DNA of 64,000 nt from Sphingobacteriaceae bacterium. GTDB taxonomy: Bacteria; Bacteroidota; Bacteroidia; Sphingobacteriales; Sphingobacteriaceae. Below, in pieces: positions 1 through 64,000 of the stretch. A program made the translations under genes and the position numbers. Every line of letters begins with the position of its first letter. Position 1 is the first letter of the stretch. The notes below the pieces were generated by a model that saw only the letters and a list, made by a program, of their open reading frames with translations, ran no database searches and was not told the DNA's origin. Where the stretch lies: the NCBI GenBank assembly GCA_903642215.1, contig CAHJWG010000003.1:1-64000 (forward strand), in the 5' to 3' direction.

Positions 1-181
1 GTTTGGTTAGCTTGAACTTGTTTCAGTAAAAATAGCAGACCTTGCGTGTTGGATGCCGAAACAAGTTCGGCATGACTGATGCTTCTTTTATCCACCTAAA
101 ATAGAGTTTGGTTAGCTTGAACTTGTTTCAGTAAAAATAGCAGACCTTGCGTGTTGGATGCCGAAACAAGTTCGGCATGAC
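1..181. repeat. Tandem 76-bp repeat with REP-like palindrome
   Basis: Bases 1-76 and 106-181 are identical, with a 29-bp spacer between them. Each copy ends in a perfect 8-bp stem (ATGCCGAA/TTCGGCAT, loop ACAAG) at 53-73 and 158-178. The palindrome resembles a REP-like sequence I associate with Sphingobacteriaceae genomes; that is from memory, not a search. The spacer carries one copy of the dispersed RTRCTTCTTTTAY element at 79-91. The first copy starts at the window edge, so more units may lie to the left. Confidence 0.85.
79..101 (+). repeat. Dispersed RTRCTTCTTTTAY element, single copy
   Basis: The core ATGCTTCTTTTAT lies at 79-91 and is followed by CCACCTAAAA, close to the family inner arm CACCTAAAAA. 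It fills the spacer of the tandem repeat upstream of pyrR. Its function is unknown. Confidence 0.75.
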
Positions 182-200
182 AAACTCAAACCTAAATTCA

Positions 201-231
201 TTTAAGGATTTCAAATAAATTCCTACTTTTG
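201..231 (+). promoter_or_regulatory. Probable promoter of pyrR-pyrB
   Basis: TACTTTTG at 224-231 is a perfect match to the Bacteroidota -7 element TAnnTTTG. TTTA at 201-204, exactly 19 bp upstream, is one base from the -33 element TTTG. Transcription would begin near 238, leaving a leader of only about ten bases before the pyrR start. That leaves no room for a PyrR-responsive attenuator between promoter and gene. Confidence 0.6.
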
Positions 232-247
232 CCCAAATCCACCGCTA

Positions 248-790
248 ATGCAAAATCTTACCCTGCTTGACGGCCCGAAATTTCAAATCACCATTCAACG
301 GCTTTGCAGGCAGTTGATTGAAAACCATAATGATTTCTCCAACTCTGTAATCCTTGGCATACAACCCCGCGGCCCTTTTTTGTCAAAACGAATTGCAGCA
401 GAACTAAAAAGCATTTTGCCACAGGCAGCTATTTTTTCCGGCGATTTGGATATTACTTTTTTTAGGGATGATTTCCGGAGACGGCAAAATCCCTTAGTGC
501 CCAATCAAACTAAAATCGATTTCATCATTGAAGATAAAAAAGTGATTTTAGTAGATGACGTTTTATGGACAGGCCGAACCATTCGTGCCGCAATGGACGC
601 GATGCTGGCATTCGGAAGGCCGCAAAAAGTAGAATTACTGGTTTTGGTAGACCGGCGCTATTCACGCCACTTGCCAATTGAACCGGATTATATCGGCATC
701 CAGGTAGATTCTATCGCTTCCCAAAAAGTAATTGTGAGCTGGAAAGAAGCAGACGAAGCAGATAAAGTAGTTTTGTTATCAGAAAAATAG
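248..790 (+). CDS. pyrR: PyrR-type bifunctional uracil phosphoribosyltransferase/regulator
   Basis: This 180-residue protein belongs to the type I phosphoribosyltransferase family. The PRPP-binding loop is seen at residues 99-111 (VILVDDVLWTGRT), and the PRG motif at 40-42 fits the pyrophosphate-binding region. PyrR proteins convert uracil and PRPP to UMP, and in Firmicutes they also bind pyr mRNA to control attenuation. The gene stops two bases before pyrB, so the two are surely co-transcribed, which supports the pyrimidine assignment over a purine transferase. No obvious PyrR-binding attenuator is seen upstream, so an RNA-binding regulatory role here is inferred from family only. Confidence 0.93.
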   Translation: MQNLTLLDGPKFQITIQRLCRQLIENHNDFSNSVILGIQPRGPFLSKRIAAELKSILPQAAIFSGDLDITFFRDDFRRRQNPLVPNQTKIDFIIEDKKVILVDDVLWTGRTIRAAMDAMLAFGRPQKVELLVLVDRRYSRHLPIEPDYIGIQVDSIASQKVIVSWKEADEADKVVLLSEK

Positions 791-792
791 TA

Positions 793-1728
793 ATGGCCGA
801 TCAGCAAAAACTAAGCTCCAGACATTTATTAGGCATCAAAGACCTCAACCGAAACGATATCGAATTGATCTTTGAAACGGCCACAAATTTTAAAGCAGTT
901 TTAAACCGCCCAATCAAAAAAGTCCCTTCCCTGCGCGATATAACCATTGCCAATATCTTTTTTGAAAACTCTACCCGAACGCGTTTGTCATTCGAGCTGG
1001 CGCAAAAAAGGCTTTCTGCGGATACGGTCAACTTTGCGGCTGCTTCATCCTCCGTTAGCAAAGGCGAAACGCTGATTGATACCGTCAACAACATTTTGGC
1101 CATGAAAGTGGACATGGTGGTGATGCGCCATCCGTATGCCGGTGCCGGTATTTTTCTATCGCGGCACATCAAAGCACAAATTGTAAATGCCGGAGATGGC
1201 GCACACGAACATCCAACGCAGGCTTTGCTGGATGCTTTTTCTATTCGGGAAAAATACGGCGAAGTAAGCGGCAAAAAAGTAGTAATCGTGGGCGATATTT
1301 TACATTCGCGGGTTGCCTTATCTAACATATTATGTTTAAAACAATTAGGCGCAGAAGTAATGGTTTGCGGCCCGACAACGTTGATCCCAAAGTTTATCGG
1401 CTCACTGGGTGTACAGGTGGAACACAATCTTCAAAAAGCCTTAAACTGGTGCGACGTGGCCAACATGCTGCGCATTCAATTGGAACGGCAGGATATTAAA
1501 TATTTTCCGTCACTGCGAGAATACACGATGCTTTACGGATTAAACAAAAAAATTCTCGATTCGCTGGATAAAGAAATTACCGTTATGCATCCAGGGCCGA
1601 TCAATCGCGGCGTGGAAATTACCAGCGACGTAGCCGACAGCAAGCAATCCATTATTTTAGATCAGGTAGAAAATGGCGTTGCGGTACGGATGGCGGTTTT
1701 GTATTTGCTGGCCGGACAAATGTCCTGA
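793..1728 (+). CDS. pyrB: Aspartate carbamoyltransferase catalytic subunit
   Basis: This 311-residue protein catalyses carbamoyl phosphate plus aspartate to N-carbamoyl-aspartate, the committed step of pyrimidine synthesis. The carbamoyl-phosphate loop STRTR is at residues 60-64. The mobile loop Ser/Lys is in SVSKGE near 87-92. HPTQALLD is near 140-147, and the aspartate-domain motif HPGPINRG is at 266-273. The length is typical for a catalytic chain. No pyrI regulatory chain is nearby, so this is probably the unregulated trimer type associated with pyrR. It is the last gene of the pair; the next gene starts 134 bp downstream. Confidence 0.97.
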   Translation: MADQQKLSSRHLLGIKDLNRNDIELIFETATNFKAVLNRPIKKVPSLRDITIANIFFENSTRTRLSFELAQKRLSADTVNFAAASSSVSKGETLIDTVNNILAMKVDMVVMRHPYAGAGIFLSRHIKAQIVNAGDGAHEHPTQALLDAFSIREKYGEVSGKKVVIVGDILHSRVALSNILCLKQLGAEVMVCGPTTLIPKFIGSLGVQVEHNLQKALNWCDVANMLRIQLERQDIKYFPSLREYTMLYGLNKKILDSLDKEITVMHPGPINRGVEITSDVADSKQSIILDQVENGVAVRMAVLYLLAGQMS

Positions 1729-1862
1729 GCAATTATTTTTAAATCGGCAATACTGCTTAACTTTAATCTCACGTTACCCGTATGTTTAATGCATCAGCAA
1801 ATTTTTTGCGCGGTTATTATCTTTAAGGTCTTTAATTTAGCGCCATCGTTTTTTAATTAATT

Positions 1863-4800
1863 ATGATCAAAGCACTATACGTTTCTATTTCGCTGCTTCT
1901 TTTAACCATACTTTCTTCTCACGCACAACAAACTGCTTATTTTAACTTATACCGAAACTACAATGCGGCGATGGAATTGCTGGATAAAGGCAAGTACGTA
2001 GCTGCTGCAGAGCAGTTTAGGTTAGTAGAAAAACCAAGAAATAAAACCGGCAATCAACCCGTTTTTGAATCGGAAACTTCTTTACTGAAAGAAAATTCTT
2101 ATTATTTTGAAGCTGTTTGCGCTTTAAACCTGGGAAATGATGATGCGGAAAGCATGTTTTTGCGTTTTATTAAGGAACATCCGGAAAATCCGCTGGCAAA
2201 AGTAGCCTACTTTCAAATTGGGAAATCGTACTTTAAACAGGAAAAATATCAGGATGCTTTAACCTGGTTTGAGAAAGTGCAGGCTGCAGAACTCACCGGA
2301 AAAGAAAACGCAGAATATAAATTTGATAAAGGTTATGCTTATTTTGAACTGAAGGATTACAAAAATGCACAACTAATTTTTAGTGATCTAAAAGATCGGA
2401 AAACGCCTTATTCCGAGGATGCCACTTATTATTTTGCCTACATCGCGTATTTAAATAAGGATTATCATTTAGCACTGCTCAACTTTGAAAAGCTAAAAAA
2501 TTCTAAAAAGTACGAAGCCAGTTATCCGTATTATATCACGGCGGTTTATTATCTGGATAAACGGTATGACGATGTAATTGCTTACGCCGTGCCGATCATC
2601 AACAGTACGAAACAGGCAAACGAAACGGAAATGCTGCGGATTATCGCTGCTTCCTATTTTGCAAAAATCGACTATCCGGATGCCTTAAAATACTACGAAC
2701 GTTTCCAGGCAGGCGATCAAAATAAAACCCAGAACAATCAGGATAGCTACCAAATGGGTTATGCTTATTTTAAGACAGGAAATAATCCGCGTGCCATCCG
2801 CGAACTGGAAAAACTGATTGATAAAACAGATTCTTACAGCCAGAGCGGAAATTATACTTTAGGTAATGTTTTCCTGAAAGTGAATAACAAGCAAAGTGCC
2901 CGGAATGCTTTCCAGGTGGCATCAAAATTAGATTTTGACCGAGCTTTGCAGGAAGATGCACTTTATCAGTATGCCAAACTTTCTTACGAACTGCAGTTTA
3001 ACAACCAGGCACTGGATGCCATCCGTTTATATCTCAAAAATTATCCGCGATCAGCCAAAACCAACGATGCCAAAGTTTTATTAGGTGAGATTTTACTTTC
3101 TACCAGTAATTACAAAGAAGCGGTTGATATTTTAGAATCGGTAACCAACAAAAATGAGGCGGCAAAAGAAGCATATCAAAAAGTAACTTATTATCGCGGT
3201 TTGCAGTTTTATAATGAACGTGCTTTTGAAAACGCCATCGGTATCTTTTTACGATCCTTAAAAGATCCGGTTGATGACCGGATTGAAGCGTTAACTACCT
3301 ACTGGATGGCCGAATCCATGTATGAAGTCCGCAAATACGATGAATCTGTAGAGAACTTTGAGAAGTTTGAAAATATGCCCGGCGCAAAAAAAACAAGCGT
3401 TTACAACTATGCTAATTACGCTTTGGGCTATGCTGCTTTCGGTGATGAAAAATACCAGAAAGCGGCGAACAATTTTGAACAGTTTATCCAGGGCAGCGAG
3501 CGCGATAAAAATACGGTAAACGATGCCGTGCTTCGTTTAGGCGATAGTTATTTTGTGCTGAAGAATTACGGTCGCGCAAATGAATACTATAACCGAATTT
3601 TATCTCAACATGCTAAAGGCGAAGATTATGCTTTGTTTCAACGCGGCATGATCCAGGGTTTGCAGGGACAATTGGATACAAAAATCAGCACATTGCAAAG
3701 TTTGTTAAATCAGTACCCTACTTCGGATTATGCGGATGATGCCAGTTTTGAAATGGCTTATACGTATTTCCTCAAAAATAATGGCGATCAGTCGCGGAAT
3801 GATTTAACCGCCATGATCCAGAAATATCCGCAAAGCAGTTATGTGCCGCGCGCTTTGGTTACAATTGGTTTGATCGATTACAACGCCAATCAGGATGAGC
3901 CGGCACTGGAAGCTTTTAAACGCGTGGTAAAAGATTATCCTTCCACGGATGAAGCCAAGCAATCACTTAAACAAATCGAGAAAATTTATACCGATAACGG
4001 CGATGCCAAAACCTTTATCGATTACGCCGCAACTACGCCGATCGGCAATTACAGTTCTGCGCAGCAGGATAATCTGATGTTTACGGCGGCTAACAATTTG
4101 TATTCCCGCGGAGATTATAATGGTGCTGTAAATGCTGCAAACGCCTATTTCGATAAATTTTCCAAGCCGATCAACGATAAAGAAGCACACTTTTTAAGGG
4201 CAGAAAGCTATGTAAAGTTAGGTAAACCGGAAGAAGCGGTTGCAGATTACAATTATATTTTGAACGACTGGACAAGCGTTTATACCGAGAAATCGCTCAT
4301 CAGCATGTCTAACATTTATCTGCGGCAAAAGAAGTATAACGAAGCGGTTGTGTTTTTGAAACATCTGGAAACCAATTCTGAATATAAAGCTGATTACAGC
4401 TTTGCGATCAATAATTTACTGCTGTCGTACTCGGAAATGCAGATGCCGGACGAATCGTTAAAATACGCGGCTTTGGTTCGCACCAACGAAAAATCATCCG
4501 AAGAAGATAAATACAAAACGGGTTTGTATGCCGGCAAAGCTTATCTTCTAAAAGGTGATACTACCAATGCCAGCAAAGAATTTAATTACGTGGTTGCCAA
4601 TACCAAAACGGTTGCTGCTGCCGAAGCAAAATACAACGTGGCAAATTTGGAGTATTTGCGCCGTAATTACAAAACATCGCAAAAAACATGTTTCGAGCTG
4701 ATTAATAAATTAGGCGATTATGATTACTGGGTTACTAAAACATTTGTTTTGCTGGCCGATAATTATGTTGCGTTGAAAGACGTTTTCCAGGCTAAAAGTA

Positions 4801-4910
4801 CATTACAAAGCGTAATTGAAAACTACAAAGGGAAAGACGAAATTTTGCCCGAAGCCAAAGCAAAACTGGAAAAATTGAATAACCAAACAAATACCAAGAA
4901 AGAGAACTAA
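1863..4910 (+). CDS. Large secreted tetratricopeptide-repeat protein
   Basis: This 1015-residue protein starts with a signal peptide ending at HAQQ near residue 21. Nearly all the rest is a chain of TPR-like helical pairs, recognisable by repeated patterns such as ALTWFEKVQ, AYFELKDYKNA and PQSSYVPRALVTIG. It is probably periplasmic or tethered to the outer membrane and acts as a protein-protein scaffold. It begins the envelope operon: the beta-barrel gene follows three bases after its stop, and the SPOR, ExbB, ExbD and TonB-like genes continue. I infer a role in a Tol/TonB-like trans-envelope complex from that order; the exact partner is unknown. Confidence 0.85.
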   Translation: MIKALYVSISLLLLTILSSHAQQTAYFNLYRNYNAAMELLDKGKYVAAAEQFRLVEKPRNKTGNQPVFESETSLLKENSYYFEAVCALNLGNDDAESMFLRFIKEHPENPLAKVAYFQIGKSYFKQEKYQDALTWFEKVQAAELTGKENAEYKFDKGYAYFELKDYKNAQLIFSDLKDRKTPYSEDATYYFAYIAYLNKDYHLALLNFEKLKNSKKYEASYPYYITAVYYLDKRYDDVIAYAVPIINSTKQANETEMLRIIAASYFAKIDYPDALKYYERFQAGDQNKTQNNQDSYQMGYAYFKTGNNPRAIRELEKLIDKTDSYSQSGNYTLGNVFLKVNNKQSARNAFQVASKLDFDRALQEDALYQYAKLSYELQFNNQALDAIRLYLKNYPRSAKTNDAKVLLGEILLSTSNYKEAVDILESVTNKNEAAKEAYQKVTYYRGLQFYNERAFENAIGIFLRSLKDPVDDRIEALTTYWMAESMYEVRKYDESVENFEKFENMPGAKKTSVYNYANYALGYAAFGDEKYQKAANNFEQFIQGSERDKNTVNDAVLRLGDSYFVLKNYGRANEYYNRILSQHAKGEDYALFQRGMIQGLQGQLDTKISTLQSLLNQYPTSDYADDASFEMAYTYFLKNNGDQSRNDLTAMIQKYPQSSYVPRALVTIGLIDYNANQDEPALEAFKRVVKDYPSTDEAKQSLKQIEKIYTDNGDAKTFIDYAATTPIGNYSSAQQDNLMFTAANNLYSRGDYNGAVNAANAYFDKFSKPINDKEAHFLRAESYVKLGKPEEAVADYNYILNDWTSVYTEKSLISMSNIYLRQKKYNEAVVFLKHLETNSEYKADYSFAINNLLLSYSEMQMPDESLKYAALVRTNEKSSEEDKYKTGLYAGKAYLLKGDTTNASKEFNYVVANTKTVAAAEAKYNVANLEYLRRNYKTSQKTCFELINKLGDYDYWVTKTFVLLADNYVALKDVFQAKSTLQSVIENYKGKDEILPEAKAKLEKLNNQTNTKKEN

Positions 4911-4913
4911 GCA

Positions 4914-6713
4914 ATGAAGTTAAAATATATATTTACGGTTTTGCTGTTTGGCCTGCTGTTTTTTGTGTTTCCCGGATTTGCACAACAAAAACCGGCACAG
5001 AAAAAAACTACGACTTCAACCAAAAAAATACCTGTTAAAACGGTAACATCCACCAAAAAAAGTACGGTAAAAACAGTATCGGATACCACCAAAAAAACTG
5101 GAAATAAAACTGCTAAACAACCTGCACCGCAGCAAAGCTTAAATGAAGAAATTGTAGTAACCAGTGCTTATAAACCGGTTTTGGCAGATGCGGTAAAAAT
5201 TAGGCGTAACCCGAACCTGGACGACAGGCAGGATTTTAAACCGTCGTTTTCCTACACTAACCTGCTGGATAAACGTTTGGATAACAACACCGGCATCCGC
5301 CCTTTGGATGCAATGCAAATACCGAAAACGGCAAATGATACCTTGTACAATAATTACGCAAAGGCCGGGATTGGTAATTTAAATACTACTTTCGGAGAGT
5401 TGTACCTAAATAATGGCCGCGACCAGGCTTTGCAATATGGCGGTTTTGCCAAACATTTTTCGCAGCAGGGAAATTTGCCTAAACAAAAAGCAAGCCGGCA
5501 GGAACTTGGTGTTTTTGGTAAAAGTGTGGGCGAGAATAACAGCGTGAGCGGCCACATTAATTATACACGCCGCAATAATTATTTTTACGGATTTGATCAG
5601 GATAACCCGCCAACAAACCTAATCCCGGGCAAGCAACATTTTAATACGATTGAAGGCGAAGCAGAAATTGCCAAGAATTATAAAGACGTTGAGAACGACT
5701 TCGTTTATGCAGCAAAAATCAACGGTTATATTTTTAATAATGCTTACAAGGCTAAAGAAAATAATATTTTAATTAGTGTTTCGCTTAATCAAACCATCAA
5801 ACAATTTTATGCAGGATTAAATGCTTCGTTGGATGCGGGAAGCACGAAAGACAGTTTGTATAACGTGAGCAACAATATTTTGCGTGCAAATCCTTACCTG
5901 AAACTACAGGGCGAAAATTATAAAATTGATGCAGGTGTAAATTTAGTTTCAGAATTTGGCAGTAAAAGCAGCCTGCGTTTATTTCCGGCAGCAAAAATTG
6001 AGTTTCAGGTAATCCCAAAATACGTTCGGATTTTTGGCGAATTGCGCGGCGACATTGATAAAACCCTGCTTCGTAATTTAACAGAAAGCAACCCTTTCCT
6101 GGATCAGAATATTGATATCAGAAATTCTATTAACCGTTTAACCATCAGCGCAGGTTTAAAAGGAACGATCGCGCCGGGCTTAGGTTTTAAAGCTGCTTTT
6201 ATCCGCCAAAGTATAACCGGTTTGCCCCTGTTTGTAAACAACTTTAATTTTAGCAGAGGCCAGAATAAATTTATCGTGATTTACGATGGCGGCAAATCAA
6301 CGGTAACCGGTTTTAACGGTGATCTTGATTTTAAAGCCTCAGAAACATTAGACATTTTTGGCAAGCTGGAATACCGCAAATATTCATTGGCTACAGAAGC
6401 AGAAGCCTGGAATTTACCAACTACAAAATTTACTGCCGGAACAAATATCCACCTTAATAAAAAAATCAACATTAACGGATCTTTACTGATTCGAGGCGAA
6501 ACAAACGACCGGATTTTTACTTCTGCAACAGCTTTTCAGGTATTTTCTTTGCCTGCCTTTGCTGATTTAAGCGGTGGTGTAGATTATAAAGTATCCAAAC
6601 GCATCTCGGTTTTCGTACAAGCCAATAATTTACTGAGCAATAAATACCAAACTTATCTTTATTATCCCGCAAACGGTTTTAATATATTTGGTGGTTTAAG
6701 TGTTGGTTTTTGA
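4914..6713 (+). CDS. Outer-membrane beta-barrel protein, TonB-dependent-receptor-like
   Basis: This 599-residue protein has a signal peptide ending at FAQQ (residues 1-25). A low-complexity Lys/Thr-rich segment follows (about 26-75), then the short conserved-looking stretch EEIVVTSAYKPVLADAVKI near 79-97. The rest alternates as amphipathic beta strands and ends in Phe (GGLSVGF), as outer-membrane barrels do. It is shorter than SusC-type receptors and no full plug domain is evident, so substrate import through TonB is doubtful. It lies three bases after the TPR gene and ahead of the exbB-exbD-tonB-like genes, so it is probably their outer-membrane partner. The Lys-rich stretch could bind peptidoglycan or polyanions, but that is a guess. 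Confidence 0.8.
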   Translation: MKLKYIFTVLLFGLLFFVFPGFAQQKPAQKKTTTSTKKIPVKTVTSTKKSTVKTVSDTTKKTGNKTAKQPAPQQSLNEEIVVTSAYKPVLADAVKIRRNPNLDDRQDFKPSFSYTNLLDKRLDNNTGIRPLDAMQIPKTANDTLYNNYAKAGIGNLNTTFGELYLNNGRDQALQYGGFAKHFSQQGNLPKQKASRQELGVFGKSVGENNSVSGHINYTRRNNYFYGFDQDNPPTNLIPGKQHFNTIEGEAEIAKNYKDVENDFVYAAKINGYIFNNAYKAKENNILISVSLNQTIKQFYAGLNASLDAGSTKDSLYNVSNNILRANPYLKLQGENYKIDAGVNLVSEFGSKSSLRLFPAAKIEFQVIPKYVRIFGELRGDIDKTLLRNLTESNPFLDQNIDIRNSINRLTISAGLKGTIAPGLGFKAAFIRQSITGLPLFVNNFNFSRGQNKFIVIYDGGKSTVTGFNGDLDFKASETLDIFGKLEYRKYSLATEAEAWNLPTTKFTAGTNIHLNKKININGSLLIRGETNDRIFTSATAFQVFSLPAFADLSGGVDYKVSKRISVFVQANNLLSNKYQTYLYYPANGFNIFGGLSVGF

Positions 6714-6754
6714 TCGATTTTGATGTTTTTAAATTTACCCTTATTTTTAACCTG

Positions 6755-7873
6755 ATGGATGTAGCGGCTTATATTAAAGAACTGCTTTACCGTGAGCAGG
6801 TGGTTTATGTGCCTGGTTTGGGTACGTTTTCTACTAAAAAAACGGCCGGCACTTACAACCAGGAGCAGCAAAAATTTTATCCGCCTAAAAACAGTATCGA
6901 TTTTACAGCTGATGAAAAAACGGATCAGGCACTGGAAAACTACATCAGCGAACAGAAAAATATTTCCCTGCAAGCCGCAAAATACTTTATTGAGAAGTTT
7001 GCTGATCAGCTGAAAAAAGATTCTGCCGCAATAAATTTGCCGGTAAACGAAGTATTATTTCCTCCGGGAGATGAGTTATCGCCGGAAACACAAAAACCGG
7101 ATACTGCTTTTAATGAGGAAAATTTTGGTTTGCCGCCGGTTAATCTCACTACAATCAGATCGAAAAATAATGAAGAGGAAGTTGTTAGCAAACATGATTA
7201 CGTAGAAAATTTTTACCGCGAGTTTTCCAAAAATTTACCGGAAGAACCTGTAGAAACAAAGCCTAAAAAAAGTACAGGTTTGTGGGCTGCGGCAGCGGCA
7301 CTTTTAATTTTATGTTTTGCCGGGATCTATGCTTTATACACTTATCACCCGGATTTATTCAGCAGGTTCAGGCCGCAGGAAAAACAGCTTCCTACTATAA
7401 TCCGGGAACCAAAACCGGATTCGGCCAGTAAAGTTGTTGTAGAAAAATTAACAGTTAAAGATACGGTGGCAACAAAACCTGCTGAAACTACGCCTGCTGC
7501 CGATACAACCGCTGCGCAGTCGAAAATGGTAGCGACGGTACCAAAACCGGTTAAAAAAATCAGGCCGGAACCAGTTATTACGGTTCCGCCGGCAACAGCC
7601 GCAATTACTGCTGCGGATCCGGATATCGTAGAGAAATCTCAATACGAGATAATTGGTGCCGCATTTAAAACGTTAAAAGGAGCAAAAACATTTTTAAATC
7701 AGTTGAAATCAAAAGGAATGCACAGTCCTAAAATATTAAGAAGCACAGCCGGAAAATCTATGCTGATCACTTTCGGCTCTTTCCCGGACAAAGAATCCGC
7801 GCAGGCCGCGTTAGAGAAAATACGCGCAAAAGATGTTCATTCAGAAGCTTATATACAACACTACAATAAATGA
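6755..7873 (+). CDS. HU-domain/SPOR-domain membrane protein
   Basis: I place the start at the ATG at 6755, giving about 372 residues, because MDVAAYIKELLYREQVVYVPGLGTF is the recognised beginning of the bacterial HU-like (CCDC81-type) domain. The longer frame from 6710 overlaps the previous gene and adds nothing conserved. The HU-like domain covers about residues 1-75. A single membrane helix lies at about 175-197 (LWAAAAALLILCFAGIY), followed by a Pro/Thr-rich periplasmic linker and a C-terminal SPOR domain at about 293-370. SPOR domains bind denuded peptidoglycan at division sites. The next gene, exbB-like, overlaps its stop by four bases, so translation is coupled. It probably links the cell wall to the ExbBD-type motor. 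Confidence 0.85.
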   Translation: MDVAAYIKELLYREQVVYVPGLGTFSTKKTAGTYNQEQQKFYPPKNSIDFTADEKTDQALENYISEQKNISLQAAKYFIEKFADQLKKDSAAINLPVNEVLFPPGDELSPETQKPDTAFNEENFGLPPVNLTTIRSKNNEEEVVSKHDYVENFYREFSKNLPEEPVETKPKKSTGLWAAAAALLILCFAGIYALYTYHPDLFSRFRPQEKQLPTIIREPKPDSASKVVVEKLTVKDTVATKPAETTPAADTTAAQSKMVATVPKPVKKIRPEPVITVPPATAAITAADPDIVEKSQYEIIGAAFKTLKGAKTFLNQLKSKGMHSPKILRSTAGKSMLITFGSFPDKESAQAALEKIRAKDVHSEAYIQHYNK

Positions 7874-8580
7874 TTTCATTATTTTTACAGGTAACCGATA
7901 CGGCAGCAAGAGCTGTTGATACTTTAAACAGGGCAGTACAACCCGGTGCCGCACAACCTCACGAACTCCGTTTTGGCGATTTGCTGGTGAAAGGCGGCTG
8001 GGTAATGGTGCCGATCGGTATTTTGGCCGTGCTGGGTTTGGTTATATTTTTTGAACGGTTTTTTACCATCCGGAAAGCAGGCATAAACGAAGCAGCGTTA
8101 ATGTCGCAGGTAAAATCAAACGTTAGTTCCGGCAAGCTGGATTCGGCCATTGCCATTTGCCGTAACAGCAACTCGCCGCTTGGCCGCATGCTGCAAAAAG
8201 GTTTGATGCGGATTGGCCGCCCGATTAAAGATATTGAAAGTGCCATCGAAAATATTGGCCGGTTAGAAGTTTCCCGGTTAGAAAAAAACATCGGCATTTT
8301 AGGGATTGTAGCCGGTATTGCGCCGATGTTTGGTTTTTTGGGAACGATTGCCGGTGTAATCAAGATTTTCTACGATATTTCTCAAACGGATAACATCAGC
8401 ATGGGCGTAATTTCCGGTGGTTTATATGTTAAAATGGTAACTTCTGCAGCAGGATTACTGGTTGGGATTGTTGCTTTCGTTGGTTACAACATCCTTCAAA
8501 TGATGGTTGATAAAGTAATTTTGAAGCTGGAAACCGACTCGGTTGAGTTTATAGATTTATTAGAAGAACCCAGCAAATGA
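7870..8580 (+). CDS. exbB: MotA/TolQ/ExbB proton-channel family protein
   Basis: This 236-residue inner-membrane protein has three membrane helices: about 43-62 (GGWVMVPIGILAVLGLVIFF), about 143-165 (GIVAGIAPMFGFLGTIAGV) and about 190-215. The second contains the GFLGTIAGV signature of the family. With ExbD it forms a proton-driven stator that energises TonB/Tol partners. The start overlaps the previous stop (ATGA), and the exbD start overlaps its own stop the same way, so HU-SPOR, ExbB and ExbD are translationally coupled. It could equally be called TolQ. The TonB-like third gene rather than a TolA/TolB set favours ExbB. Confidence 0.92.
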   Translation: MISLFLQVTDTAARAVDTLNRAVQPGAAQPHELRFGDLLVKGGWVMVPIGILAVLGLVIFFERFFTIRKAGINEAALMSQVKSNVSSGKLDSAIAICRNSNSPLGRMLQKGLMRIGRPIKDIESAIENIGRLEVSRLEKNIGILGIVAGIAPMFGFLGTIAGVIKIFYDISQTDNISMGVISGGLYVKMVTSAAGLLVGIVAFVGYNILQMMVDKVILKLETDSVEFIDLLEEPSK

Positions 8581-8975
8581 ATTTAAGGAAACGACATCTC
8601 CGCGCGCATGCAGAAGTAAATACTTCGGCCATGAACGATATTATGTTTTTTTTGCTGTTGTTTTTCCTGATTGCTTCTACGGTAACCAATCCGAACGTGA
8701 TTAAATTGATGCTGCCAAAATCTTCCTCCGGACAAGCAGTTTCCAAAAAAACCATAACCGTTTCTATCACCAAGGATCTTAGATATTACGTTGATAAAAA
8801 GGAAGTTCCGGTAGAAAATTTATCGGCAACGCTTCAATCCTACAAAAAATTAGCCACAGAACTAACCATAGTTTTGTACGTTGATAAAACCGTAGCAATA
8901 CAGGATGTAGTGGAGGTGATGGACACATCGCAAAAACTGAATATCAAATTAGTGCTGGCCACAGAACCTAAATAA
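8577..8975 (+). CDS. exbD: ExbD/TolR family biopolymer transport protein
   Basis: This 132-residue protein has one N-terminal membrane helix at about 21-39. The proton-carrying Asp of the family is at residue 21, at the start of the helix (MNDIMFFLLLFFLIAST). The C-terminal part is a periplasmic domain with the usual IVLYVDKTVAIQDVVEVMD pattern. It pairs with the ExbB encoded just upstream, with a four-base overlap, and precedes the TonB-like gene, which starts inside its stop codon. It has the standard length for ExbD. Assignment as ExbD rather than TolR follows the neighbours. Confidence 0.93.
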   Translation: MNLRKRHLRAHAEVNTSAMNDIMFFLLLFFLIASTVTNPNVIKLMLPKSSSGQAVSKKTITVSITKDLRYYVDKKEVPVENLSATLQSYKKLATELTIVLYVDKTVAIQDVVEVMDTSQKLNIKLVLATEPK

Positions 8976-9790
8976 TGATACATCAGCAGGAAGAAAACAA
9001 TTATCCGAAAGCTTTTTTGCTAACCGGAATTGTATTGGGATTATTTTTGCTGATCGCCTATTTCCTGGTATTTTCCATGCCGCCAAAACAGGAAGAAGGT
9101 ACGGGCGGAATCCTGGTAAATTACGGCACAACCGACGAAGGAACGGGCAACGATTACATGAGTATGGAGGAACCTTCTGTTGCAGAGAAAGCCAATAAAA
9201 GTAAACCCGACAAAGTAAAACCGGAAACGCAGCCAACCGAAAAAGTAAGTGCTGATAACAGTGATAAAAAAATTGTTACCCAAACTACAGAGGATGCGCC
9301 GGAAGTTGCCCCAAACAGCAAAAAACCCAGTAATACGGTTGCCACAAAAACAGATGTAAAAGAAGCAAAGCCGCAGATTAACCAGAACGCTTTGTACAAA
9401 GGCAAGAAGAATGACGGAACCGGCGAAGGTGACGGCACCGGAAACAAGCCCGGCAACCAGGGGAAAGTAACCGGTACCACTTTAACAAACAATTATAACG
9501 GAACCGGTTCTGGCAACGGCGGCAATTTAAACATGACACAGCGTAACTTCCTGAGCAAGCCAAGTGTTACGGATGACAACCATCGTGCGGGAAAAATTGT
9601 AGTTGATATCCGCGTGGATAAAAACGGAAATGTAACTTATGCGCGTGCCGGTGCCCGCGGAACCACAATCAGCGACAGCGATTTGCTGCAAAAATGCGAA
9701 ACAGCTGTATTGAATACAAAGCTGAACGCATCTGAAAACGCGCCCGAAACCCAAAACGGGACGGTTGTTTTTGTATTTAAAGTGCAATAG
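8975..9790 (+). CDS. TonB-like energy transducer
   Basis: This 271-residue protein has an N-terminal inner-membrane helix (about 13-33). A long Lys/Pro/Thr/Asn-rich periplasmic spacer follows, with Gly-rich repeats around 145-185 (KNDGTGEGDGTGNKPGNQG). The C-terminal domain (about 200-271) includes GKIVVDIRVDKNGNVTYA, a TonB C-terminal pattern. The start overlaps the exbD stop by one base. It probably spans the periplasm and passes ExbBD energy to an outer-membrane partner, perhaps the barrel protein encoded upstream. It is the last gene of the operon. The C-terminal half is less canonical than in classical TonB, so substrate specificity cannot be stated. Confidence 0.85.
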   Translation: MIHQQEENNYPKAFLLTGIVLGLFLLIAYFLVFSMPPKQEEGTGGILVNYGTTDEGTGNDYMSMEEPSVAEKANKSKPDKVKPETQPTEKVSADNSDKKIVTQTTEDAPEVAPNSKKPSNTVATKTDVKEAKPQINQNALYKGKKNDGTGEGDGTGNKPGNQGKVTGTTLTNNYNGTGSGNGGNLNMTQRNFLSKPSVTDDNHRAGKIVVDIRVDKNGNVTYARAGARGTTISDSDLLQKCETAVLNTKLNASENAPETQNGTVVFVFKVQ

Positions 9791-9834
9791 GTTTAGCTTT
9801 CAGCAATCAGTTTTCAGTATAAATATTTGAAACC

Positions 9835-9857
9835 ATGCTTCTTTTATCGACATAAAA
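9835..9857 (+). repeat. Dispersed RTRCTTCTTTTAY element, single copy
   Basis: A perfect core ATGCTTCTTTTAT at 9835-9847 is followed by CGACATAAAA, a diverged inner arm. It lies between the end of the TonB-like gene and folC. Confidence 0.7.
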
Positions 9858-9934
9858 TTTGTAACAATTTTTGGTAAGATGTTTTTGTTCGGAGTTGAAC
9901 TGTGAACAGGAAACCCGAAATTTATAATCAAACT

Positions 9935-11242
9935 ATGGACTATCAGCAAACCCTTGATTATCTGTATCAGCAGCTGCCCATGTTTACCCGTGTTGGCACT
10001 TCGGCTTTTAAAAAAGATTTAACCAATACGTTACTGCTTTGCGAAAAATTGGGCAATCCTCAGCATAAATTTAAAACTATACATGTTGGCGGCACCAATG
10101 GAAAAGGTTCTACTTCGCACATGCTGGCGGCAATTTTACAAACCGCCGGATATAAAACCGGCCTGTACACTTCGCCTCATTTAAAAGATTTCCGCGAACG
10201 CATCCGCATCAATGGCGAGATGATTTCGGAAGAAAAAGTGATTGATTTTGTGGCAGATCAGCAGGAAAATATGGATCAGATTAAACCTTCCTTTTTTGAG
10301 ATGACCGTTGCGATGGCTTTCGATTATTTTGCGCGTGAAAAAGTGGATATTGCCGTTATAGAAGTTGGTTTAGGCGGAAGGCTGGATTCGACCAATGTAA
10401 TTGCCCCGCTGCTTTCCGTTATTACCAATATCGGTTGGGATCATATGAATTTGCTTGGTAATTCGTTGCCGGAAATTGCTGCCGAGAAAGCCGGTATCAT
10501 CAAAAAAAATACGCCGGTTATTATTGGCGAATATCAACCCGAAATCGCTACAGTTTTTACGGAGAAAGCAAAGCAGGAAAATGCGCCGCTTCGGTTTGCT
10601 TCGGAAGAATGGTTGATTGAAAAAGTTGAAAGTGAAAAACAAGTTTTAGATTATTTGGAAGTGCGCGTGAGACCGGCAGATGGTATTTGGACTTCCTTTT
10701 CACATCTGGTTTTAAAACTTGATCTTACTGGTTTATACCAGCTTAAAAATTTGAAAAATGTTTTGTCTGCTTTAGATGAATTAAGAAAAAAGAATTTTAA
10801 AATTTCGAATGATGCTGTTTTTATGGCATTAAAAGAAGTAAAAAAGTTAACAGGTTTAATGGGAAGATGGCAAACTTTAAGTCAAAATCCGTTAATAATT
10901 TGTGATACCGGCCACAATCCGGAAGGAATTACGGAAGTTGTAAAAAATATAAATTCGACTTCTCACCAAAATTTACATTTTATTTTAGGTATGGTAGCTG
11001 ATAAAGATATCGGGAAAATCCTGTCATTATTACCAAAAACAGCTACTTATTACTTTTGTAAACCGGACATGCCGCGAGGTTTAGACGCAGAGACTTTAAA
11101 AATCGAGGCAGAAGGTTACGGTTTAAAAGGAAATTATTTTAGTAGTGTAAAAGAAGCATTGCAGGCAGCAAAAATCAATGCAAGCCAGGACGATCTTATT
11201 TTTGCCGGCGGAAGTACGTTTGTAGTTGCAGAACTGGTTTAA
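9935..11242 (+). CDS. folC: Bifunctional folylpolyglutamate synthase/dihydrofolate synthase
   Basis: This protein of about 435 residues belongs to the Mur ligase superfamily. The ATP loop GTNGKGST is at about residues 53-60, YTSPHLKDFRERI gives the folate-side loop, and VGLGGRLDSTNVI is characteristic of FolC. It adds glutamate to dihydropteroate and to folates in the cytoplasm. I chose the ATG at 9935, because conserved similarity begins at MDYQQTLDYLYQQL. A GTG at 9902 would add eleven unconserved residues. It stands alone: the envelope operon ends 144 bp upstream and the tRNA promoter begins 107 bp downstream. Confidence 0.93.
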   Translation: MDYQQTLDYLYQQLPMFTRVGTSAFKKDLTNTLLLCEKLGNPQHKFKTIHVGGTNGKGSTSHMLAAILQTAGYKTGLYTSPHLKDFRERIRINGEMISEEKVIDFVADQQENMDQIKPSFFEMTVAMAFDYFAREKVDIAVIEVGLGGRLDSTNVIAPLLSVITNIGWDHMNLLGNSLPEIAAEKAGIIKKNTPVIIGEYQPEIATVFTEKAKQENAPLRFASEEWLIEKVESEKQVLDYLEVRVRPADGIWTSFSHLVLKLDLTGLYQLKNLKNVLSALDELRKKNFKISNDAVFMALKEVKKLTGLMGRWQTLSQNPLIICDTGHNPEGITEVVKNINSTSHQNLHFILGMVADKDIGKILSLLPKTATYYFCKPDMPRGLDAETLKIEAEGYGLKGNYFSSVKEALQAAKINASQDDLIFAGGSTFVVAELV

Positions 11243-11348
11243 CTGATTTTATAAAATTATAGAGGTATGAAAGAAAAATTTAACCTGTTCATAATGAAAT
11301 AATTGCTTATCGTTTAAAAGTTTTAGAAAGTTATTTTTGATTTTTTAT

Positions 11349-11378
11349 TTTGCATTCCTGATAAAAATTCTACTTTTG
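11349..11378 (+). promoter_or_regulatory. Promoter of tRNA-Pro
   Basis: TTTG at 11349-11352 and TACTTTTG at 11371-11378 match the -33/-7 Bacteroidota promoter with an 18-bp spacer. The -7 box ends ten bases before the tRNA. Confidence 0.75.
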
Positions 11379-11388
11379 CAATCCCAAA

Positions 11389-11462
11389 CGGGATGTAGCG
11401 TAGCCCGGTATCGCGCCACATTTGGGATGTGGAGGCCGCAGGTTCGAATCCTGCCATCCCGA
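11389..11462 (+). tRNA. tRNA-Pro(TGG)
   Basis: A 74-base cloverleaf runs from CGGGATG to the discriminator A at 11462. The acceptor stem CGGGATG/CATCCCG pairs perfectly. The anticodon arm CACAT-TTGGGAT-GTG gives anticodon TGG, and the T-arm GCAGG-TTCGAATC-CTGC is standard. The 3' CCA is not encoded. It has its own promoter and terminator, so it is a single-gene unit. Confidence 0.95.
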
Positions 11463-11469
11463 CTGCTAC

Positions 11470-11514
11470 AAAGCCTAACTGCTTATAAAACAACAGTTAG
11501 GCTTTCTTATTTTA
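11470..11514 (+). terminator. Rho-independent terminator after tRNA-Pro
   Basis: AAAGCCTAACTG at 11470-11481 pairs perfectly with CAGTTAGGCTTT at 11494-11505 across a 12-base loop, and is followed by a T-rich run (CTTATTTT). It starts eight bases after the tRNA. Confidence 0.9.
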
Positions 11515-11601
11515 AATAGGTGGCAATTATTAACCTTTTGCCGTATCAATCCTTAAAATGTCTTGTCCTGAAAAAGGAATAACAGCTAAATACAAACCTG
11601 T

Positions 11602-12624
11602 TTACTTCAATTTAAAAAAACCGGCAGTTGCTGTATCGGTAACTATTCCGTTTTTTTTATGGTAGATGAAGTAGGCCTGCAAAAAGGTGTGATGTTTTAA
11701 AAATTTCAAGGCATTGGTTAAACCCATTCCAATCAGTACGTTATCGTATCCATCGGCTGTAATTGCATCTTTTGCCTTTACCGTTACGGCTATCAGTTGA
11801 TTTTGTACCGGATACCCCGTTTTCGGATCAATGGAATGAGAAAATACCTTATCACCCTCCTTAAAATACTTTCGGTAATTACCTGAAGTTGTTATTCCTC
11901 CATTGTCCATTTTTACCACTTTTTGGATAACCGGTTCATCCTGTGCGTTTTTGGCAGGCCCTTCAATACCAACCTGCATCGTTTTATTTTCCGGCTGCTT
12001 TTTTCCTTTTACACGCAATTCTCCGCCTACTTCAACCAAATAATTTTTAATTTTCTTTTTGTTAAAATATTCAGAAATTACATCAACAGTATATCCCTGT
12101 GCTATTCCATCGACATCAATTTGTACACCGGGGATTTTTTTTGATAGTTTATTATCCTTCAACAACAGTTTATCAGAGCCAACGTAAGGAAGTATTTGTT
12201 TAATGGTTGCAGCATCCGGTAAGCCGCTTATTTCTTTATTGCTAAACCCCCAGGCCCGTACCAAAGGGTATACTGTAATATCAAATATTCCGCCTGATTT
12301 TTTATAAATCTCTAAAGATTTTTTTACAACTTTTCGTAAATGTTCATCCATAATAACTTCCATACAAGCCGGGTTATTGAATTTACTGATGAGCGAGTAA
12401 GGCTTGTAAACCGAAAGGGAACTGTCGATTTTATTTAAGATTTCTGTTATTTCCTGCTTGCGGACAATGCTGTCTTTGGCATAGTAAGTTAGGTGATAAG
12501 TTGTACCCTGCGTGTAACCATTTATATAGATTGGTTTGAAATTTGACTGTGCAAAAGCTACATTTATACAAACTACCAGGTAATTAATCAGGATCAGAAC
12601 AGCAGCTTGGTAACTTGTTTTCAT
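11602..12624 (-). CDS. apbE: FAD:protein FMN transferase (ApbE family)
   Basis: This 340-residue protein has a signal peptide (about 1-26, ending AFAQS) and the ApbE fold. The key motif DVDGIAQGYTVD is at 170-181, GGITTSGNYRKYF is the FAD-binding Thr/Ser region, and HSIDPKTGYPV is the late conserved loop. ApbE proteins use FAD to attach FMN covalently to Thr of partners such as NqrB/NqrC/RnfG in the periplasm. No such partner gene is in this window, so its target is elsewhere. It is a single gene with tRNA-Pro downstream. A dispersed repeat element sits 38 bp upstream of its start. Confidence 0.93.
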   Translation of the reverse strand: MKTSYQAAVLILINYLVVCINVAFAQSNFKPIYINGYTQGTTYHLTYYAKDSIVRKQEITEILNKIDSSLSVYKPYSLISKFNNPACMEVIMDEHLRKVVKKSLEIYKKSGGIFDITVYPLVRAWGFSNKEISGLPDAATIKQILPYVGSDKLLLKDNKLSKKIPGVQIDVDGIAQGYTVDVISEYFNKKKIKNYLVEVGGELRVKGKKQPENKTMQVGIEGPAKNAQDEPVIQKVVKMDNGGITTSGNYRKYFKEGDKVFSHSIDPKTGYPVQNQLIAVTVKAKDAITADGYDNVLIGMGLTNALKFLKHHTFLQAYFIYHKKNGIVTDTATAGFFKLK

Positions 12625-12651
12625 ACCTGAAAGAATAAAAAGTTTTCGTGT

Positions 12652-12674
12652 TTTTTAGGTGATAAAAGAAGCAT
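12652..12674 (-). repeat. Dispersed RTRCTTCTTTTAY element, single copy
   Basis: On the minus strand it reads ATGCTTCTTTTAT (12674-12662) followed by CACCTAAAAA, a perfect match to the family consensus. The outer flank CGCAAATAAA resembles that of the copies at 18615 and 18710. It lies between apbE and the aldolase gene. Confidence 0.8.
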
Positions 12675-12707
12675 CGCAAATAAACCACATAAAATTTTAA
12701 ACACGAT

Positions 12708-13781
12708 TTAAGCTCCGTTATTCATCTTGTCTTTCAACAAAAACTCTTTAACAAATAAATCGTCCGTTAAACCCGGATAGCTTTTGCACACCCTGTCTAT
12801 TTCTTCCAATTGTCCTGCAGATAGCACTTCCTCCGGGTTAAGGCACCAGTTTCCATCCAGTAAACCCTGCCTGCGGAGAACCTCATAAATCCCGGGGATA
12901 CAACCGTGAAAACTATTTTTTGAATCGAATATTGCCGCGTTCATATCAGTAACTTCTATGCCTGTACTCAATAAACTATCGCAATTTATATATTGGTTGC
13001 TAACACAATTTTTAATAGTCTCGAAAAGAGTTACAGCACTTTTTGTCCAAACCGACCAGTGGCCGAGAAGACCGCCGACAAACCTTTTTTCTACCGTTTT
13101 GCCGTCGATATTAAATTTATAGGATGTAAGCAAATCACCGGCAATATGATCATCATTGCCTGTGTACAGTGCAATATCATCAATCCGGCCGGAAGCGCAA
13201 ACAGCCCTTACCACATCCAATGTTTGATACCTGTTAAACGCCGCAACTTTAATTGCTTTTACATTAGGGATTTCGGCAAACTGCCGCCAGAAATTATAAC
13301 TTAAAACCCGCCCACCAACGGCAGGCTGAAGATAAAATCCGATAACAGGTATAACATCAGCAATAATTTTAACATGTTGTACCAGCTCTTCGTCCGACCA
13401 GTTGTTTAATCCGCCTAAACTCAACAAACCCAAATGATAACCGTACTTTAAGGCAAAATCCGCTTCTTTAAGTGCCTGATCGGTATTGCCGCAGATGCCT
13501 GCAACTTTTATAAAAGGGCGTTCTAATGAAGCTTTCGCGATCTCCTCCGCAGCAATTTCATAAACCGTTTCTAACAAATTGACCGAGGGTTTCCTAATTT
13601 CAAATTGGGTGGTATGTACACCAACGGCAACACCGCCCGTGCCGCAAGCCATGTAATACCTGGTTAACCGCCGTTGTTTTGCAGTATCGATTTTGCGATG
13701 CTGGTTTAAAGCCAGCGGATGGGCAGGTATAACAGTTCCGGTTGACAGTAACTTGCCGATCTTTTCGTCGAGTTCGTTCAT
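12708..13781 (-). CDS. Dihydrodipicolinate-synthase-family (class I) aldolase/lyase
   Basis: This 357-residue protein belongs to the DapA/NAL TIM-barrel family. The Schiff-base Lys is probably K178 in VKAIKVA, and the catalytic-triad Tyr is Y150 in GFYLQP. It is longer than typical DapA (about 290) and lacks the usual early GTTGE motif (here CGTGGVAVGVHT), so lysine synthesis is unlikely. Members of this family cleave keto-sugar acids or related 2-oxo acids in sugar catabolism. It is the last gene of a leftward set with an SDR, an Nramp-like transporter and probably the Gfo/Idh genes, with 12 bp to the SDR. I infer a catabolic aldolase; the substrate is unknown. Confidence 0.85.
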   Translation of the reverse strand: MNELDEKIGKLLSTGTVIPAHPLALNQHRKIDTAKQRRLTRYYMACGTGGVAVGVHTTQFEIRKPSVNLLETVYEIAAEEIAKASLERPFIKVAGICGNTDQALKEADFALKYGYHLGLLSLGGLNNWSDEELVQHVKIIADVIPVIGFYLQPAVGGRVLSYNFWRQFAEIPNVKAIKVAAFNRYQTLDVVRAVCASGRIDDIALYTGNDDHIAGDLLTSYKFNIDGKTVEKRFVGGLLGHWSVWTKSAVTLFETIKNCVSNQYINCDSLLSTGIEVTDMNAAIFDSKNSFHGCIPGIYEVLRRQGLLDGNWCLNPEEVLSAGQLEEIDRVCKSYPGLTDDLFVKEFLLKDKMNNGA

Positions 13782-13793
13782 GTATAAATCTGT

Positions 13794-14810
13794 TTAAAAC
13801 TGCCCGTCCCGCTCCTGGAAATGGGTGGGTTTACTAATTGTCCTGCCGCCTGCATTTACCCATGCCGCTAACAGCTCCATCATCATTTTTAACGTTGTTT
13901 TTGGATAACCGAACAAACGGAACGCCTCGGCAGCGTTGCTTAATAGTGCCGTTGGCTGTTCCTCATTCACAAACTCCGGGGTTGTGCCAAACATTTTGCC
14001 AAACTCAACAGCAAGCCATCTTACCGATATGGTTTCCGGGCCTGCAATGTTCAGGATTTTAACCGGCACGGTACAATGGTGTAAAGCTCTTAAAGCCATT
14101 TCATTTGCATCTGCCTGCCATATAACGTTAACATTCCCCATACGTAAATCAATAGGCTGCTGATGCTTCACCGCTTTGGCAATTTCCAGTAATACGCCAT
14201 AACTCACATCATTAGCATAATTTAACCTGTAAATTAAGGTTGATGTATGCTGTTTCAAAGCATAATATTGAAATATTCGTTCTCTTCCGAGGCAAGATTG
14301 CGCATACTCACCAATTGGCTGCACCGATAAATTTTCGTCTGCGCCGCCCATTCCAACTGATGTTAAGGGATAAACATTGCCTGTTGAGAAAACTACGATG
14401 TTAGAAGATTTATATTTTTGGGCAATCCTGCCTGGTAAATAAGCATTCATTGCCCAGGTAAAGGATTCATTTCCGGTCGTTCCGAATTTTGTGCCGGCAA
14501 GGTAAATAACGTTTTTAACATCCGGAAGATGCTGTAATTCTTCATCATTTAATAGATCAGCCTTGTAAGTTTCGATGCCTGCCAACTCTAAATCATGCTG
14601 CAAACCGGTTTCAGAAAACCTTGAAACCCCAATCACCTTTTTTTTGATGCCGGCAATGTCTAACGCGTTTTTGGCAAGCCGTGCCAAATCCGGCCCCATT
14701 TTACCGCCTACGCCAAGTATAAGGATATCGCCGTCCAAAGCTGCAAGGTCGGCAATCAAAGCTGCAGAAGGTTTAAGCAGTTGACGGTAAACGTTTTCTA
14801 CATCTATCAT
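13794..14810 (-). CDS. NAD(P)-dependent epimerase/dehydratase (extended SDR) with altered catalytic site
   Basis: This 338-residue protein has the Rossmann GxxGxxG loop as GVGGKMG (33-39), and VIYLAGTKFG matches the strand-4 region of extended SDRs. The usual catalytic YxxxK is not intact: the aligned stretch is EYAQSCLGRER, with Y169 but Cys at +4 where Lys is expected. It may use another residue, or the alignment may be shifted. It sits 12 bp before the aldolase and 15 bp after the Nramp-like transporter gene, so the three are probably one transcript. A role in oxidising or epimerising the sugar acid that feeds the aldolase is inferred. Confidence 0.82.
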   Translation of the reverse strand: MIDVENVYRQLLKPSAALIADLAALDGDILILGVGGKMGPDLARLAKNALDIAGIKKKVIGVSRFSETGLQHDLELAGIETYKADLLNDEELQHLPDVKNVIYLAGTKFGTTGNESFTWAMNAYLPGRIAQKYKSSNIVVFSTGNVYPLTSVGMGGADENLSVQPIGEYAQSCLGRERIFQYYALKQHTSTLIYRLNYANDVSYGVLLEIAKAVKHQQPIDLRMGNVNVIWQADANEMALRALHHCTVPVKILNIAGPETISVRWLAVEFGKMFGTTPEFVNEEQPTALLSNAAEAFRLFGYPKTTLKMMMELLAAWVNAGGRTISKPTHFQERDGQF

Positions 14811-14825
14811 TATTGAAGAATTGAT

Positions 14826-16022
14826 TTATTTGAAAAAAATGGTAGTGAAACTTTGAAAGGCAAGGCCGGTAATAACGATCAGGCCGAGTGCACCTATTAT
14901 TTTAACGGTGATGCTATTTTTGTGTTCTTTCATCAGCGTTGCATCATTGGATATGATATACATGGCCAGCCCGATTAAAGGAACAATCAATATCGTTACG
15001 GTTTGCGCAAAGATGATGAGCTGTAAGGGGAGGCTTCCGAAAATAATGGCGATTGAAGTACCTATAATCATAATCAACGCAATCAGATAGCGCACGTTTT
15101 TTGAATTAAGCTGACTTCCTGCTCCAAAAGCATCTCCCAATAAAGTCCCTCCCACCGTAGCATTGCCAATAAGCGCAGAAAAAGATGCACCAAATAATCC
15201 GCATAAAAACAGTATGGAGGCGTACTTGCCAAATAATGGTTCCAAAGCTTTTGCCATGGCTGTTGCAGTTTGCACCTTTATCCCTGTTGGATGCAGCACT
15301 GCAGCGGCGCAAATAAGCACTATGGCACTCATGATACCCAATATAAATATACCTGTAAAACTTTTGTTGGTGTGTTTAATACCGGGTGATGCCCGCTTTC
15401 TTTCCTGTAATAAATAGGATTGATAAAAAGCACCCACGATAGAAAAACAGGATGCGATAAAAGCAATTACCAATGCCGAAGAACCCGGAGGAACAGACGG
15501 TACAAACCCGGCCGCTACTGCTGTTACCTGTGGTTTTACCAAAATTAGGGTTGTTAAAAAAGCCACAAGCATCACCGTAACAAGTAAAATCATGATCCGC
15601 TCGAGCACTTTATAAAAAGCCCTGAAAAATAGCAAACCTATACCGACAAGATTAAATACGATGATCCAGGGAACGGTTGACGTATGGAACATTTCGGACA
15701 TGGAAATACCAATGCCAATGGCGTTACCGGCCTGAAATGATGCGGTTACCAAAAATATCCCTATCCCTGCTGCAATACCGGCAAACCTGCCCCAACGTAA
15801 TTTTATCGTAGTAAGCAGCGACTGCTCGGTTGCTATCCCGATACGGGCGGCCATCGATGTAAAAGTAACCATGAAAATGATGGCAACAACCACGATCCAG
15901 AGTAAGGCAAAGCCAAAATCGGCACCGAGTTTGGAAGTTATCAGGATTTTGCTCGGCCCGAAAACTAACGCGGCAGTAATAATCCCGGGACCTAAAGACG
16001 AAAGGCGATCTTTTATTTTCAC
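14826..16022 (-). CDS. Nramp-family transporter lacking the metal-binding motifs
   Basis: This 398-residue polytopic protein has about eleven membrane helices and begins GPGIITAALVFGPSKILITS, which aligns with Nramp helix 1. The metal site DPGN is replaced by G-P-S-K at residues 22-25, so the ligand Asp and Asn are Gly and Lys. The helix-6 MPH motif aligns with the ungapped region SIVGAFYQS (about 194-202) and is also missing. It therefore probably does not move Mn/Fe. Its neighbours are an SDR, an aldolase and sugar oxidoreductases, so it may carry the organic substrate of that pathway; this is an inference. It is the first gene of the leftward set, with a paired repeat element 72 bp upstream. 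Confidence 0.85.
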   Translation of the reverse strand: MKIKDRLSSLGPGIITAALVFGPSKILITSKLGADFGFALLWIVVVAIIFMVTFTSMAARIGIATEQSLLTTIKLRWGRFAGIAAGIGIFLVTASFQAGNAIGIGISMSEMFHTSTVPWIIVFNLVGIGLLFFRAFYKVLERIMILLVTVMLVAFLTTLILVKPQVTAVAAGFVPSVPPGSSALVIAFIASCFSIVGAFYQSYLLQERKRASPGIKHTNKSFTGIFILGIMSAIVLICAAAVLHPTGIKVQTATAMAKALEPLFGKYASILFLCGLFGASFSALIGNATVGGTLLGDAFGAGSQLNSKNVRYLIALIMIIGTSIAIIFGSLPLQLIIFAQTVTILIVPLIGLAMYIISNDATLMKEHKNSITVKIIGALGLIVITGLAFQSFTTIFFK

Positions 16023-16093
16023 ATCGATGGTTTTTAACTGTGATTTTTTTTGCCGTTACAAACTTGTTTTAAGATTTATTTAATTTTTTTCCG

Positions 16094-16187
16094 ATGCTTC
16101 TTTTATCACCTAAAAACCATCAGGACTATATGATTTGTGCATCATGATCAAATCCAGATACAAAATTTACAGGCATAAAAGAAGCAT
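16094..16187. repeat. Inverted pair of the dispersed element (94 bp)
   Basis: The left end is ATGCTTCTTTTAT (16094-16106) plus CACCTAAAAA. The right end is ATTTACAGGC plus ATAAAAGAAGCAT (16175-16187). The outer 13 bp are perfect inverted repeats. The inner arms differ from each other but recur at 26390 and 18543. The centre is not shared with the other pairs. It lies between the Gfo/Idh gene end and the Nramp-like start. Confidence 0.85.
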
Positions 16188-16234
16188 TGTTATTTCTGCC
16201 TATAAAAAAACCATGCCAGGCGTTAAGCGGATTA

Positions 16235-17449
16235 TTAACTGTTGTAGGAAGGTTTCCAGGTTTGCATTAAACCGGTATCCGCTGCCGTATTTCCCATATG
16301 GATAGCAATAGAAGTTTCCATAGCGGTTTCTACATTAGATATAGGCTTTTTATGATTAACTACACAATTAAAAAAATCTTGCAGGCAATAAGTTGTCGGC
16401 TCAAGGTTTGTACCATCTGGTTCCTCAAATTTCAGCTCGATGGGTTTACCTTGGGTTATAGCGGCGATGGTGGCCCCGGTAACGCCATCAACCGTACCTC
16501 TTTTATTTTCAAGTGATTCTGCATAGATAAACGCTTTGTCTCGCTGGATATCAACGGTAGCCCTATCGCCGAGGATGCGGATATTATACCCGTTATAGGC
16601 GTTCGACAGCACAGAGGTAACGCTCGATTTTACACCGTTTGGGTATTCGTAAATGGTACGGATATTATCATAAGTGTCCCTGCCGTCTTTCCAGTAATCA
16701 ATACCGCCTATCCCCGTAACTTTAAGCGGATGGCTGCCGAGCATATAATTAACCATATCTATCTGGTGGGCACACAACTCGGATAACGGGCCGCCGCAGT
16801 ATTCCCGGTACATGCGCCAGTTGATGGCTTTTTCCATTTTGGGGTCATTTAGGGGTTTCCGCCAGTTGGAATTTTGGTTATACTGGCATTCAAAATGGCT
16901 CACTTTTCCTAACCAGTTCTGGTCCATTACTTCTTTAACCCGTTTATATAAACCATAATAACGGTACTGAAAACCGATCTGAAAAACCAGCTTTGTATCA
17001 TTTACCCTTTTAACCAGATCAATAGATTGAGGGATATTAAATGTCATTGATTTTTCCAGGTAGATGTGTTTGCCGGCACTCAGCGCATCAACTGCTAAAA
17101 GATAGTGCGTGTAAAGCGGCGTGGCGATAATTACGGCATCAATGTTTTTGTCTTCCAGTAATTTTCTATAATCCGTATAAGCAACTGCACCTTTAGCGGC
17201 GTAGTTCATACCGGTTTTCAAATGCTCGGGGATAATATCACAACAAGCAACGAGTTCAATATCGGCCATATCTTTAATTAATATTGCCAGCCCCGTGCCT
17301 CTGGAACCTGTTCCGATAAGGCCAAGCCTCAGCTTACTGCTTTTAAATACGTTAGCCCCTAAAGCAGGCAAGCGCATGGCCGCAAGTCCGCCTACAGCTA
17401 CGGCACCTTTTGTTATAAATTTTCTGCGGGAGATTTGATTAGGTTCCAT
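16235..17449 (-). CDS. Gfo/Idh/MocA family oxidoreductase with Tat signal
   Basis: This 404-residue protein begins with a twin-arginine signal (SRRKFITKGAVAVGG, about 7-21). The Gfo/Idh/MocA NAD-binding domain follows, with RLGLIGTGSRGTG at about 41-53. The EKxxxxxx motif of the family is seen as LEKSMTFN, where Lys is catalytic in related enzymes. The C-terminal alpha/beta domain includes GGPLSELCAHQIDMVNYML. Such enzymes oxidise or reduce sugars and polyols, or act as glycosidases in some Tat-exported members, in the periplasm. It stops 29 bp downstream of a second, smaller member starting at 18501, and the two are probably co-transcribed. The substrate is unknown. Confidence 0.9.
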   Translation of the reverse strand: MEPNQISRRKFITKGAVAVGGLAAMRLPALGANVFKSSKLRLGLIGTGSRGTGLAILIKDMADIELVACCDIIPEHLKTGMNYAAKGAVAYTDYRKLLEDKNIDAVIIATPLYTHYLLAVDALSAGKHIYLEKSMTFNIPQSIDLVKRVNDTKLVFQIGFQYRYYGLYKRVKEVMDQNWLGKVSHFECQYNQNSNWRKPLNDPKMEKAINWRMYREYCGGPLSELCAHQIDMVNYMLGSHPLKVTGIGGIDYWKDGRDTYDNIRTIYEYPNGVKSSVTSVLSNAYNGYNIRILGDRATVDIQRDKAFIYAESLENKRGTVDGVTGATIAAITQGKPIELKFEEPDGTNLEPTTYCLQDFFNCVVNHKKPISNVETAMETSIAIHMGNTAADTGLMQTWKPSYNS

Positions 17450-17478
17450 TTATGATATTTATTCAATACGTTTTATCC

Positions 17479-18501
17479 TTAGCTCACTGTTTTCATCACA
17501 TCACTGATTTCTATAACTGCGCCGCCTTGTTTTTTGCTTTCGTCCGCAGCTTGCATAAAGGCGTAAATCTCCATTGTTTCTGCTGCAGGTACAGGTGATT
17601 TGCCGGTTTGAAAAAAACGTATTATGTCTCTCATTAATCCGTCAAACCCGTTTGCCGGCTGGATAGGTACCGTTGCTTTCTCCCCAAAAACAATCCCGCC
17701 GTAATCATGCGGGCCTGTCCTTGTGCCCCGGAAAGTACCCAGGCGGTTGCCCGGCCAGCTTCCGATCACAATATCCGTATTGGGGGTATAAATCCGGCGT
17801 ACTGTTTTGCATCCCGTTCCAAGTAAAGTGTACAACATCTCAACCCCGTGTATGCCGTACCAAAACAAATCGGTATGTGTTTTTTCTAATGTGGCAGGGC
17901 TGTAAGTATCAACCCCTAAAATTTCGCCGATCTGATCCGGCTTTAAGGCGTTGCGGTTTTCCATGTACCGCAAGGATGAAGCGGAAAATACCGGCAAATG
18001 ATAGCTATCGGCCATTTTAAAAATGGCTGCTACATCTTTTAAATCGGCGGCGAACGGTTTATCAATAAACATTCTTTTTCCTGATTTAAAAACCTGGATT
18101 GCCTGCCGGAGGTGCAGCCTGCCGTCGTTAGTATTCAGCATTACAACATCTACCATGCCCAGCAACTCATCAACAGAAGTTACAATCGTTACGCCAAGGG
18201 CTTGCACCTGCTTCGTAAATTCGGGTATCCTGCTTGTACTGGTGGCTATATCATTACTGCCTTTCGGATAGGCAGCTACTACTTTGTAACCGCCGTATTC
18301 TTTTGGTGCGTCAGGGGCGTTCAGCAATTTGGTAAATACAACACTGTGCGAAACATCAAGGCCGATGATCCCAACCCGAAGGCCCGACGGCCCGTTAAAT
18401 AATCCCATCCCTTCTGCCTGCTTTTCCATCCCGATTGTGATACCTGCAATTGCGGATAACCTCAAAAAATTTCTGCGGCTTAGCGGATCTGTCATATTCA
18501 A
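17479..18501 (-). CDS. Gfo/Idh/MocA family oxidoreductase with Tat signal (second copy)
   Basis: This 340-residue protein has a twin-arginine signal (LSRRNFLRLSAIAG, about 7-20) and a Rossmann loop RVGIIGLDVSHSV at about 42-54. The family motif appears as IDKPFAAD, with its conserved Lys and Pro. It is shorter than the adjacent copy and diverged from it, so the two are not recent duplicates. They lie 29 bp apart on the same strand and probably act on successive or related periplasmic sugar substrates. An inverted pair of the dispersed element begins 42 bp upstream of its start. Confidence 0.88.
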   Translation of the reverse strand: MNMTDPLSRRNFLRLSAIAGITIGMEKQAEGMGLFNGPSGLRVGIIGLDVSHSVVFTKLLNAPDAPKEYGGYKVVAAYPKGSNDIATSTSRIPEFTKQVQALGVTIVTSVDELLGMVDVVMLNTNDGRLHLRQAIQVFKSGKRMFIDKPFAADLKDVAAIFKMADSYHLPVFSASSLRYMENRNALKPDQIGEILGVDTYSPATLEKTHTDLFWYGIHGVEMLYTLLGTGCKTVRRIYTPNTDIVIGSWPGNRLGTFRGTRTGPHDYGGIVFGEKATVPIQPANGFDGLMRDIIRFFQTGKSPVPAAETMEIYAFMQAADESKKQGGAVIEISDVMKTVS

Positions 18502-18542
18502 TTATACATGGCTATTTTAAAATTGAATCAGCAAGGTTAACG

Positions 18543-18627
18543 ATGCTTCTTTTATGCCTGTAAATTATGATTTTAAAATTCTAAAAATAAAAAAAGTGTC
18601 TTAATTTTTAGGTGATAAAAGAAGCAT
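18543..18627. repeat. Inverted pair of the dispersed element, flipped orientation (85 bp)
   Basis: The left end is ATGCTTCTTTTAT (18543-18555) plus GCCTGTAAAT. The right end is TTTTTAGGTG plus ATAAAAGAAGCAT (18615-18627). The arms match those at 16094 and 26390, but the whole element is reversed. The centre is AT-rich and not shared. It lies just upstream of the second Gfo/Idh gene. Confidence 0.85.
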
Positions 18628-18699
18628 CGAAATAAATTCAATAAAAACTATAATGAGCTTTCAATCTATACAAATAGAAGAAATTTTAAAACCCTCTAT

Positions 18700-18722
18700 T
18701 TTTAGGTTGATAAAAGAAGCAT
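18700..18722 (-). repeat. Dispersed RTRCTTCTTTTAY element, extra single copy
   Basis: The core ATAAAAGAAGCAT at 18710-18722 follows TTTTTAGGTTG. Its outer flank CGAAATAAACTCAATAA repeats that of the copy at 18615 (CGAAATAAATTCAATAA) with one change, so the two share a recent duplication or a longer conserved site. Confidence 0.78.
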
Positions 18723-18794
18723 CGAAATAAACTCAATAATATTTTAACAGGGTTTAATCTGCATAAACAATTTAACAGCCTTGAAATTCACCGG

Positions 18795-20135
18795 TTATTT
18801 TAAAGTATTATAAATAACTGCACCTAAGGAATTAGTACCAACAGCATCATAATCTGCTGCCCAAAGATAAGCACCTTTAAAACCGTTAGCTTTTATGTAA
18901 GCTGCTTTTTTAGTTACCAGCGGCAAACCGTTAAAATAAACACCGCGGGCGATATCAGCTTTTTCTTTAGTTGCGTTGGCAGCGTTAGCAGCTATAATAT
19001 CTTTATAAGTGATGTAATCGTAGGACCCGTAGCTAAGATTATTACCGGCGGCATTTAACGTATTGTAACGCAAACCAAAAGCTGGTATGCCAACAACCAA
19101 TTTATTTGCGGGAAGATGAAAACTAGTCCAGATACCTGCTCCGGATACCATAAAATCATAGCTCGACGACTGGCCAACCGGTGCATCCGGGCCGATATGA
19201 ATATTATCCTCAAAAGCGTGGATATTTACCCAAGATGCAGCCGAAAGATTAGGATATTCCCAGTGCTGGTAATTTACGGGTGCAGTAACCGTAACGATGG
19301 CATTTGCCGGTAACGCCGCTTTAAGTGCCGTTAAAAACGGCCCGATAGCATGGATATTTAAAGGCGCACTGTCCGAGTTGATGTCCGTCATATAAATATC
19401 AACACCATCCATTTTTTCGGCAGCTACGTATGCCTTTACCGAAGCTACAAGTTTAGCCATCGAAGCGGCATCGCGGATAGCTGTCCCGAAATCATTACTT
19501 TCATAAATTGCCCAGCCGTCAATACCGGAAAGGTGGCCGCTGATACCCATGATAACCGGTACGCCGGCAATATGCGCGCGTGCTACTATTTCATCAGCAT
19601 GTTGGGCTATAGTCCCTTTTGAAACATCAAGGCTGCCATCGGCAGATACTTTACCTACCTGATATTCCAGGTGCGTAATATTCGTCCATACTACGTTGGC
19701 AGCGGTACCGTCTTCGGTAAGGTTAGCTAATACAATGCTGGTAAATGGTTTAAAAGTATAGGTTGAGGGATTAACCAGTACCTTGGTTTGCCTCGATGTC
19801 GAATCACCGTTATAAGTGACATCAAGCTTGATTATATACTCGCCGCCGGCGGTCGGTTTAAAGGCAAACGCAGTATCTGAAGACATTTCTTTACCATTTA
19901 CCTTCCAGCTGATTTTTACTTTATTGGCAGGCGAAAACTGCAAACCGTTAAAATTTGCCGTTGCCCCTTCGTTGATAATCTGCGGTGCCGATAGTTTACG
20001 GAGGTTATCAAATATACGGGGGAAATAAGGATTAGCACTTTCCTGGCTTTTTACTTCATCCTTTTTACAACCTGTAAATATCATAAAGATAACCAGTATC
20101 AGTGCCGGTATTGAGGTATATTTAATCTTTTTCAT
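18795..20135 (-). CDS. GH18-like lipoprotein lacking the catalytic glutamate
   Basis: This 446-residue protein has a lipoprotein signal with lipobox Cys at residue 23 (IFTGC). An Ig/PKD-like beta domain follows (about 50-122), then a TIM-barrel with GH18 features (about 130-446). The GH18 motif DGxDxDxE appears as DGVDIYMTD at 243-251: the third Asp is Tyr and the Glu position is Thr. Hydrolysis by the usual GH18 mechanism is therefore unlikely. Its place after susC, susD and an active-type GH18 gene suggests a surface glycan-binding protein. A lectin-like role is an inference. It ends the leftward PUL-like set. Confidence 0.82.
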   Translation of the reverse strand: MKKIKYTSIPALILVIFMIFTGCKKDEVKSQESANPYFPRIFDNLRKLSAPQIINEGATANFNGLQFSPANKVKISWKVNGKEMSSDTAFAFKPTAGGEYIIKLDVTYNGDSTSRQTKVLVNPSTYTFKPFTSIVLANLTEDGTAANVVWTNITHLEYQVGKVSADGSLDVSKGTIAQHADEIVARAHIAGVPVIMGISGHLSGIDGWAIYESNDFGTAIRDAASMAKLVASVKAYVAAEKMDGVDIYMTDINSDSAPLNIHAIGPFLTALKAALPANAIVTVTAPVNYQHWEYPNLSAASWVNIHAFEDNIHIGPDAPVGQSSSYDFMVSGAGIWTSFHLPANKLVVGIPAFGLRYNTLNAAGNNLSYGSYDYITYKDIIAANAANATKEKADIARGVYFNGLPLVTKKAAYIKANGFKGAYLWAADYDAVGTNSLGAVIYNTLK

Positions 20136-20169
20136 CTTTTATTTTTTTAATCTTTTGTGTTGATCAATT

Positions 20170-21170
20170 TTAGTGTGATTTTATCTCTGCATTGATGGTT
20201 CCCAGTAACGAATTTGGCCCTTTTGCATCCTGCAGCAGTTGCCAGATCATAACACCGCCCGCGTTTCCAAGTGCCAGCCGGGTTTTATTTTTTATGGTTG
20301 GGATACCGTTATAATAAACAATACCGCCGCCGGTAACCGTTACCTGATCCTGATTTTCTGAACCGGGGTACGCCGCAATAATTGCCGAAAATGTAAGGAA
20401 GGCGCGTTAGTACCAAAGCCGTAGCCGTAAAAAGGTACTCCCAAGTTCAGCTTTTCTATGGCAATACCACGTGTACCGCTCCAATATGCCAAATCCTCAA
20501 CAGCCATTGTGTACGGAGAATGCTGGCCCGGATTCCTGGGATTCCACGGCCCGGTTTTATCGTATGACATAACATTGAGAAAATTAAAACCGGCTAATGC
20601 TTTATCAGAATAACTGGCAGCATAAACAGTGGCAATGGCAGCTGTGGTTAGCTTTCCTTTAGCTTTTAACAGGGCTGTCAAACTCGTAACAAATGATTCA
20701 TAATTACTATTGATCAGGCTTTGTTCAATATCTACATCAATACCGTCCAGGCTATTATCCTGGGTAAATTTTACCAGGTTGGCTATAACCTTTGCCTGCA
20801 TGGCCGGCTCCATCAACTTACTAAAATAAGCAGGAGGAGAACCGCCTGCTATAGCTGCAAGAACCTGTACTTTTTGATTATGGGCCATATTTACTACCTT
20901 TTGCAGGTTTGCATCGGCTGTAAAATTGCCATCTGCATCGGGGTTAATAAAAGCTATATTAAGATGCGTTATCTTACTCATATCAATCGCATTGACTTCA
21001 TCAAGCAGGTTTCCCTGATAAGGAAGGTAACCTACCACTTTAAATCTGGCTGTTGTGGTATTGTTACTATCAATGCCTTCTGCCTTAACCATGCTTTTTT
21101 TACATGCAACTATCGTTACTGTTGTAAAAAAGCCAAGTATTAACAGAATTTTATTTTTATAACTATTCAT
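20170..21170 (-). pseudogene. GH18 endoglycosidase/chitinase-like lipoprotein, frameshifted
   Basis: The open frame 21170-20340 gives 276 residues. It has a lipobox Cys at 23 (TIVAC) and a complete GH18 catalytic motif DGIDVDIE at 142-149. After residue 257 (FGTNAP) the frame turns into an Arg-rich tail. One base over, the sequence continues sensibly (FLTFSAIIAAYPG, then GGGIVYYNGIPTI and GGVMIWQLLQDA) to a TAA at 20170-20172. That is the expected GH18 C-terminal barrel end with its Trp. A one-base deletion near 20398-20404, in a CCTTCCTT repeat, explains this. It could be a real mutation or an assembly error. The active enzyme would cleave chitin-type or N-glycan GlcNAc linkages. Confidence 0.82.
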
Positions 21171-21194
21171 TTGTTTGTTATTTATAACCTATAA

Positions 21195-22775
21195 TTATTT
21201 ATCCCACCAAACATGTGCTGTCCAGGTATTATTACCACCAAGTGCCGCAATGGCTGCTGCAATGTTTGTCGAATTTTGTTCACGCTCGGTTAAAGGGTAC
21301 ACAAACCTTCGTGGTATGGTTGTAACGTCTGATTCGGCCGTTACGCCAGGTACCAATACCGGGAAACCTGTACGGCGCCAGGTAGAATATGCCTCGGGGC
21401 CATTCATCAGTTGTGCTAACCATATCTGGGTATCGATTTGCAGTAGCTCTTTACCCGGTGCAAGCTGGTTGCTCTGTTTAAAATTTTGTATTTCGGTAGC
21501 TGATAATGCAGGCCCGGTAGGGTAAAGTGCCAGTTGCTGGCAGGCTGCTTCCAATCCGTTTTCGTAATGCTGCCTGGCAGTACCGCCCAATGTTAAGCCC
21601 CAGCGCGTGTTGGCTTCGGCTAATAAAAATTCAACTTCGGCATACGTCATGTGGAAATATGGAGCGTCGCTGCGTACTATAAAATCAGCCAGCTGCACTT
21701 TTTGACCTCCGTTCGGAACAGACAGCGTACCACGGCCGGGATAATCAATGTTTATAGCTCCCAAAAAGTCATCATAATTGTATTTACCCGGCCCAACACC
21801 AATCAACCCTACCTGGGCTTTTACCTGTGCGGTAACATCAAGCCGATCCGTAAGTTTATCGGGGTTAACCCAATAATCCCTGGCTATATAATTTAAACGC
21901 GGGTCGTTAGAGCTTTTCATTACGTTAAGTAAAGTGTTGCAAATACGCGGACGCCCGTCGTCCTGATACTGGTTGATCCCTACCGATACGCCATTACCGC
22001 GAATTTCAGCATATCCGTTGGTTATATTATTATAATCCATTTTGCAGATATCGTTATTACCGGCAATCAGGCCTGCGTTAAAAGCATCCGTTGCTTCGGC
22101 TTTTGCAGTTGCGTCATCAATTTTAATTAACCGCATAGCCAGGCGCAAACGCAATGAATTGGCAAACTTTTTCCATTTAGCAAGATCGCCATGATAAAAA
22201 AGTTCAGTATTTACCGCGTCTTTTGATACATCGAGCTGGGCTGCAGCTGCTTTTAGTTCCTTAAAAAAATCAGCGTATATATCTTTCTGGGTATCAAATT
22301 TTGGCCGTATGGTACCTTCAATATACGCTTTACCTGCTTGGGTGTATGGAATATCTCCATACAAGTCAGTAAGCCGGGCAAACACGTAAACCTTCATAAT
22401 GCGGCAAATGGCATTTAGGTTGGGTTTGTCTGTTGTACGCACAACGGCATCAACAATGTTCAATACATCATTTGGGTATCCCAGTTCCCAAAGTTCGCTC
22501 ATGTATTGCCTGTTTTCAATATAAGCACTGCCATAGCGGGTATAATATGCGCCCCCAATTTGTTGTGCCATAGGCATAGTTAGTATAATGCTGGTACGTT
22601 CGTTAATGGTTAAATCGCCGCCAAAACGCAGCTCAACATAATTGAGCTGGTTAATTGGGTCAAGGTTGGCAGATTTAGTGGGATCGATATTTACATCTCC
22701 GAATTTTTTGCACGAAAACAACATTATTGGCATCAGGAGTGTAAGAATTGTATATTTATTTAAAGTTCTTTTCAT
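21195..22775 (-). CDS. SusD/RagB family glycan-binding lipoprotein
   Basis: This 526-residue protein has a lipoprotein signal with Cys at residue 22 (MLFSC) and belongs to the SusD family: an alpha-helical TPR-like fold, with LYGDIPYTQAG and YFHMTYAEVEFLLAEA as typical landmarks. It lies 29 bp after susC on the same strand. SusD proteins sit on the outer surface and act as a lid that hands glycans to the SusC transporter. The length is usual for the SusD/RagB group. Its partner genes are GH18-type, so the ligand is probably an N-acetylglucosamine-containing glycan; that is an inference. Confidence 0.94.
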   Translation of the reverse strand: MKRTLNKYTILTLLMPIMLFSCKKFGDVNIDPTKSANLDPINQLNYVELRFGGDLTINERTSIILTMPMAQQIGGAYYTRYGSAYIENRQYMSELWELGYPNDVLNIVDAVVRTTDKPNLNAICRIMKVYVFARLTDLYGDIPYTQAGKAYIEGTIRPKFDTQKDIYADFFKELKAAAAQLDVSKDAVNTELFYHGDLAKWKKFANSLRLRLAMRLIKIDDATAKAEATDAFNAGLIAGNNDICKMDYNNITNGYAEIRGNGVSVGINQYQDDGRPRICNTLLNVMKSSNDPRLNYIARDYWVNPDKLTDRLDVTAQVKAQVGLIGVGPGKYNYDDFLGAINIDYPGRGTLSVPNGGQKVQLADFIVRSDAPYFHMTYAEVEFLLAEANTRWGLTLGGTARQHYENGLEAACQQLALYPTGPALSATEIQNFKQSNQLAPGKELLQIDTQIWLAQLMNGPEAYSTWRRTGFPVLVPGVTAESDVTTIPRRFVYPLTEREQNSTNIAAAIAALGGNNTWTAHVWWDK

Positions 22776-22804
22776 CTTGTTCGTTCTAAAAATTAATAAC
22801 CCTG

Positions 22805-25800
22805 TTAAAATCTGAAGTTTAAGTTAAAGCCCCAACTTTTTCTTGATGGCAGTGAGCCGTACTCCAGCCCCTGCCCGTTACCATTGTTATAGTTTGAATC
22901 GGGGTCAACATTAGGAACGTTTTTATGGATAATAAAAGGGTTCCGGCTTACTACGGCAACCGTTAGTTCTTTAATACCCAGTTTAGCGGTGGAGCGTGCC
23001 GGGAAACGGTAGCTTAAAGTAATCTCCCGCATTTTAATGTAGCTTGCATCATAAATAAAAGGGGTAGCTACACCATTACCATCACTATAAAATTGCGACC
23101 AGTAGTTTGACGGATCAACCACAGTGGTGTTTTTAGTGTAGATGGGATCTCCGTTGGCACTTGTACCGGTTTGTACCACACCCTGCGGGGTATAACCCTG
23201 CATTTTACCCGCTGCACGCCAGGCGTCAACAGTCATCCCTGCGCTTTGGCGGTTCTCTTCTGATTTGATCCATTCAGCACGGCCGGGCAAGGTAGATACT
23301 TGGCTGCCGCGGATAATGGCAAACATATTAGTCATCGAGAACAGATCAGCACCATGCTTAATATCGATCAGAACACTTAAACCCCAGTTTTTGTATCGAA
23401 AATTATTAGTTAAACCACCTGTCCAGCTCCATGTTCCTTTACCCAATACAGTACGCTCGGCAGCTTGTTTTGGGGCCAGCGTTTGCGGGTCAAGTATAAT
23501 GTTGCCTTTCGGGTCGCGCAGATAATCAAACCCTAAAATAGCACCGTAAGGCGAACCCGGTTTAGCTACAACAGATACACCTAACCAGCGTGCATCCGAC
23601 AGCGAGAGGTAAGGGATTTCATCGGCCAATGATAAAACAGTATTGGTGTTTTTGGCAAAATTTACATTGATGTCCCAGCTAAAACTTTTAGTTTGCACCG
23701 GTGAACCGTTCAATGCAATCTCCACTCCTTTATTACCGATTACACCTGCATTAACCAATTGTTGGGCGAAGCCTGATGAAAGCGGAGCGGGTACCAGGTT
23801 GATCTGATCGCGCGATTTAGAATTATAATAAGATACATCCAGTCCTAACCTTTCACCAAAAAATTTCAGTTGCGTACCGATCTCGTATGATTTTGTACGG
23901 GTTGGTTTTAAATTCTTGTTAGGTAAAACAGTGCTTGCTATGCCTCCAACCGAAGTACCGTTAAAAGTTTGCGGGTACAGGTTGTAATTTAAATTTAAAA
24001 GATAAGGGTCTGTATCGTTACCTACCTCAGCCGCAGACAACCTTAATTTACCAAATGACAATATAGAATGATCGATCTTGAAAAAATCACTGAATACAAA
24101 GCTGGCGGCGGCCGACGGATAAACATAGCTGTTATTATTTTCAGGCAGTGTTGATGAAGCATCTTTACGTACACTGGCATCAAGATACAGATAGGATTTA
24201 TAACCGATGCTTAACAAAGAATACGCACCATTATTACGTTTGCGGTAGTGATTTTCAACTACTGATTTATCAGAAAAGCTGTTAGGGCTGATTACATCAG
24301 GAACATTAAGGTTGATAAATGTTGATGTAGTGCCCGGGTTATCAACCCTCGAAAAACTTGCACCAATCCTTAAAGCTAAATTGAGCGACGGGGTTACCTG
24401 CTTTTGGGCGGTAAGTAAAGCGTCGCCTTCGGTGGTACTTAATTTCTGAGCAGCCTGATCAAGTTCACCGGCTAAAGTACCTGGCGTGGTACGCGGACTA
24501 AATTTGCTATAATTTAAATACGTAAAATCTGTTGAAATACGGCCTTGTAAATTAAGCCAGCTGGTAATTACATAATTACCCTGCAGGTTACCGATAAACC
24601 TGTTTTTGGTAGTTTCATTTTTCATTTTATTAATTACCCAATATGGGTCTAAACGGTACTGGCCGCCGCCCCAATCAACATAATTACCTTCAGAATCTTT
24701 GTAACCATTTTTGAAGTAAGCCTGATCAACATTGTTTGCCAGGCCAACAAAAGCGTTGCCGATATTACCAGGGTCATCGGCCAGTGCAGGCCTGTTAACT
24801 ACATCTTCATTAAGGTACATTACCTTAGCCGATATGGTAACCTTACTACTGAATTTTGAGCTGCCGGTAAAGTTAAAAGTGCTGCGGCGCAGGTTGCTAC
24901 CCGGTACAATATCACGGCTGCGGAGGTCGCCTATTGATAAACGAAATGACGAAACATCATTTGAGTTGGCGAAAGCTATGTTATTGGTGGTTGTGGCCCC
25001 GGTGCGAAAAAAGTTATCGATATTATTTTTTACATTGCTGTAAGGCCGGTATTTGCCATCAAAGCCAACCACTTGTAAACTGGGGTCGAGCCTTGGGCCA
25101 AAGTTGTTAAAAAGTGTGTTTTTAGCCTGCGACGGATCCACAACTATCTGCTCGGCAGTGCCTTGCCCGTAAATATACTGGTAATCGTTATAGTGTGTAA
25201 GCTGGTTTTCTATTGATGTTGTGCTGTTTACCTCAATACCCAGTTCGCGTTTAGCGTTTCCTTTTTTAGTGGTAATCAATATTACACCATTACCTGCACG
25301 GCTACCATAAAGTGCTGATGCAGAAGGGCCTTTTAATACCGAAATTTTATCAATATCATCAGGATTGATGGCCGAAATGGCATCGCCAAAATCAAAACCG
25401 CCAGAGTATTTACCACCGCCTACCTGGCCATAGTTAGAGTTATCGATAGGAACCCCATCCACCACGTAAAGCGGTTGGTTATTGCCGGTTATACTGGTAT
25501 TGCCCCTGATAATTACCCTTGACGAACCGGCAGGGCCGCCGGCAGTACTGTTGATAATCAAGCCCGGTACTTTACCCGCTAAGGAATTAATTACATTTGT
25601 TTCACGCGCTTTTTTAAGTTCGTTGCCATCCACTTCGGCAGTGGCATAACCTAATGAGCGTTCTTCCCTTTTTATACCTAAAGCGGTTACAACAACGGTA
25701 TTCAGTTCAATAGATTTGGTTTTAAGGGTTATGTTTACCGTTTTAGCCTTATCAGTAGCAATAATGGAAGTAGTTTCATAACCGATCATGTTAAAAGTAA

Positions 25801-26317
25801 TGATATCACCATTGCTAACCGGTATTACAAAGCTGCCGGTTTCGGTACTGGCTGCAGTGCGGCCTTTAGTAGTATTAACAATGGTTACGCCGGGCAGCGG
25901 TAAATTCTGATTATCAGTAACCCGGCCTGTTAAATTAAAATCATCTGCTATTTGTGATGTTACCTTAACAGCTGGTTTTTGTGATTGGATCATCACGGTT
26001 TCGCCAACGATTTTGTATTGAACACGCAGTTCTTTAGCAATCATGTTAATTACCTGCTGCAGGCTTTGCCCGTTAACCATTAGGCTGATCTTTTTTTGAA
26101 GGTCGATATCCTTCGGGTTGTATGAAAAATGTACGTTAGCTGCTTTTTCAACCTGCGTAAAAACAGCTGGCACGGGCGTATTTTTCCAGTTGAATGAATA
26201 CGCTGCGGATGATGATGACTGCGCGTGCCCGGATAACGATAAGACAAGCAATACCGACGGGATTATCCGCATCAGTATCCATAATCGTAATTTTGGGTAA
26301 GGTAATGGTTTTTGCAT
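22805..26317 (-). CDS. SusC/RagA family TonB-dependent outer-membrane transporter with STN domain
   Basis: This 1170-residue protein has a signal peptide and an STN domain at about 48-112 (VFTQVEKAANVHFSYNPKDI). The latter is the N-terminal extension that contacts a FecR anti-sigma factor. A CarboxypepD-reg-like domain (about 125-205, LTGRVTDNQNLPLPGVTIVN), a plug (about 215-350, LNTVVVTALGIKREERSLGYA) and a 22-stranded barrel follow. It ends in Phe (FNLNFRF). The STN domain and the adjacent fecR and ECF sigma genes mean it both imports a glycan and signals its presence across the envelope. It pairs with the SusD gene just downstream. Confidence 0.96.
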   Translation of the reverse strand: MQKPLPYPKLRLWILMRIIPSVLLVLSLSGHAQSSSSAAYSFNWKNTPVPAVFTQVEKAANVHFSYNPKDIDLQKKISLMVNGQSLQQVINMIAKELRVQYKIVGETVMIQSQKPAVKVTSQIADDFNLTGRVTDNQNLPLPGVTIVNTTKGRTAASTETGSFVIPVSNGDIITFNMIGYETTSIIATDKAKTVNITLKTKSIELNTVVVTALGIKREERSLGYATAEVDGNELKKARETNVINSLAGKVPGLIINSTAGGPAGSSRVIIRGNTSITGNNQPLYVVDGVPIDNSNYGQVGGGKYSGGFDFGDAISAINPDDIDKISVLKGPSASALYGSRAGNGVILITTKKGNAKRELGIEVNSTTSIENQLTHYNDYQYIYGQGTAEQIVVDPSQAKNTLFNNFGPRLDPSLQVVGFDGKYRPYSNVKNNIDNFFRTGATTTNNIAFANSNDVSSFRLSIGDLRSRDIVPGSNLRRSTFNFTGSSKFSSKVTISAKVMYLNEDVVNRPALADDPGNIGNAFVGLANNVDQAYFKNGYKDSEGNYVDWGGGQYRLDPYWVINKMKNETTKNRFIGNLQGNYVITSWLNLQGRISTDFTYLNYSKFSPRTTPGTLAGELDQAAQKLSTTEGDALLTAQKQVTPSLNLALRIGASFSRVDNPGTTSTFINLNVPDVISPNSFSDKSVVENHYRKRNNGAYSLLSIGYKSYLYLDASVRKDASSTLPENNNSYVYPSAAASFVFSDFFKIDHSILSFGKLRLSAAEVGNDTDPYLLNLNYNLYPQTFNGTSVGGIASTVLPNKNLKPTRTKSYEIGTQLKFFGERLGLDVSYYNSKSRDQINLVPAPLSSGFAQQLVNAGVIGNKGVEIALNGSPVQTKSFSWDINVNFAKNTNTVLSLADEIPYLSLSDARWLGVSVVAKPGSPYGAILGFDYLRDPKGNIILDPQTLAPKQAAERTVLGKGTWSWTGGLTNNFRYKNWGLSVLIDIKHGADLFSMTNMFAIIRGSQVSTLPGRAEWIKSEENRQSAGMTVDAWRAAGKMQGYTPQGVVQTGTSANGDPIYTKNTTVVDPSNYWSQFYSDGNGVATPFIYDASYIKMREITLSYRFPARSTAKLGIKELTVAVVSRNPFIIHKNVPNVDPDSNYNNGNGQGLEYGSLPSRKSWGFNLNFRF

Positions 26318-26389
26318 ATGGTTTTGGTTTTGAATAGTTTAAAAATCTGGACACAATATGTTTAAATAAATTTTATGGATAAATCTTAG

Positions 26390-26487
26390 ATGCTTCTTTT
26401 ATCACCTAAAAAACGTTACCCCCGCTACACTTTTTCTATTTATATTGATAGATGTAAAAGCAAAATTTACAGGCATAAAAGAAGCAT
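26390..26487. repeat. Inverted pair of the dispersed element (98 bp) containing a possible susC promoter
   Basis: The left end is ATGCTTCTTTTAT (26390-26402) plus CACCTAAAAA. The right end is ATTTACAGGC plus ATAAAAGAAGCAT (26475-26487). The orientation is the same as at 16094, with an unrelated centre. On the minus strand the centre holds GGGGGTAACG (about 26414-26423), a possible ECF-type promoter element for susC, whose start lies about 100 bp away. That promoter reading is tentative. Confidence 0.8.
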
Positions 26488-26528
26488 CATTCATCCTGCT
26501 GCTATAAATTAAACAGCCTGCAACGCTT

Positions 26529-27587
26529 TTAAAATTGTAACTGCACGCTATTACCGGTTTGTTTGTAAGTAAAATGATTGGTAAAACCGATGGCATCCAA
26601 TATTTCCGTAAGCTCTTTCCCTGTAAATTCACCAGTAAAAGATAGATCATCTGCTGCTTTATCTTTCGCAATCACATCCACACCGTAAACAGTTTTCAGT
26701 TTAGCTGCTATCTCCTTCAGGCCGGCACTTTTAAATATTAGTTTCCTATCTATCCAGTTTTGCAGGTCTTTAGCGTAAAAAGTAGTTTGGGTAAAAGCCT
26801 TGTTGCCATTATATAAAGCCGCTTTTTGACCGGGAACGAGCGTAATATCCTCCACTTTTAGATCGGGCTGTGTGCTTTGTACCTTAACTTTTCCTGTTGA
26901 TAACATTACACTGGCAACCTTTGCATTACTGTAACTTTCTACCTTAAAAGAAGTACCCAAGGCAGTGGTTGCTGTTTTGCCGGTAATCACTACAAACGGT
27001 TTGTGTTTGTTTTTGGTAACCGAAAAGAAGGCTTCGCCGCTTAATAACAGGTGGCGGTTGCTGGCATTGTAATCGTTAGCTATTTTTAACGTGCTTAATC
27101 CGTTGAGTAATACCAAACTGCCATCAGGTAATTTGATTAATTTACGGTGGCCAAAATCTGTTTTCCCTATCAGCTTATAATTGGCATCTATAGCAGCACT
27201 GTACAATTCGGCACCGCTTGGGTAATTATTACCCATTTGATAAAGGGCAAATACGCCTGCCGCAACAAGCAAAGCGGCTGCAAAGGCAACCCATTTGGTA
27301 AAGTAATTGCGGATACCGATAATGCTGCCTTTAACCGGTTTAAACTCACCCTCCGCACTGATAGTATTTTTGATGCGCTCCAGGGCAACGGCTTTTTCGG
27401 CAGGGCTTATCTTGATATTCAGCAACAGGCAAAGTTCACGGGCTTCGTTTACTTTCTGGTTCAGCTGCGGGTTTTCGGCCAGGATATTTTCCCACTTGGC
27501 AACTGCAGCATGGTCGTCATTATAGCAGTAAGCGATGAAGCTGTCGTCTGTTAAAAAATCTTCTATTTGGTGTAAAGAATAGTCCAT
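26529..27587 (-). CDS. FecR family anti-sigma factor
   Basis: This 352-residue protein has a cytoplasmic anti-sigma part (about 1-85) and one membrane helix near 92-110 (KWVAFAAALLVAAGVFALY). A periplasmic FecR domain follows (about 130-235, FGHRKLIKLPDGSLVLLNG), then a C-terminal DUF4974/STN-like domain (about 270-350). It restrains the ECF sigma factor until the SusC transporter reports substrate. It is transcribed divergently from the sigma gene (194 bp between starts) and points at susC. The more common order is sigma-fecR in one operon, so the divergent arrangement is slightly unusual. Confidence 0.94.
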   Translation of the reverse strand: MDYSLHQIEDFLTDDSFIAYCYNDDHAAVAKWENILAENPQLNQKVNEARELCLLLNIKISPAEKAVALERIKNTISAEGEFKPVKGSIIGIRNYFTKWVAFAAALLVAAGVFALYQMGNNYPSGAELYSAAIDANYKLIGKTDFGHRKLIKLPDGSLVLLNGLSTLKIANDYNASNRHLLLSGEAFFSVTKNKHKPFVVITGKTATTALGTSFKVESYSNAKVASVMLSTGKVKVQSTQPDLKVEDITLVPGQKAALYNGNKAFTQTTFYAKDLQNWIDRKLIFKSAGLKEIAAKLKTVYGVDVIAKDKAADDLSFTGEFTGKELTEILDAIGFTNHFTYKQTGNSVQLQF

Positions 27588-27781
27588 TTAAAATATTTAT
27601 TGAAAATTTACACACAAGTGCAACAGATTATTCTTTTTTACCAATGTTTTTCCAAATAAATTTTACTTTTTATTTTTAAAATGTGTAATTATATTATTCA
27701 ATAAGTTACATTTAGCCTTAGTAATACTTTTTTGAAAGTAATTGCATCTACAAATCCACCATTAATTGCCAATTTTTTGAA

Positions 27782-28405
27782 ATGGAAGCATCAAAAACAG
27801 TGTTCGCTGGCCCTAAAAACAAAGACGTTAGTAAAAATTGGCAATTACTTGCAGAAGGCGACAAGCAGGGGCTTTACGAATGTTTTAATCTTTTTTATGA
27901 CGACCTGTACCGTTTTGGCCTTTCACTTTACAAAAATCCCGGGTTGGTTAAAGAAGGAATCAATAACTTGTTCCTGGAGCTTTGGAAAATAAAGCAGAAG
28001 CTGGCCGGTGTACAAAATATACAGCAATACACACTTATTATTTACAAACGTATCCTGTATAAAACCTACCTGCAATTATCAGAAGCAACCCAAACCAATG
28101 GTTTATTTGATAATATTTATATTGATAAAACCCTGAGTGAGCCATCGTACGAATCAATACTGATTGCCAGCCAGCATGATGAGCATAACAAAAAGCGGCT
28201 GCAAAAGGCACTTAATCAGTTAACACCCCGCCAAAAGGAAATTATCCGCCTGCGTTATTTTGATACCGTATCTTTTAAAGATATTGCCTGCCAAACCGGC
28301 CTGAGTGAGCGCACCGTTTACAACACCTTGCATAATGCCATTAAGATACTAAGGAGCGTGATCTGTGTTACCGTTATTCTTAATTTAGTCTTTTATAAAA
28401 AGTAA
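27782..28405 (+). CDS. RNA polymerase ECF-type sigma factor
   Basis: This 207-residue protein is sigma-70 family. Region 2 is at about 30-95 (LYECFNLFYDDLYRFGLSLY) and region 4 at about 140-195 (LTPRQKEIIRLRYFDTVSFKDIA, then helix-turn-helix LSERTVYNTLHNAI). It has a C-terminal hydrophobic tail. It probably directs transcription of susC/susD and is held by the FecR encoded divergently. I took the ATG at 27782 as the only start in frame with the conserved part. A hydrophobic C-terminus such as VICVTVILNLVFYKK is seen in some Bacteroidota ECF factors. Confidence 0.9.
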   Translation: MEASKTVFAGPKNKDVSKNWQLLAEGDKQGLYECFNLFYDDLYRFGLSLYKNPGLVKEGINNLFLELWKIKQKLAGVQNIQQYTLIIYKRILYKTYLQLSEATQTNGLFDNIYIDKTLSEPSYESILIASQHDEHNKKRLQKALNQLTPRQKEIIRLRYFDTVSFKDIACQTGLSERTVYNTLHNAIKILRSVICVTVILNLVFYKK

Positions 28406-28935
28406 ATACATTTGGGATTTCTACGATTCAAGACTGTTCGCTTTGGCTTAGGCATGTTCGTCTCGAAAACTCATCATTTGATTTCTAAAAAAGGAAGTTC
28501 TACCCTTTATAAATTAGAAAGCTTGATTAGTATGTCCTTTTTATAATTCTGATATCCAATTCATCAATATAAAGGAAAGTTTTAATAATTAAGCTGTAAA
28601 AACAGTATGTATAACTTAGAGCCTGCTTAAAAAACAGTTTTTAAATAACTCCTGCTATTTTTTAGGTGATAAAAGAAGCATGGAAAACAAAGCGGAAAAA
28701 ATTTACACAGTCCTTAAATAAAGGATATAAGGCAATCTCCAATACTTTAGGCAAACTAAATGTTTACAATAAATAGCGTTTATTCTCTTAAACTCTTGCC
28801 CTGTCAATTTCTAAAATTACATCAATTATTCAAATCTGTAATTTAGATTAGAACGTATGTATTTTATTTAAGCCGAATAAAAAACTGTTTTTTTGGTTTA
28901 TGCTTTGATCTTTTATAAAATATACTTCACATAAC
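28406..28935. other. Non-coding stretch between ECF sigma and wecG-like gene
   Basis: About 530 AT-rich bases with no convincing coding frame. The only recognisable item is the dispersed repeat copy at 28669-28681. A TAnnTTTG-like box is not clear; TTTATGCTTTG near 28896-28906 has one base too many. Confidence 0.6.
28659..28681 (-). repeat. Dispersed RTRCTTCTTTTAY element, single copy
   Basis: The minus strand reads ATGCTTCTTTTAT (28681-28669) then CACCTAAAAA, a perfect family match. It stands alone in a 530-bp gap. Confidence 0.8.
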
Positions 28936-29691
28936 ATGGACGGGGTTATTCATAATTATTTGAGTTACAATTTGTTTAATAAATCTTTAACAGATTTACC
29001 TAAATTGCCTAAAATTGTAATCAGTACGATTAACCAATACTCTTTTTGCCTGGCAGAAAGGGAACCCGAGTTTAAGCGCGCCCTGCTGCAATCCGAGGTG
29101 CTGCTGCCGGACGGCGTGGGTATTTTAGCTGCCGTAAAGCTGCAATCCGGGCAAACGATCAAAAAGATTTCCGGTTCCAGCTTGCACACCTACCTGTTAA
29201 ACAAGCTCAACCAAGAATACGGCAGCTGCTTTTACCTCGGCGCATCAGAACAAACCTTAAAAAAGATCAAAGCCAGGCTTGCCCTTGAATACCCGAACAT
29301 CCGTGTCGGCACTTATTCGCCTCCTTTTAAAGCTGTTTTTTCGGAAGAAGACAATGCCGGGATGGTTGCCGCCGTAAACCGGTTTTCCCCGGATGCCCTG
29401 TTTGTAGGGATGACCGCGCCGAAGCAGGAAAAGTGGGCCATTGCACACAAAAAGGAACTGGATGCGAGAATTATTAGTTCGGTAGGTGCTGTTTTTGATT
29501 TTTATGCCGGCACAACCAACCGTCCGGGAGATTTGTGGATCAGTTTAGGGTTTGAATGGTTTGGCCGGTTAATTAACGAACCGAGGCGGATGTGGAAAAG
29601 ATACCTGTACTACGGGCCGGTTTTTATTTACAAAGTATTAAAATATAAAGCTAAAAGCATGAGAAAACCAAAATATGTTACTTCATACTAA
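28936..29691 (+). CDS. WecG/TagA/CpsF family glycosyltransferase
   Basis: This 251-residue protein belongs to GT26. It shows the LLPDGVGILAAVKL acceptor region (about 55-68), MTAPKQEKWAIAHK and GAVFDFYAGTTNRPGDLW, the family hallmarks near the C-terminal half. GT26 enzymes move N-acetylmannosamine(-uronic acid) or a related sugar onto an undecaprenyl-linked first sugar at the inner face of the membrane. It is the only such early-step enzyme in the window; no initiating sugar-phosphate transferase is seen here. It faces the left arm of the polysaccharide cluster convergently. Confidence 0.92.
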   Translation: MDGVIHNYLSYNLFNKSLTDLPKLPKIVISTINQYSFCLAEREPEFKRALLQSEVLLPDGVGILAAVKLQSGQTIKKISGSSLHTYLLNKLNQEYGSCFYLGASEQTLKKIKARLALEYPNIRVGTYSPPFKAVFSEEDNAGMVAAVNRFSPDALFVGMTAPKQEKWAIAHKKELDARIISSVGAVFDFYAGTTNRPGDLWISLGFEWFGRLINEPRRMWKRYLYYGPVFIYKVLKYKAKSMRKPKYVTSY

Positions 29692-29714
29692 TAACTACAA
29701 TTAAAGCCCGATTG

Positions 29715-29727
29715 ATAAAAGAAGCTT
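29715..29727 (-). repeat. Degenerate dispersed element at a convergent gene end
   Basis: ATAAAAGAAGCTT has one mismatch to the core and overlaps the stop codon of the minus-strand gene ending at 29726. It lies between two convergent stops. Confidence 0.5.
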
Positions 29728-30697
29728 ACGTCTTCCACTTGGATAATTTTATCGGATGAATATACAATTTATCAGACGGAAACTTACGCATCAGTTCATC
29801 CAAACTTTGATTAAAAGGTTTCATATCCTGGTTATATTTAGCAAGCTCCTGAGGCGTGTAAAGCCAATAAATACTTCCTCTTTTACCAATTTCTTTCTCC
29901 GTAATCACTTTCTCCGAAGCCAATAGTAAAGCTGTTGGAATTGCAAATTCTACAAATAATTTATTCGTTGCGAAAACACCACAATAATGACAGAATTTTT
30001 TGATTGATAGTTTAGGAACAATTACAATATCAGAATACGATCCAACAACCGGATAAGCTAACTTAAACTTTTTAAAATAGGATGTTAAATGTGAAGTGTA
30101 CTTTACAGTGGCGGATGTTAAAGGTAAAATATCTCCATGCAAATCTTTATAAGTAACCGGTTCCACATCATAACCATGTTTATTTAACATTTCTTTAGCT
30201 TGTGAATAAGACGGTATTTCGTTTTCGTTTTCTACACCATTAGACTTATGCTCATAATTTTCGACTAACTCTTTTATCTTGCACCAATGCCAGCGAGGTT
30301 TACCGGTAATACTTTTAACAGGTAAAAAACGCAAAGTATCATTGTTGGTTAAATTGTGTAAAGTATGAATTTCGGGGATATAACTTGTATCTTTTGTAAG
30401 GTTAAAGTAATCCTGATAATTATTTTCGTTGATAGCTGGATTCAAAATTAAATCATCACCAATAAAAAAATAGTGTTCATATTCTTCTTTAAAATATTTT
30501 TTAAATCCCTGTGCCAAATATCCTTGAAAATGCTGCGAACTTTCATAAACAGGGATCACGTTTTGCTTATCACCTTCATAAAAAGGAACCAAGTGATAGA
30601 TATTTGAAAACCTATCCCGATAAAGATTTTCTAAAATCTCTATATTCTTATCATACTTGTGATTGAAAACAAAAATAAGTGCAACCTTGTAATTCAT
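29726..30697 (-). CDS. Unrecognised protein of the polysaccharide cluster, possibly a glycosyltransferase
   Basis: I do not recognise a named family for this 323-residue protein. It starts MNYKVALIFVFNHKYDKN, a beta-strand-like N-terminus, and has a DD motif in YFFIGDDLILNP near residues 75-86, which resembles the acidic sugar-nucleotide/metal site of GT-A enzymes. There is no signal peptide or membrane helix, so it is cytoplasmic. It overlaps the preceding GT4 gene by four bases, so its translation is coupled to a cluster glycosyltransferase. It is the last gene of the leftward cluster. Confidence 0.65.
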   Translation of the reverse strand: MNYKVALIFVFNHKYDKNIEILENLYRDRFSNIYHLVPFYEGDKQNVIPVYESSQHFQGYLAQGFKKYFKEEYEHYFFIGDDLILNPAINENNYQDYFNLTKDTSYIPEIHTLHNLTNNDTLRFLPVKSITGKPRWHWCKIKELVENYEHKSNGVENENEIPSYSQAKEMLNKHGYDVEPVTYKDLHGDILPLTSATVKYTSHLTSYFKKFKLAYPVVGSYSDIVIVPKLSIKKFCHYCGVFATNKLFVEFAIPTALLLASEKVITEKEIGKRGSIYWLYTPQELAKYNQDMKPFNQSLDELMRKFPSDKLYIHPIKLSKWKT

Positions 30698-31878
30698 TTT
30701 TGTACTTTATTTAAATATTTAAATTCAGATTCACTTATAACGGCATTATAAATAGTTAAAAGATGTTCAATATTTTTAACCGGTGTATATAAGTCTTCAT
30801 AAGTTTGATGTGCATTTAAACGATATTGTTTCTTCTGCTTTTCATCCATTTTAAACCAGGTATCCAACTTTAATTTGAAATCCGGTTCACTCTGAGATTT
30901 AAAATGCAATCCGTTATAACCATTAGTAATCATGGTTTCCATAGCTCCGGTTTTAGAAGAAATAACTGCTGTACCGCAAGCGAAAGCTTCAATAATAGTT
31001 AAAGGCATACCTTCAAACCAAATCGAAGGGAAAACAAGCGCAGTACAAGTTTGCAATAAATTAAACACTTCTATTTTATCCGAAATTCCTAAAAATTGGA
31101 TATTAGGATATTGAGAACTATAACGAATAACCTGTTCTTTTAACGGGCCATCTCCTGTAATTTTGATTGTATAAGGGCAAGAAGAAAACACCGATAAAAG
31201 AAGCATGATTCCTTTTTCGTCCGAAAGCCGGCCAACATATAAAAAGTAATCTTCGGCTTGATGTTCTTTTAAAACAGGGATCGAACTAAAATTTGGCTTT
31301 ATAACTAACTGGCTTTCCGATAATCCTAACTTGGAATTTAGAAAAAGTTTTTTTGCATGTTCGCTTAATACAATATAACGGTTACTTACTTTCCAAGTTC
31401 CTAAGATTTGATGAATATACATAGATAAACCCAGCCAAAAAGTAACCAACTTGGAATTTTTATAAACACCAAGCTTTACTGCTGTCCACGGAAAATTTTC
31501 ATCTAAAGAATTAAGAAAAGTTTTTCCATTAAAAAAAAGAATCCCCGAAGGACACAACATTCTAAAATTATGTAATGTAGTTACGAATGGAGTTTTACTT
31601 TTTTTAAGAGCATAAATTACGGATGCCGATCCTCCAAAATGAAGGTTATGGATATGGACGATATCAGGCTTAAATACTGCTAACTTTTGTTTTGTTTTAA
31701 AGTATGATTTAAAATTGAATGGTAGTTGTATAAGTTTTAAAAGTGCATTTTTATAATTATTAAACTCTAATAATTCTACTTCAATTCCTGCCGATTGTAA
31801 AAGTTTAATTTCTTCGGTTACAACTGTATCCTCGCCACCCTTGTATTTATAACTTGTATGGATTATTAAAACTTTCAA
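30694..31878 (-). CDS. Glycosyltransferase family 4
   Basis: This 394-residue GT-B fold protein has the N-terminal Gly-rich start (SYKYKGGEDTVVTEEIKLL, residues 9-27) and the nucleotide-binding half (FLYVGRLSDEKGIMLLL). The E-x7-E-like motif is seen in FEGMPLTIIEAFACGTAVI near 280-298. Retaining GT4 enzymes add sugars to a lipid-linked oligosaccharide on the cytoplasmic face. The gene overlaps the next by four bases and follows the UGM-like gene by 29 bp. One perfect copy of the dispersed 13-bp core lies inside it, coding MLLLS. Confidence 0.92.
   Translation of the reverse strand: MKVLIIHTSYKYKGGEDTVVTEEIKLLQSAGIEVELLEFNNYKNALLKLIQLPFNFKSYFKTKQKLAVFKPDIVHIHNLHFGGSASVIYALKKSKTPFVTTLHNFRMLCPSGILFFNGKTFLNSLDENFPWTAVKLGVYKNSKLVTFWLGLSMYIHQILGTWKVSNRYIVLSEHAKKLFLNSKLGLSESQLVIKPNFSSIPVLKEHQAEDYFLYVGRLSDEKGIMLLLSVFSSCPYTIKITGDGPLKEQVIRYSSQYPNIQFLGISDKIEVFNLLQTCTALVFPSIWFEGMPLTIIEAFACGTAVISSKTGAMETMITNGYNGLHFKSQSEPDFKLKLDTWFKMDEKQKKQYRLNAHQTYEDLYTPVKNIEHLLTIYNAVISESEFKYLNKVQK
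31194..31206 (-). repeat. Dispersed 13-bp core inside a GT4 coding sequence
   Basis: A perfect ATAAAAGAAGCAT, also sharing the preceding G of the family. In the gene it encodes MLLLS in a normal-looking part of the protein, with no sign of insertion. Confidence 0.45.
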
Positions 31879-31907
31879 TTTAAATCAGATTAAAAAATAG
31901 GAAGTAA

Positions 31908-33170
31908 TTAAGCCAATTTACGGTTCAATTCCATGGCAGATTCTATTGCTTTATCCATATTATAATATTCCCATTCTGCAAATCTTCCTAACAAATAAAT
32001 ATTATATTTAGCCAGGCTGGTTTTTAATTCTGTAATTTTACTTCTGGTTCCTTTATGTTGTATGATATAAGAATTAGGTTCATAATTAAAAGCTAAAGGT
32101 TTTAAATTTCCCGGTAAATTTTTTAACTCTTCTAACATTGTTTCCTGATCCTGCTTACCGGAAAATTCTACAACACAAGTTTTTCGATTAGTTCCCTCAT
32201 TATTGGTATCGCTAAAATTTCCGGTATAAATAATCCGGTGTGCCTTAAATTTTTCCTCCGGAAGATACAACCAGGAAATATCATTATCATCCGTTTCACA
32301 TAGAACATTTGATGTTCCGTTTGATGGCAGATCGGTAACTGCTTCAAGTGTAGCTTTTAATATATTATCCTCAATACTTACTATCGAATTTAACTTGCGT
32401 ACATCTCCGCAATAAACAATTAAATCAGTTACAATGCTACCATTATTTATAGCCAATTGGTTATTGGTAGTTACCGAAATCTCATCAACATTAAACGAAA
32501 GATTGATATTTTGACCTTCGGATAAACGATTTACAATAAACTGAGAACCATCTCTTTTAGGATAAAAGAAGGAAGCATGTACCATTGTACTTTCTTCCTT
32601 TTTTACAATATTGCTGATGATTACTTCTTTAATTTGTGGCATTGGCAACTTTCCGTCTAACCATTCGAGCGGTACTTTACTTATATCTGTATGCCAAATT
32701 TTAGAATTGTAAGGACCAAAATATAACCGGTATAAATTTTCACCAAAGTTTCCAATTAAGAAGTCTTTAAAGTTATCATAACTTGTATCTTTTTCCTTTT
32801 CTGCAACCAGCATCGAAATCAATTCATCCACAATTGCCCTGGTTTCATTTTCCGGTAACTGATACAAGTAATTTTCTAAAGGATAACCAATTAACTTATT
32901 ATTTAATAAGATCTTTGCATTTCTTGTTGCTTTTAAAAACTCCTGATCCCTATCAAAATGTTGCCAAAACCAATTTAAAACTGCTGTATCTTTACTATTA
33001 AAAACATGGCCGCCAACTTTGTGAAACAAGTTTCCATCAATTCTGTCACACTTAATTAAACCACCGGCCTTGTCGGATTTTTCCAGAATTTGAACTTCAT
33101 AATTATCTGTCAACATTCTGGAAATACTCAAACCGGAAACTCCTGATCCAATTACTATGGCTTTTTTCAT
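31908..33170 (-). CDS. FAD-dependent oxidoreductase resembling UDP-galactopyranose mutase
   Basis: This 420-residue flavoprotein has the N-terminal dinucleotide motif VIGSGVSGLSISRML (6-20) and the downstream EKSDKAGGLIK. KVGGHVFNSKD and LYRLYFGPYNSKIWHTDISKVPLEWL place it with the UDP-galactopyranose mutase/amine oxidase group. UGM converts UDP-galactopyranose to UDP-galactofuranose. It is longer than classical Glf (about 370) and diverged, so related annotations such as protoporphyrinogen-oxidase-like are also possible. Context among glycosyltransferases favours a sugar-nucleotide or glycan-modifying role. A paired repeat element lies 34 bp upstream. Confidence 0.78.
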   Translation of the reverse strand: MKKAIVIGSGVSGLSISRMLTDNYEVQILEKSDKAGGLIKCDRIDGNLFHKVGGHVFNSKDTAVLNWFWQHFDRDQEFLKATRNAKILLNNKLIGYPLENYLYQLPENETRAIVDELISMLVAEKEKDTSYDNFKDFLIGNFGENLYRLYFGPYNSKIWHTDISKVPLEWLDGKLPMPQIKEVIISNIVKKEESTMVHASFFYPKRDGSQFIVNRLSEGQNINLSFNVDEISVTTNNQLAINNGSIVTDLIVYCGDVRKLNSIVSIEDNILKATLEAVTDLPSNGTSNVLCETDDNDISWLYLPEEKFKAHRIIYTGNFSDTNNEGTNRKTCVVEFSGKQDQETMLEELKNLPGNLKPLAFNYEPNSYIIQHKGTRSKITELKTSLAKYNIYLLGRFAEWEYYNMDKAIESAMELNRKLA

Positions 33171-33203
33171 TGATGTTTTTTGTTATAATGTTTGCCTAAT
33201 CTG

Positions 33204-33287
33204 ATACTTCTTTTACAAGTAGAATTTTGTTATTTATTTAAGATGATATGATCTTATCAACAAAAATTTATATGGTAAAAGAAGCAT
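33204..33287. repeat. Inverted pair of the dispersed element, diverged (84 bp)
   Basis: The left core is ATACTTCTTTTAC (33204-33216) and the right core GTAAAAGAAGCAT (33275-33287). The ends pair with one mismatch. The inner arms differ from the CACCTAAAAA/ATTTACAGGC type. The centre contains the palindrome AAGATGATATGATCTT. It lies between two polysaccharide genes. Confidence 0.75.
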
Positions 33288-33292
33288 CATAA

Positions 33293-34216
33293 TTAATTGC
33301 TTTTTATAAATTTAGAACGAAATTTGATCAGCTCGTTAATGATCTTGCGAGAAGCCAAAGCAGGTAAACCGTAAGGCTTTTTTAATTGCTTTTGTAAAGA
33401 AGGCTCAATTACATCAACGCCGCAAAATTTAAATTCTCTCTTAACTCCGGAGTCTTGCGGTGTTTGCAAATAATCAATACCAAAAGTATTGGTAGATTCT
33501 TCATCAAAACCAATATTGGTTCCTTTGGATATAATTGGATAAACTACTTTTAAACGATGTTCTGAAACATGGACTTGCATTTGAATGTCCCAAGTGGAAA
33601 TTGTACCGTCAATTTCTTTTTTAACCATCCGGTATAAATCCATTCCTTCCTCATTTAAACGATTTTTAAAATTGGATGATGTTTTAATTAAATTACTTAA
33701 TCCTTCTTTATCCCAAATTACATCTTTCACCCTGTCGGCCCAGCTTGCCCAGCCGTAAGAGCAAAACCGGTTTGCAATTATACTATCGTACGGATAATTT
33801 TTTATTCTCAGCGGAAAGCAAAAACCGGTTACACAAAATACAGATTTTTGCTCTTTATAAAAATCCAAAGCATCTAATAAATATTTAACATAGTTGGGTG
33901 TAACAACCAAATCATCTTCTACAATAATAAACCGATCATAATTGTTACTTAGATAAGTTAAACCCGTATGAAAGTTTGGGCCGGTACTAAAATTTTTATC
34001 TCTGTAATGCTTATAAACATTTTTAAATCCGGTCAACGAATCAATATAAGCCCTTGTTTCCAAAACGCCTTGCTTATCCTTTTCACCTTTGTAACCATCT
34101 GCAAAAAAAATAATATCCATAGATGCACACTCCGGGTTTTTAAGTAAGGCTTCCATAGATGCTTTCAATTTTGAAGCTCTTTTATAGCAAAAAACTCCTA
34201 TGATCGTTTTCTCCAT
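33293..34216 (-). CDS. GT-A fold glycosyltransferase (GNT-I-like/GT2 type)
   Basis: This 307-residue protein starts EKTIIGVFCYKRASKLKASMEALLKN, a nucleotide-sugar binding beta-alpha unit. The metal site is EDD in RFIIVEDDLVVTPNYVKYLLDALDFY (about 95-120), and CSYGWASWADR forms the acceptor-side loop. This EDD pattern is shared with GNT-I-like and bacterial capsule transferases. It adds a sugar from a nucleotide donor in the cytoplasm. Its start overlaps the stop of the previous GT2 gene by one base (34216), so the two are coupled. Confidence 0.88.
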   Translation of the reverse strand: MEKTIIGVFCYKRASKLKASMEALLKNPECASMDIIFFADGYKGEKDKQGVLETRAYIDSLTGFKNVYKHYRDKNFSTGPNFHTGLTYLSNNYDRFIIVEDDLVVTPNYVKYLLDALDFYKEQKSVFCVTGFCFPLRIKNYPYDSIIANRFCSYGWASWADRVKDVIWDKEGLSNLIKTSSNFKNRLNEEGMDLYRMVKKEIDGTISTWDIQMQVHVSEHRLKVVYPIISKGTNIGFDEESTNTFGIDYLQTPQDSGVKREFKFCGVDVIEPSLQKQLKKPYGLPALASRKIINELIKFRSKFIKSN

Positions 34217-35070
34217 TATTTTTTGAATTTATCCCAGATGAACGGAAATAAAGTTTTAAGCCAAAGTTTGATAAATGCAGCGGGATATGATTTTGGGAAA
34301 TGTTCTTTGATAAAGCCTAAAAACTCTTTGTAAGCCAAACCTTTCGGGCTTTTTAAATAAGCTATTCGTTCTTTTAAAGTTGTGTTTGCAGATTTCCAAT
34401 TGTTACCATGATCATCAATACAAGTTCCTAAAAAACCGGGTGCAATTAACAAACCGTATCCGGCTCTTTTAGCTTTCAAAGTATAATCGTAATCTGCCAA
34501 ACCATGTGTAAACTTATCTGATAATATTCCTATATCTTTCACAATTTCGGCCGGAACTAATAAAATATTTGCATTGGCAACATCACAATTTACATATTCT
34601 GTTTCGCTATATACGAACGAACCGCCGTCCCAGCTTTTTTGTGAACTAAGTTTTCTGCCTCCGTAGGATATTTCCCCGGTTTCGTCGTCCGCAGTACTTC
34701 CAACACAAATAGCAGATTTTAAACTTTTACTTTTAGCGTAATTACTGCATTGCAACAAAGAAAAAACAGCCGTATTTTTTAACAAAGTATCATCATTTAA
34801 CAGCAAATAATAATCCGCGTTAGAAGTTAATGCTTGCCGCCAGGTATTTCGCATCCCTCCTGCCCAAAACATAGAACCGTTGCCATTAAATATTTTTGTA
34901 TCCGGAAAAGTATTTTTTACAGCATCTGCTGTACCATCTGCAGAAGCATCGTCTGTTAAAAAAACCTTTAAAATTACATCTTCCGGCAGCTGCTGATCTT
35001 TTAAGCTTTGCAGGCAGGCTAAAGTTTTCTGCTTTCTATTAAAGGTTGTGAGTAATACGGCAATCGTCAT
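34216..35070 (-). CDS. Glycosyltransferase family 2
   Basis: This 284-residue GT2 protein has the N-terminal TIAVLLTTFNRKQKTLACLQSL and the DDAS (about 41-44) and LLNDDT (about 90-95) acidic motifs that bind UDP/dTDP-sugar and metal. It resembles rhamnosyltransferase-like enzymes. No membrane helices are seen. It lies 13 bp after the previous cluster gene and overlaps the next by one base, so it is within one operon. Confidence 0.9.
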   Translation of the reverse strand: MTIAVLLTTFNRKQKTLACLQSLKDQQLPEDVILKVFLTDDASADGTADAVKNTFPDTKIFNGNGSMFWAGGMRNTWRQALTSNADYYLLLNDDTLLKNTAVFSLLQCSNYAKSKSLKSAICVGSTADDETGEISYGGRKLSSQKSWDGGSFVYSETEYVNCDVANANILLVPAEIVKDIGILSDKFTHGLADYDYTLKAKRAGYGLLIAPGFLGTCIDDHGNNWKSANTTLKERIAYLKSPKGLAYKEFLGFIKEHFPKSYPAAFIKLWLKTLFPFIWDKFKK

Positions 35071-35083
35071 GTCAGGAAAATGA

Positions 35084-36151
35084 TTATGCTGTTTTTAGCA
35101 GAAGTTTTTTAACAACAGGAGCTTTAACAAACCTTTTTTTCAAAGCTTTATAATAACTGACGATGTAATATTTCAACTTCATTTTGAAAGACAATCGCGG
35201 AACGCTTACTGCCCTTTGAACAATTGGAATGAAGTGCTGATCACTGATATTTAGGCCATAATTTTCTGACTGATTAAAAAATAGATTATATAAAGTGTGG
35301 ATACCGAATATTTTTTCTGAAGGCAAATGCCAGATTGCTAATTGCGTATCTGAGGATCTGACTTCCCGGTAGAAAACAGGGTTCGTCCAAATTCTCCTCA
35401 TAAAAGAAGCATCATTACTTGCCCTGAAACCGTTTTTAAAATACAGGTAACTTAAAGTGTGCGCTTCTTCATTAAATTTAATTAAGCCTTTGGCATTTCG
35501 TTCTAAAAGCTGTGGCCACAATTCTTTAAAATCCGCGTAGATTTTATGAATGTTTTGCACACCGCAAAGTAAAAATTCGCCCAAATGATAGGATGGAATT
35601 TCTGCTATTTCCGTTTTTAATAACTCCTGATAAATGGTTTTCAAATCACTTCTACTCAAACCGTTGATTACATAATCCGCTTTAACCGGATCTTCAAAAG
35701 AGATAAAACCTTGAGGTGCTGCAGCTTCAAATAAACGCTGAACCGGTTTAATAAAAATACAATCAGAATCGAGAATTAAATATTGATCAGCCAGATTTTG
35801 ATCGTTTTCAGCAATATATTCTAGAATGGAAAATTCGTAAAACTGATTTTGAAAAGAGCCGAAATAGTTTTCCGGCGTTTTATATTTAAAATCTGTATAA
35901 ATAACTTTTACATCCAATTCTTCTAAAATTTTACTAACCGGCCTGCCATCAATAACAGGTAAAGAGGAAACGTTGGTAAATAAAAGATGCTTTTCGGTTT
36001 TATTAAAACGCTTGCTCGTGATATAAAATAACAGGATGCAACGCCAGTAAATATTCTGATGCTTTTGCGAAGAAGACAATTCGCCGGTTTGCGGAAAAGA
36101 ACTTTCTTCTCCTTTTTTATCTGCACAAAGCCAGGTACATATATAATTCAT
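35084..36151 (-). CDS. Putative glycosyltransferase with DxD motif
   Basis: This 355-residue protein has a DSD metal motif in DQYLILDSDCIFIKPVQRLFEAA (about 123-145), typical of GT-A galactosyl/glucosyltransferases. The N-terminus is short and unusual for secretion and has no clear signal. It lies between the polymerase-like gene (14 bp) and a GT2 gene (13 bp). A perfect core of the dispersed element is inside the gene at 35400-35412, coding through NDASFM. The sugar is unknown. Confidence 0.78.
   Translation of the reverse strand: MNYICTWLCADKKGEESSFPQTGELSSSQKHQNIYWRCILLFYITSKRFNKTEKHLLFTNVSSLPVIDGRPVSKILEELDVKVIYTDFKYKTPENYFGSFQNQFYEFSILEYIAENDQNLADQYLILDSDCIFIKPVQRLFEAAAPQGFISFEDPVKADYVINGLSRSDLKTIYQELLKTEIAEIPSYHLGEFLLCGVQNIHKIYADFKELWPQLLERNAKGLIKFNEEAHTLSYLYFKNGFRASNDASFMRRIWTNPVFYREVRSSDTQLAIWHLPSEKIFGIHTLYNLFFNQSENYGLNISDQHFIPIVQRAVSVPRLSFKMKLKYYIVSYYKALKKRFVKAPVVKKLLLKTA
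35400..35412 (-). repeat. Dispersed 13-bp core inside a coding sequence
   Basis: A perfect ATAAAAGAAGCAT followed by CATT, as at 26475. The coding frame reads straight through (NDASFM), so it is not an insertion that breaks the gene. Confidence 0.45.
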
Positions 36152-36165
36152 GGTAATTGTTGTGC

Positions 36166-37506
36166 TTATTGCGTATCTAATTCGGCAATTTTTCTTCTGC
36201 CTTTAAAAATAGGTTCTGGTAAACTGCTTTGTTCTTCTTCGTAGTATTCTACTTCGTCAATTTCTTCTTCTTCAACTTGCAAATCGTCTTTTTCGAGATA
36301 ATACAAACATAAACCTACGTGGCCCCAAAAAATGGTTTGCGGTACGTAGCTTAATGAAAACAGCAATCCCGAAAGGCAAAACGCGATCAGGATAATTGTT
36401 GGTTCGGTAATATTTTTGCTGAAAGCCCGTAGGCCGAGGTAAAACACAAATGAGTATTTAAACAAAAGCCCAACTATCCCATGGTAAAAAAGGATCTCCA
36501 TAAAACCTTCATGAAAATGCTGTCCTGTTTTTTCCGGCCACCAGTCTACCAACGGATTGGGCATTTCAAAGCCTTCAAATGTCCAGCCGAAGAAAGGCCG
36601 CTGTAAAAAAAGCTGACCGTAAACTTCCCGTTGCTCTACCCGAAAACGGCCTGTACTTTCCTGTTGTGCCGGATCAAAAATTTCGCTAAACCTTTCACCC
36701 ATAAAGTTTGTCAGCTCCGGAAATAAGGTCGAAACAAAGAAATAGGTAAAAAATAAAACGATAACACCGCCTACTGCCAAGCCCCAAATTCTGGGAATAC
36801 GCTCTTTTTTTACCCTGATGGTGATACCTAAATAAATAAAAAGTGCTATAATACAACTGCTCCATACGGAGCGATGCTGGTGGATAAGGATAACGACAAA
36901 ACAGAAGGCAAACGGAATAAAATCTTTTCCTTTTTTCGTTTTAATAAACTTATTTAAATACCATAAAAAAGGCAGGATCATCATGAATATGGAAGTAGCG
37001 TGGATAATCCGCCCGTCACCAGAAAATACACCCAAATCTTCCAGATCCAAACCTTCTAAAGAAAACGAAAAACCTCGACCATAAATAACCATAAAAATGA
37101 TATAGGTATAGAGATAAAACTTGGCCATAAACTCTAACAAGTCGAAGTCGTACTTGCGGCACATATTTTTTACAAAAATGGTGTATATTGCAGGGAACAG
37201 CACATAATACATAGTTAATTGCTGGAAAAAAGTATTGTACACAGCTAAAGATTCCAGTACCAGCCTAACTAATAAAAGTGTGAATATGCCGAGAAATATT
37301 TTTTCGTTAAATTTTAGCTCATTGATATTATACAACATGAAACCATAAATTACAAACCCGAACATTTTGGTGTAAGGCTGTATAATTGCGGAAGTTGGTG
37401 CAAATAACCACGAAAAAATTTGCTCCATAAACAAGTAACCAAAAAACAGAATCAGAAATTCTTTTATCGTAAACTGGTAATTGAATATTTTGACAACTGT
37501 ATTCAT
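36166..37506 (-). CDS. O-antigen polymerase/ligase-like membrane protein (Wzy-like)
   Basis: This 446-residue protein has about ten to twelve hydrophobic segments. A long periplasmic loop lies near 265-330 (FRVEQREVYGQLFLQRPFFGWTFEGFE), followed by HFHEGFMEILFYHGIVGLLF, which is the RxxxW/H-like pattern of the O-antigen ligase/polymerase family. A Glu/Asp-rich cytoplasmic tail ends the protein (EEEEIDEVEYYEEEQ). It would join lipid-linked repeat units in the periplasm, together with the flippase gene at 39901. It lies one base from the next gene (GT2). WaaL and Wzy cannot be told apart by sequence alone; cluster context favours Wzy. Confidence 0.85.
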   Translation of the reverse strand: MNTVVKIFNYQFTIKEFLILFFGYLFMEQIFSWLFAPTSAIIQPYTKMFGFVIYGFMLYNINELKFNEKIFLGIFTLLLVRLVLESLAVYNTFFQQLTMYYVLFPAIYTIFVKNMCRKYDFDLLEFMAKFYLYTYIIFMVIYGRGFSFSLEGLDLEDLGVFSGDGRIIHATSIFMMILPFLWYLNKFIKTKKGKDFIPFAFCFVVILIHQHRSVWSSCIIALFIYLGITIRVKKERIPRIWGLAVGGVIVLFFTYFFVSTLFPELTNFMGERFSEIFDPAQQESTGRFRVEQREVYGQLFLQRPFFGWTFEGFEMPNPLVDWWPEKTGQHFHEGFMEILFYHGIVGLLFKYSFVFYLGLRAFSKNITEPTIILIAFCLSGLLFSLSYVPQTIFWGHVGLCLYYLEKDDLQVEEEEIDEVEYYEEEQSSLPEPIFKGRRKIAELDTQ

Positions 37507-37507
37507 T

Positions 37508-38311
37508 TTACTTTAACTTATTTTGCAATGCAGGACTTTTGATTTTATCAGTAATCAATCCTGAGATTTTCCTGATAATCCTGGGCAGCAAAGTAGTGAG
37601 CCTGAGGTAAGTTAAAAGCCAGTTTAATTTCAGCACTTTTAAACTACTTCTTTTATCAACCCATTTTATTTTTTTTTCATTATGCAGATACATTTCCTGG
37701 AAAGTATCTTCTTTTTCCGGTATGATCGCCCGGTAGATTTCGGCTTTTTTATCAACTATTTCTTTGTTGATGTAGCCGAGATGTTTAATCCGGAAATCTG
37801 TATTGATTTGTAATCCTGAGATCCCTTTAACATTTGGCGAATCGATAATAAAATCTTCAAAATATCCTTTCGGAGATTCCCGCCATAACACACGATCATG
37901 GCCGGCAGAATAATGTAATCTGGCACGGGAACCGGCAAAATACTCTCGGTCTATAAAATGAAACCGCCTGAAACCATATTTATTAACACCTTTACGCAAC
38001 ATTAACCGGTCAAAATCTTTACGGGTAAGTTCCGGTTCAAACAGCTCATCCACATCTATCCACAAACACCAATCCGGGTTTCTTTTACGTGCCATTGCAT
38101 AAACCAGGTTCTTATCACGGCCTTCATTAAAGCCTTCCGTACAAACAATATCAGCAACTTTCGGATGTGCTTTTAACGCTTCAAATGTTCCGTCTGTAGA
38201 GCCATTGTCAACTACAACAATCTCATCAACTAATTTCTCTACATTTTCCAGCCATTCATCAACAAAGAATATTCCGTCTTTTACACGAAGCATCAGGACT
38301 AATTTCGGCAT
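37508..38311 (-). CDS. Glycosyltransferase family 2
   Basis: This 267-residue protein starts PKLVLMLRVKDGIFFVDEWLENV and has the GT2 signature EIVVVDNGSTDGTFE (about 29-43) and the DVDEL metal motif at about 100-104. The family adds sugars from nucleotide donors. It may be of the LPS core beta-glucosyltransferase type. It lies one base from the polymerase-like gene and 45 bp from the flippase, inside the cluster operon. A near match to the dispersed core (CTACTTCTTTTAT) is at 37644-37656 within it. Confidence 0.9.
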   Translation of the reverse strand: MPKLVLMLRVKDGIFFVDEWLENVEKLVDEIVVVDNGSTDGTFEALKAHPKVADIVCTEGFNEGRDKNLVYAMARKRNPDWCLWIDVDELFEPELTRKDFDRLMLRKGVNKYGFRRFHFIDREYFAGSRARLHYSAGHDRVLWRESPKGYFEDFIIDSPNVKGISGLQINTDFRIKHLGYINKEIVDKKAEIYRAIIPEKEDTFQEMYLHNEKKIKWVDKRSSLKVLKLNWLLTYLRLTTLLPRIIRKISGLITDKIKSPALQNKLK

Positions 38312-38356
38312 ATTTTAAAGCTTATGATTACGGCTATAATTTACAAAACTTTTTAA

Positions 38357-39901
38357 TCAGGCTCTCCGAAGTTTCAATTTATAAAACGGGCCTACTAATA
38401 ATTTGTCTTTTAAATCCTTTACTGTATTACGTATTTCCGGATCAAAAAGTAACACCATCAGCATAAAAAAAATGGTAAACAATGACCCGCTTACCAACAG
38501 TTTTAATAAATAAATATTTTCGGAAAAAAGACGGCTTACCAGCATTTTTAAACCCCAGCCGGCAAGTAAACTTGTAGGTACGATGAATATCCAAACACTA
38601 AAAATATTTTTGATTAATGCTGATTTCAAAAACCCAAGTTTAAAAAGCCGGTAAGAAAAATAACCGATATCTGTGATGGAACCGATGAAAAGGAAAACAC
38701 AAAGCGTGCCGATGATGCCGTATTTCTGAGCAACAAAATACATGGTAACCCCTAACAATACTCCTTTTACCATATTAATTAAACTGTTCATCTTGATGTC
38801 TCCCAAAGCGTAACACATGTTAGACATGAAGTAGCCGATTAAACCGAGGAAAAAGTTTGCTACCAGGAAATATAAAACTGTATTGCCGGCATACTTCGAA
38901 CTTCCCGTCCAAAGGGAAATAAGATTTTGGTAAGTAAGCCAAAACATCAAAGAGGCAAAAAGAACCGCATAGGCATAAATACGGAACTGGCTGCCGATAA
39001 AGCTGGTAATATTTTCTTCATCACCTTTGCCTTTTCCGTGTGAAATTAAAGGCATTAATGCAACAGAATGACGGCCGATTAAACCGGCAGTCATATTGAT
39101 CGGCCGTTTATTAATCTCGTAAATGGTAATCATACCTGGCGGTATAAAACGGGCAAGCATAATCATATCCACGCTGCCGGACAGACCTGTAATAATTCTG
39201 GATATGGATGTAAAAGAAAATATTTTGATGAAGCTTTTAAAAAACTTAAAGTCAAATTCTGCTTTCAGGTTTTCCTTTTTCAATACTTTTAACATAGAAG
39301 TTAAATTATAAATATTGATGAAAACAGATCTCGTTAAATTGGAAAAAGCAATTGATATCACACCAAAACCTTCGTATAACAAAATCACGTTGGTTATTAA
39401 AAATAGAACATTTGCTAAGATGGTAGCAATTGCAACATCGGCAGAATTTTGTAAACCCTGGTTAATGCCAGACATGCTGAATGAAACCAATGACATACCG
39501 ATAGCAATAATAGAGAGCATTAAAGCAGTTTGCAAGTGCGGATAAATGGATACATCTTTATTAATAATTGTACCCAGAAGGAAGTAAAACACAAAGCCAA
39601 CCAAAATAGAAACAACTAAAATAATGGAGGATGCAAAAAAACCTGCACCGATGGTTTGGCCAACTTCTTTATTTAAACTTTTCCCTTTAAGTTCTGCAAT
39701 TTTTTGCTGTAAAACATCGCCAACGCCAGGGTCTGTTAAGGTAATCCAATTTAAAACATTTCCGGTGGCCAGCCATATTCCTAACGTTGCAGAATCAATA
39801 TGTTTAACATAAAGTGGCAGTAAAATTATCGAATTAAATATGTTCGTTAATACATAACCATATTGAAATACAAAATTCCACTTTAAAACTTTTTTATTCA
39901 T
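38357..39901 (-). CDS. Polysaccharide biosynthesis flippase (Wzx/MATE-like)
   Basis: This 514-residue protein has about 12-14 membrane helices with no large soluble domain and an N-terminal NFVFQYGYVLTNIFNSIILLPLY typical of the MOP/Wzx superfamily. It would flip undecaprenyl-linked repeat units across the inner membrane for the Wzy-like polymerase encoded two genes downstream. A promoter with a perfect -7 box lies about 40 bp upstream, so it may start a second transcript after wzc. Confidence 0.9.
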   Translation of the reverse strand: MNKKVLKWNFVFQYGYVLTNIFNSIILLPLYVKHIDSATLGIWLATGNVLNWITLTDPGVGDVLQQKIAELKGKSLNKEVGQTIGAGFFASSIILVVSILVGFVFYFLLGTIINKDVSIYPHLQTALMLSIIAIGMSLVSFSMSGINQGLQNSADVAIATILANVLFLITNVILLYEGFGVISIAFSNLTRSVFINIYNLTSMLKVLKKENLKAEFDFKFFKSFIKIFSFTSISRIITGLSGSVDMIMLARFIPPGMITIYEINKRPINMTAGLIGRHSVALMPLISHGKGKGDEENITSFIGSQFRIYAYAVLFASLMFWLTYQNLISLWTGSSKYAGNTVLYFLVANFFLGLIGYFMSNMCYALGDIKMNSLINMVKGVLLGVTMYFVAQKYGIIGTLCVFLFIGSITDIGYFSYRLFKLGFLKSALIKNIFSVWIFIVPTSLLAGWGLKMLVSRLFSENIYLLKLLVSGSLFTIFFMLMVLLFDPEIRNTVKDLKDKLLVGPFYKLKLRRA

Positions 39902-39940
39902 GAAAAGAACTTATACTTTCTTTAATTACTTGATAAATGC

Positions 39941-39948
39941 CAAAGATA
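39941..39948 (-). promoter_or_regulatory. Probable -7 promoter box of the flippase-glycosyltransferase operon
   Basis: The minus strand reads TATCTTTG (a perfect TAnnTTTG) about 40 bp upstream of the flippase start. A weak TTG-type -33 lies 17 bp further up. The 223-bp gap to wzc supports a separate promoter here. Confidence 0.5.
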
Positions 39949-40016
39949 ACAAAGAATAGTTTATGCAATTATTATTGAAATTTGGATTGATGAATGATTA
40001 GAAGTTAATAAACTAC

Positions 40017-40039
40017 GTGCTTCTTTTACCACCTAAATT
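40017..40039 (+). repeat. Dispersed RTRCTTCTTTTAY element, single copy
   Basis: The core GTGCTTCTTTTAC (40017-40029) is followed by CACCTAAATT, the family inner arm with one or two changes. It lies between wzc and the flippase gene. Confidence 0.75.
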
Positions 40040-40124
40040 TCGGGATTAATGTATCTTTTAATTTTAAATGCTTACAAAAGTTAACTTAGCCTGCCTTATA
40101 ATTATATTGATCAATTACCAAAAC

Positions 40125-42452
40125 TTACTTTTTAAAAGCAGGAAGCGATTTAGTTTTTTTCTCTTCGTAAGTGTAACCGTAGCCATAACCGTAGCCGTAT
40201 CCATAACCGTATTTACTGCCAATACCTCTGTTAGATACGCCGTTAAATACAATTGCAGCATTGTTTAATTTATTCAGCCTGTTATTCTCATCTATCCTTT
40301 CAACAAAAACTTTTGGCGTGTAACCATGGCGCACAATATAAAGTGTTGCATCACAAAACGGTGATAAAATGTACGCATCGGAAACCGGCCCAACCGGCGC
40401 AATATCAATTACAATATAATCATACAAGCCATCCAAATAATTCAATAAATCCTCTGCTTTTTCATTCATAATTAATTCAGAAGGGTTTTTCGGTAGTTTT
40501 CCGGTAGAAACAAAAAATAGGTTTTCATCAACTTCGGTTGAGCGGATAATTTTATCAGGGCCGGCAGTTCCCTGTAGATATTCTGTAATTCCGGGATGAT
40601 CCGAATCTACATTTAGTTTGCTTGCTAAAGACGGATTGTTTAAATCAAAATCAAGCAGAACAACTTTTTTACCTGTTAAAGCCAAACTGATAGCCAAATT
40701 TACAGCCACGAAACTTTTTCCTTCACCGGATATGGCAGAGGTTATCAGAATACGCTTTTGCTTGGCACCGATCCCTAAATAATTAAGGGTCGTCCTTAAT
40801 TTTCTAAACTGTTCTGCAATAAGCGTTTTTTGATTATTACCGATTACAATAGAACTTTTTGATTTTTCTGCGGTAATTTCTCCGATTACAGGAAGCTGAG
40901 TTAAGCTTTCAATTTCCTTCTGGAACATTACTTTACTCCGCAGTGTCTCTTTTCCTACTACTACTCCGAACCCTAATATCAAAGCTAAAATCACAGAACT
41001 TAAATAAACAAATTTCTTTTTCGGGCTAACCGGATAATCAGAAGACTCTGCCTTATCAATAATCTGGCTGCCAAAAGAATTAGAAACGTAAGACAGTTCT
41101 GTTTCCTCCCTTTTTTGCTGCAAAAAACTGTAAAGGTTACTTTTAATTGCCTGTTCACGGTTTATGTCAACCAGCTGCCTTTGTGTTTCGGGCATGGCTT
41201 GTAACACACTCGAATAGGAACTATTGGTGCTTGATAAATTACCTTTACTCGCTGTTAAATTTTGTTTCTGATTTTGGATATTTTCTAAAATCTGCGGCCT
41301 GATCTTATTTATCCTGTCCAGATAAGTTACATACAGCGGATTGTTTTCACCTGTTGTTTTCTTTAAACTTTCGGCTTCAATTTCTAAGTCAAAAATATTT
41401 TTAACCATTTGCGTTAATGCAGGATCATCAACGCCAGCCATTGACGGTACAATCCCGCCGGACAAATCTTTTGATTTAACAGAATTTTCAACCTGATTTA
41501 ATACGGATAATTTAGTATTAATATCACTAACTTTCTGATCGTTACTGCTAACGTTTTCTAAAAACAACTTTCCCTGCGTATCAACATCCACAGCACCTTT
41601 ACCGGCTTTGTACGCTTGCAATTTATGCTCAATTGCTACCAAATCATCTTCTACACGTGCCAAACTTGCATCTATAAATTTTGAAGTATTAAATGCAAGC
41701 TTGTTTTTTTCTTCTAAAATAGAATTGTTGTAAACCAGTATCAGGTTGTTTACAATGTCTTCTCCGCGCGATGGGATTTCATCTGTAAAGCTGATATTAA
41801 CAATACTTGATAATTTGTTTGCAGCTGTAACTTTAAGCCTTGAACTTAAAGAAGACACTACTTTTTTGGGATCGATTAACGAAAAATAAAGCTTTCTATT
41901 CGTTTCATCGGCGGTATGATAACGATTCTTTTTAAATTTTAACCTGCCAAAAGGAGTATCAACCCACTCGTTTAGCAAATAAGTATTTTTACCTATTTTA
42001 ACACTGCTGTTATTTGCCGTAAAATAAACTTTGTCTGCGTGCTTTGTATTGGTACTATCAGCAATAACAATAACCGGCGAGCTGGTGTAGGCCGAAATAC
42101 TTTTATTAAACCTTAGTTCTTCTGATACCGGAGTGTACAGGTTAAGATTTTGAACAACTGTGCTGAGCAGGGTTTTAGATTGAATAACTTCTATTTCATT
42201 ATCAATGATTTTTTTGGGCGAAATCAAATCTAAAGACTCCAAAGTTTTTGAATCTTCTGATCCCTTTTTTTCATCTTTAATTAAAATCCGGGCATTAGTT
42301 TCATAAATAGGTGTAGAAAGTTTTAAATAAAACCAGGCACCGCCTATTGCTATCGCTGTTAAAATTAAAAATAGCGGCCAGTAAGGCAGATATCTAAATA
42401 TAAAGCTGCTGCTAAAATTGGAGTCCTTATCTTCAGAAACTTTTCTGTTCAT
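40125..42452 (-). CDS. wzc: Wzc-type polysaccharide co-polymerase and tyrosine autokinase (copy 1)
   Basis: This 775-residue protein has an N-terminal Wzz domain with two membrane helices (about 32-51 and about 490-510) flanking a large periplasmic coiled-coil region. A cytoplasmic BY-kinase follows: Walker A SGEGKS at 575-580, Walker A' LLDFD near 599-603 and Walker B YIVIDIAP at 679-686. The C-terminal tail is an alternating YG run with eight Tyr in 15 residues (748-762), which would be the autophosphorylation cluster. It controls polymer length and export with Wza. The wza gene lies 21 bp upstream. A second wza/wzc pair is at 53590-56745. Confidence 0.95.
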   Translation of the reverse strand: MNRKVSEDKDSNFSSSFIFRYLPYWPLFLILTAIAIGGAWFYLKLSTPIYETNARILIKDEKKGSEDSKTLESLDLISPKKIIDNEIEVIQSKTLLSTVVQNLNLYTPVSEELRFNKSISAYTSSPVIVIADSTNTKHADKVYFTANNSSVKIGKNTYLLNEWVDTPFGRLKFKKNRYHTADETNRKLYFSLIDPKKVVSSLSSRLKVTAANKLSSIVNISFTDEIPSRGEDIVNNLILVYNNSILEEKNKLAFNTSKFIDASLARVEDDLVAIEHKLQAYKAGKGAVDVDTQGKLFLENVSSNDQKVSDINTKLSVLNQVENSVKSKDLSGGIVPSMAGVDDPALTQMVKNIFDLEIEAESLKKTTGENNPLYVTYLDRINKIRPQILENIQNQKQNLTASKGNLSSTNSSYSSVLQAMPETQRQLVDINREQAIKSNLYSFLQQKREETELSYVSNSFGSQIIDKAESSDYPVSPKKKFVYLSSVILALILGFGVVVGKETLRSKVMFQKEIESLTQLPVIGEITAEKSKSSIVIGNNQKTLIAEQFRKLRTTLNYLGIGAKQKRILITSAISGEGKSFVAVNLAISLALTGKKVVLLDFDLNNPSLASKLNVDSDHPGITEYLQGTAGPDKIIRSTEVDENLFFVSTGKLPKNPSELIMNEKAEDLLNYLDGLYDYIVIDIAPVGPVSDAYILSPFCDATLYIVRHGYTPKVFVERIDENNRLNKLNNAAIVFNGVSNRGIGSKYGYGYGYGYGYGYTYEEKKTKSLPAFKK

Positions 42453-42473
42453 AATAAAAAAATAATTTGTAAT

Positions 42474-43262
42474 CTAATTTCTAATGATGCTACTAACTAT
42501 AATTGCAATAAAGGATAAGGCACTTAACACGATTGGAAGAACAACTACAGTACGGCCGGAACTGGATATTTTTGATTTATTGGCCTGCACAATTACAATA
42601 TCGTTAGATTTTAAATAGTAGTATGGTGAGTAAAATATTTGATTGGAGTTTAAATTTAAGTGTTTAATAATTTTCTTTCCGCTTTCCTCTCTAACAACTG
42701 TTACATTATCTTTTCTTCCAAAAACGGTAATATCTCCTGCCAGCCCTAACGCTTCCAGCAAAGAAATCTTCTCGCTTGGAACATTGATTACTGTTGGATG
42801 CCCAACTTCTCCCAAAACACTTACTTTAAAGTTTAGCTGCCTTACCACCACAACCGGATCAACCAAAAGCTTTTTGTCTAAAAGTTCTTTGGAAAGTTGA
42901 TCTTTAAGCTGGGTAGTTGTTAAGCCGGTAACTTTCATGTTTCCTAAAACAGGAAACTGAATAAAACCATCCGTATTAACCAAGTATCCGGGTGATTGTA
43001 AGTTTATCCCCGAAGCTGAAGAAGAACTGACATAAGAATTATTAGGTGTATTAAATATTGCGGTAGCGGCAGGATTTAAGCTGCTTACTGCAATACTTAA
43101 TAAATCATTCGGTTGAATATACGTTAACGGAGCTTCGTTTTTTGAATTGATCGTGGTATCCCGCTGACTGGAGAAATAAATTGATTTTTTAACGTCAGCA
43201 CATGAAGAAATCAATATCTGATAAATAAATAACAGGGAAACAATTTTAAAACTTAGCTTCAT
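42474..43262 (-). CDS. wza: Wza-type polysaccharide export outer-membrane lipoprotein (copy 1)
   Basis: This 262-residue protein has a lipoprotein-like signal with Cys near 21 (ISSCADVK). A poly_export/SLBB region follows: YIQPNDLLSIAVSSLNP at about 48-64, GYLVNTDGFIQFPVLGNMKVTG, and KVSVLGEVGHPTVINVPSEKIS. The C-terminal hydrophobic stretch TVVVLPIVLSALSFIAIIVSSII is a membrane helix. It would form the outer-membrane exit channel for the polymer controlled by Wzc. It is the first gene of the leftward cluster, with a likely promoter just upstream. Confidence 0.94.
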   Translation of the reverse strand: MKLSFKIVSLLFIYQILISSCADVKKSIYFSSQRDTTINSKNEAPLTYIQPNDLLSIAVSSLNPAATAIFNTPNNSYVSSSSASGINLQSPGYLVNTDGFIQFPVLGNMKVTGLTTTQLKDQLSKELLDKKLLVDPVVVVRQLNFKVSVLGEVGHPTVINVPSEKISLLEALGLAGDITVFGRKDNVTVVREESGKKIIKHLNLNSNQIFYSPYYYLKSNDIVIVQANKSKISSSGRTVVVLPIVLSALSFIAIIVSSIIRN

Positions 43263-43302
43263 ATGGATGATTCAAATATTTTGTTTATTAAAAACTAAAA
43301 TG

Positions 43303-43310
43303 CAAATATA
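43303..43310 (-). promoter_or_regulatory. Probable -7 promoter box of wza copy 1
   Basis: The minus strand reads TATATTTG (a perfect TAnnTTTG) about 40 bp upstream of the wza start. No good TTTG -33 is seen at 19 bp. Confidence 0.45.
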
Positions 43311-43400
43311 ATATACTGTAGGAGTAGTTGATATACAATTTAATTTTTATAACTCATGATAAAAAAATTATTACACGAGTTATGAAAATTAAATGATAAC

Positions 43401-43423
43401 ATGCTTCTTTTACCATGCAAAAA
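43401..43423 (+). repeat. Dispersed RTRCTTCTTTTAY element, single copy
   Basis: The core ATGCTTCTTTTAC (43401-43413) is followed by CATGCAAAAA, a diverged inner arm. It lies between wza copy 1 and the OmpA gene, just after the OmpA stop. Confidence 0.7.
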
Positions 43424-43426
43424 TTG

Positions 43427-43900
43427 TTACTTGCTTATTTCTTTAAGTTTGATTTCTACCCTGCGGTTTTTTTGGCGGCCCTCTGCAGTTTTGTTTGTTG
43501 CAATCGGGATCGTGCTGCCGTAAGGAATTGCTACAATACGGTCTTTTTTTACACCTTTTGCTACCAAATAATCTTTAACCTCTACAGCCCTTTTTTCGGA
43601 CAGAACCCAGTTCGGTTTGTACTGGCCGATAGAATCCGCATGACCGCGCAGCGAAACCACGTAATCATCTTCGATCACCAGTTTAGCCAGCTTGTTCAGG
43701 TTATCGTAATACGTATCGCGGACAGAGGCTTTGGCAAAATCATACTCCACGTTGTGGGTAAGTTCTGCAATCAGCGCACTTTTGTCGTCAATTGCTGTTT
43801 TGCGTGTTACTTTTTTTGATGTTTTAATGTTGATGGCTTTTACACCCACAAAAAACAGTAGCATTGTTAATGCTGCTGCAATAAATATTTTAATTTTCAT
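43427..43900 (-). CDS. OmpA-family peptidoglycan-binding protein
   Basis: This 157-residue protein has a signal peptide or signal anchor (about 1-24) and an OmpA C-terminal domain. YDFAKASVRDTYYDNLNKLAKLV is the first conserved strand/helix, LRGHADSIGQYKPNWVLSEKRA carries the peptidoglycan-contacting Asp/Arg pattern, and GSTIPIATNKTAEGRQKNRRVEI ends it. It has no barrel, so it is probably a small anchor or an adaptor between wall and polysaccharide export. It stands alone between the left cluster and the central region. Confidence 0.9.
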   Translation of the reverse strand: MKIKIFIAAALTMLLFFVGVKAINIKTSKKVTRKTAIDDKSALIAELTHNVEYDFAKASVRDTYYDNLNKLAKLVIEDDYVVSLRGHADSIGQYKPNWVLSEKRAVEVKDYLVAKGVKKDRIVAIPYGSTIPIATNKTAEGRQKNRRVEIKLKEISK

Positions 43901-44559
43901 AATGGTTTGGTTTTAGATTAGTGATGTAAGTATGTAGCATAAACATTTGTCCTTTTTAATAAGATTCACAGTTTCAGGAGTTACGAAATTTGAGGTAAAA
44001 AGATTTTTACAGGTAGCATTTAAATACTGATAGCAACTTATTTAACTGATAGATTGTATATCAACATTCCTTAAATCTGGCAGTTTTTTAAATACAAATT
44101 CCGATACTTCTTTTATCAAATAAATTTTTGTATTTAAAATTTGAATTCAGTTTGATGAAAATACTAATCTTTAAATGAAATAATAATTTAATTTTCTATA
44201 GGTTTTTGAAATTGGAAAAGTATGTTGTTAAATAATTGGAGAAATCACTTTAATTTTTCTCTTATAATTGACAAATAGTTTTTAGATTGTTGCAAAGGCG
44301 GTAATTGATTAGATTTGTTGAATTAATGATAACTTTATACAGGAGATTATCGTTACAATGGGTGATTCGAACTTAATATTGATAGGAGATATGATGTGTT
44401 ATTATCAATAATTATTTATAAAAAAATATGCGATTAAAAGTAAAACTTATACATTTTTGAATTGGATTACAAAATATTAAATGTATTTTTTATTTTTAAT
44501 ATTAAGTGCATAAAAATAAACTACTACAATCTCAACTTGCAAGGTCTTATAATTTATAC
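43901..44559. other. AT-rich divergent intergenic region
   Basis: About 660 bp between OmpA (leftward) and the large secreted protein (rightward). It holds a dispersed repeat copy at 44104-44116 and a perfect TAGATTTG (-7-like) box at 44310-44317, about 240 bp upstream of the secreted-protein start. No coding frame is convincing. Confidence 0.55.
44104..44126 (+). repeat. Dispersed RTRCTTCTTTTAY element, single copy
   Basis: The core ATACTTCTTTTAT (44104-44116) is followed by CAAATAAATT. The arm is diverged. It is in the divergent region upstream of OmpA. Confidence 0.7.
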
Positions 44560-47500
44560 ATGAAGACGTTTCTTTGGATACTACTATCATTCTTTACTAT
44601 TCTCAAATTACAAGCTCAGGATGTACAAGTTACTTTGGTTGATCCTTGTTCTACAATCGAAAAGAAATCCACTATTATTATTAATGATAATGCAGCAACT
44701 ACTAATGCACTATCAAGGTCTGTTACTGAGACCAATACTGTTAATTTCACATTATCCTCTAGCGTTAATACTTCTGCTGGTGTCTATAATGCAGATGGAA
44801 ACTTAATCCGTACCTTATGGAGTGGTGTTCGTTATGATGCAGGTAATTATAAAGCAGTATGGAGTGGTGTGATGGATGACGGAACCTTGGCACCACCCGG
44901 GAACTATCAGGTTAAAGTATTAACTAATAATGTAAAATACACTTGGGAAGGAGTGATTGGTAATACAAGCGATGATTTTACGGGCAATTATTACCATAAA
45001 GGCAACGCAATGGCCGGCCTTTGTTTTGCAGGTACAAAAGCTTTTTATCCTACGAGCTATTCTGAGCACCAATCGGCGCAAAGGTGTTTCCTGACTACAA
45101 ATCCGCAAAGATTAGCAAACGAGCCTTACCTTGTTACCGGACAAGCTTCAGAAGTGGTTTGTTCGGATGGCAACATTGTTTATTGGGGCGGATGGAGTGG
45201 TAATGACGGAGAGCAAAAGAATTTTTACATTTTTGGAGAACTGCCTGGTGATAATGCAAACGGTGACGCATCAAAAACAGTTAGTTTTTCAAACGGCCAA
45301 GCAATCAATAATTTCAACAGCGGAACTGGGCGCGTTATTTATCCAAGCGTAATTTCACTTAGTTTAAACAATGAAAATGGCCGTATTAGTTCAATTTGCG
45401 TGCAAAAATCAGGAAACCTGTTATTTATTGTAAGAGCTGGTTTAAATCAATTGCAAATAATTGATAAACGGCCATTATCCGGTGCAATACTTCAAGCTTT
45501 AACCTACACGAACCCCACAGCTGTTTCTTGCGATGACAACGGGAATTTATATATGGTGTATAATAATACTCTACACAAATTTTCTGTAACAACGGCAGGA
45601 GTACTCACCGATTTGAATATTTCTTTTAACAATTTAACAAATCCGGGTTTTGTCGATGTTTCGCCGGATAATTCTACTATTGCAATTAGCGATAATGCAA
45701 CAAACCAGGTTAAATTTTACAATGTTAACGGGGGAAGCACAACAAATATTTTGGGAACAGGGATAAGCTATGTAAGTAATCCTTATGCTGCTGATAATAA
45801 ATTTAACCAAATCAACTTTGTAAAATATCAGCCTGATGGTAGTATTTGGGTAGGAGATCGGGATAACAACCGTTATCAGCATTTCAATGCAAATTTTACT
45901 TACAAAGAAAATATTGCTTTTGTTCCAGTTTCAAGGTCTGCAGCAATCAGCCAGACAGATCCAACACGTATTTTTTCTAACTTTATAGAATACGAACGGG
46001 ATTATTCCAAACCACTTGCCGGAACAAACGGAAGCTGGAAGTTTAAAGCAAACTGGCGTGGTATTTATTCAAAGGATGAATATTTAGGTTTTACAGACGT
46101 AAATACCTATTATAATGGCAGAACTTACGGAACAATAAGCGAAGGGCCGCGGGAAGTTGAATTAACAGCTACAGGTCTGAGAGAAACCGGAACAGATAGG
46201 CATTTAGATAACTTTGCAGGTGCAAATAATGGACTTGGATTTGTGGGAAGGGACGGCACTGTTTTTTATCCTCAAAACCAGTTTAATGATCATGAAAATG
46301 TATACAAACGTGTCCTTACAGGTTATACGGTAGAGGGTAACCCAGTTCGAGGCCCAAAGATACTATTTGTTTCTACCCCTTCAGGTACACAAAATGTTTA
46401 TAGTCCTGCAACCGGTTATGAAGCAAATACCGGCCATACCAACGCTTCAGATCGGTACATTTTTTTTAACCAGCAATCACCGGGGCAGGGTAATTATGAC
46501 CCTGATGCTACATTAGGTTATCATTTAGGTGCCATGAAACCTAATGAGACAAGTTTTTTGTGGAAAGCATCACAAAGTACACGGACAAATTTCCAAGGTA
46601 GTTATCCTACAAACGGTGATTTTGATATTGGTAATGGCTGGCCCGGTCAACACAGCCTCACCCATGCAATGGTTTACGACCATGATATTTTTTGGAATGT
46701 AAACGGCGAATTTTGGAAAAGCTCGGAAATAAATATATGGAATCATTTTAGTGATGATGGACTCCTAATTGGCCATTTCGGTACAACAAAGGCCTCCTAT
46801 AATGCGGCTGAATTTGCAGGAAATGCTATTAGTACAGGGATCGCAAAAGTAGGCAACGATTACTATATCGTCCATTGTGATGAATCTGTACATGCCGGCG
46901 TTCACAGCTGGCATGTCAGTGGTTTAAATACCATAGCTGTGCAAGCAATACCAATTACTGTTAGTGCAACTAATATACCAATTAGCGATCCCTCCAGTCT
47001 CATGGGCGGCATTTCTTATAAAAGCACTTTTACTGGTGGGAACGGCTGGATTGTTGACCAACCTATAAATGGATTGAGTATGCCTACTTCACTGTTTATG
47101 TACCGCAAGGATTCAGTGGATTTATATATTGGTGGAAACACTACTAAAATTGTAAGGCGTTCACTAAATAACAATAAACCCTTAAACGCCTGGTCATTAA
47201 TTGGAGGGGTAGGTATGCAAGGTTCTTATGCAGGTACCGGCCCGGATGATTCTAATTATTTAGAATTGTTAGATGTTTCTGGTAAAATAATAGTACGTTT
47301 TGAAGCTTATTGTGACATACCTCATGGCTATCACACTTATTTGCGTGTAAATAATATTGTAGTAGCAGATGGGGACATAAACGAGTTTTACTATCCAGGG
47401 ATTGGGAGCAATTTCTACGATTTCAAGTTTAGCTATATTGGCGGCAATCTAACATTCAAAATAGGCAGTTATAATCCGGCTGGTATAAACGGTACTGTAG

Positions 47501-47604
47501 ATACCGGTGCAGATAAATCAGCACCTGCATATTTGCGGGTTACCCAAAAGACTGTTAGCCAAAAAGCAATGGTTTTATACAAGTTGAAGTTTACGGGGAA
47601 GTAA
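44560..47604 (+). CDS. Large secreted protein with FlgD-like Ig domain, function unknown
   Basis: I chose the ATG at 44560, giving 1014 residues, because it starts a clear signal peptide (MKTFLWILLSFFTILKLQAQ). A GTG at 44506 would put 18 residues in front of it. Near residues 60-125 is a FlgD-type Ig-like unit (VYNADGNLIRTLWSGVRYDAGNYK). The middle has repeated YxxDxNGNLY and DRDNNRYQHF patterns like NHL/beta-propeller blades. I see no known catalytic motif and no type IX secretion C-terminal domain; it ends VLYKLKFTGK. It is a single gene between the two arms of the polysaccharide locus, so it may bind or process the polymer at the surface; that is only an inference. Confidence 0.75.
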   Translation: MKTFLWILLSFFTILKLQAQDVQVTLVDPCSTIEKKSTIIINDNAATTNALSRSVTETNTVNFTLSSSVNTSAGVYNADGNLIRTLWSGVRYDAGNYKAVWSGVMDDGTLAPPGNYQVKVLTNNVKYTWEGVIGNTSDDFTGNYYHKGNAMAGLCFAGTKAFYPTSYSEHQSAQRCFLTTNPQRLANEPYLVTGQASEVVCSDGNIVYWGGWSGNDGEQKNFYIFGELPGDNANGDASKTVSFSNGQAINNFNSGTGRVIYPSVISLSLNNENGRISSICVQKSGNLLFIVRAGLNQLQIIDKRPLSGAILQALTYTNPTAVSCDDNGNLYMVYNNTLHKFSVTTAGVLTDLNISFNNLTNPGFVDVSPDNSTIAISDNATNQVKFYNVNGGSTTNILGTGISYVSNPYAADNKFNQINFVKYQPDGSIWVGDRDNNRYQHFNANFTYKENIAFVPVSRSAAISQTDPTRIFSNFIEYERDYSKPLAGTNGSWKFKANWRGIYSKDEYLGFTDVNTYYNGRTYGTISEGPREVELTATGLRETGTDRHLDNFAGANNGLGFVGRDGTVFYPQNQFNDHENVYKRVLTGYTVEGNPVRGPKILFVSTPSGTQNVYSPATGYEANTGHTNASDRYIFFNQQSPGQGNYDPDATLGYHLGAMKPNETSFLWKASQSTRTNFQGSYPTNGDFDIGNGWPGQHSLTHAMVYDHDIFWNVNGEFWKSSEINIWNHFSDDGLLIGHFGTTKASYNAAEFAGNAISTGIAKVGNDYYIVHCDESVHAGVHSWHVSGLNTIAVQAIPITVSATNIPISDPSSLMGGISYKSTFTGGNGWIVDQPINGLSMPTSLFMYRKDSVDLYIGGNTTKIVRRSLNNNKPLNAWSLIGGVGMQGSYAGTGPDDSNYLELLDVSGKIIVRFEAYCDIPHGYHTYLRVNNIVVADGDINEFYYPGIGSNFYDFKFSYIGGNLTFKIGSYNPAGINGTVDTGADKSAPAYLRVTQKTVSQKAMVLYKLKFTGK

Positions 47605-47992
47605 AACGTGTACTATGTAAGTTCAATTCTTTTATAATTAAAAAGAACGTTTTTTATCCACCATTTTTAAAAAATAAGAGTTAAAAGAAATGACCGTGAA
47701 GATTTATTTTATACACATAAAAAAAGCATGTTTATCATCTTTATGAATGATTAAAAATAGATTTCAAGGTTTTCAGTTGTCACAGAGATTGATAAAATTT
47801 ACGTACTAAGTTTAAAAATGCTTGTTTATACTAATTTAAATTCATTAATGGATAAGTTTGTGTACAAATCTTGTTAATTGCAAATAGTAAATTTACTAAC
47901 ATGTTAATAGCCTTCAAGAAAAAATTCTTTATCACAAAAATGAATTATACTTTAGCAGGATATATGTGTGTATATTTACTATCTCCTTAATT
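47605..47992. other. Non-coding AT-rich gap
   Basis: About 390 bp with no gene. It holds only the one-mismatch copy of the dispersed core ATAAAAAAAGCAT at 47717-47729. Confidence 0.5.
47717..47729 (-). repeat. Degenerate dispersed element
   Basis: ATAAAAAAAGCAT has one mismatch from the core, in an AT-rich gap, so chance is possible. Confidence 0.35.
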
Positions 47993-48925
47993 ATGTCAGA
48001 CATTTATAAATTTAAAACACTTTTAGGACACAATAATTTAGATTTTTCTATAACTTGCTTACGGAGTTTCATAGAAAATGCAGAACAGGAAATTCACTTG
48101 CAAATTTTTGAGGATGGTTCACTAACTTGTGATGACAAAAAACATCTTACGTCTGCCTTACCCAAGTCTGTTATCGTGGATAAGAATTTAAGAGAAAAAA
48201 CTGTAGTAAAAAAACTAAGCGACCACCCAAAATGCTTCTATTATAGAAACACTAGCAATTACGCACAGAAATTATTTGATCTTGCATTATTTGATGATGA
48301 AGATATATTTTATATCGACAGTGACATTTTTTTTATAAAAAAATTCATCCTTCCAAAATTTGATCAGGTTCCTACATTTATGGAGGATACACATAATGCT
48401 TATTCTTTTCAACCAGTAGACTTTTGGCAATTGAAGTATCCGATTTTCCCTTATGTAAATTCGGGTTTGTTTTTCTTTCCAAGAAAATGGTACGATTTAG
48501 ATTATATAGAGAAGTTATTGAATGATGTTATAATTTATAAAGGTGTTACAAAAAAAATATCATGGCTTGAACAAACGTTGTGGGCTTATCTTGCAACTAA
48601 AACTGGAAAACTGAATTATTTTGATGATCAGCAAATTGTAATGGCTCAGCAAATCTTGAAGCCTACAGTTTCAAATAACATTAATAAAGAGGTAATAGCT
48701 GTACATTTAGTTTTTACTTTACGTGGACCGGGTTTTAATGCCTTAACTACATTACCATCACTCATTACAAATAGAAACACTTATCAACAAATAAAATTTA
48801 AACCAGCAAAAAGTAATTTAAACAGAGTTCAACTTACATCAGAATGGTTAAGAAAAAAATGGCATATGCTCACTGCTAAAGGGTGGTATAATAAAAGTAT
48901 TTTCTTGACAAGAAAACAAGCATAA
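47993..48925 (+). CDS. Putative GT-A glycosyltransferase
   Basis: I place the start at the ATG at 47993 (310 residues, MSDIYKFKTLLGHNNLDF); a longer frame from 47966 adds only a short hydrophobic stretch. The DSD metal motif is in DEDIFYIDSDIFFIKKF near residues 98-114, as in sugar-nucleotide transferases. NSGLFFFPRKW is a conserved-looking acceptor-side strand of GT8-like enzymes. It is soluble. It stands alone between the secreted protein and a convergent GT4 gene. The DNA is AT-rich compared with the left of the window. Confidence 0.78.
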   Translation: MSDIYKFKTLLGHNNLDFSITCLRSFIENAEQEIHLQIFEDGSLTCDDKKHLTSALPKSVIVDKNLREKTVVKKLSDHPKCFYYRNTSNYAQKLFDLALFDDEDIFYIDSDIFFIKKFILPKFDQVPTFMEDTHNAYSFQPVDFWQLKYPIFPYVNSGLFFFPRKWYDLDYIEKLLNDVIIYKGVTKKISWLEQTLWAYLATKTGKLNYFDDQQIVMAQQILKPTVSNNINKEVIAVHLVFTLRGPGFNALTTLPSLITNRNTYQQIKFKPAKSNLNRVQLTSEWLRKKWHMLTAKGWYNKSIFLTRKQA

Positions 48926-49169
48926 TAAAATATATTTTTTTGTTAATTAACTCAAGTTGTTTAATAAAATACGGGATAAGAAGTAAGCGTAAAAAAGAGA
49001 ACTTTGGTTTACAACAATTATAGGACTGATAATGATGCTTACTCCTTCACCTTTTTGTCTGACAACTTGACTTAATTAGATGAAGTTATCACCTCAATTT
49101 TTATACAATTTTTAACATAATTGCTGAAGAAAGGCCTAAAACCAGTCTAAAATTTAAAACGAGCTCGAC

Positions 49170-50360
49170 CTACATATTTGATAGTGCCTGCTTATAAATT
49201 TCTTTTGTTTTAATTGCCGTTTTTTCCCAAGAAAATTTCTTCAGCTGGATATAGCCTTTAGTAACTTTTTCGTCTCTTAAAGAAGCACTATTAATTACAC
49301 TTTTTAAAGCATCTAACATAGACTTTGGATCTTTAGGTTCAAAATACACTGCAGCATCACCCCCGATTTCTGACAAAGAAGTTGAATTACTAACTATAAC
49401 CGGACAACCACAGCTAAATGCTTCCAATACAGGTAAGCCGAAGCCTTCATACATTGATGGAAATACAAAAGCGAGTGCGTGTTTATAAAGAAATGCTAAC
49501 TCTTGATCATTAGCATAAATAAAGTGAACTTTGTTTTGGATTCCTAATTTATTAAATAAAAAACGTTCAGAATCACTAAATGGAAAACCTGTACAAATTA
49601 CATGAAGATCAATCTCTTTGATTTTCAAAAACGAAAACATCTGTATAAAAAACATAAAATTTTTATGTCGTTCTCTAAATCCTACAAACAAAAGATACGT
49701 TTCAGGCAGATTTTCTTTAAATTCAAGTGAAACATTACTTAAGTTTTCATCTAAAGAACTTGCAAGATACACAACTTCTATTTTAGTTTCGTCTATATTA
49801 AATACATTAACTATATCCTTTTTCGTACTTTCAGAAATGGCAATTACTTTCTTAGCTTTGTCAAGTAATTGTTGATTCACATCCAATTTCTCATATAAAA
49901 AAAACTCACTAAATACTGTTGTTATAATATCATACACCGTATAAATAAAAGGCTTATCGTTTATATAAGGTAAAAAATAATGGTCGTGGCTGGTTGGATG
50001 AAAAATATCAAAATCACCTTTTTTTATTTCTTCAATATTTAATGCCTTGTTTTTAATTGTTTCAATAAATTCCAAAGATCCATTTGCATATTTACCTTTT
50101 ATTTTATGCAATACTTTTTCCTTTAGATAATTTGCTTTAGAGGATAAAGAATGATAATCACCTATTCGTACAGGATTAGGTAATGCTTTTGCAGGAAAAA
50201 GTAAACTGTTTTTCAAATATTCATTATTGGAATATAAGAGCGGCAATACTACATTGACAGAATCGTCTTTAGTAAAATATGCCATTAATTCATAAAAGTA
50301 TCTTGAAATTCCTCCAACTTTCTGCCATTCGAAAATTTGGTAATCATATAAAATTTTCAT
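49170..50360 (-). CDS. Glycosyltransferase family 4
   Basis: This 396-residue GT-B protein starts MKILYDYQIFEWQKVGGISRYFYELM. The nucleotide-side motif is YLLFVGFRERHKNF, and FPSMYEGFGLPVLEAFSCGCPVI carries the EGFGLPVLEA retaining GT4 signature. It closely resembles the GT4 at 62352 in start and motifs, so the two are probably paralogues. It is transcribed leftward, alone, with a dispersed repeat 48 bp upstream. Confidence 0.92.
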   Translation of the reverse strand: MKILYDYQIFEWQKVGGISRYFYELMAYFTKDDSVNVVLPLLYSNNEYLKNSLLFPAKALPNPVRIGDYHSLSSKANYLKEKVLHKIKGKYANGSLEFIETIKNKALNIEEIKKGDFDIFHPTSHDHYFLPYINDKPFIYTVYDIITTVFSEFFLYEKLDVNQQLLDKAKKVIAISESTKKDIVNVFNIDETKIEVVYLASSLDENLSNVSLEFKENLPETYLLFVGFRERHKNFMFFIQMFSFLKIKEIDLHVICTGFPFSDSERFLFNKLGIQNKVHFIYANDQELAFLYKHALAFVFPSMYEGFGLPVLEAFSCGCPVIVSNSTSLSEIGGDAAVYFEPKDPKSMLDALKSVINSASLRDEKVTKGYIQLKKFSWEKTAIKTKEIYKQALSNM

Positions 50361-50803
50361 ATTTATTACTTATGAGCCTATTTAAATTTCTATCATTAAA
50401 ATTTATAGTGCTTCTTTTATGCATATAAATTTTTTGTTAAACAATTGTTTTAACACGGAAAATCTGAAGAATTAATAAATTTATGTTTAGATGAAGCACG
50501 GAAAATAAGTTGAATAAAATTTAAAAAAGCTCTAATAACAAACATAATTATTATTGTTATAATATCTTTAGATTAACAACAAGTATATAGGTTTATTACG
50601 AATTGATTGAAATAACATTTACATTTGAAGTGATAGTGGTATAAAGTTCGCTTAACCTAATTCTGTTTGTTTTTTAAAGACAACTATTAAAACAAAACAT
50701 ATAAATTAGTTTTGGTAAGTAATATCTATAATATAAAATGGATTATAATACTTTTATGATAAAAATTGGAACGAACAATAGTTTGATAAATAAACTTGTG
50801 TAA
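50361..50803. other. Divergent intergenic region with repeat and promoter box
   Basis: About 440 bp between a leftward GT4 and a rightward GT8. It holds a dispersed element at 50408-50420 and a perfect -7-like TAGTTTTG at 50707-50714, about 90 bp before the GT8 start. Nothing else is recognised. Confidence 0.55.
50408..50430 (+). repeat. Dispersed RTRCTTCTTTTAY element, single copy
   Basis: The core GTGCTTCTTTTAT (50408-50420) is followed by GCATATAAAT, similar to the GCCTGTAAAT arm of the pairs. It lies 48 bp upstream of a GT4 start. Confidence 0.72.
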
Positions 50804-51664
50804 ATGGAAGAAATATTTAATGTAGTATTTACTATTGATGGGAACTTTATTCAGCATTTTACAGTAACAGTAGTATCTCTTTTAGAAAATAATAAAGATA
50901 TCAGATTTTGTATTTATGTAATACACAATATAGAAGATCTAAGTCTTTTAGATAAAATTAAGAAATTTATAAATGATGCATATGAAACTGAATTAAAATT
51001 TATAGAAGTTGATGATTCTACTTTTGCAAAATATAAAATAACACATCATATATCTAAAGCAGTATATTTTAGGTTATTGCTTGCTGATATACTTCCTAAT
51101 ACAATTAACAAAATTCTATATTTAGATTCTGATGTTATTGTTACAGGATCATTAAAAGAATTATTTAAAGTTAGTTTCGATAGTAAATATTTATTAGCAG
51201 TACCAGATGGTGAATTAGATATTACTATACCAAGATTAAACAAAATAGGAGTTCCTGTACAAACTTATTTTAACTCTGGTGTAATGTGGATAGATTTAGA
51301 AGCTTGGAGATTAGAAAATACTTCAGCAAAACTAATTTCAATTGCAAATGAATATATGGATAGAATCCTTTGGTGGGATCAGGATATATTAAACATTTGT
51401 TTTTTAAATAAGTGGGGGCAGATTAGTGATAAATACAATGCATTGCATTTACAGCAGAAGTGTGAAAAAATACCTTTAATAGTACATTATAATAGTCCTA
51501 CTAAACCTTGGCATTATCTAAACTATCACCCTTACAAGTATCTATATTGGCATTATATTAAGCTAACTCCTTTTAAAAAGTACAAGTATAAAGATTTTAC
51601 TTATAAAAGATTATTTAAAAAAATTGTTTATAAGCTTATTAATAAAAAATACAAAGTAGTTTAA
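50804..51664 (+). CDS. Glycosyltransferase family 8 (LPS galactosyl/glucosyltransferase-like)
   Basis: This 286-residue GT8 protein has NVVFTIDGNFIQHFTVTVVSLLEN at the start and the DxD site in KILYLDSDVIVTGSLKELF (about 102-120). YFNSGVMWIDLEAWR and WDQDILN are the other family motifs. Such enzymes transfer hexose from UDP-sugar to lipopolysaccharide or a lipid-linked glycan. The coding DNA is markedly AT-rich, with almost all third positions A or T, unlike the left part of the window, which suggests acquisition from another source. It stands as a short rightward unit before a GT2 gene. Confidence 0.9.
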   Translation: MEEIFNVVFTIDGNFIQHFTVTVVSLLENNKDIRFCIYVIHNIEDLSLLDKIKKFINDAYETELKFIEVDDSTFAKYKITHHISKAVYFRLLLADILPNTINKILYLDSDVIVTGSLKELFKVSFDSKYLLAVPDGELDITIPRLNKIGVPVQTYFNSGVMWIDLEAWRLENTSAKLISIANEYMDRILWWDQDILNICFLNKWGQISDKYNALHLQQKCEKIPLIVHYNSPTKPWHYLNYHPYKYLYWHYIKLTPFKKYKYKDFTYKRLFKKIVYKLINKKYKVV

Positions 51665-51813
51665 ACTTGCTTATTATTGGTTTTAATCTTTCCTTTATCA
51701 GTGTGACAAGGTGTTGAAATAGATTGCTACTATCTTAAAGTGTTCTACTTAGATAGATTTTACGAAAAAACTACATACGCTGTACTATAACTTATTGTAT
51801 AACCAATGCAAAA

Positions 51814-52779
51814 ATGAGTTTTAAACCTTTAGTTTCCGTTATAATTCCATGCTATAATTACGGAAAATTTTTAGCAGAAGCATTAGATAGTATATTAGCA
51901 CAGACTTATTTTAACTGGGAATGTATTGTGGTGAATGATGGCTCGACTGACAATAGTGAGCTTATCGGACGAAAATATAAAAACTCTGATTCCCGTTTTA
52001 AATACATTTATCAAAAGAATGCAGGACACTCTGCAGCTAGAAATACTGGTTTAGCAGTATCAAGTGGAAAATACATTCAGTTTTTAGATGCTGATGATTT
52101 ATTGGAAAAGGAAAAACTGAACCTGCAGGTACAGTTAATGGAAGAGAACCCGGAAATTGATTTAGTTTACAGTGATATTTTAGGCTTTCTTGATAAAGAC
52201 CCTGATAGAAAATTAACACCTGCTAATTTTTTTACACAGGAACTAATCTCAGGAAAAGGTGAAATGATTATAGCTAATCTGATTCCAACAAACTTTTTTT
52301 TACCAGGTTGTGTCATCATGAGAAAAACGATTTACGATAAAATCGGATTTATGAAAGCAAGTTATGGCTTCGAAGATTGGGAATACTTTTTTAGGATGGC
52401 TTTTGAAGGGTTTTATTTTTATCATGATTCTAGATCTGAGGCAAAATTATTATCTAGAACACATGGCAATAACACCACACATAATGCCATGAAAATGATT
52501 AAATCTAAAGTTACAGTCCGTGAAGAAATTATTAAAGTTACCCACGCTTATCTGTCAGAAAATAAATTAAATTTAAGCAAAAATTTTGCTGCAAAGCTTT
52601 TGAAAGAGCATCATAAACTATTAATAAACGATCAAGCTATAATAAACTTGTACACGCGTAATTACATTATCGGTTTTAAATACATAGTGTTAAATGCTTA
52701 CTATTCCGGCAAACCAATAATTGCCTTAATTGATGGTTTAAAATGGACTTATTACGGGTTAAAAAAAGCCTTTGGTTAA
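51814..52779 (+). CDS. Glycosyltransferase family 2
   Basis: This 321-residue GT2 protein has LVSVIIPCYNYGKFLAEALDSIL (5-27), the metal-site ECIVVNDGSTDN (about 36-47) and AARNTGLAVSSGKYIQFLDADDL with the DAD motif near 93-95. It ends with Lys-rich helices and no clear membrane segment. It would transfer a sugar to the growing repeat unit. It stands 149 bp after the GT8 gene and probably shares its transcript. It precedes the long gap before the second wza. Confidence 0.93.
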   Translation: MSFKPLVSVIIPCYNYGKFLAEALDSILAQTYFNWECIVVNDGSTDNSELIGRKYKNSDSRFKYIYQKNAGHSAARNTGLAVSSGKYIQFLDADDLLEKEKLNLQVQLMEENPEIDLVYSDILGFLDKDPDRKLTPANFFTQELISGKGEMIIANLIPTNFFLPGCVIMRKTIYDKIGFMKASYGFEDWEYFFRMAFEGFYFYHDSRSEAKLLSRTHGNNTTHNAMKMIKSKVTVREEIIKVTHAYLSENKLNLSKNFAAKLLKEHHKLLINDQAIINLYTRNYIIGFKYIVLNAYYSGKPIIALIDGLKWTYYGLKKAFG

Positions 52780-53035
52780 TATATTTACTATTGTAAAGTA
52801 TCAGCTTTTGTTTTTATTAGAACTATTTTTAATGTACAGGTAATTGCTAACAATACAATACTTTAAAAACAACACTTTTTAGATAAGATTTGATCTTTAA
52901 AAATTATCTTGTATTTTGAAATTAGTATTTATTGATTGACCTGTACATTTGAGATAATGCTAACTGGCTTACACTCGCAATGCCTGTTCTGATTGTAATC
53001 GTGTAAAAAAAATTTAGCAAGCTGGGGTAAATGCA

Positions 53036-53116
53036 GTGCTTCTTTTACAGACATATAATAAGTATTTGTTATGCTGTAATGGTGTAAAAAAAATTTCAAG
53101 GTGATAAAAGAAGTAT
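53036..53116. repeat. Inverted pair of the dispersed element (81 bp)
   Basis: The left core is GTGCTTCTTTTAC (53036-53048) and the right core ATAAAAGAAGTAT (53104-53116), preceded by AAGGTG. The outer flank AGAAATAAA matches the flanks at 18628 and 18723. The centre is not shared with the other pairs. Confidence 0.78.
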
Positions 53117-53536
53117 AGAAATAAAGTAGTTTAAAATTTAGCTTGTATTTCTTAATGTATGATAAATTTCTTTTGATTAAGAAAACAAATAAATTGGAAT
53201 AATTTGTTCATTTTTTACAACTAAAAAGAGTTGCTTCACTGAAGAACTATTACTGAATTTTATAGTCATTATATATTTGAAAACAACACCTATTTACTTT
53301 GTATCAGTGTGAATAAACTATGCTGTTAACGCATTCGTAATAATATTTTGTTAAAATTTTACGATGTAAGATTAAAAAAACAAGAATGGTTAGTTGAATT
53401 ACAACTACAGGTCTTAGCAAAATATAAAGTCTAAAGAAAAAATTATAACAGTTTGGTAAAAATATCAAGAAAGCATAACCCCTGCTTCAAATTAACGTAT
53501 TAGTAAAAAACACGATATCTGAACCTTCAAAATCGT

Positions 53537-53567
53537 TTTGATTGTAGTACTTATACCATTATATTTA
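53537..53567 (+). promoter_or_regulatory. Promoter of wza-wzc copy 2
   Basis: TTTG at 53537-53540 and TATATTTA at 53560-53567 are separated by exactly 19 bp. This is the Bacteroidota -33/-7 pattern with one mismatch in the -7 box. The wza start is 23 bp downstream. Confidence 0.65.
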
Positions 53568-53589
53568 CCCCCAAATTAAGTTTAATTAT

Positions 53590-54381
53590 ATGATTAAAAA
53601 TTTATTTTTCGGCGTTTTGTTCGTCTTATTTATTTCTTCCTGTGCAAGTAATAAAGATTTAGTTTACTTCAAAGATGTAAACAGGTCCGTAGTAACTGTT
53701 GAAAATGCAGAAGCCTATAAACCTGTTACCATACAACCTTTAGATATCTTGACTATTATTATTAGTAGTGCCAATGCAGATGCCTCTGCTGTATATAATC
53801 GGGGTGTTGTAAGCAATAACCCAACAACTACCACTTCCGGCACAACAGATCAGGTTGGTGTAGCAAGTGGGTATTTGGTTGATCAAAACGGACAGATACA
53901 ATTACCAATATTAGGCAATATAAAAGCATCGGGGCTTTCCGTTCCGGAATTTAAACAATCCTTAACTACTTTATTGTCGAAGTATTTAAAAGAACCTTAT
54001 GTTACAGTCACCATTTCTAATTTTAAAATTACAGTTTTGGGTGATGTTGGCCGGCCTGGAATACTACGTGTACAAAATGAACGTATTTCATTTACAGATG
54101 CTATAAGCCTTGCTGGTGATTTAACCCAAACTGCAGTTAGGAACAATATTTTGATCATTCGCGAACAAAACGGCAAAAGGCAATACATTCCAATAGACCT
54201 CACTTCTAAAGATGTATTTAACTCTCCATATTATTATCTTAAAAATAACGATATCATTTACGTAACACCTGGTAAATATAAATCCACTTTAGCTGTTGAT
54301 AATTTAAATAGAAATTTTGGTATTGTCTCCTCTATTTTGTCAATTGCTATTACAGTTACATATTTATTAATCAGAAAATAA
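53590..54381 (+). CDS. wza: Wza-type polysaccharide export outer-membrane lipoprotein (copy 2)
   Basis: This 263-residue protein has a lipoprotein signal with Cys at 18 (FISSCAS). Poly_export/SLBB domains follow: TIQPLDILTIIISSANADASA at about 48-68, GYLVDQNGQIQLPILGNIKASG, and FKITVLGDVGRPGILRV. A C-terminal membrane helix ends it. It resembles copy 1 (42474-43262) in length and motif order. It is followed three bases later by the second wzc. Together they would serve the right-arm glycosyltransferases or a second polymer. Confidence 0.95.
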   Translation: MIKNLFFGVLFVLFISSCASNKDLVYFKDVNRSVVTVENAEAYKPVTIQPLDILTIIISSANADASAVYNRGVVSNNPTTTTSGTTDQVGVASGYLVDQNGQIQLPILGNIKASGLSVPEFKQSLTTLLSKYLKEPYVTVTISNFKITVLGDVGRPGILRVQNERISFTDAISLAGDLTQTAVRNNILIIREQNGKRQYIPIDLTSKDVFNSPYYYLKNNDIIYVTPGKYKSTLAVDNLNRNFGIVSSILSIAITVTYLLIRK

Positions 54382-54384
54382 AAA

Positions 54385-56745
54385 ATGGATAACAACCAGG
54401 TATATTATGAAACGCCGGCTACTGCTCAGGAAGATAATTTTAAACAATTAAAATATTTTCTTTCACAATGCTTGTACCATTGGCCATTGTTTTTGATAGG
54501 GATATTACTAACAACTGGCATAGCTTATTATATTACACGGTCGGCAAAACCTTCATACACGGCGAGTGCCAGGTTATTAGTTAATATCGGAAAAGCAAAT
54601 GAAGCCCCTACCTTACAAAGTTTAAATGCAGCCAGTGCATCAAAAGGGGTCGATAACGAAATAGAAATATTAAAAAGCAGGCCTTTAGTTAGTAAAGCTG
54701 TTACAGATCTTAACTTAAACATCAGTTATGAAGAAATTGGTAAGTATTACCAAAAGGATATTTATGCTACAACCCCTGTCCATTTTAAATTGATTGGAAA
54801 TAAAAAAATTACAACACAGCAAATTTTTGAGATAATTGTACTTGCAGGTAATCGGTTTTCATTAGCCAAGTCAGACGGTACGTTTTTAAATGCTTCGTTT
54901 GATAATATCTTAAAAAATAATTTTGGTGAATGGAAATTAGAAACAACTAATAACCTCAACGATTATATAGGTAAAAGAATCAGGATAACCGTTTATAATC
55001 CTGATCTCGTTGCTGCTGGTTATCAAAGCGGCATATTCGCCCAAACACCAACACTCGAATCTAATTTAGTTAATATAAGCGTTAATGATGCAGTACCTGA
55101 AAGAGGAAAAGCATTTTTAAATGCTATAATTATAAATTATATTAATGCTACTAAAGAGGGCAAAAAACAAGCAACTGCAAATGCATTAAATTTTCTGAAT
55201 AATCGCTTGACCTCTGTTTCTCAGGATTTAAATGATGCAGAAAGAAAGGCTGCCGGATACAAAAGCAGTAATAAATTTACTGATATTTCTGCTAAAGGCG
55301 GAGCTTACTTAGGAAACGTTCAGAATAATGATGCTAAGCTTGCTGAACTAAATATACAATTAGATCTGCTGGCCGGAATAGAAAACTATGTTAATTCTTC
55401 ACGAAATGAAGGCAATGCACCTACGGTAACCGGCATTACCGATCCAAGTTTAGGAAGTTTAGTAGGCCAGTTATCTACTGCTATACAGCAAAAAAATAAA
55501 CTACTGGCTACTACACAAGAAAGCAATCCCATCCTTGAACCGCTTAACAAGCAAATTGCATCGCTAAAAGATGCTATTAAAGAAACTATACGTGGTGTAA
55601 GGACCTCTTTAAATACAACTAAAAGACAGTTAGAGGCAAACAATTCCAAATTTGAATCCTCGTTTAAAGAAGTACCTGACCAGGAAAAAGAATTTGTAAA
55701 CATTACACGGCAAAAGTCACTTAAAGAAGATCAGTATATCTATTTATCCCAACAGCGTGAAAACATTGCACTCAACTATGCATCTACTATCGCTGATGTA
55801 CAAATTGTAGATGAACCGCATGATGCAGGCATTGCCCCATCTAAAACACCAACTATATTAACCTGCGCTTTTTTGTTAGGGTTGATTTTACCTGCTGGTT
55901 TCGTTTATGGTAGAAATTCTATTAAAAATCAGATTTTAGATAAAAGAGAAATTGAAAGCAGCACGAATATCCCGGTTATTACTGAAATTAATTATGAGGA
56001 AGATAATTCTTTGCAAGATACCCTTAGCCGAAGCGGAAATATTTTGGGGGAACAGTTTAGGGAGTTGCGAACCAAATTATCCTATTTACATCAAAAGAAA
56101 CCAATCAGCCGTGTTACCTTATTAACCTCCAGTACTTCTGCCGAAGGCAAAAGCTTTATTACAAGTAATTTAGGTGCTACTATAGCCGCATCCGGAAAAA
56201 AAACAATCATTTTAGAACTGGATATGAGAAAGCCCAAAATCTCTAAAATCTATAATTTAGATCCCGGGCATTTGGGGATAAGTGATTTCTTATCTGGTAA
56301 GGTTAACGATATTAGTAAAATTATCCAAACATCTTCCCTGCGTTCTAACCTGTTTATCATTGGTGCCGGAACTATACCAGACAATCCAGCCGAGCTTTTA
56401 GAAAATTACAGAATGCAGGATTTAATAGATGCACTAAAGGCAGAGTATAACGATATATTGCTGGATACCCCTCCTGTCCATCTGGTAACCGATGCTTTTA
56501 TTATAGCTGATTTAGCAGACGTTACACTTTACATAATCAGGCAGGGCTACACCTCTAAAGAAGAACTTGATTTTATTAAACGTGTTGCTAAGGATAGACG
56601 GTTAAAAACGCTCAACATCATTTTCAATGGTGTCCAAAATAATAAATTTGGTAGTGGTTATCATTACGACAATAGCTACTATACCCAGAGTACGAAAAAG
56701 ACTTCGGCTAAATCTATTTTTAAAAACCTTATAGCCAGGTTCTAA
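54385..56745 (+). CDS. wzc: Wzc-type polysaccharide co-polymerase and tyrosine autokinase (copy 2)
   Basis: This 786-residue protein has two membrane helices (about 33-52 and about 490-512) and a large periplasmic coiled-coil loop with a GNVR-like segment. A BY-kinase domain follows: Walker A SAEGKS at 585-590, Walker A' ELDMRKP at 611-617 and Walker B DILLDTPP at 690-697. The C-terminal Tyr cluster is short, Y759, Y761, Y765 and Y766 (GYHYDNSYY), unlike the YG run of copy 1. The lengths and layout otherwise match copy 1. It pairs with wza copy 2, and the ABC exporter gene follows after 382 bp. Confidence 0.95.
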   Translation: MDNNQVYYETPATAQEDNFKQLKYFLSQCLYHWPLFLIGILLTTGIAYYITRSAKPSYTASARLLVNIGKANEAPTLQSLNAASASKGVDNEIEILKSRPLVSKAVTDLNLNISYEEIGKYYQKDIYATTPVHFKLIGNKKITTQQIFEIIVLAGNRFSLAKSDGTFLNASFDNILKNNFGEWKLETTNNLNDYIGKRIRITVYNPDLVAAGYQSGIFAQTPTLESNLVNISVNDAVPERGKAFLNAIIINYINATKEGKKQATANALNFLNNRLTSVSQDLNDAERKAAGYKSSNKFTDISAKGGAYLGNVQNNDAKLAELNIQLDLLAGIENYVNSSRNEGNAPTVTGITDPSLGSLVGQLSTAIQQKNKLLATTQESNPILEPLNKQIASLKDAIKETIRGVRTSLNTTKRQLEANNSKFESSFKEVPDQEKEFVNITRQKSLKEDQYIYLSQQRENIALNYASTIADVQIVDEPHDAGIAPSKTPTILTCAFLLGLILPAGFVYGRNSIKNQILDKREIESSTNIPVITEINYEEDNSLQDTLSRSGNILGEQFRELRTKLSYLHQKKPISRVTLLTSSTSAEGKSFITSNLGATIAASGKKTIILELDMRKPKISKIYNLDPGHLGISDFLSGKVNDISKIIQTSSLRSNLFIIGAGTIPDNPAELLENYRMQDLIDALKAEYNDILLDTPPVHLVTDAFIIADLADVTLYIIRQGYTSKEELDFIKRVAKDRRLKTLNIIFNGVQNNKFGSGYHYDNSYYTQSTKKTSAKSIFKNLIARF

Positions 56746-57127
56746 CTATTCTTTCATTTATTTATATATAATACTAAATTTTAAAGCCCTTACAAATACA
56801 AATTATGCTTGCAATAAAGCGTAATTTATATTTTTGCAAGTAAAAATCAAATTTTATTTGCATAATCAATATGACTATAATTGCAATAAAAATCAGTTTG
56901 TGGGACTGAATTGGCGAAGCCGTAATCATATTTATAATTATAACTTTAATTATGAGTATTGAATTATAATTTTATAATATTTAATATTAAGCATGGTTCT
57001 AAATAATTAGAAAAGTATTACAACTTTATAATACTTCTTTTATACCATACCTTTTAACGTTAATTAAAAAGTATTTTTCATTAAGTAATAACTTTTTATA
57101 ACCTTTTTTTAAAATCAACTAAAAATA
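56746..57127. other. Non-coding AT-rich gap before wzm
   Basis: About 380 bp with no convincing frame. It contains the dispersed copy at 57031-57043 and a weak inverted repeat CTTGCAA/TTGCAAG at about 56811 and 56835. No clear terminator or promoter is seen. Confidence 0.5.
57031..57053 (+). repeat. Dispersed RTRCTTCTTTTAY element, single copy
   Basis: The core ATACTTCTTTTAT (57031-57043) is followed by ACCATACCTT, a diverged arm. It lies 85 bp upstream of wzm. Confidence 0.65.
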
Positions 57128-57994
57128 ATGATAACCGAAAACGTATCCGTTAAGGATCAAACTTGGGACTTGGAAATTAAACCTCGAAGCAGTGCATTTG
57201 ATTTGCATTTAAACGATGTCTGGAAATACAGAGATTTACTAGGTCTTTTAGTAAGAAGAGATTTTGTATCCTTTTATAAACAGACCATTTTGGGTCCATT
57301 ATGGTTTTTTGTACAGCCATTACTCACAACAATTATGTTTACCTTTGTTTTTGGCAGGCTGGCAGGAATATCTACAGACGGCTTACCTCAGCCATTATTT
57401 TATATGGCGGGTATAACTGCCTGGAATTATTTTGCAGACTGCTTAACTAAAACATCAACTGTTTTTAAAGATAATGCTGATATTTTTGGAAAAGTTTATT
57501 TTCCAAGGTTGATTATGCCATTGAGTATCGTATTAAGTAATCTTGTACGCTTCGGTGTACAATTTCTTTTATTTTTATGTGTTGTGGCATATTATGCATT
57601 CCATGGTGCAGCTTTTCATCCAACTTGGGCAATTGTATTATTTCCGGTAGTTGTTATTTTAATGGCGGCAATGGGTTTAGGTGCTGGCATGATCATTTCT
57701 GCCTTAACTACAAAATACCGTGACTTAGCATTCTTAATCACTTTTGGTATTCAATTATTAATGTACGCAACTACCGTAATTTATCCTTTATCTGCAGCAA
57801 GTACAAAATATCGTTGGCTAATTGCAGCTAACCCAATGACGGAACTTATTGAAACTTTTAGATATGGATTTTTGGGTAGAGGAAGCTTTAACTGGCCGGC
57901 ATTAGGATACTCAACTATAGTAACAGTTATATTTTTGATGCTTGGAACAATCATTTTTAATAAGGTAGAAAAAAGCTTTGTTGATACTGTTTAA
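57128..57994 (+). CDS. wzm: ABC transporter permease for polysaccharide export (Wzm-like)
   Basis: This 288-residue ABC-2 permease has about six membrane helices. The N-terminal amphipathic part KYRDLLGLLVRRDFVSFYKQTILGPLWFFVQPLL is characteristic of Wzm/KpsM, and NPMTELIETFRYGFLG is the conserved C-terminal loop. With the ATPase encoded at 60028 it would export a finished polysaccharide from the cytoplasm. Wzm and Wzt are usually adjacent; here two glycosyltransferase genes separate them. It is the first gene of the third unit of the right arm. Confidence 0.94.
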   Translation: MITENVSVKDQTWDLEIKPRSSAFDLHLNDVWKYRDLLGLLVRRDFVSFYKQTILGPLWFFVQPLLTTIMFTFVFGRLAGISTDGLPQPLFYMAGITAWNYFADCLTKTSTVFKDNADIFGKVYFPRLIMPLSIVLSNLVRFGVQFLLFLCVVAYYAFHGAAFHPTWAIVLFPVVVILMAAMGLGAGMIISALTTKYRDLAFLITFGIQLLMYATTVIYPLSAASTKYRWLIAANPMTELIETFRYGFLGRGSFNWPALGYSTIVTVIFLMLGTIIFNKVEKSFVDTV

Positions 57995-58024
57995 TACAAT
58001 TAAATAGAATTATCCGCTTTCATA

Positions 58025-58816
58025 ATGCTTACCAAAACTACTATTGATATTTTAAACAATTATTTTGATAAAATACTTCTGTTAACCATTGAAAGAAACT
58101 TGTATCGATTAGATGATATTAACAAAAACTTTAACGGCCTTAATTTCAAAGTGTTTTTAGGTGTGGATGGCAGTACACTTAATATCACTGAGATGAAACA
58201 AAACGGCGAGGTTGCAGAAAACATTGATGAAATATATAAGCAGGCAAATATTGATTATTTGAATTTGAATGTAGGGCCGCTTTTAAAAAATCAAATTGCT
58301 GTTGCCTCATCTCATAAAAAAATGTACCAATACATTGCAGAAAATAACTTTACTAAAGTTCTGATTTTAGAAGATGATGCTACACCGGTTGAAAACAATT
58401 TACATTATTTGGCTGAAACATTACAACAAGTTCCGGCTGATTGTGAATTACTGTTTTTAGGGCATATATTTAATAATAATTTCAGTTTTTGGGGTCGATT
58501 AAAGTATTATCATTTTGTAAACCTTTTATATTACTTAGGGATAAAAACACAAGCTGTTATACGTAAAAAAAAGAGTTATCCGAGAGATCACTCTTCTATG
58601 TTAAAAAAACAAGGCGGCCATATTGGTACACATGCTTATGCACTATTTAACGATGCAGCAACCAAACTGCTTCGCATTCAAACACCTTTAAAACATGGTG
58701 CTTCTGATTTGTTAACGATGGATGCTGTTGCAAACAATAAAATACAGTCTTATACTTGCAAGCATCCTTTCTTCGAACAAAGCCAGCAACTACTATCCTC
58801 TGTATATAATAATTAA
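58025..58816 (+). CDS. Glycosyltransferase family 25 (LPS biosynthesis type)
   Basis: This 263-residue protein has the GT25 layout: FDKILLLTIERNLYRLDDI (14-32) with the conserved Asn-Arg, a GVDGS loop near 45-49, and the acidic motif KVLILEDDATPVENN near 110-124. Members transfer galactose or related sugars in lipooligosaccharide synthesis. It has no signal or membrane segment. It lies 30 bp after wzm and 41 bp before the next transferase. The cluster runs rightward without overlap. Confidence 0.9.
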   Translation: MLTKTTIDILNNYFDKILLLTIERNLYRLDDINKNFNGLNFKVFLGVDGSTLNITEMKQNGEVAENIDEIYKQANIDYLNLNVGPLLKNQIAVASSHKKMYQYIAENNFTKVLILEDDATPVENNLHYLAETLQQVPADCELLFLGHIFNNNFSFWGRLKYYHFVNLLYYLGIKTQAVIRKKKSYPRDHSSMLKKQGGHIGTHAYALFNDAATKLLRIQTPLKHGASDLLTMDAVANNKIQSYTCKHPFFEQSQQLLSSVYNN

Positions 58817-58857
58817 TCAGATCACTATTTGATTGCTGATCCATCTACAACTTAAGC

Positions 58858-59967
58858 TTGCCTCTTACTAAAATAAAACTCTATACTGATCTAAGTCTTC
58901 TTAATATAGATCAGCCGTTAGTTGATTTATTAGTACCTTTTTGCGGCCAGAGCAGCAAAGAAAAAGACCCCGAACGAAACCTAACTATTGGCAGGTTTGA
59001 TGCTTATGAAATTGAAGGAAAAGATTTTTTTGAATTAAGTTCATTAGAAGATTGTGATGCCTGCCTCCTGCCTATCCGATATTCGCAAAAAGAAAATGAT
59101 TTAGCGTTCGAAAAAGAAATTCAGGCTTTTACCGATTTAGTTGAGGCAAGTGGGAAAAAAACTTTTGTTTTTTTAGGTTCCGATATTGATCAGTTTAATG
59201 TTAAAATTAAAAACGCAATTATTTTTTGTAATACCTTATACCAATCAAAAAGAAAAAGTAATCAATTTGCATTTACTTTTTTTTTCGAAGATTTTATCAC
59301 AAAGTATTACAAAAATATATTACCGATCAGAACCAAGGAGAATATTTCAACCATTGGCTTCTGCGGGTTTGCACCACCGCTTAAACTAAAATTCGGAGTA
59401 CTTAAAGTAAAAGAAGTTTTGCGTTTAGGCTTAAATTATCTTGGCATAATGCGGTTTTTACCTTCTGTTTCGGCACATTCTTACCGGGTCAGGGCACTTT
59501 TATCATTGGCTAAAAGTAATAAAGTAAAGAAAAAAATTATCATCCGGTCTAATTTCGGTTTTGGCGGACCCGAAGGCGCACTTTTCCCCGGAGGCATAAA
59601 AGAATTAAATGCTACTTTTAGGCAACAATATGTAGAAAACATAGTAAATACAGATTATACATTGTGTGTAAGAGGTTATGGTAATAATTCGATGCGTTTT
59701 TTTGAAGCGTTGTGTTGTGGCCGGATTCCTGTTCTTTTAAATACCGATTGTGTTTTACCTTATGACTTTTTGATTGATTGGAAAAATTACTGTGTTTGGG
59801 TAGAAGAAAAAGATATCAACAGGATACCGGAAAAAATATTGGAATTTCATAATAAATTATCAGACGAAGAATTTAAAGCTTTACAAAAGGCTATTAGAAA
59901 TATCTGGAAGACTTATTTTACACCGCAGGGTTTTTACAAACATTTGTACTTACATCTCAATCTATAA
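58858..59967 (+). CDS. Exostosin-family-like glycosyltransferase with TTG start
   Basis: This 369-residue protein resembles the GT47/exostosin-type enzymes at its C-terminal half: YTLCVRGYGNNSMRFFEALCCGRIPVLLN (about 262-290), a sugar-nucleotide binding pattern. No ATG is in frame near the conserved start. TTG at 58858 follows an in-frame TGA at 58837-58839 and is the best start, but GTG or others further in are possible. There is no signal peptide, so it is cytoplasmic. It lies 41 bp after the GT25 gene and 60 bp before wzt. Confidence 0.8.
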   Translation: MPLTKIKLYTDLSLLNIDQPLVDLLVPFCGQSSKEKDPERNLTIGRFDAYEIEGKDFFELSSLEDCDACLLPIRYSQKENDLAFEKEIQAFTDLVEASGKKTFVFLGSDIDQFNVKIKNAIIFCNTLYQSKRKSNQFAFTFFFEDFITKYYKNILPIRTKENISTIGFCGFAPPLKLKFGVLKVKEVLRLGLNYLGIMRFLPSVSAHSYRVRALLSLAKSNKVKKKIIIRSNFGFGGPEGALFPGGIKELNATFRQQYVENIVNTDYTLCVRGYGNNSMRFFEALCCGRIPVLLNTDCVLPYDFLIDWKNYCVWVEEKDINRIPEKILEFHNKLSDEEFKALQKAIRNIWKTYFTPQGFYKHLYLHLNL

Positions 59968-60027
59968 TAGTTTCTTAAAACAGCATACTATTTTTACCGA
60001 TTATTTTTTAAAATAAAAAATACCATT

Positions 60028-61305
60028 ATGTCAACAGCCATTAAGGTTGAAAATCTCTCTAAAGCATATCAGTTAGGTACAATTGGTACCGGTACCCTTT
60101 CCCGCGATTTGGAACGCTGGATTGCCAGGGTACGCGGTAAAGAAGACCCATTTTTAACTATTGGAGAAGCGAACGATCGTTCTGTAAAAGGCACTAGCGA
60201 TGTAGTATTAAGTTTGAATGATGTAAGTTTTGATATTGAGCAAGGCGACGCTGTGGGTATAATAGGCCGAAACGGAGCCGGTAAAAGTACCCTATTAAAA
60301 TTGCTAAGCCGGGTTACCTCCCCTACCTCTGGCAGCATTAAAGTCAAAGGACGTATCGCAAGTTTACTTGAAGTTGGTACTGGCTTTCATCCGGAATTAA
60401 CTGGCCGCGAAAACATTTTTTTAAACGGTGCTATTTTAGGGATGCGTAAAAAAGAAATTGCTCGCAAGTTTGATCAGATTGTTGATTTTGCAGGAGTAGA
60501 AAGGTACATTGATACGCCGGTTAAACGGTATTCCTCCGGGATGTACGTGCGTTTAGCTTTTGCAGTAGCAGCTCATCTAGAATCCGAAATTTTGATTGTA
60601 GATGAAGTATTGGCTGTAGGCGATGCTGAATTTCAAAAGAAATGTATTGGAAAAATGAGTGATGTAAGTAAAGGTGAAGGTAGGACAGTATTATTTGTAA
60701 GTCATAATATGGGATCAATCAAAGCTTTGTGTAGTAACGTTGTTATACTCCAAAATGGATCATTAAATTTCCAGGGAGATTTAGATACTGGTATAAAAAA
60801 ATACGTAACTATTAATGCAAAATCTCCGGCTTCCATATATCATTCTCTAAAATCTGAAAGCAACAAAAGCTCCTTCACCTACATTAAAATTGTGGACAGT
60901 GATAGGAATCAAAGAAGCGAATTTAGATTTGATGAAGATATATTTATAGAGTGTAAATTAAATATATTAAAAGAACATTTAAATGCTAAAATTAGTGTAC
61001 AAGTTGTTGATAAAACGGAACGTATTGTATTTACTTCAGAAGTCGGAGTATCAGATTATACCAATAAAATAAACTTCAATTCAAATTTAAGCTTTTTAAT
61101 AAACATTCCTTCAAATCTTTTAGTTCCGAATATTTATAGAATAAATTTTGCACTTCATATTCCAAATGTGGAGTTTTTGGATTTGCAAAAGGATATTTTA
61201 GAATTTACAATTTTGGAAACTGGGACAGACTTTCACATGTATGGTAATAGTGATTATGGTTGTGTTTTTGTTAATTGCAAATGGAACTTAGAAGTAATAA
61301 ATTAA
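60028..61305 (+). CDS. wzt: ABC transporter ATP-binding protein for polysaccharide export (Wzt-like)
   Basis: This 425-residue protein has an ATPase domain with Walker A GRNGAGKST (80-88), signature YSSGMYVRLAFAVAA and Walker B ILIVDEVLAVGD. Its C-terminal beta-sandwich (about 275-425) is the Wzt carbohydrate-binding type, which recognises the chain end of the polymer before export. It works with the Wzm permease encoded at 57128. Carriage of a C-terminal domain suggests coupling to a chain-terminating modification, but no methyl/phospho transferase is in view. Confidence 0.95.
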   Translation: MSTAIKVENLSKAYQLGTIGTGTLSRDLERWIARVRGKEDPFLTIGEANDRSVKGTSDVVLSLNDVSFDIEQGDAVGIIGRNGAGKSTLLKLLSRVTSPTSGSIKVKGRIASLLEVGTGFHPELTGRENIFLNGAILGMRKKEIARKFDQIVDFAGVERYIDTPVKRYSSGMYVRLAFAVAAHLESEILIVDEVLAVGDAEFQKKCIGKMSDVSKGEGRTVLFVSHNMGSIKALCSNVVILQNGSLNFQGDLDTGIKKYVTINAKSPASIYHSLKSESNKSSFTYIKIVDSDRNQRSEFRFDEDIFIECKLNILKEHLNAKISVQVVDKTERIVFTSEVGVSDYTNKINFNSNLSFLINIPSNLLVPNIYRINFALHIPNVEFLDLQKDILEFTILETGTDFHMYGNSDYGCVFVNCKWNLEVIN

Positions 61306-61356
61306 CATCTACTATTAAGTGTTTTTGTATTATAGTAATAACATAGAATTTACATA

Positions 61357-62316
61357 ATGGAGAAATATTTAATTACGGGCTTTTCGGGATTTGTTAGTAA
61401 ACACTTTTTAGAATACTTAGAATCACTTAGCAAACAGGTTACAGTGTACGGATTGGATATAAATTATCCAGATTTTATATATTCCAGTTACAGTAAAGTA
61501 AAATGTACTTTTAACAAGATAGACCTTTTAGATAAGAGCAAAGTTGACAATATAATATTTCAATTTAAACCGGATTATATATTGCACCTTGCTTCTTACA
61601 GTAGTGTAGCATTTAGTTGGAAAAATCCGGTTGCCAGCTTTGCTAATAACACAAACATTTTTTTAAATCTGTTAGAACAGATAAGGGCCTTAAATCTCAA
61701 GTGTCGAATTTTATCTGTTGGGTCATCAGAAGAGTATGGTAACGTTTTTGAAAAAGACATCCCTTTATTAGAAAGTCACAAACTTAACCCAGTTAGCCCG
61801 TACGCGGTAGCACGGGTATCACAAGAAATGCTTTCAAAAGTATACGTTGAGGGTTTTGGTCTAGACATCGTTTTAACAAGGTCTTTTAACCATATTGGAC
61901 CTGGGCAACGCAACATTTTTGTAATTCCGTCTTTTGCAAGTCAGCTGGTCAACATAAAAAAAAATAACCTTCCAGCTGAGCTTACTACAGGTAATTTGGC
62001 TATTATTAGAGACTTTCTTGATGTTCGCGACGTTGTTAAAGCGTATTATTTACTCCTGCATAAAGGAGAAAAAGGCCAAGTGTATAATGTTTGCAGTGGT
62101 TTTGGAACTTCATTGCAAACGGTTGTTAAAATAATGACCGAAATATTAGGTATGAATGTGAATATCAAGATAGATGAATCCCTTATTAGACCAAGTGACA
62201 ATAGCATCATTGTAGGTAACAATGATAAATTAAAAAAAGCATGTGATTGGGAAACCGAGTACAGCTTGGAAGATAGTATAAGAGATGTGGTGAATTATTG
62301 GAGTAATGTTTTATAA
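61357..62316 (+). CDS. NAD-dependent epimerase/dehydratase, GDP-mannose 4,6-dehydratase-like
   Basis: This 319-residue extended SDR has TGFSGFVSKHF at about 7-17 (Rossmann loop), SSEEYG at about 122-127, and YAVARVSQEML with the catalytic Tyr. The usual Lys of YxxxK is Arg. RSFNHIGPGQRNIFVI is a landmark of the GDP-mannose dehydratase/GDP-4-keto-6-deoxymannose reductase group. It would make a deoxy-sugar nucleotide for the right-arm polymer. The Arg may be normal in its subfamily. It lies 51 bp after wzt and 35 bp before the next GT4 gene. Confidence 0.87.
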   Translation: MEKYLITGFSGFVSKHFLEYLESLSKQVTVYGLDINYPDFIYSSYSKVKCTFNKIDLLDKSKVDNIIFQFKPDYILHLASYSSVAFSWKNPVASFANNTNIFLNLLEQIRALNLKCRILSVGSSEEYGNVFEKDIPLLESHKLNPVSPYAVARVSQEMLSKVYVEGFGLDIVLTRSFNHIGPGQRNIFVIPSFASQLVNIKKNNLPAELTTGNLAIIRDFLDVRDVVKAYYLLLHKGEKGQVYNVCSGFGTSLQTVVKIMTEILGMNVNIKIDESLIRPSDNSIIVGNNDKLKKACDWETEYSLEDSIRDVVNYWSNVL

Positions 62317-62351
62317 TAAATATTTATTAAAATAACCATTTTAAAATTACT

Positions 62352-63458
62352 ATGAAGTTATTATATGACCACCAAATCTTTGTAGCTCAAAAATTTGGTG
62401 GTATTAGTCGGTATTTTAATGAGCTAATGCAGGCAGACTATCCAAATTTTAGTTTTGATAAAATAGATCCCGATCTATTTATTACTAAAAATAATTCTGT
62501 GAATAAAGAAGACCTGATTTCGCGGGGCTTGAGATATGTAAAGAAGAAAACCAGTATATCTAAAACAGATGAACAGCATATAGCATTGCCACAAGAAGCC
62601 TTAAGCGTTTTATCTGGTAATGATTTTGATTTGTTTCATCCAACCTACTATGATCCCTACTTTCTTAAAATATCTGATAAGCCTTTTGTGTTAACGGTTT
62701 ATGACATGATACATGAAATTTACAAAGAGTATTTTCCAGTTAATGACATAACAAGCCACAACAAAAAATTATTATGCGAAAAGGCAAATCATATAATAGC
62801 TATATCGGAAAGAACTAAAGAAGATTTAATTTCAATCTTCAGAGTTCCAGAGGAAAAAATTACAACCATTCTTCTTGCATCTAATTTTGATAAGGCAGTA
62901 CCAAAAAAGCCTGAGACTATAGGTGAAGTGGAAAATTTTATACTTTTTGTTGGTAGTAGAGGACTGTATAAAAATTTTTACTTTCCTATTATAGCATTAT
63001 CAAAAATACTAAGAAATGATAAGACGATTAATGTACTGTGCTCGGGAGTTCCATTTACAGTTGACGAATTACATTTTTTTAAAGATTATCAGATAGATAA
63101 ACAAATGCACCATGTTTACTTAATTGGAGATGATGAGTTAGCTTGGGCTTATAGTAATGCGTTATTCTTCATATTTCCTTCTTTATATGAAGGCTTTGGT
63201 TTTCCAATTTTAGAAGCATTTGCATGTAATTGTCCTGTTATATCAAGTACAGGAGGATCATTGCCAGAAGTTGCAGGAAATGCAGCATTATATTTTGACC
63301 CAAAAAGTTATCAGGAGATTAGTGATGCTGCAAACAGTATTTTATACAATTCTGATTTAAGGTCATCTTTAATTAACAGTGGACAAAAACAGTTGAAACT
63401 TTTTACTTGGGAAAAATGCCGACAACAAACCTTCAACATTTATAAAAAATTAGCATAA
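62352..63458 (+). CDS. Glycosyltransferase family 4
   Basis: This 368-residue GT-B protein starts MKLLYDHQIFVAQKFGGISRYFNELM and has FILFVGSRGLYKNFYFP and FIFPSLYEGFGFPILEAFACNCPVIS, the GT4 nucleotide and catalytic regions. Its start and motifs are very similar to the GT4 at 49170-50360, so they are probably paralogues in one locus. It would add a retaining-linked sugar using a nucleotide donor. It ends the complete part of the right arm. Confidence 0.92.
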   Translation: MKLLYDHQIFVAQKFGGISRYFNELMQADYPNFSFDKIDPDLFITKNNSVNKEDLISRGLRYVKKKTSISKTDEQHIALPQEALSVLSGNDFDLFHPTYYDPYFLKISDKPFVLTVYDMIHEIYKEYFPVNDITSHNKKLLCEKANHIIAISERTKEDLISIFRVPEEKITTILLASNFDKAVPKKPETIGEVENFILFVGSRGLYKNFYFPIIALSKILRNDKTINVLCSGVPFTVDELHFFKDYQIDKQMHHVYLIGDDELAWAYSNALFFIFPSLYEGFGFPILEAFACNCPVISSTGGSLPEVAGNAALYFDPKSYQEISDAANSILYNSDLRSSLINSGQKQLKLFTWEKCRQQTFNIYKKLA

Positions 63459-63664
63459 CAATTAAATAGAAGTTTTCTTAACTGTTATTTGTAAAATTTC
63501 TTTTTATACGTTAAAATACGGGTTACAGTATTTTTGTTTTTGTATAATGTAATCTTAATTTAACTTTCTACAAATAGAAAGAGCATTATATTTACACACG
63601 GCTCAAAAAATTCCTAACGACTAATTTAAGTAACTCAATTCTGTTTTTTATGTTATTTGTTTAA

Positions 63665-64000
63665 ATGAATTTATCTATCATCACAATCAATTACAATAAT
63701 GCACTTGCTTTAGAAAAAACTATAAGATCAGTTATAAAACAAATTGATAAGAGTTTCGAATACATAATAGTAGATGGTGGTTCTACTGATGCAAGTAATT
63801 ATATAATTTCAAAATATGCTGAGAAAGTTAGTTATTGGGTAAGTGAAAAAGACAATGGAATATATGATGCAATTAATAAAGGAATTATTAAAGCCTCAGG
63901 AGAGTATCTGATGTTTTTAAATAGTGGAGATTGCCTCAGTGATGATAATATAACAAGCTTGTCTATGGAATATATCACTAAATACCCTGAAACAGATATT
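63665..64000 (+). CDS. Glycosyltransferase family 2, partial at window end
   Basis: The frame opens at ATG 63665 and runs past the window edge. The first 112 residues show MNLSIITINYNNALALEKTIRSV, the metal-site YIIVDGGSTD and a SEKDNGIYDAINKGI loop, which is a GT2 subtype seen in capsule and LPS loci. A perfect -7-like TATTTTTG lies at 63529-63536, about 130 bp upstream. It continues beyond the window, so its length and end cannot be judged. Confidence 0.9.
   Translation, partial: MNLSIITINYNNALALEKTIRSVIKQIDKSFEYIIVDGGSTDASNYIISKYAEKVSYWVSEKDNGIYDAINKGIIKASGEYLMFLNSGDCLSDDNITSLSMEYITKYPETDI

Follow-up and report, generated by a model that had tools for sequence, protein, structure and literature searches.

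The Nramp-related gene at 14826–16022 of the window (the whole 64,000-nucleotide stretch of DNA analysed here) probably encodes a LeuT-fold secondary transporter for the import of a small organic anion, with a sugar acid or other oxidised sugar derivative as the likeliest substrate. Five observations bear on this reading: the fold, the loss of the metal-site motifs, a conserved trio formed with genes for an SDR-like protein and a DapA-family aldolase homologue, the co-occurrence of these genes among genomes, and the exchange of the transporter for other carriers in other phyla. The features concerned are as follows.

11602–12624, minus strand: ApbE (FAD:protein FMN transferase), downstream of the trio; PF02424
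12708–13781, minus strand: DapA/NAL-family class I aldolase homologue, 357 aa; PF00701; no signal peptide seen
13794–14810, minus strand: SDR-like NAD-binding protein of the epimerase family, 338 aa; PF01370; no signal peptide seen
14826–16022, minus strand: Nramp-related transporter, 398 aa, GTG start; PF01566
15435–15443, minus strand: helix-6 break, S194-I195-V196 replacing MPH (from alignments and the break in the predicted model)
15948–15959, minus strand: helix-1 break, GPSK replacing DPGN, residues 22–25 (from alignments and the break in the predicted model)
16235–17449, minus strand: Gfo/Idh/MocA oxidoreductase with an N-terminal twin-arginine (SRRKF) signal; PF01408, PF22725, PF02894
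17479–18501, minus strand: second Gfo/Idh/MocA oxidoreductase with an N-terminal twin-arginine (SRRNF) signal; PF01408

An Nramp fold without the metal and proton motifs

The transporter matched PF01566 at 4.7e-67 (227 bits) in a profile search, and its best sequence match among solved structures was EleNRMT (1.4e-22). A structure prediction, suggested in an earlier note on this DNA, was made with AlphaFold2 from five natural homologues only (mean pLDDT 76, pTM 0.77) and gave an Nramp fold, with best TM-scores of 0.84–0.85 against the DraNramp and EleNRMT structures. Discontinuous helices 1 and 6 were retained in this model, with breaks at residues 21–22 and 193–194, which is where the ligand positions of the Nramp fold lead one to expect the metal-site residues. 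Alignment with the canonical Nramp of the same genome (L001) placed LVFGPSK (G22-P23-S24-K25) against YMDPGN in helix 1 and ASCFSIVG against ATVMPHN in helix 6, so that all four metal ligands (D, N, M and H) are replaced. The earlier note had read the change from DPGN to GPSK, the absence of MPH and the loss of the known metal-coordination motif from the sequence, and the alignments agree with it on each point. In addition, the acidic D and E of the helix-3 proton path are replaced by Q97 and N100, and the helix-10 glutamine (Q340) is kept at the position of the metal-contacting glutamine.

The resulting site signature, GxxK-SxxS, in which S191 and S194 are invariant among 55 close homologues, differs from that of canonical Nramps (DxxN-AxxM) and from the published signatures of NRATs (DxxN-AxxT) and NRMTs (DxxG-TxxA/T) (PMC8806188), and no description of it was found in the literature searched. 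According to published work, every SLC11 protein, DxxG-type Mg transporters included, keeps the helix-1 aspartate, and mutating it cripples EleNRMT (PMC8806188); the window protein has a glycine where canonical Nramps, plant NRAT and Mg-transporting NRMTs carry this aspartate. Canonical Nramps (DraNramp, BfraNramp, L001) thus share the fold and the helix-10 glutamine with it, but the window protein departs from them in lacking DPGN, MPH and the acidic helix-3 residues, and its gene has no metal regulator as a neighbour. EleNRMT has the same fold as the window protein and likewise lacks the canonical ligands as well as most of the proton path; NRMT membership was nevertheless ruled out by motif, since NRMTs keep the helix-1 aspartate, whereas the window protein combines GxxK-SxxS with catabolic neighbours. 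Judged by its sequence, the protein is a member of the Nramp-related group, that is, a PF01566 protein without the conserved metal and proton motifs. This group has been described as paraphyletic and mostly uncharacterised (PMC12873925).

Paralogues, PxpT and the wider Nramp-related group

Three PF01566 genes were present in the genome. By inspection, the canonical paralogue L001 (DPGN, MPH) adjoins a DtxR/MntR-like regulator gene, and the third gene, L003 (G000:C11:131283-132266; GPGF), adjoins genes resembling pxpA and pxpBC of 5-oxoprolinase; L003 had no sequence link to solved structures at E 0.001. The genome therefore has an ordinary metal importer plus two non-DPGN relatives in catabolic operons. 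Homologues embedded in metal regulons would, according to the earlier note, have spoken against its reading; we searched the retrieved Nramp-related loci for a homologue of the DtxR-like regulator beside L001 and found none.

The closest functional precedent is PxpT, an Nramp-family protein required for growth of Corynebacterium glutamicum on 5-oxoproline, as established in 2026 by in-frame deletion and complementation (PMC13274462). Its homologue in Bacillus subtilis, YcsG, lies in an organic-acid (5-oxoprolinase) operon and was reported to import Mn (PMC10448178). Both resemble the window protein in belonging to the Nramp family and being co-operonic with enzymes of carboxylate breakdown, but their partners are PxpABC, whereas those at the window locus are the SDR-like protein and DapA homologue (plus Gfo). 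The window gene does not share an operon with pxpABC, as a PxpT/YcsG-type gene would. The pxp-linked proteins L003, L075 and L077, which stand for PxpT/YcsG by gene context only, have a GPG-type helix 1 and belong to different branches of the tree. Carboxylate uptake by an Nramp-family protein is already genetically supported through PxpT, and the idea is not wholly new; what is new here is a second, separate link of the Nramp scaffold to organic-acid catabolism, with a GxxK-SxxS site. Our search of the openly available literature turned up no publication on the Nramp-SDR-DapA trio.

Across the wider group, motif and neighbours broadly agreed in a small and uneven sample. In the related clade, a Neorhizobium Nramp-related gene (L106, 36%) adjoined a different DapA-family gene, and haloarchaeal genes on Haladaptatus and Natrononativus plasmids (L107, L108) were found close to genes for heparinase II/III, sulfatase, amidohydrolase and Gfo/Idh/MocA proteins. 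The same clade includes a GPGS protein (L007, 4805–6052) flanked by MttB-like and MtaB-like methyltransferase genes, neighbours that suggest another class of organic substrate. A second group (L109, L122) was linked to hydantoinase/oxoprolinase genes. By contrast, a DPSG protein (L111) was near two CorA genes and a DPGN protein (L116) adjoined a metal-dependent regulator; some records, such as L110, had uninformative neighbours.

Conservation of the Nramp-SDR-DapA trio

The trio occurred in 52 of 62 Bacteroidota loci with Nramp homologues, mostly from the family of the window genome, and as these loci are related the counts overstate independence. The SDR gene was found in 53 and the DapA gene in 52 loci, on the same strand, the order was nearly always Nramp-SDR-DapA, and gaps were mostly −1 to 37 bp. 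Neighbour labels are profile matches of cluster representatives, with ORFs called mechanically. In the window, exactly 15 bp (14811–14825) separate the Nramp and SDR genes and 12 bp the SDR and DapA genes; coordinates and Pfam matches confirmed the neighbourhood given in the earlier note (an SDR 15 bp away, a DapA-family aldolase and two Gfo/Idh/MocA genes nearby).

Among 251 genomes of the family, DapA was present in all 53 with the Nramp and in 11 of the 198 without it (Fisher p 7.8e-44, a value that ignores genome relatedness and so means only "not chance"); a class-wide DapA search added no further genomes among 295. A chance neighbourhood was ruled out by the conservation of the trio together with this co-occurrence, albeit among related genomes, and the tie to catabolic enzymes proposed in the earlier note is borne out.

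The flanks of the trio varied by locus and included SusC/SusD, Gfo/Idh/MocA, M20 amidohydrolase, BNR_4, GH20, enolase-superfamily, NagA-like, NagB-like and AGE-like genes. A GSDH gene with a cytochrome c gene lay near the Nramp gene in 37 loci, mostly directly upstream of it, and most of the GSDH proteins examined start with a lipoprotein-like signal; thirteen of these loci encode separate MFS or SSF carriers. The cluster of the 16235–17449 Gfo protein was close to the Nramp in 14 loci and that of the 17479–18501 protein in 19. Amino-sugar genes were found in 19 loci and an enolase-superfamily protein in 7, and a galactonate dehydratase scored above the curated cut-off in L069, with the same cluster in two further loci (3 in total). 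ApbE, possibly co-transcribed with the trio in the window, also lies behind it in locus L071, although its link to the trio is weak.

Exceptions came from genus g21, where an SDR-DapA pair occurs with an enolase-superfamily gene and no adjacent Nramp, and where in two genomes (L046, L048) the Nramp instead adjoins NagA-, NagB- and MFS-type genes. The carrier is therefore not bound to one enzyme set, and its substrate may be shared or variable. In L074, the trio is reordered as SDR-DapA-Nramp, which together with the Neorhizobium gene next to a DapA-family gene points to a recurrent link.

Other carriers fill the same slot in other phyla

Plasmids from Bacillota, Actinomycetota, Pseudomonadota and Planctomycetota also carry the SDR-DapA pair (47–64% identity to the window DapA). 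We examined 11 annotated records outside Bacteroidota for transporters, and an organic-solute transporter was near the pair in nine of them: carbohydrate ABC systems in Paenibacillus, two Streptomyces and Glaciihabitans, a tripartite tricarboxylate transporter in Nitratireductor, other ABC systems in Tistrella and Sulfitobacter, and MFS carriers in Rhodococcus and Prescottella. None of the 11 had an Nramp near the pair. The Nramp thus occupies a slot held elsewhere by organic-solute carriers, and because unrelated carriers swap around a fixed enzyme pair, this is the strongest evidence here that its cargo is the organic substrate of the enzymes.

The same evidence bears on whether the protein still imports divalent cations (Mn or Mg) through an altered site, serving neighbours such as Mg-dependent enolase-superfamily dehydratases or ApbE. 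The Nramp fold and Q340 are compatible with such a role, true Mg-type relatives exist (the DPSG protein beside CorA in L111), and YcsG/MntG overexpression raised cell Mn, with MntR binding its promoter (PMC10448178). However, the four core ligands are gone and a lysine sits in the site, Schiff-base aldolases and SDRs require no metal, the same slot in other phyla holds organic-solute carriers, and the retrieved loci have no regulator like that of the canonical paralogue. We therefore consider metal import unlikely.

A late origin of the lysine

All 51 GPSK proteins formed one clade (100/99) in a tree of 80 rows, in which several deep branches are long and of unsure order, and K25 was invariant in 51 of 51 members. 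GPGS proteins (L061, then L005/L072/L073) branch just outside this clade and already have the trio, and L074 (GPGT, 39% identity), on another branch, also has the trio genes. Because these GPGS and GPGT relatives share the trio, we read the lysine as a later refinement: by this phylogeny, GPSK appears to have arisen once, late, within a trio-bearing family. The lysine as the defining feature, or as the basis of the association, was ruled out on the same grounds. The tree and neighbour comparison proposed in the earlier note thus gave a divided answer, as the neighbours of the GPSK clade are indeed the trio, but the trio is also present in non-GPSK relatives. Its suggestion that the lysine would fit a carboxylate is not supported if the lysine is taken as the ligand that sets the function.

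K25 is dispensable for the partnership, but it may modulate binding or serve as a built-in cation. In ApcT, a transporter of related fold, a lysine is thought to replace the coupling cation; by analogy, K25 could pair with the substrate carboxylate or could equally replace a coupling cation. A broader proposal is that organic-anion carriers (for sugar acids, 5-oxoproline and other carboxylates) make up a large part of the Nramp-related proteins that are of neither DPGN nor DxxG type, and that the GPSK lysine, at the position of the metal-ligand Asn, offers the substrate carboxylate a fixed positive charge; this is a tentative idea towards which we do not lean.

Enzyme partners and a proposed pathway

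The window DapA homologue aligns to N-acetylneuraminate lyase, and its Schiff-base lysine (K178) and active-site tyrosine (Y150) are each at least 93% conserved across 61 homologues. The SDR-like protein retains the nucleotide loop but has an incomplete YxxxK pair: Y169 is kept, and in place of the lysine the window protein has C and the tabulated homologues of each phylum have C, T or V, leaving the predicted chemistry of this protein uncertain. SDR-like proteins without the YxxxK lysine form a family, represented at about 60 loci, that Bacteroidota share with Bacillota, Actinomycetota, Pseudomonadota and Planctomycetota; its almost constant partner is a DapA-like protein with the unusual motifs H[ST]TQF, GNDD and GLLGHW.

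Transport itself and which way it runs are inferred in what follows, as are the ion coupled to it, the exact substrate and the sequence of enzyme steps. Sugars released outside the cytoplasm would be oxidised in the periplasm, in this window by the Tat-exported Gfo/Idh/MocA enzymes (the 16235–17449 protein is probably periplasmic, given its signal) and at the 37 other loci by the lipoprotein GSDH-cytochrome c dehydrogenase. The oxidised product would then cross the inner membrane through the Nramp-related carrier, to be acted on in the cytosol by an enolase-superfamily dehydratase, where present, and the SDR-like protein, before a DapA-type aldolase would cleave the 2-keto-3-deoxy acid. Outside oxidation, import and inside aldol cleavage make a coherent sequence since the SDR and DapA proteins lack signal peptides and the Gfo and GSDH proteins have twin-arginine and lipoprotein-like signals, respectively. 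Within the carrier, the former metal site between broken helices 1 and 6 would have been rebuilt from neutral hydrogen-bonding residues (Q97, N100, S191, S194, Y200, Q201, N287 and Q340), to which the GPSK clade would have added K25. A comparable role is known for OngIT, an SSS-family transporter of the oxidative chitin pathway, which imports GlcNAc1A (the GlcNAc aldonate) over the inner membrane to cytosolic enzymes (PMC9537276), although it belongs to another transporter family and feeds other cytosolic enzymes. GlcNAc aldonate itself was rejected as the specific substrate: amino-sugar genes are present in 19 loci but galactonate dehydratase in others, and one fixed substrate is unsupported.

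Import of a neutral sugar or amino sugar (e.g., GlcNAc or a keto-sugar), followed by cytoplasmic oxidation, would suit the GH18 gene upstream in the window, the GH20 and NagA/NagB-like genes at related loci, and the invariant site residues of the homologues, which are mostly neutral. Yet the extracytoplasmic dehydrogenases near the Nramp in 37 loci suggest that oxidation precedes uptake, the MFS or SSF carriers in thirteen of those loci offer a possible route for neutral sugars, and the precedent PxpT serves a carboxylate; we find this reading quite improbable. That the protein is an exporter or a sensor-like pathway accessory is very improbable: sequence gives no transport direction and some SDR-DapA operons have no Nramp, but the conserved discontinuous helices 1 and 6 of the predicted model argue for alternating access, cytosolic enzymes that act once oxidation has taken place in the periplasm depend on import, and in other phyla importers with binding proteins often occupy the corresponding slot.

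For organic-acid import, the gene context of sugar acids and sugars (galactonate dehydratase, enolase-superfamily, GSDH, GH20 and NagA/NagB-like genes) counts in favour; counting against it are the retention of Q340, the report of YcsG as a Mn importer, the g21 pair without an adjacent Nramp, and an SDR without the usual catalytic lysine. A transporter repurposed for an organic substrate, as the earlier note had it, is the most economical reading of these genes, and the sugar acid or anionic substrate that it named is plausible from the neighbours, but its argument from the lysine to a carboxylate is unsupported in the form given. If organic-acid carriage is true, many proteins that databases call "Nramp family divalent metal transporter" are misannotated, and the family becomes a direct test case for the shift of a single scaffold between inorganic cations and organic anions. 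Being conserved, the trio offers a genetic handle on the substrate, bears on the dispute over YcsG (5-oxoproline or Mn), and points to an uncharacterised SDR-DapA catabolic pair in at least five phyla.

Upstream of the Gfo genes, the window holds a SusC/SusD-like pair, GH18 genes and a FecR-like/sigma-factor-like pair (18795–28405, assigned partly by inspection), a region that may supply sugar to the trio. One GH18-like gene in it (20340–21170, minus strand) is apparently frameshifted, with an early end of frame and a plausible GH18 C-terminus encoded in the adjacent frame; either a genuine lesion or an error in sequencing could account for this.
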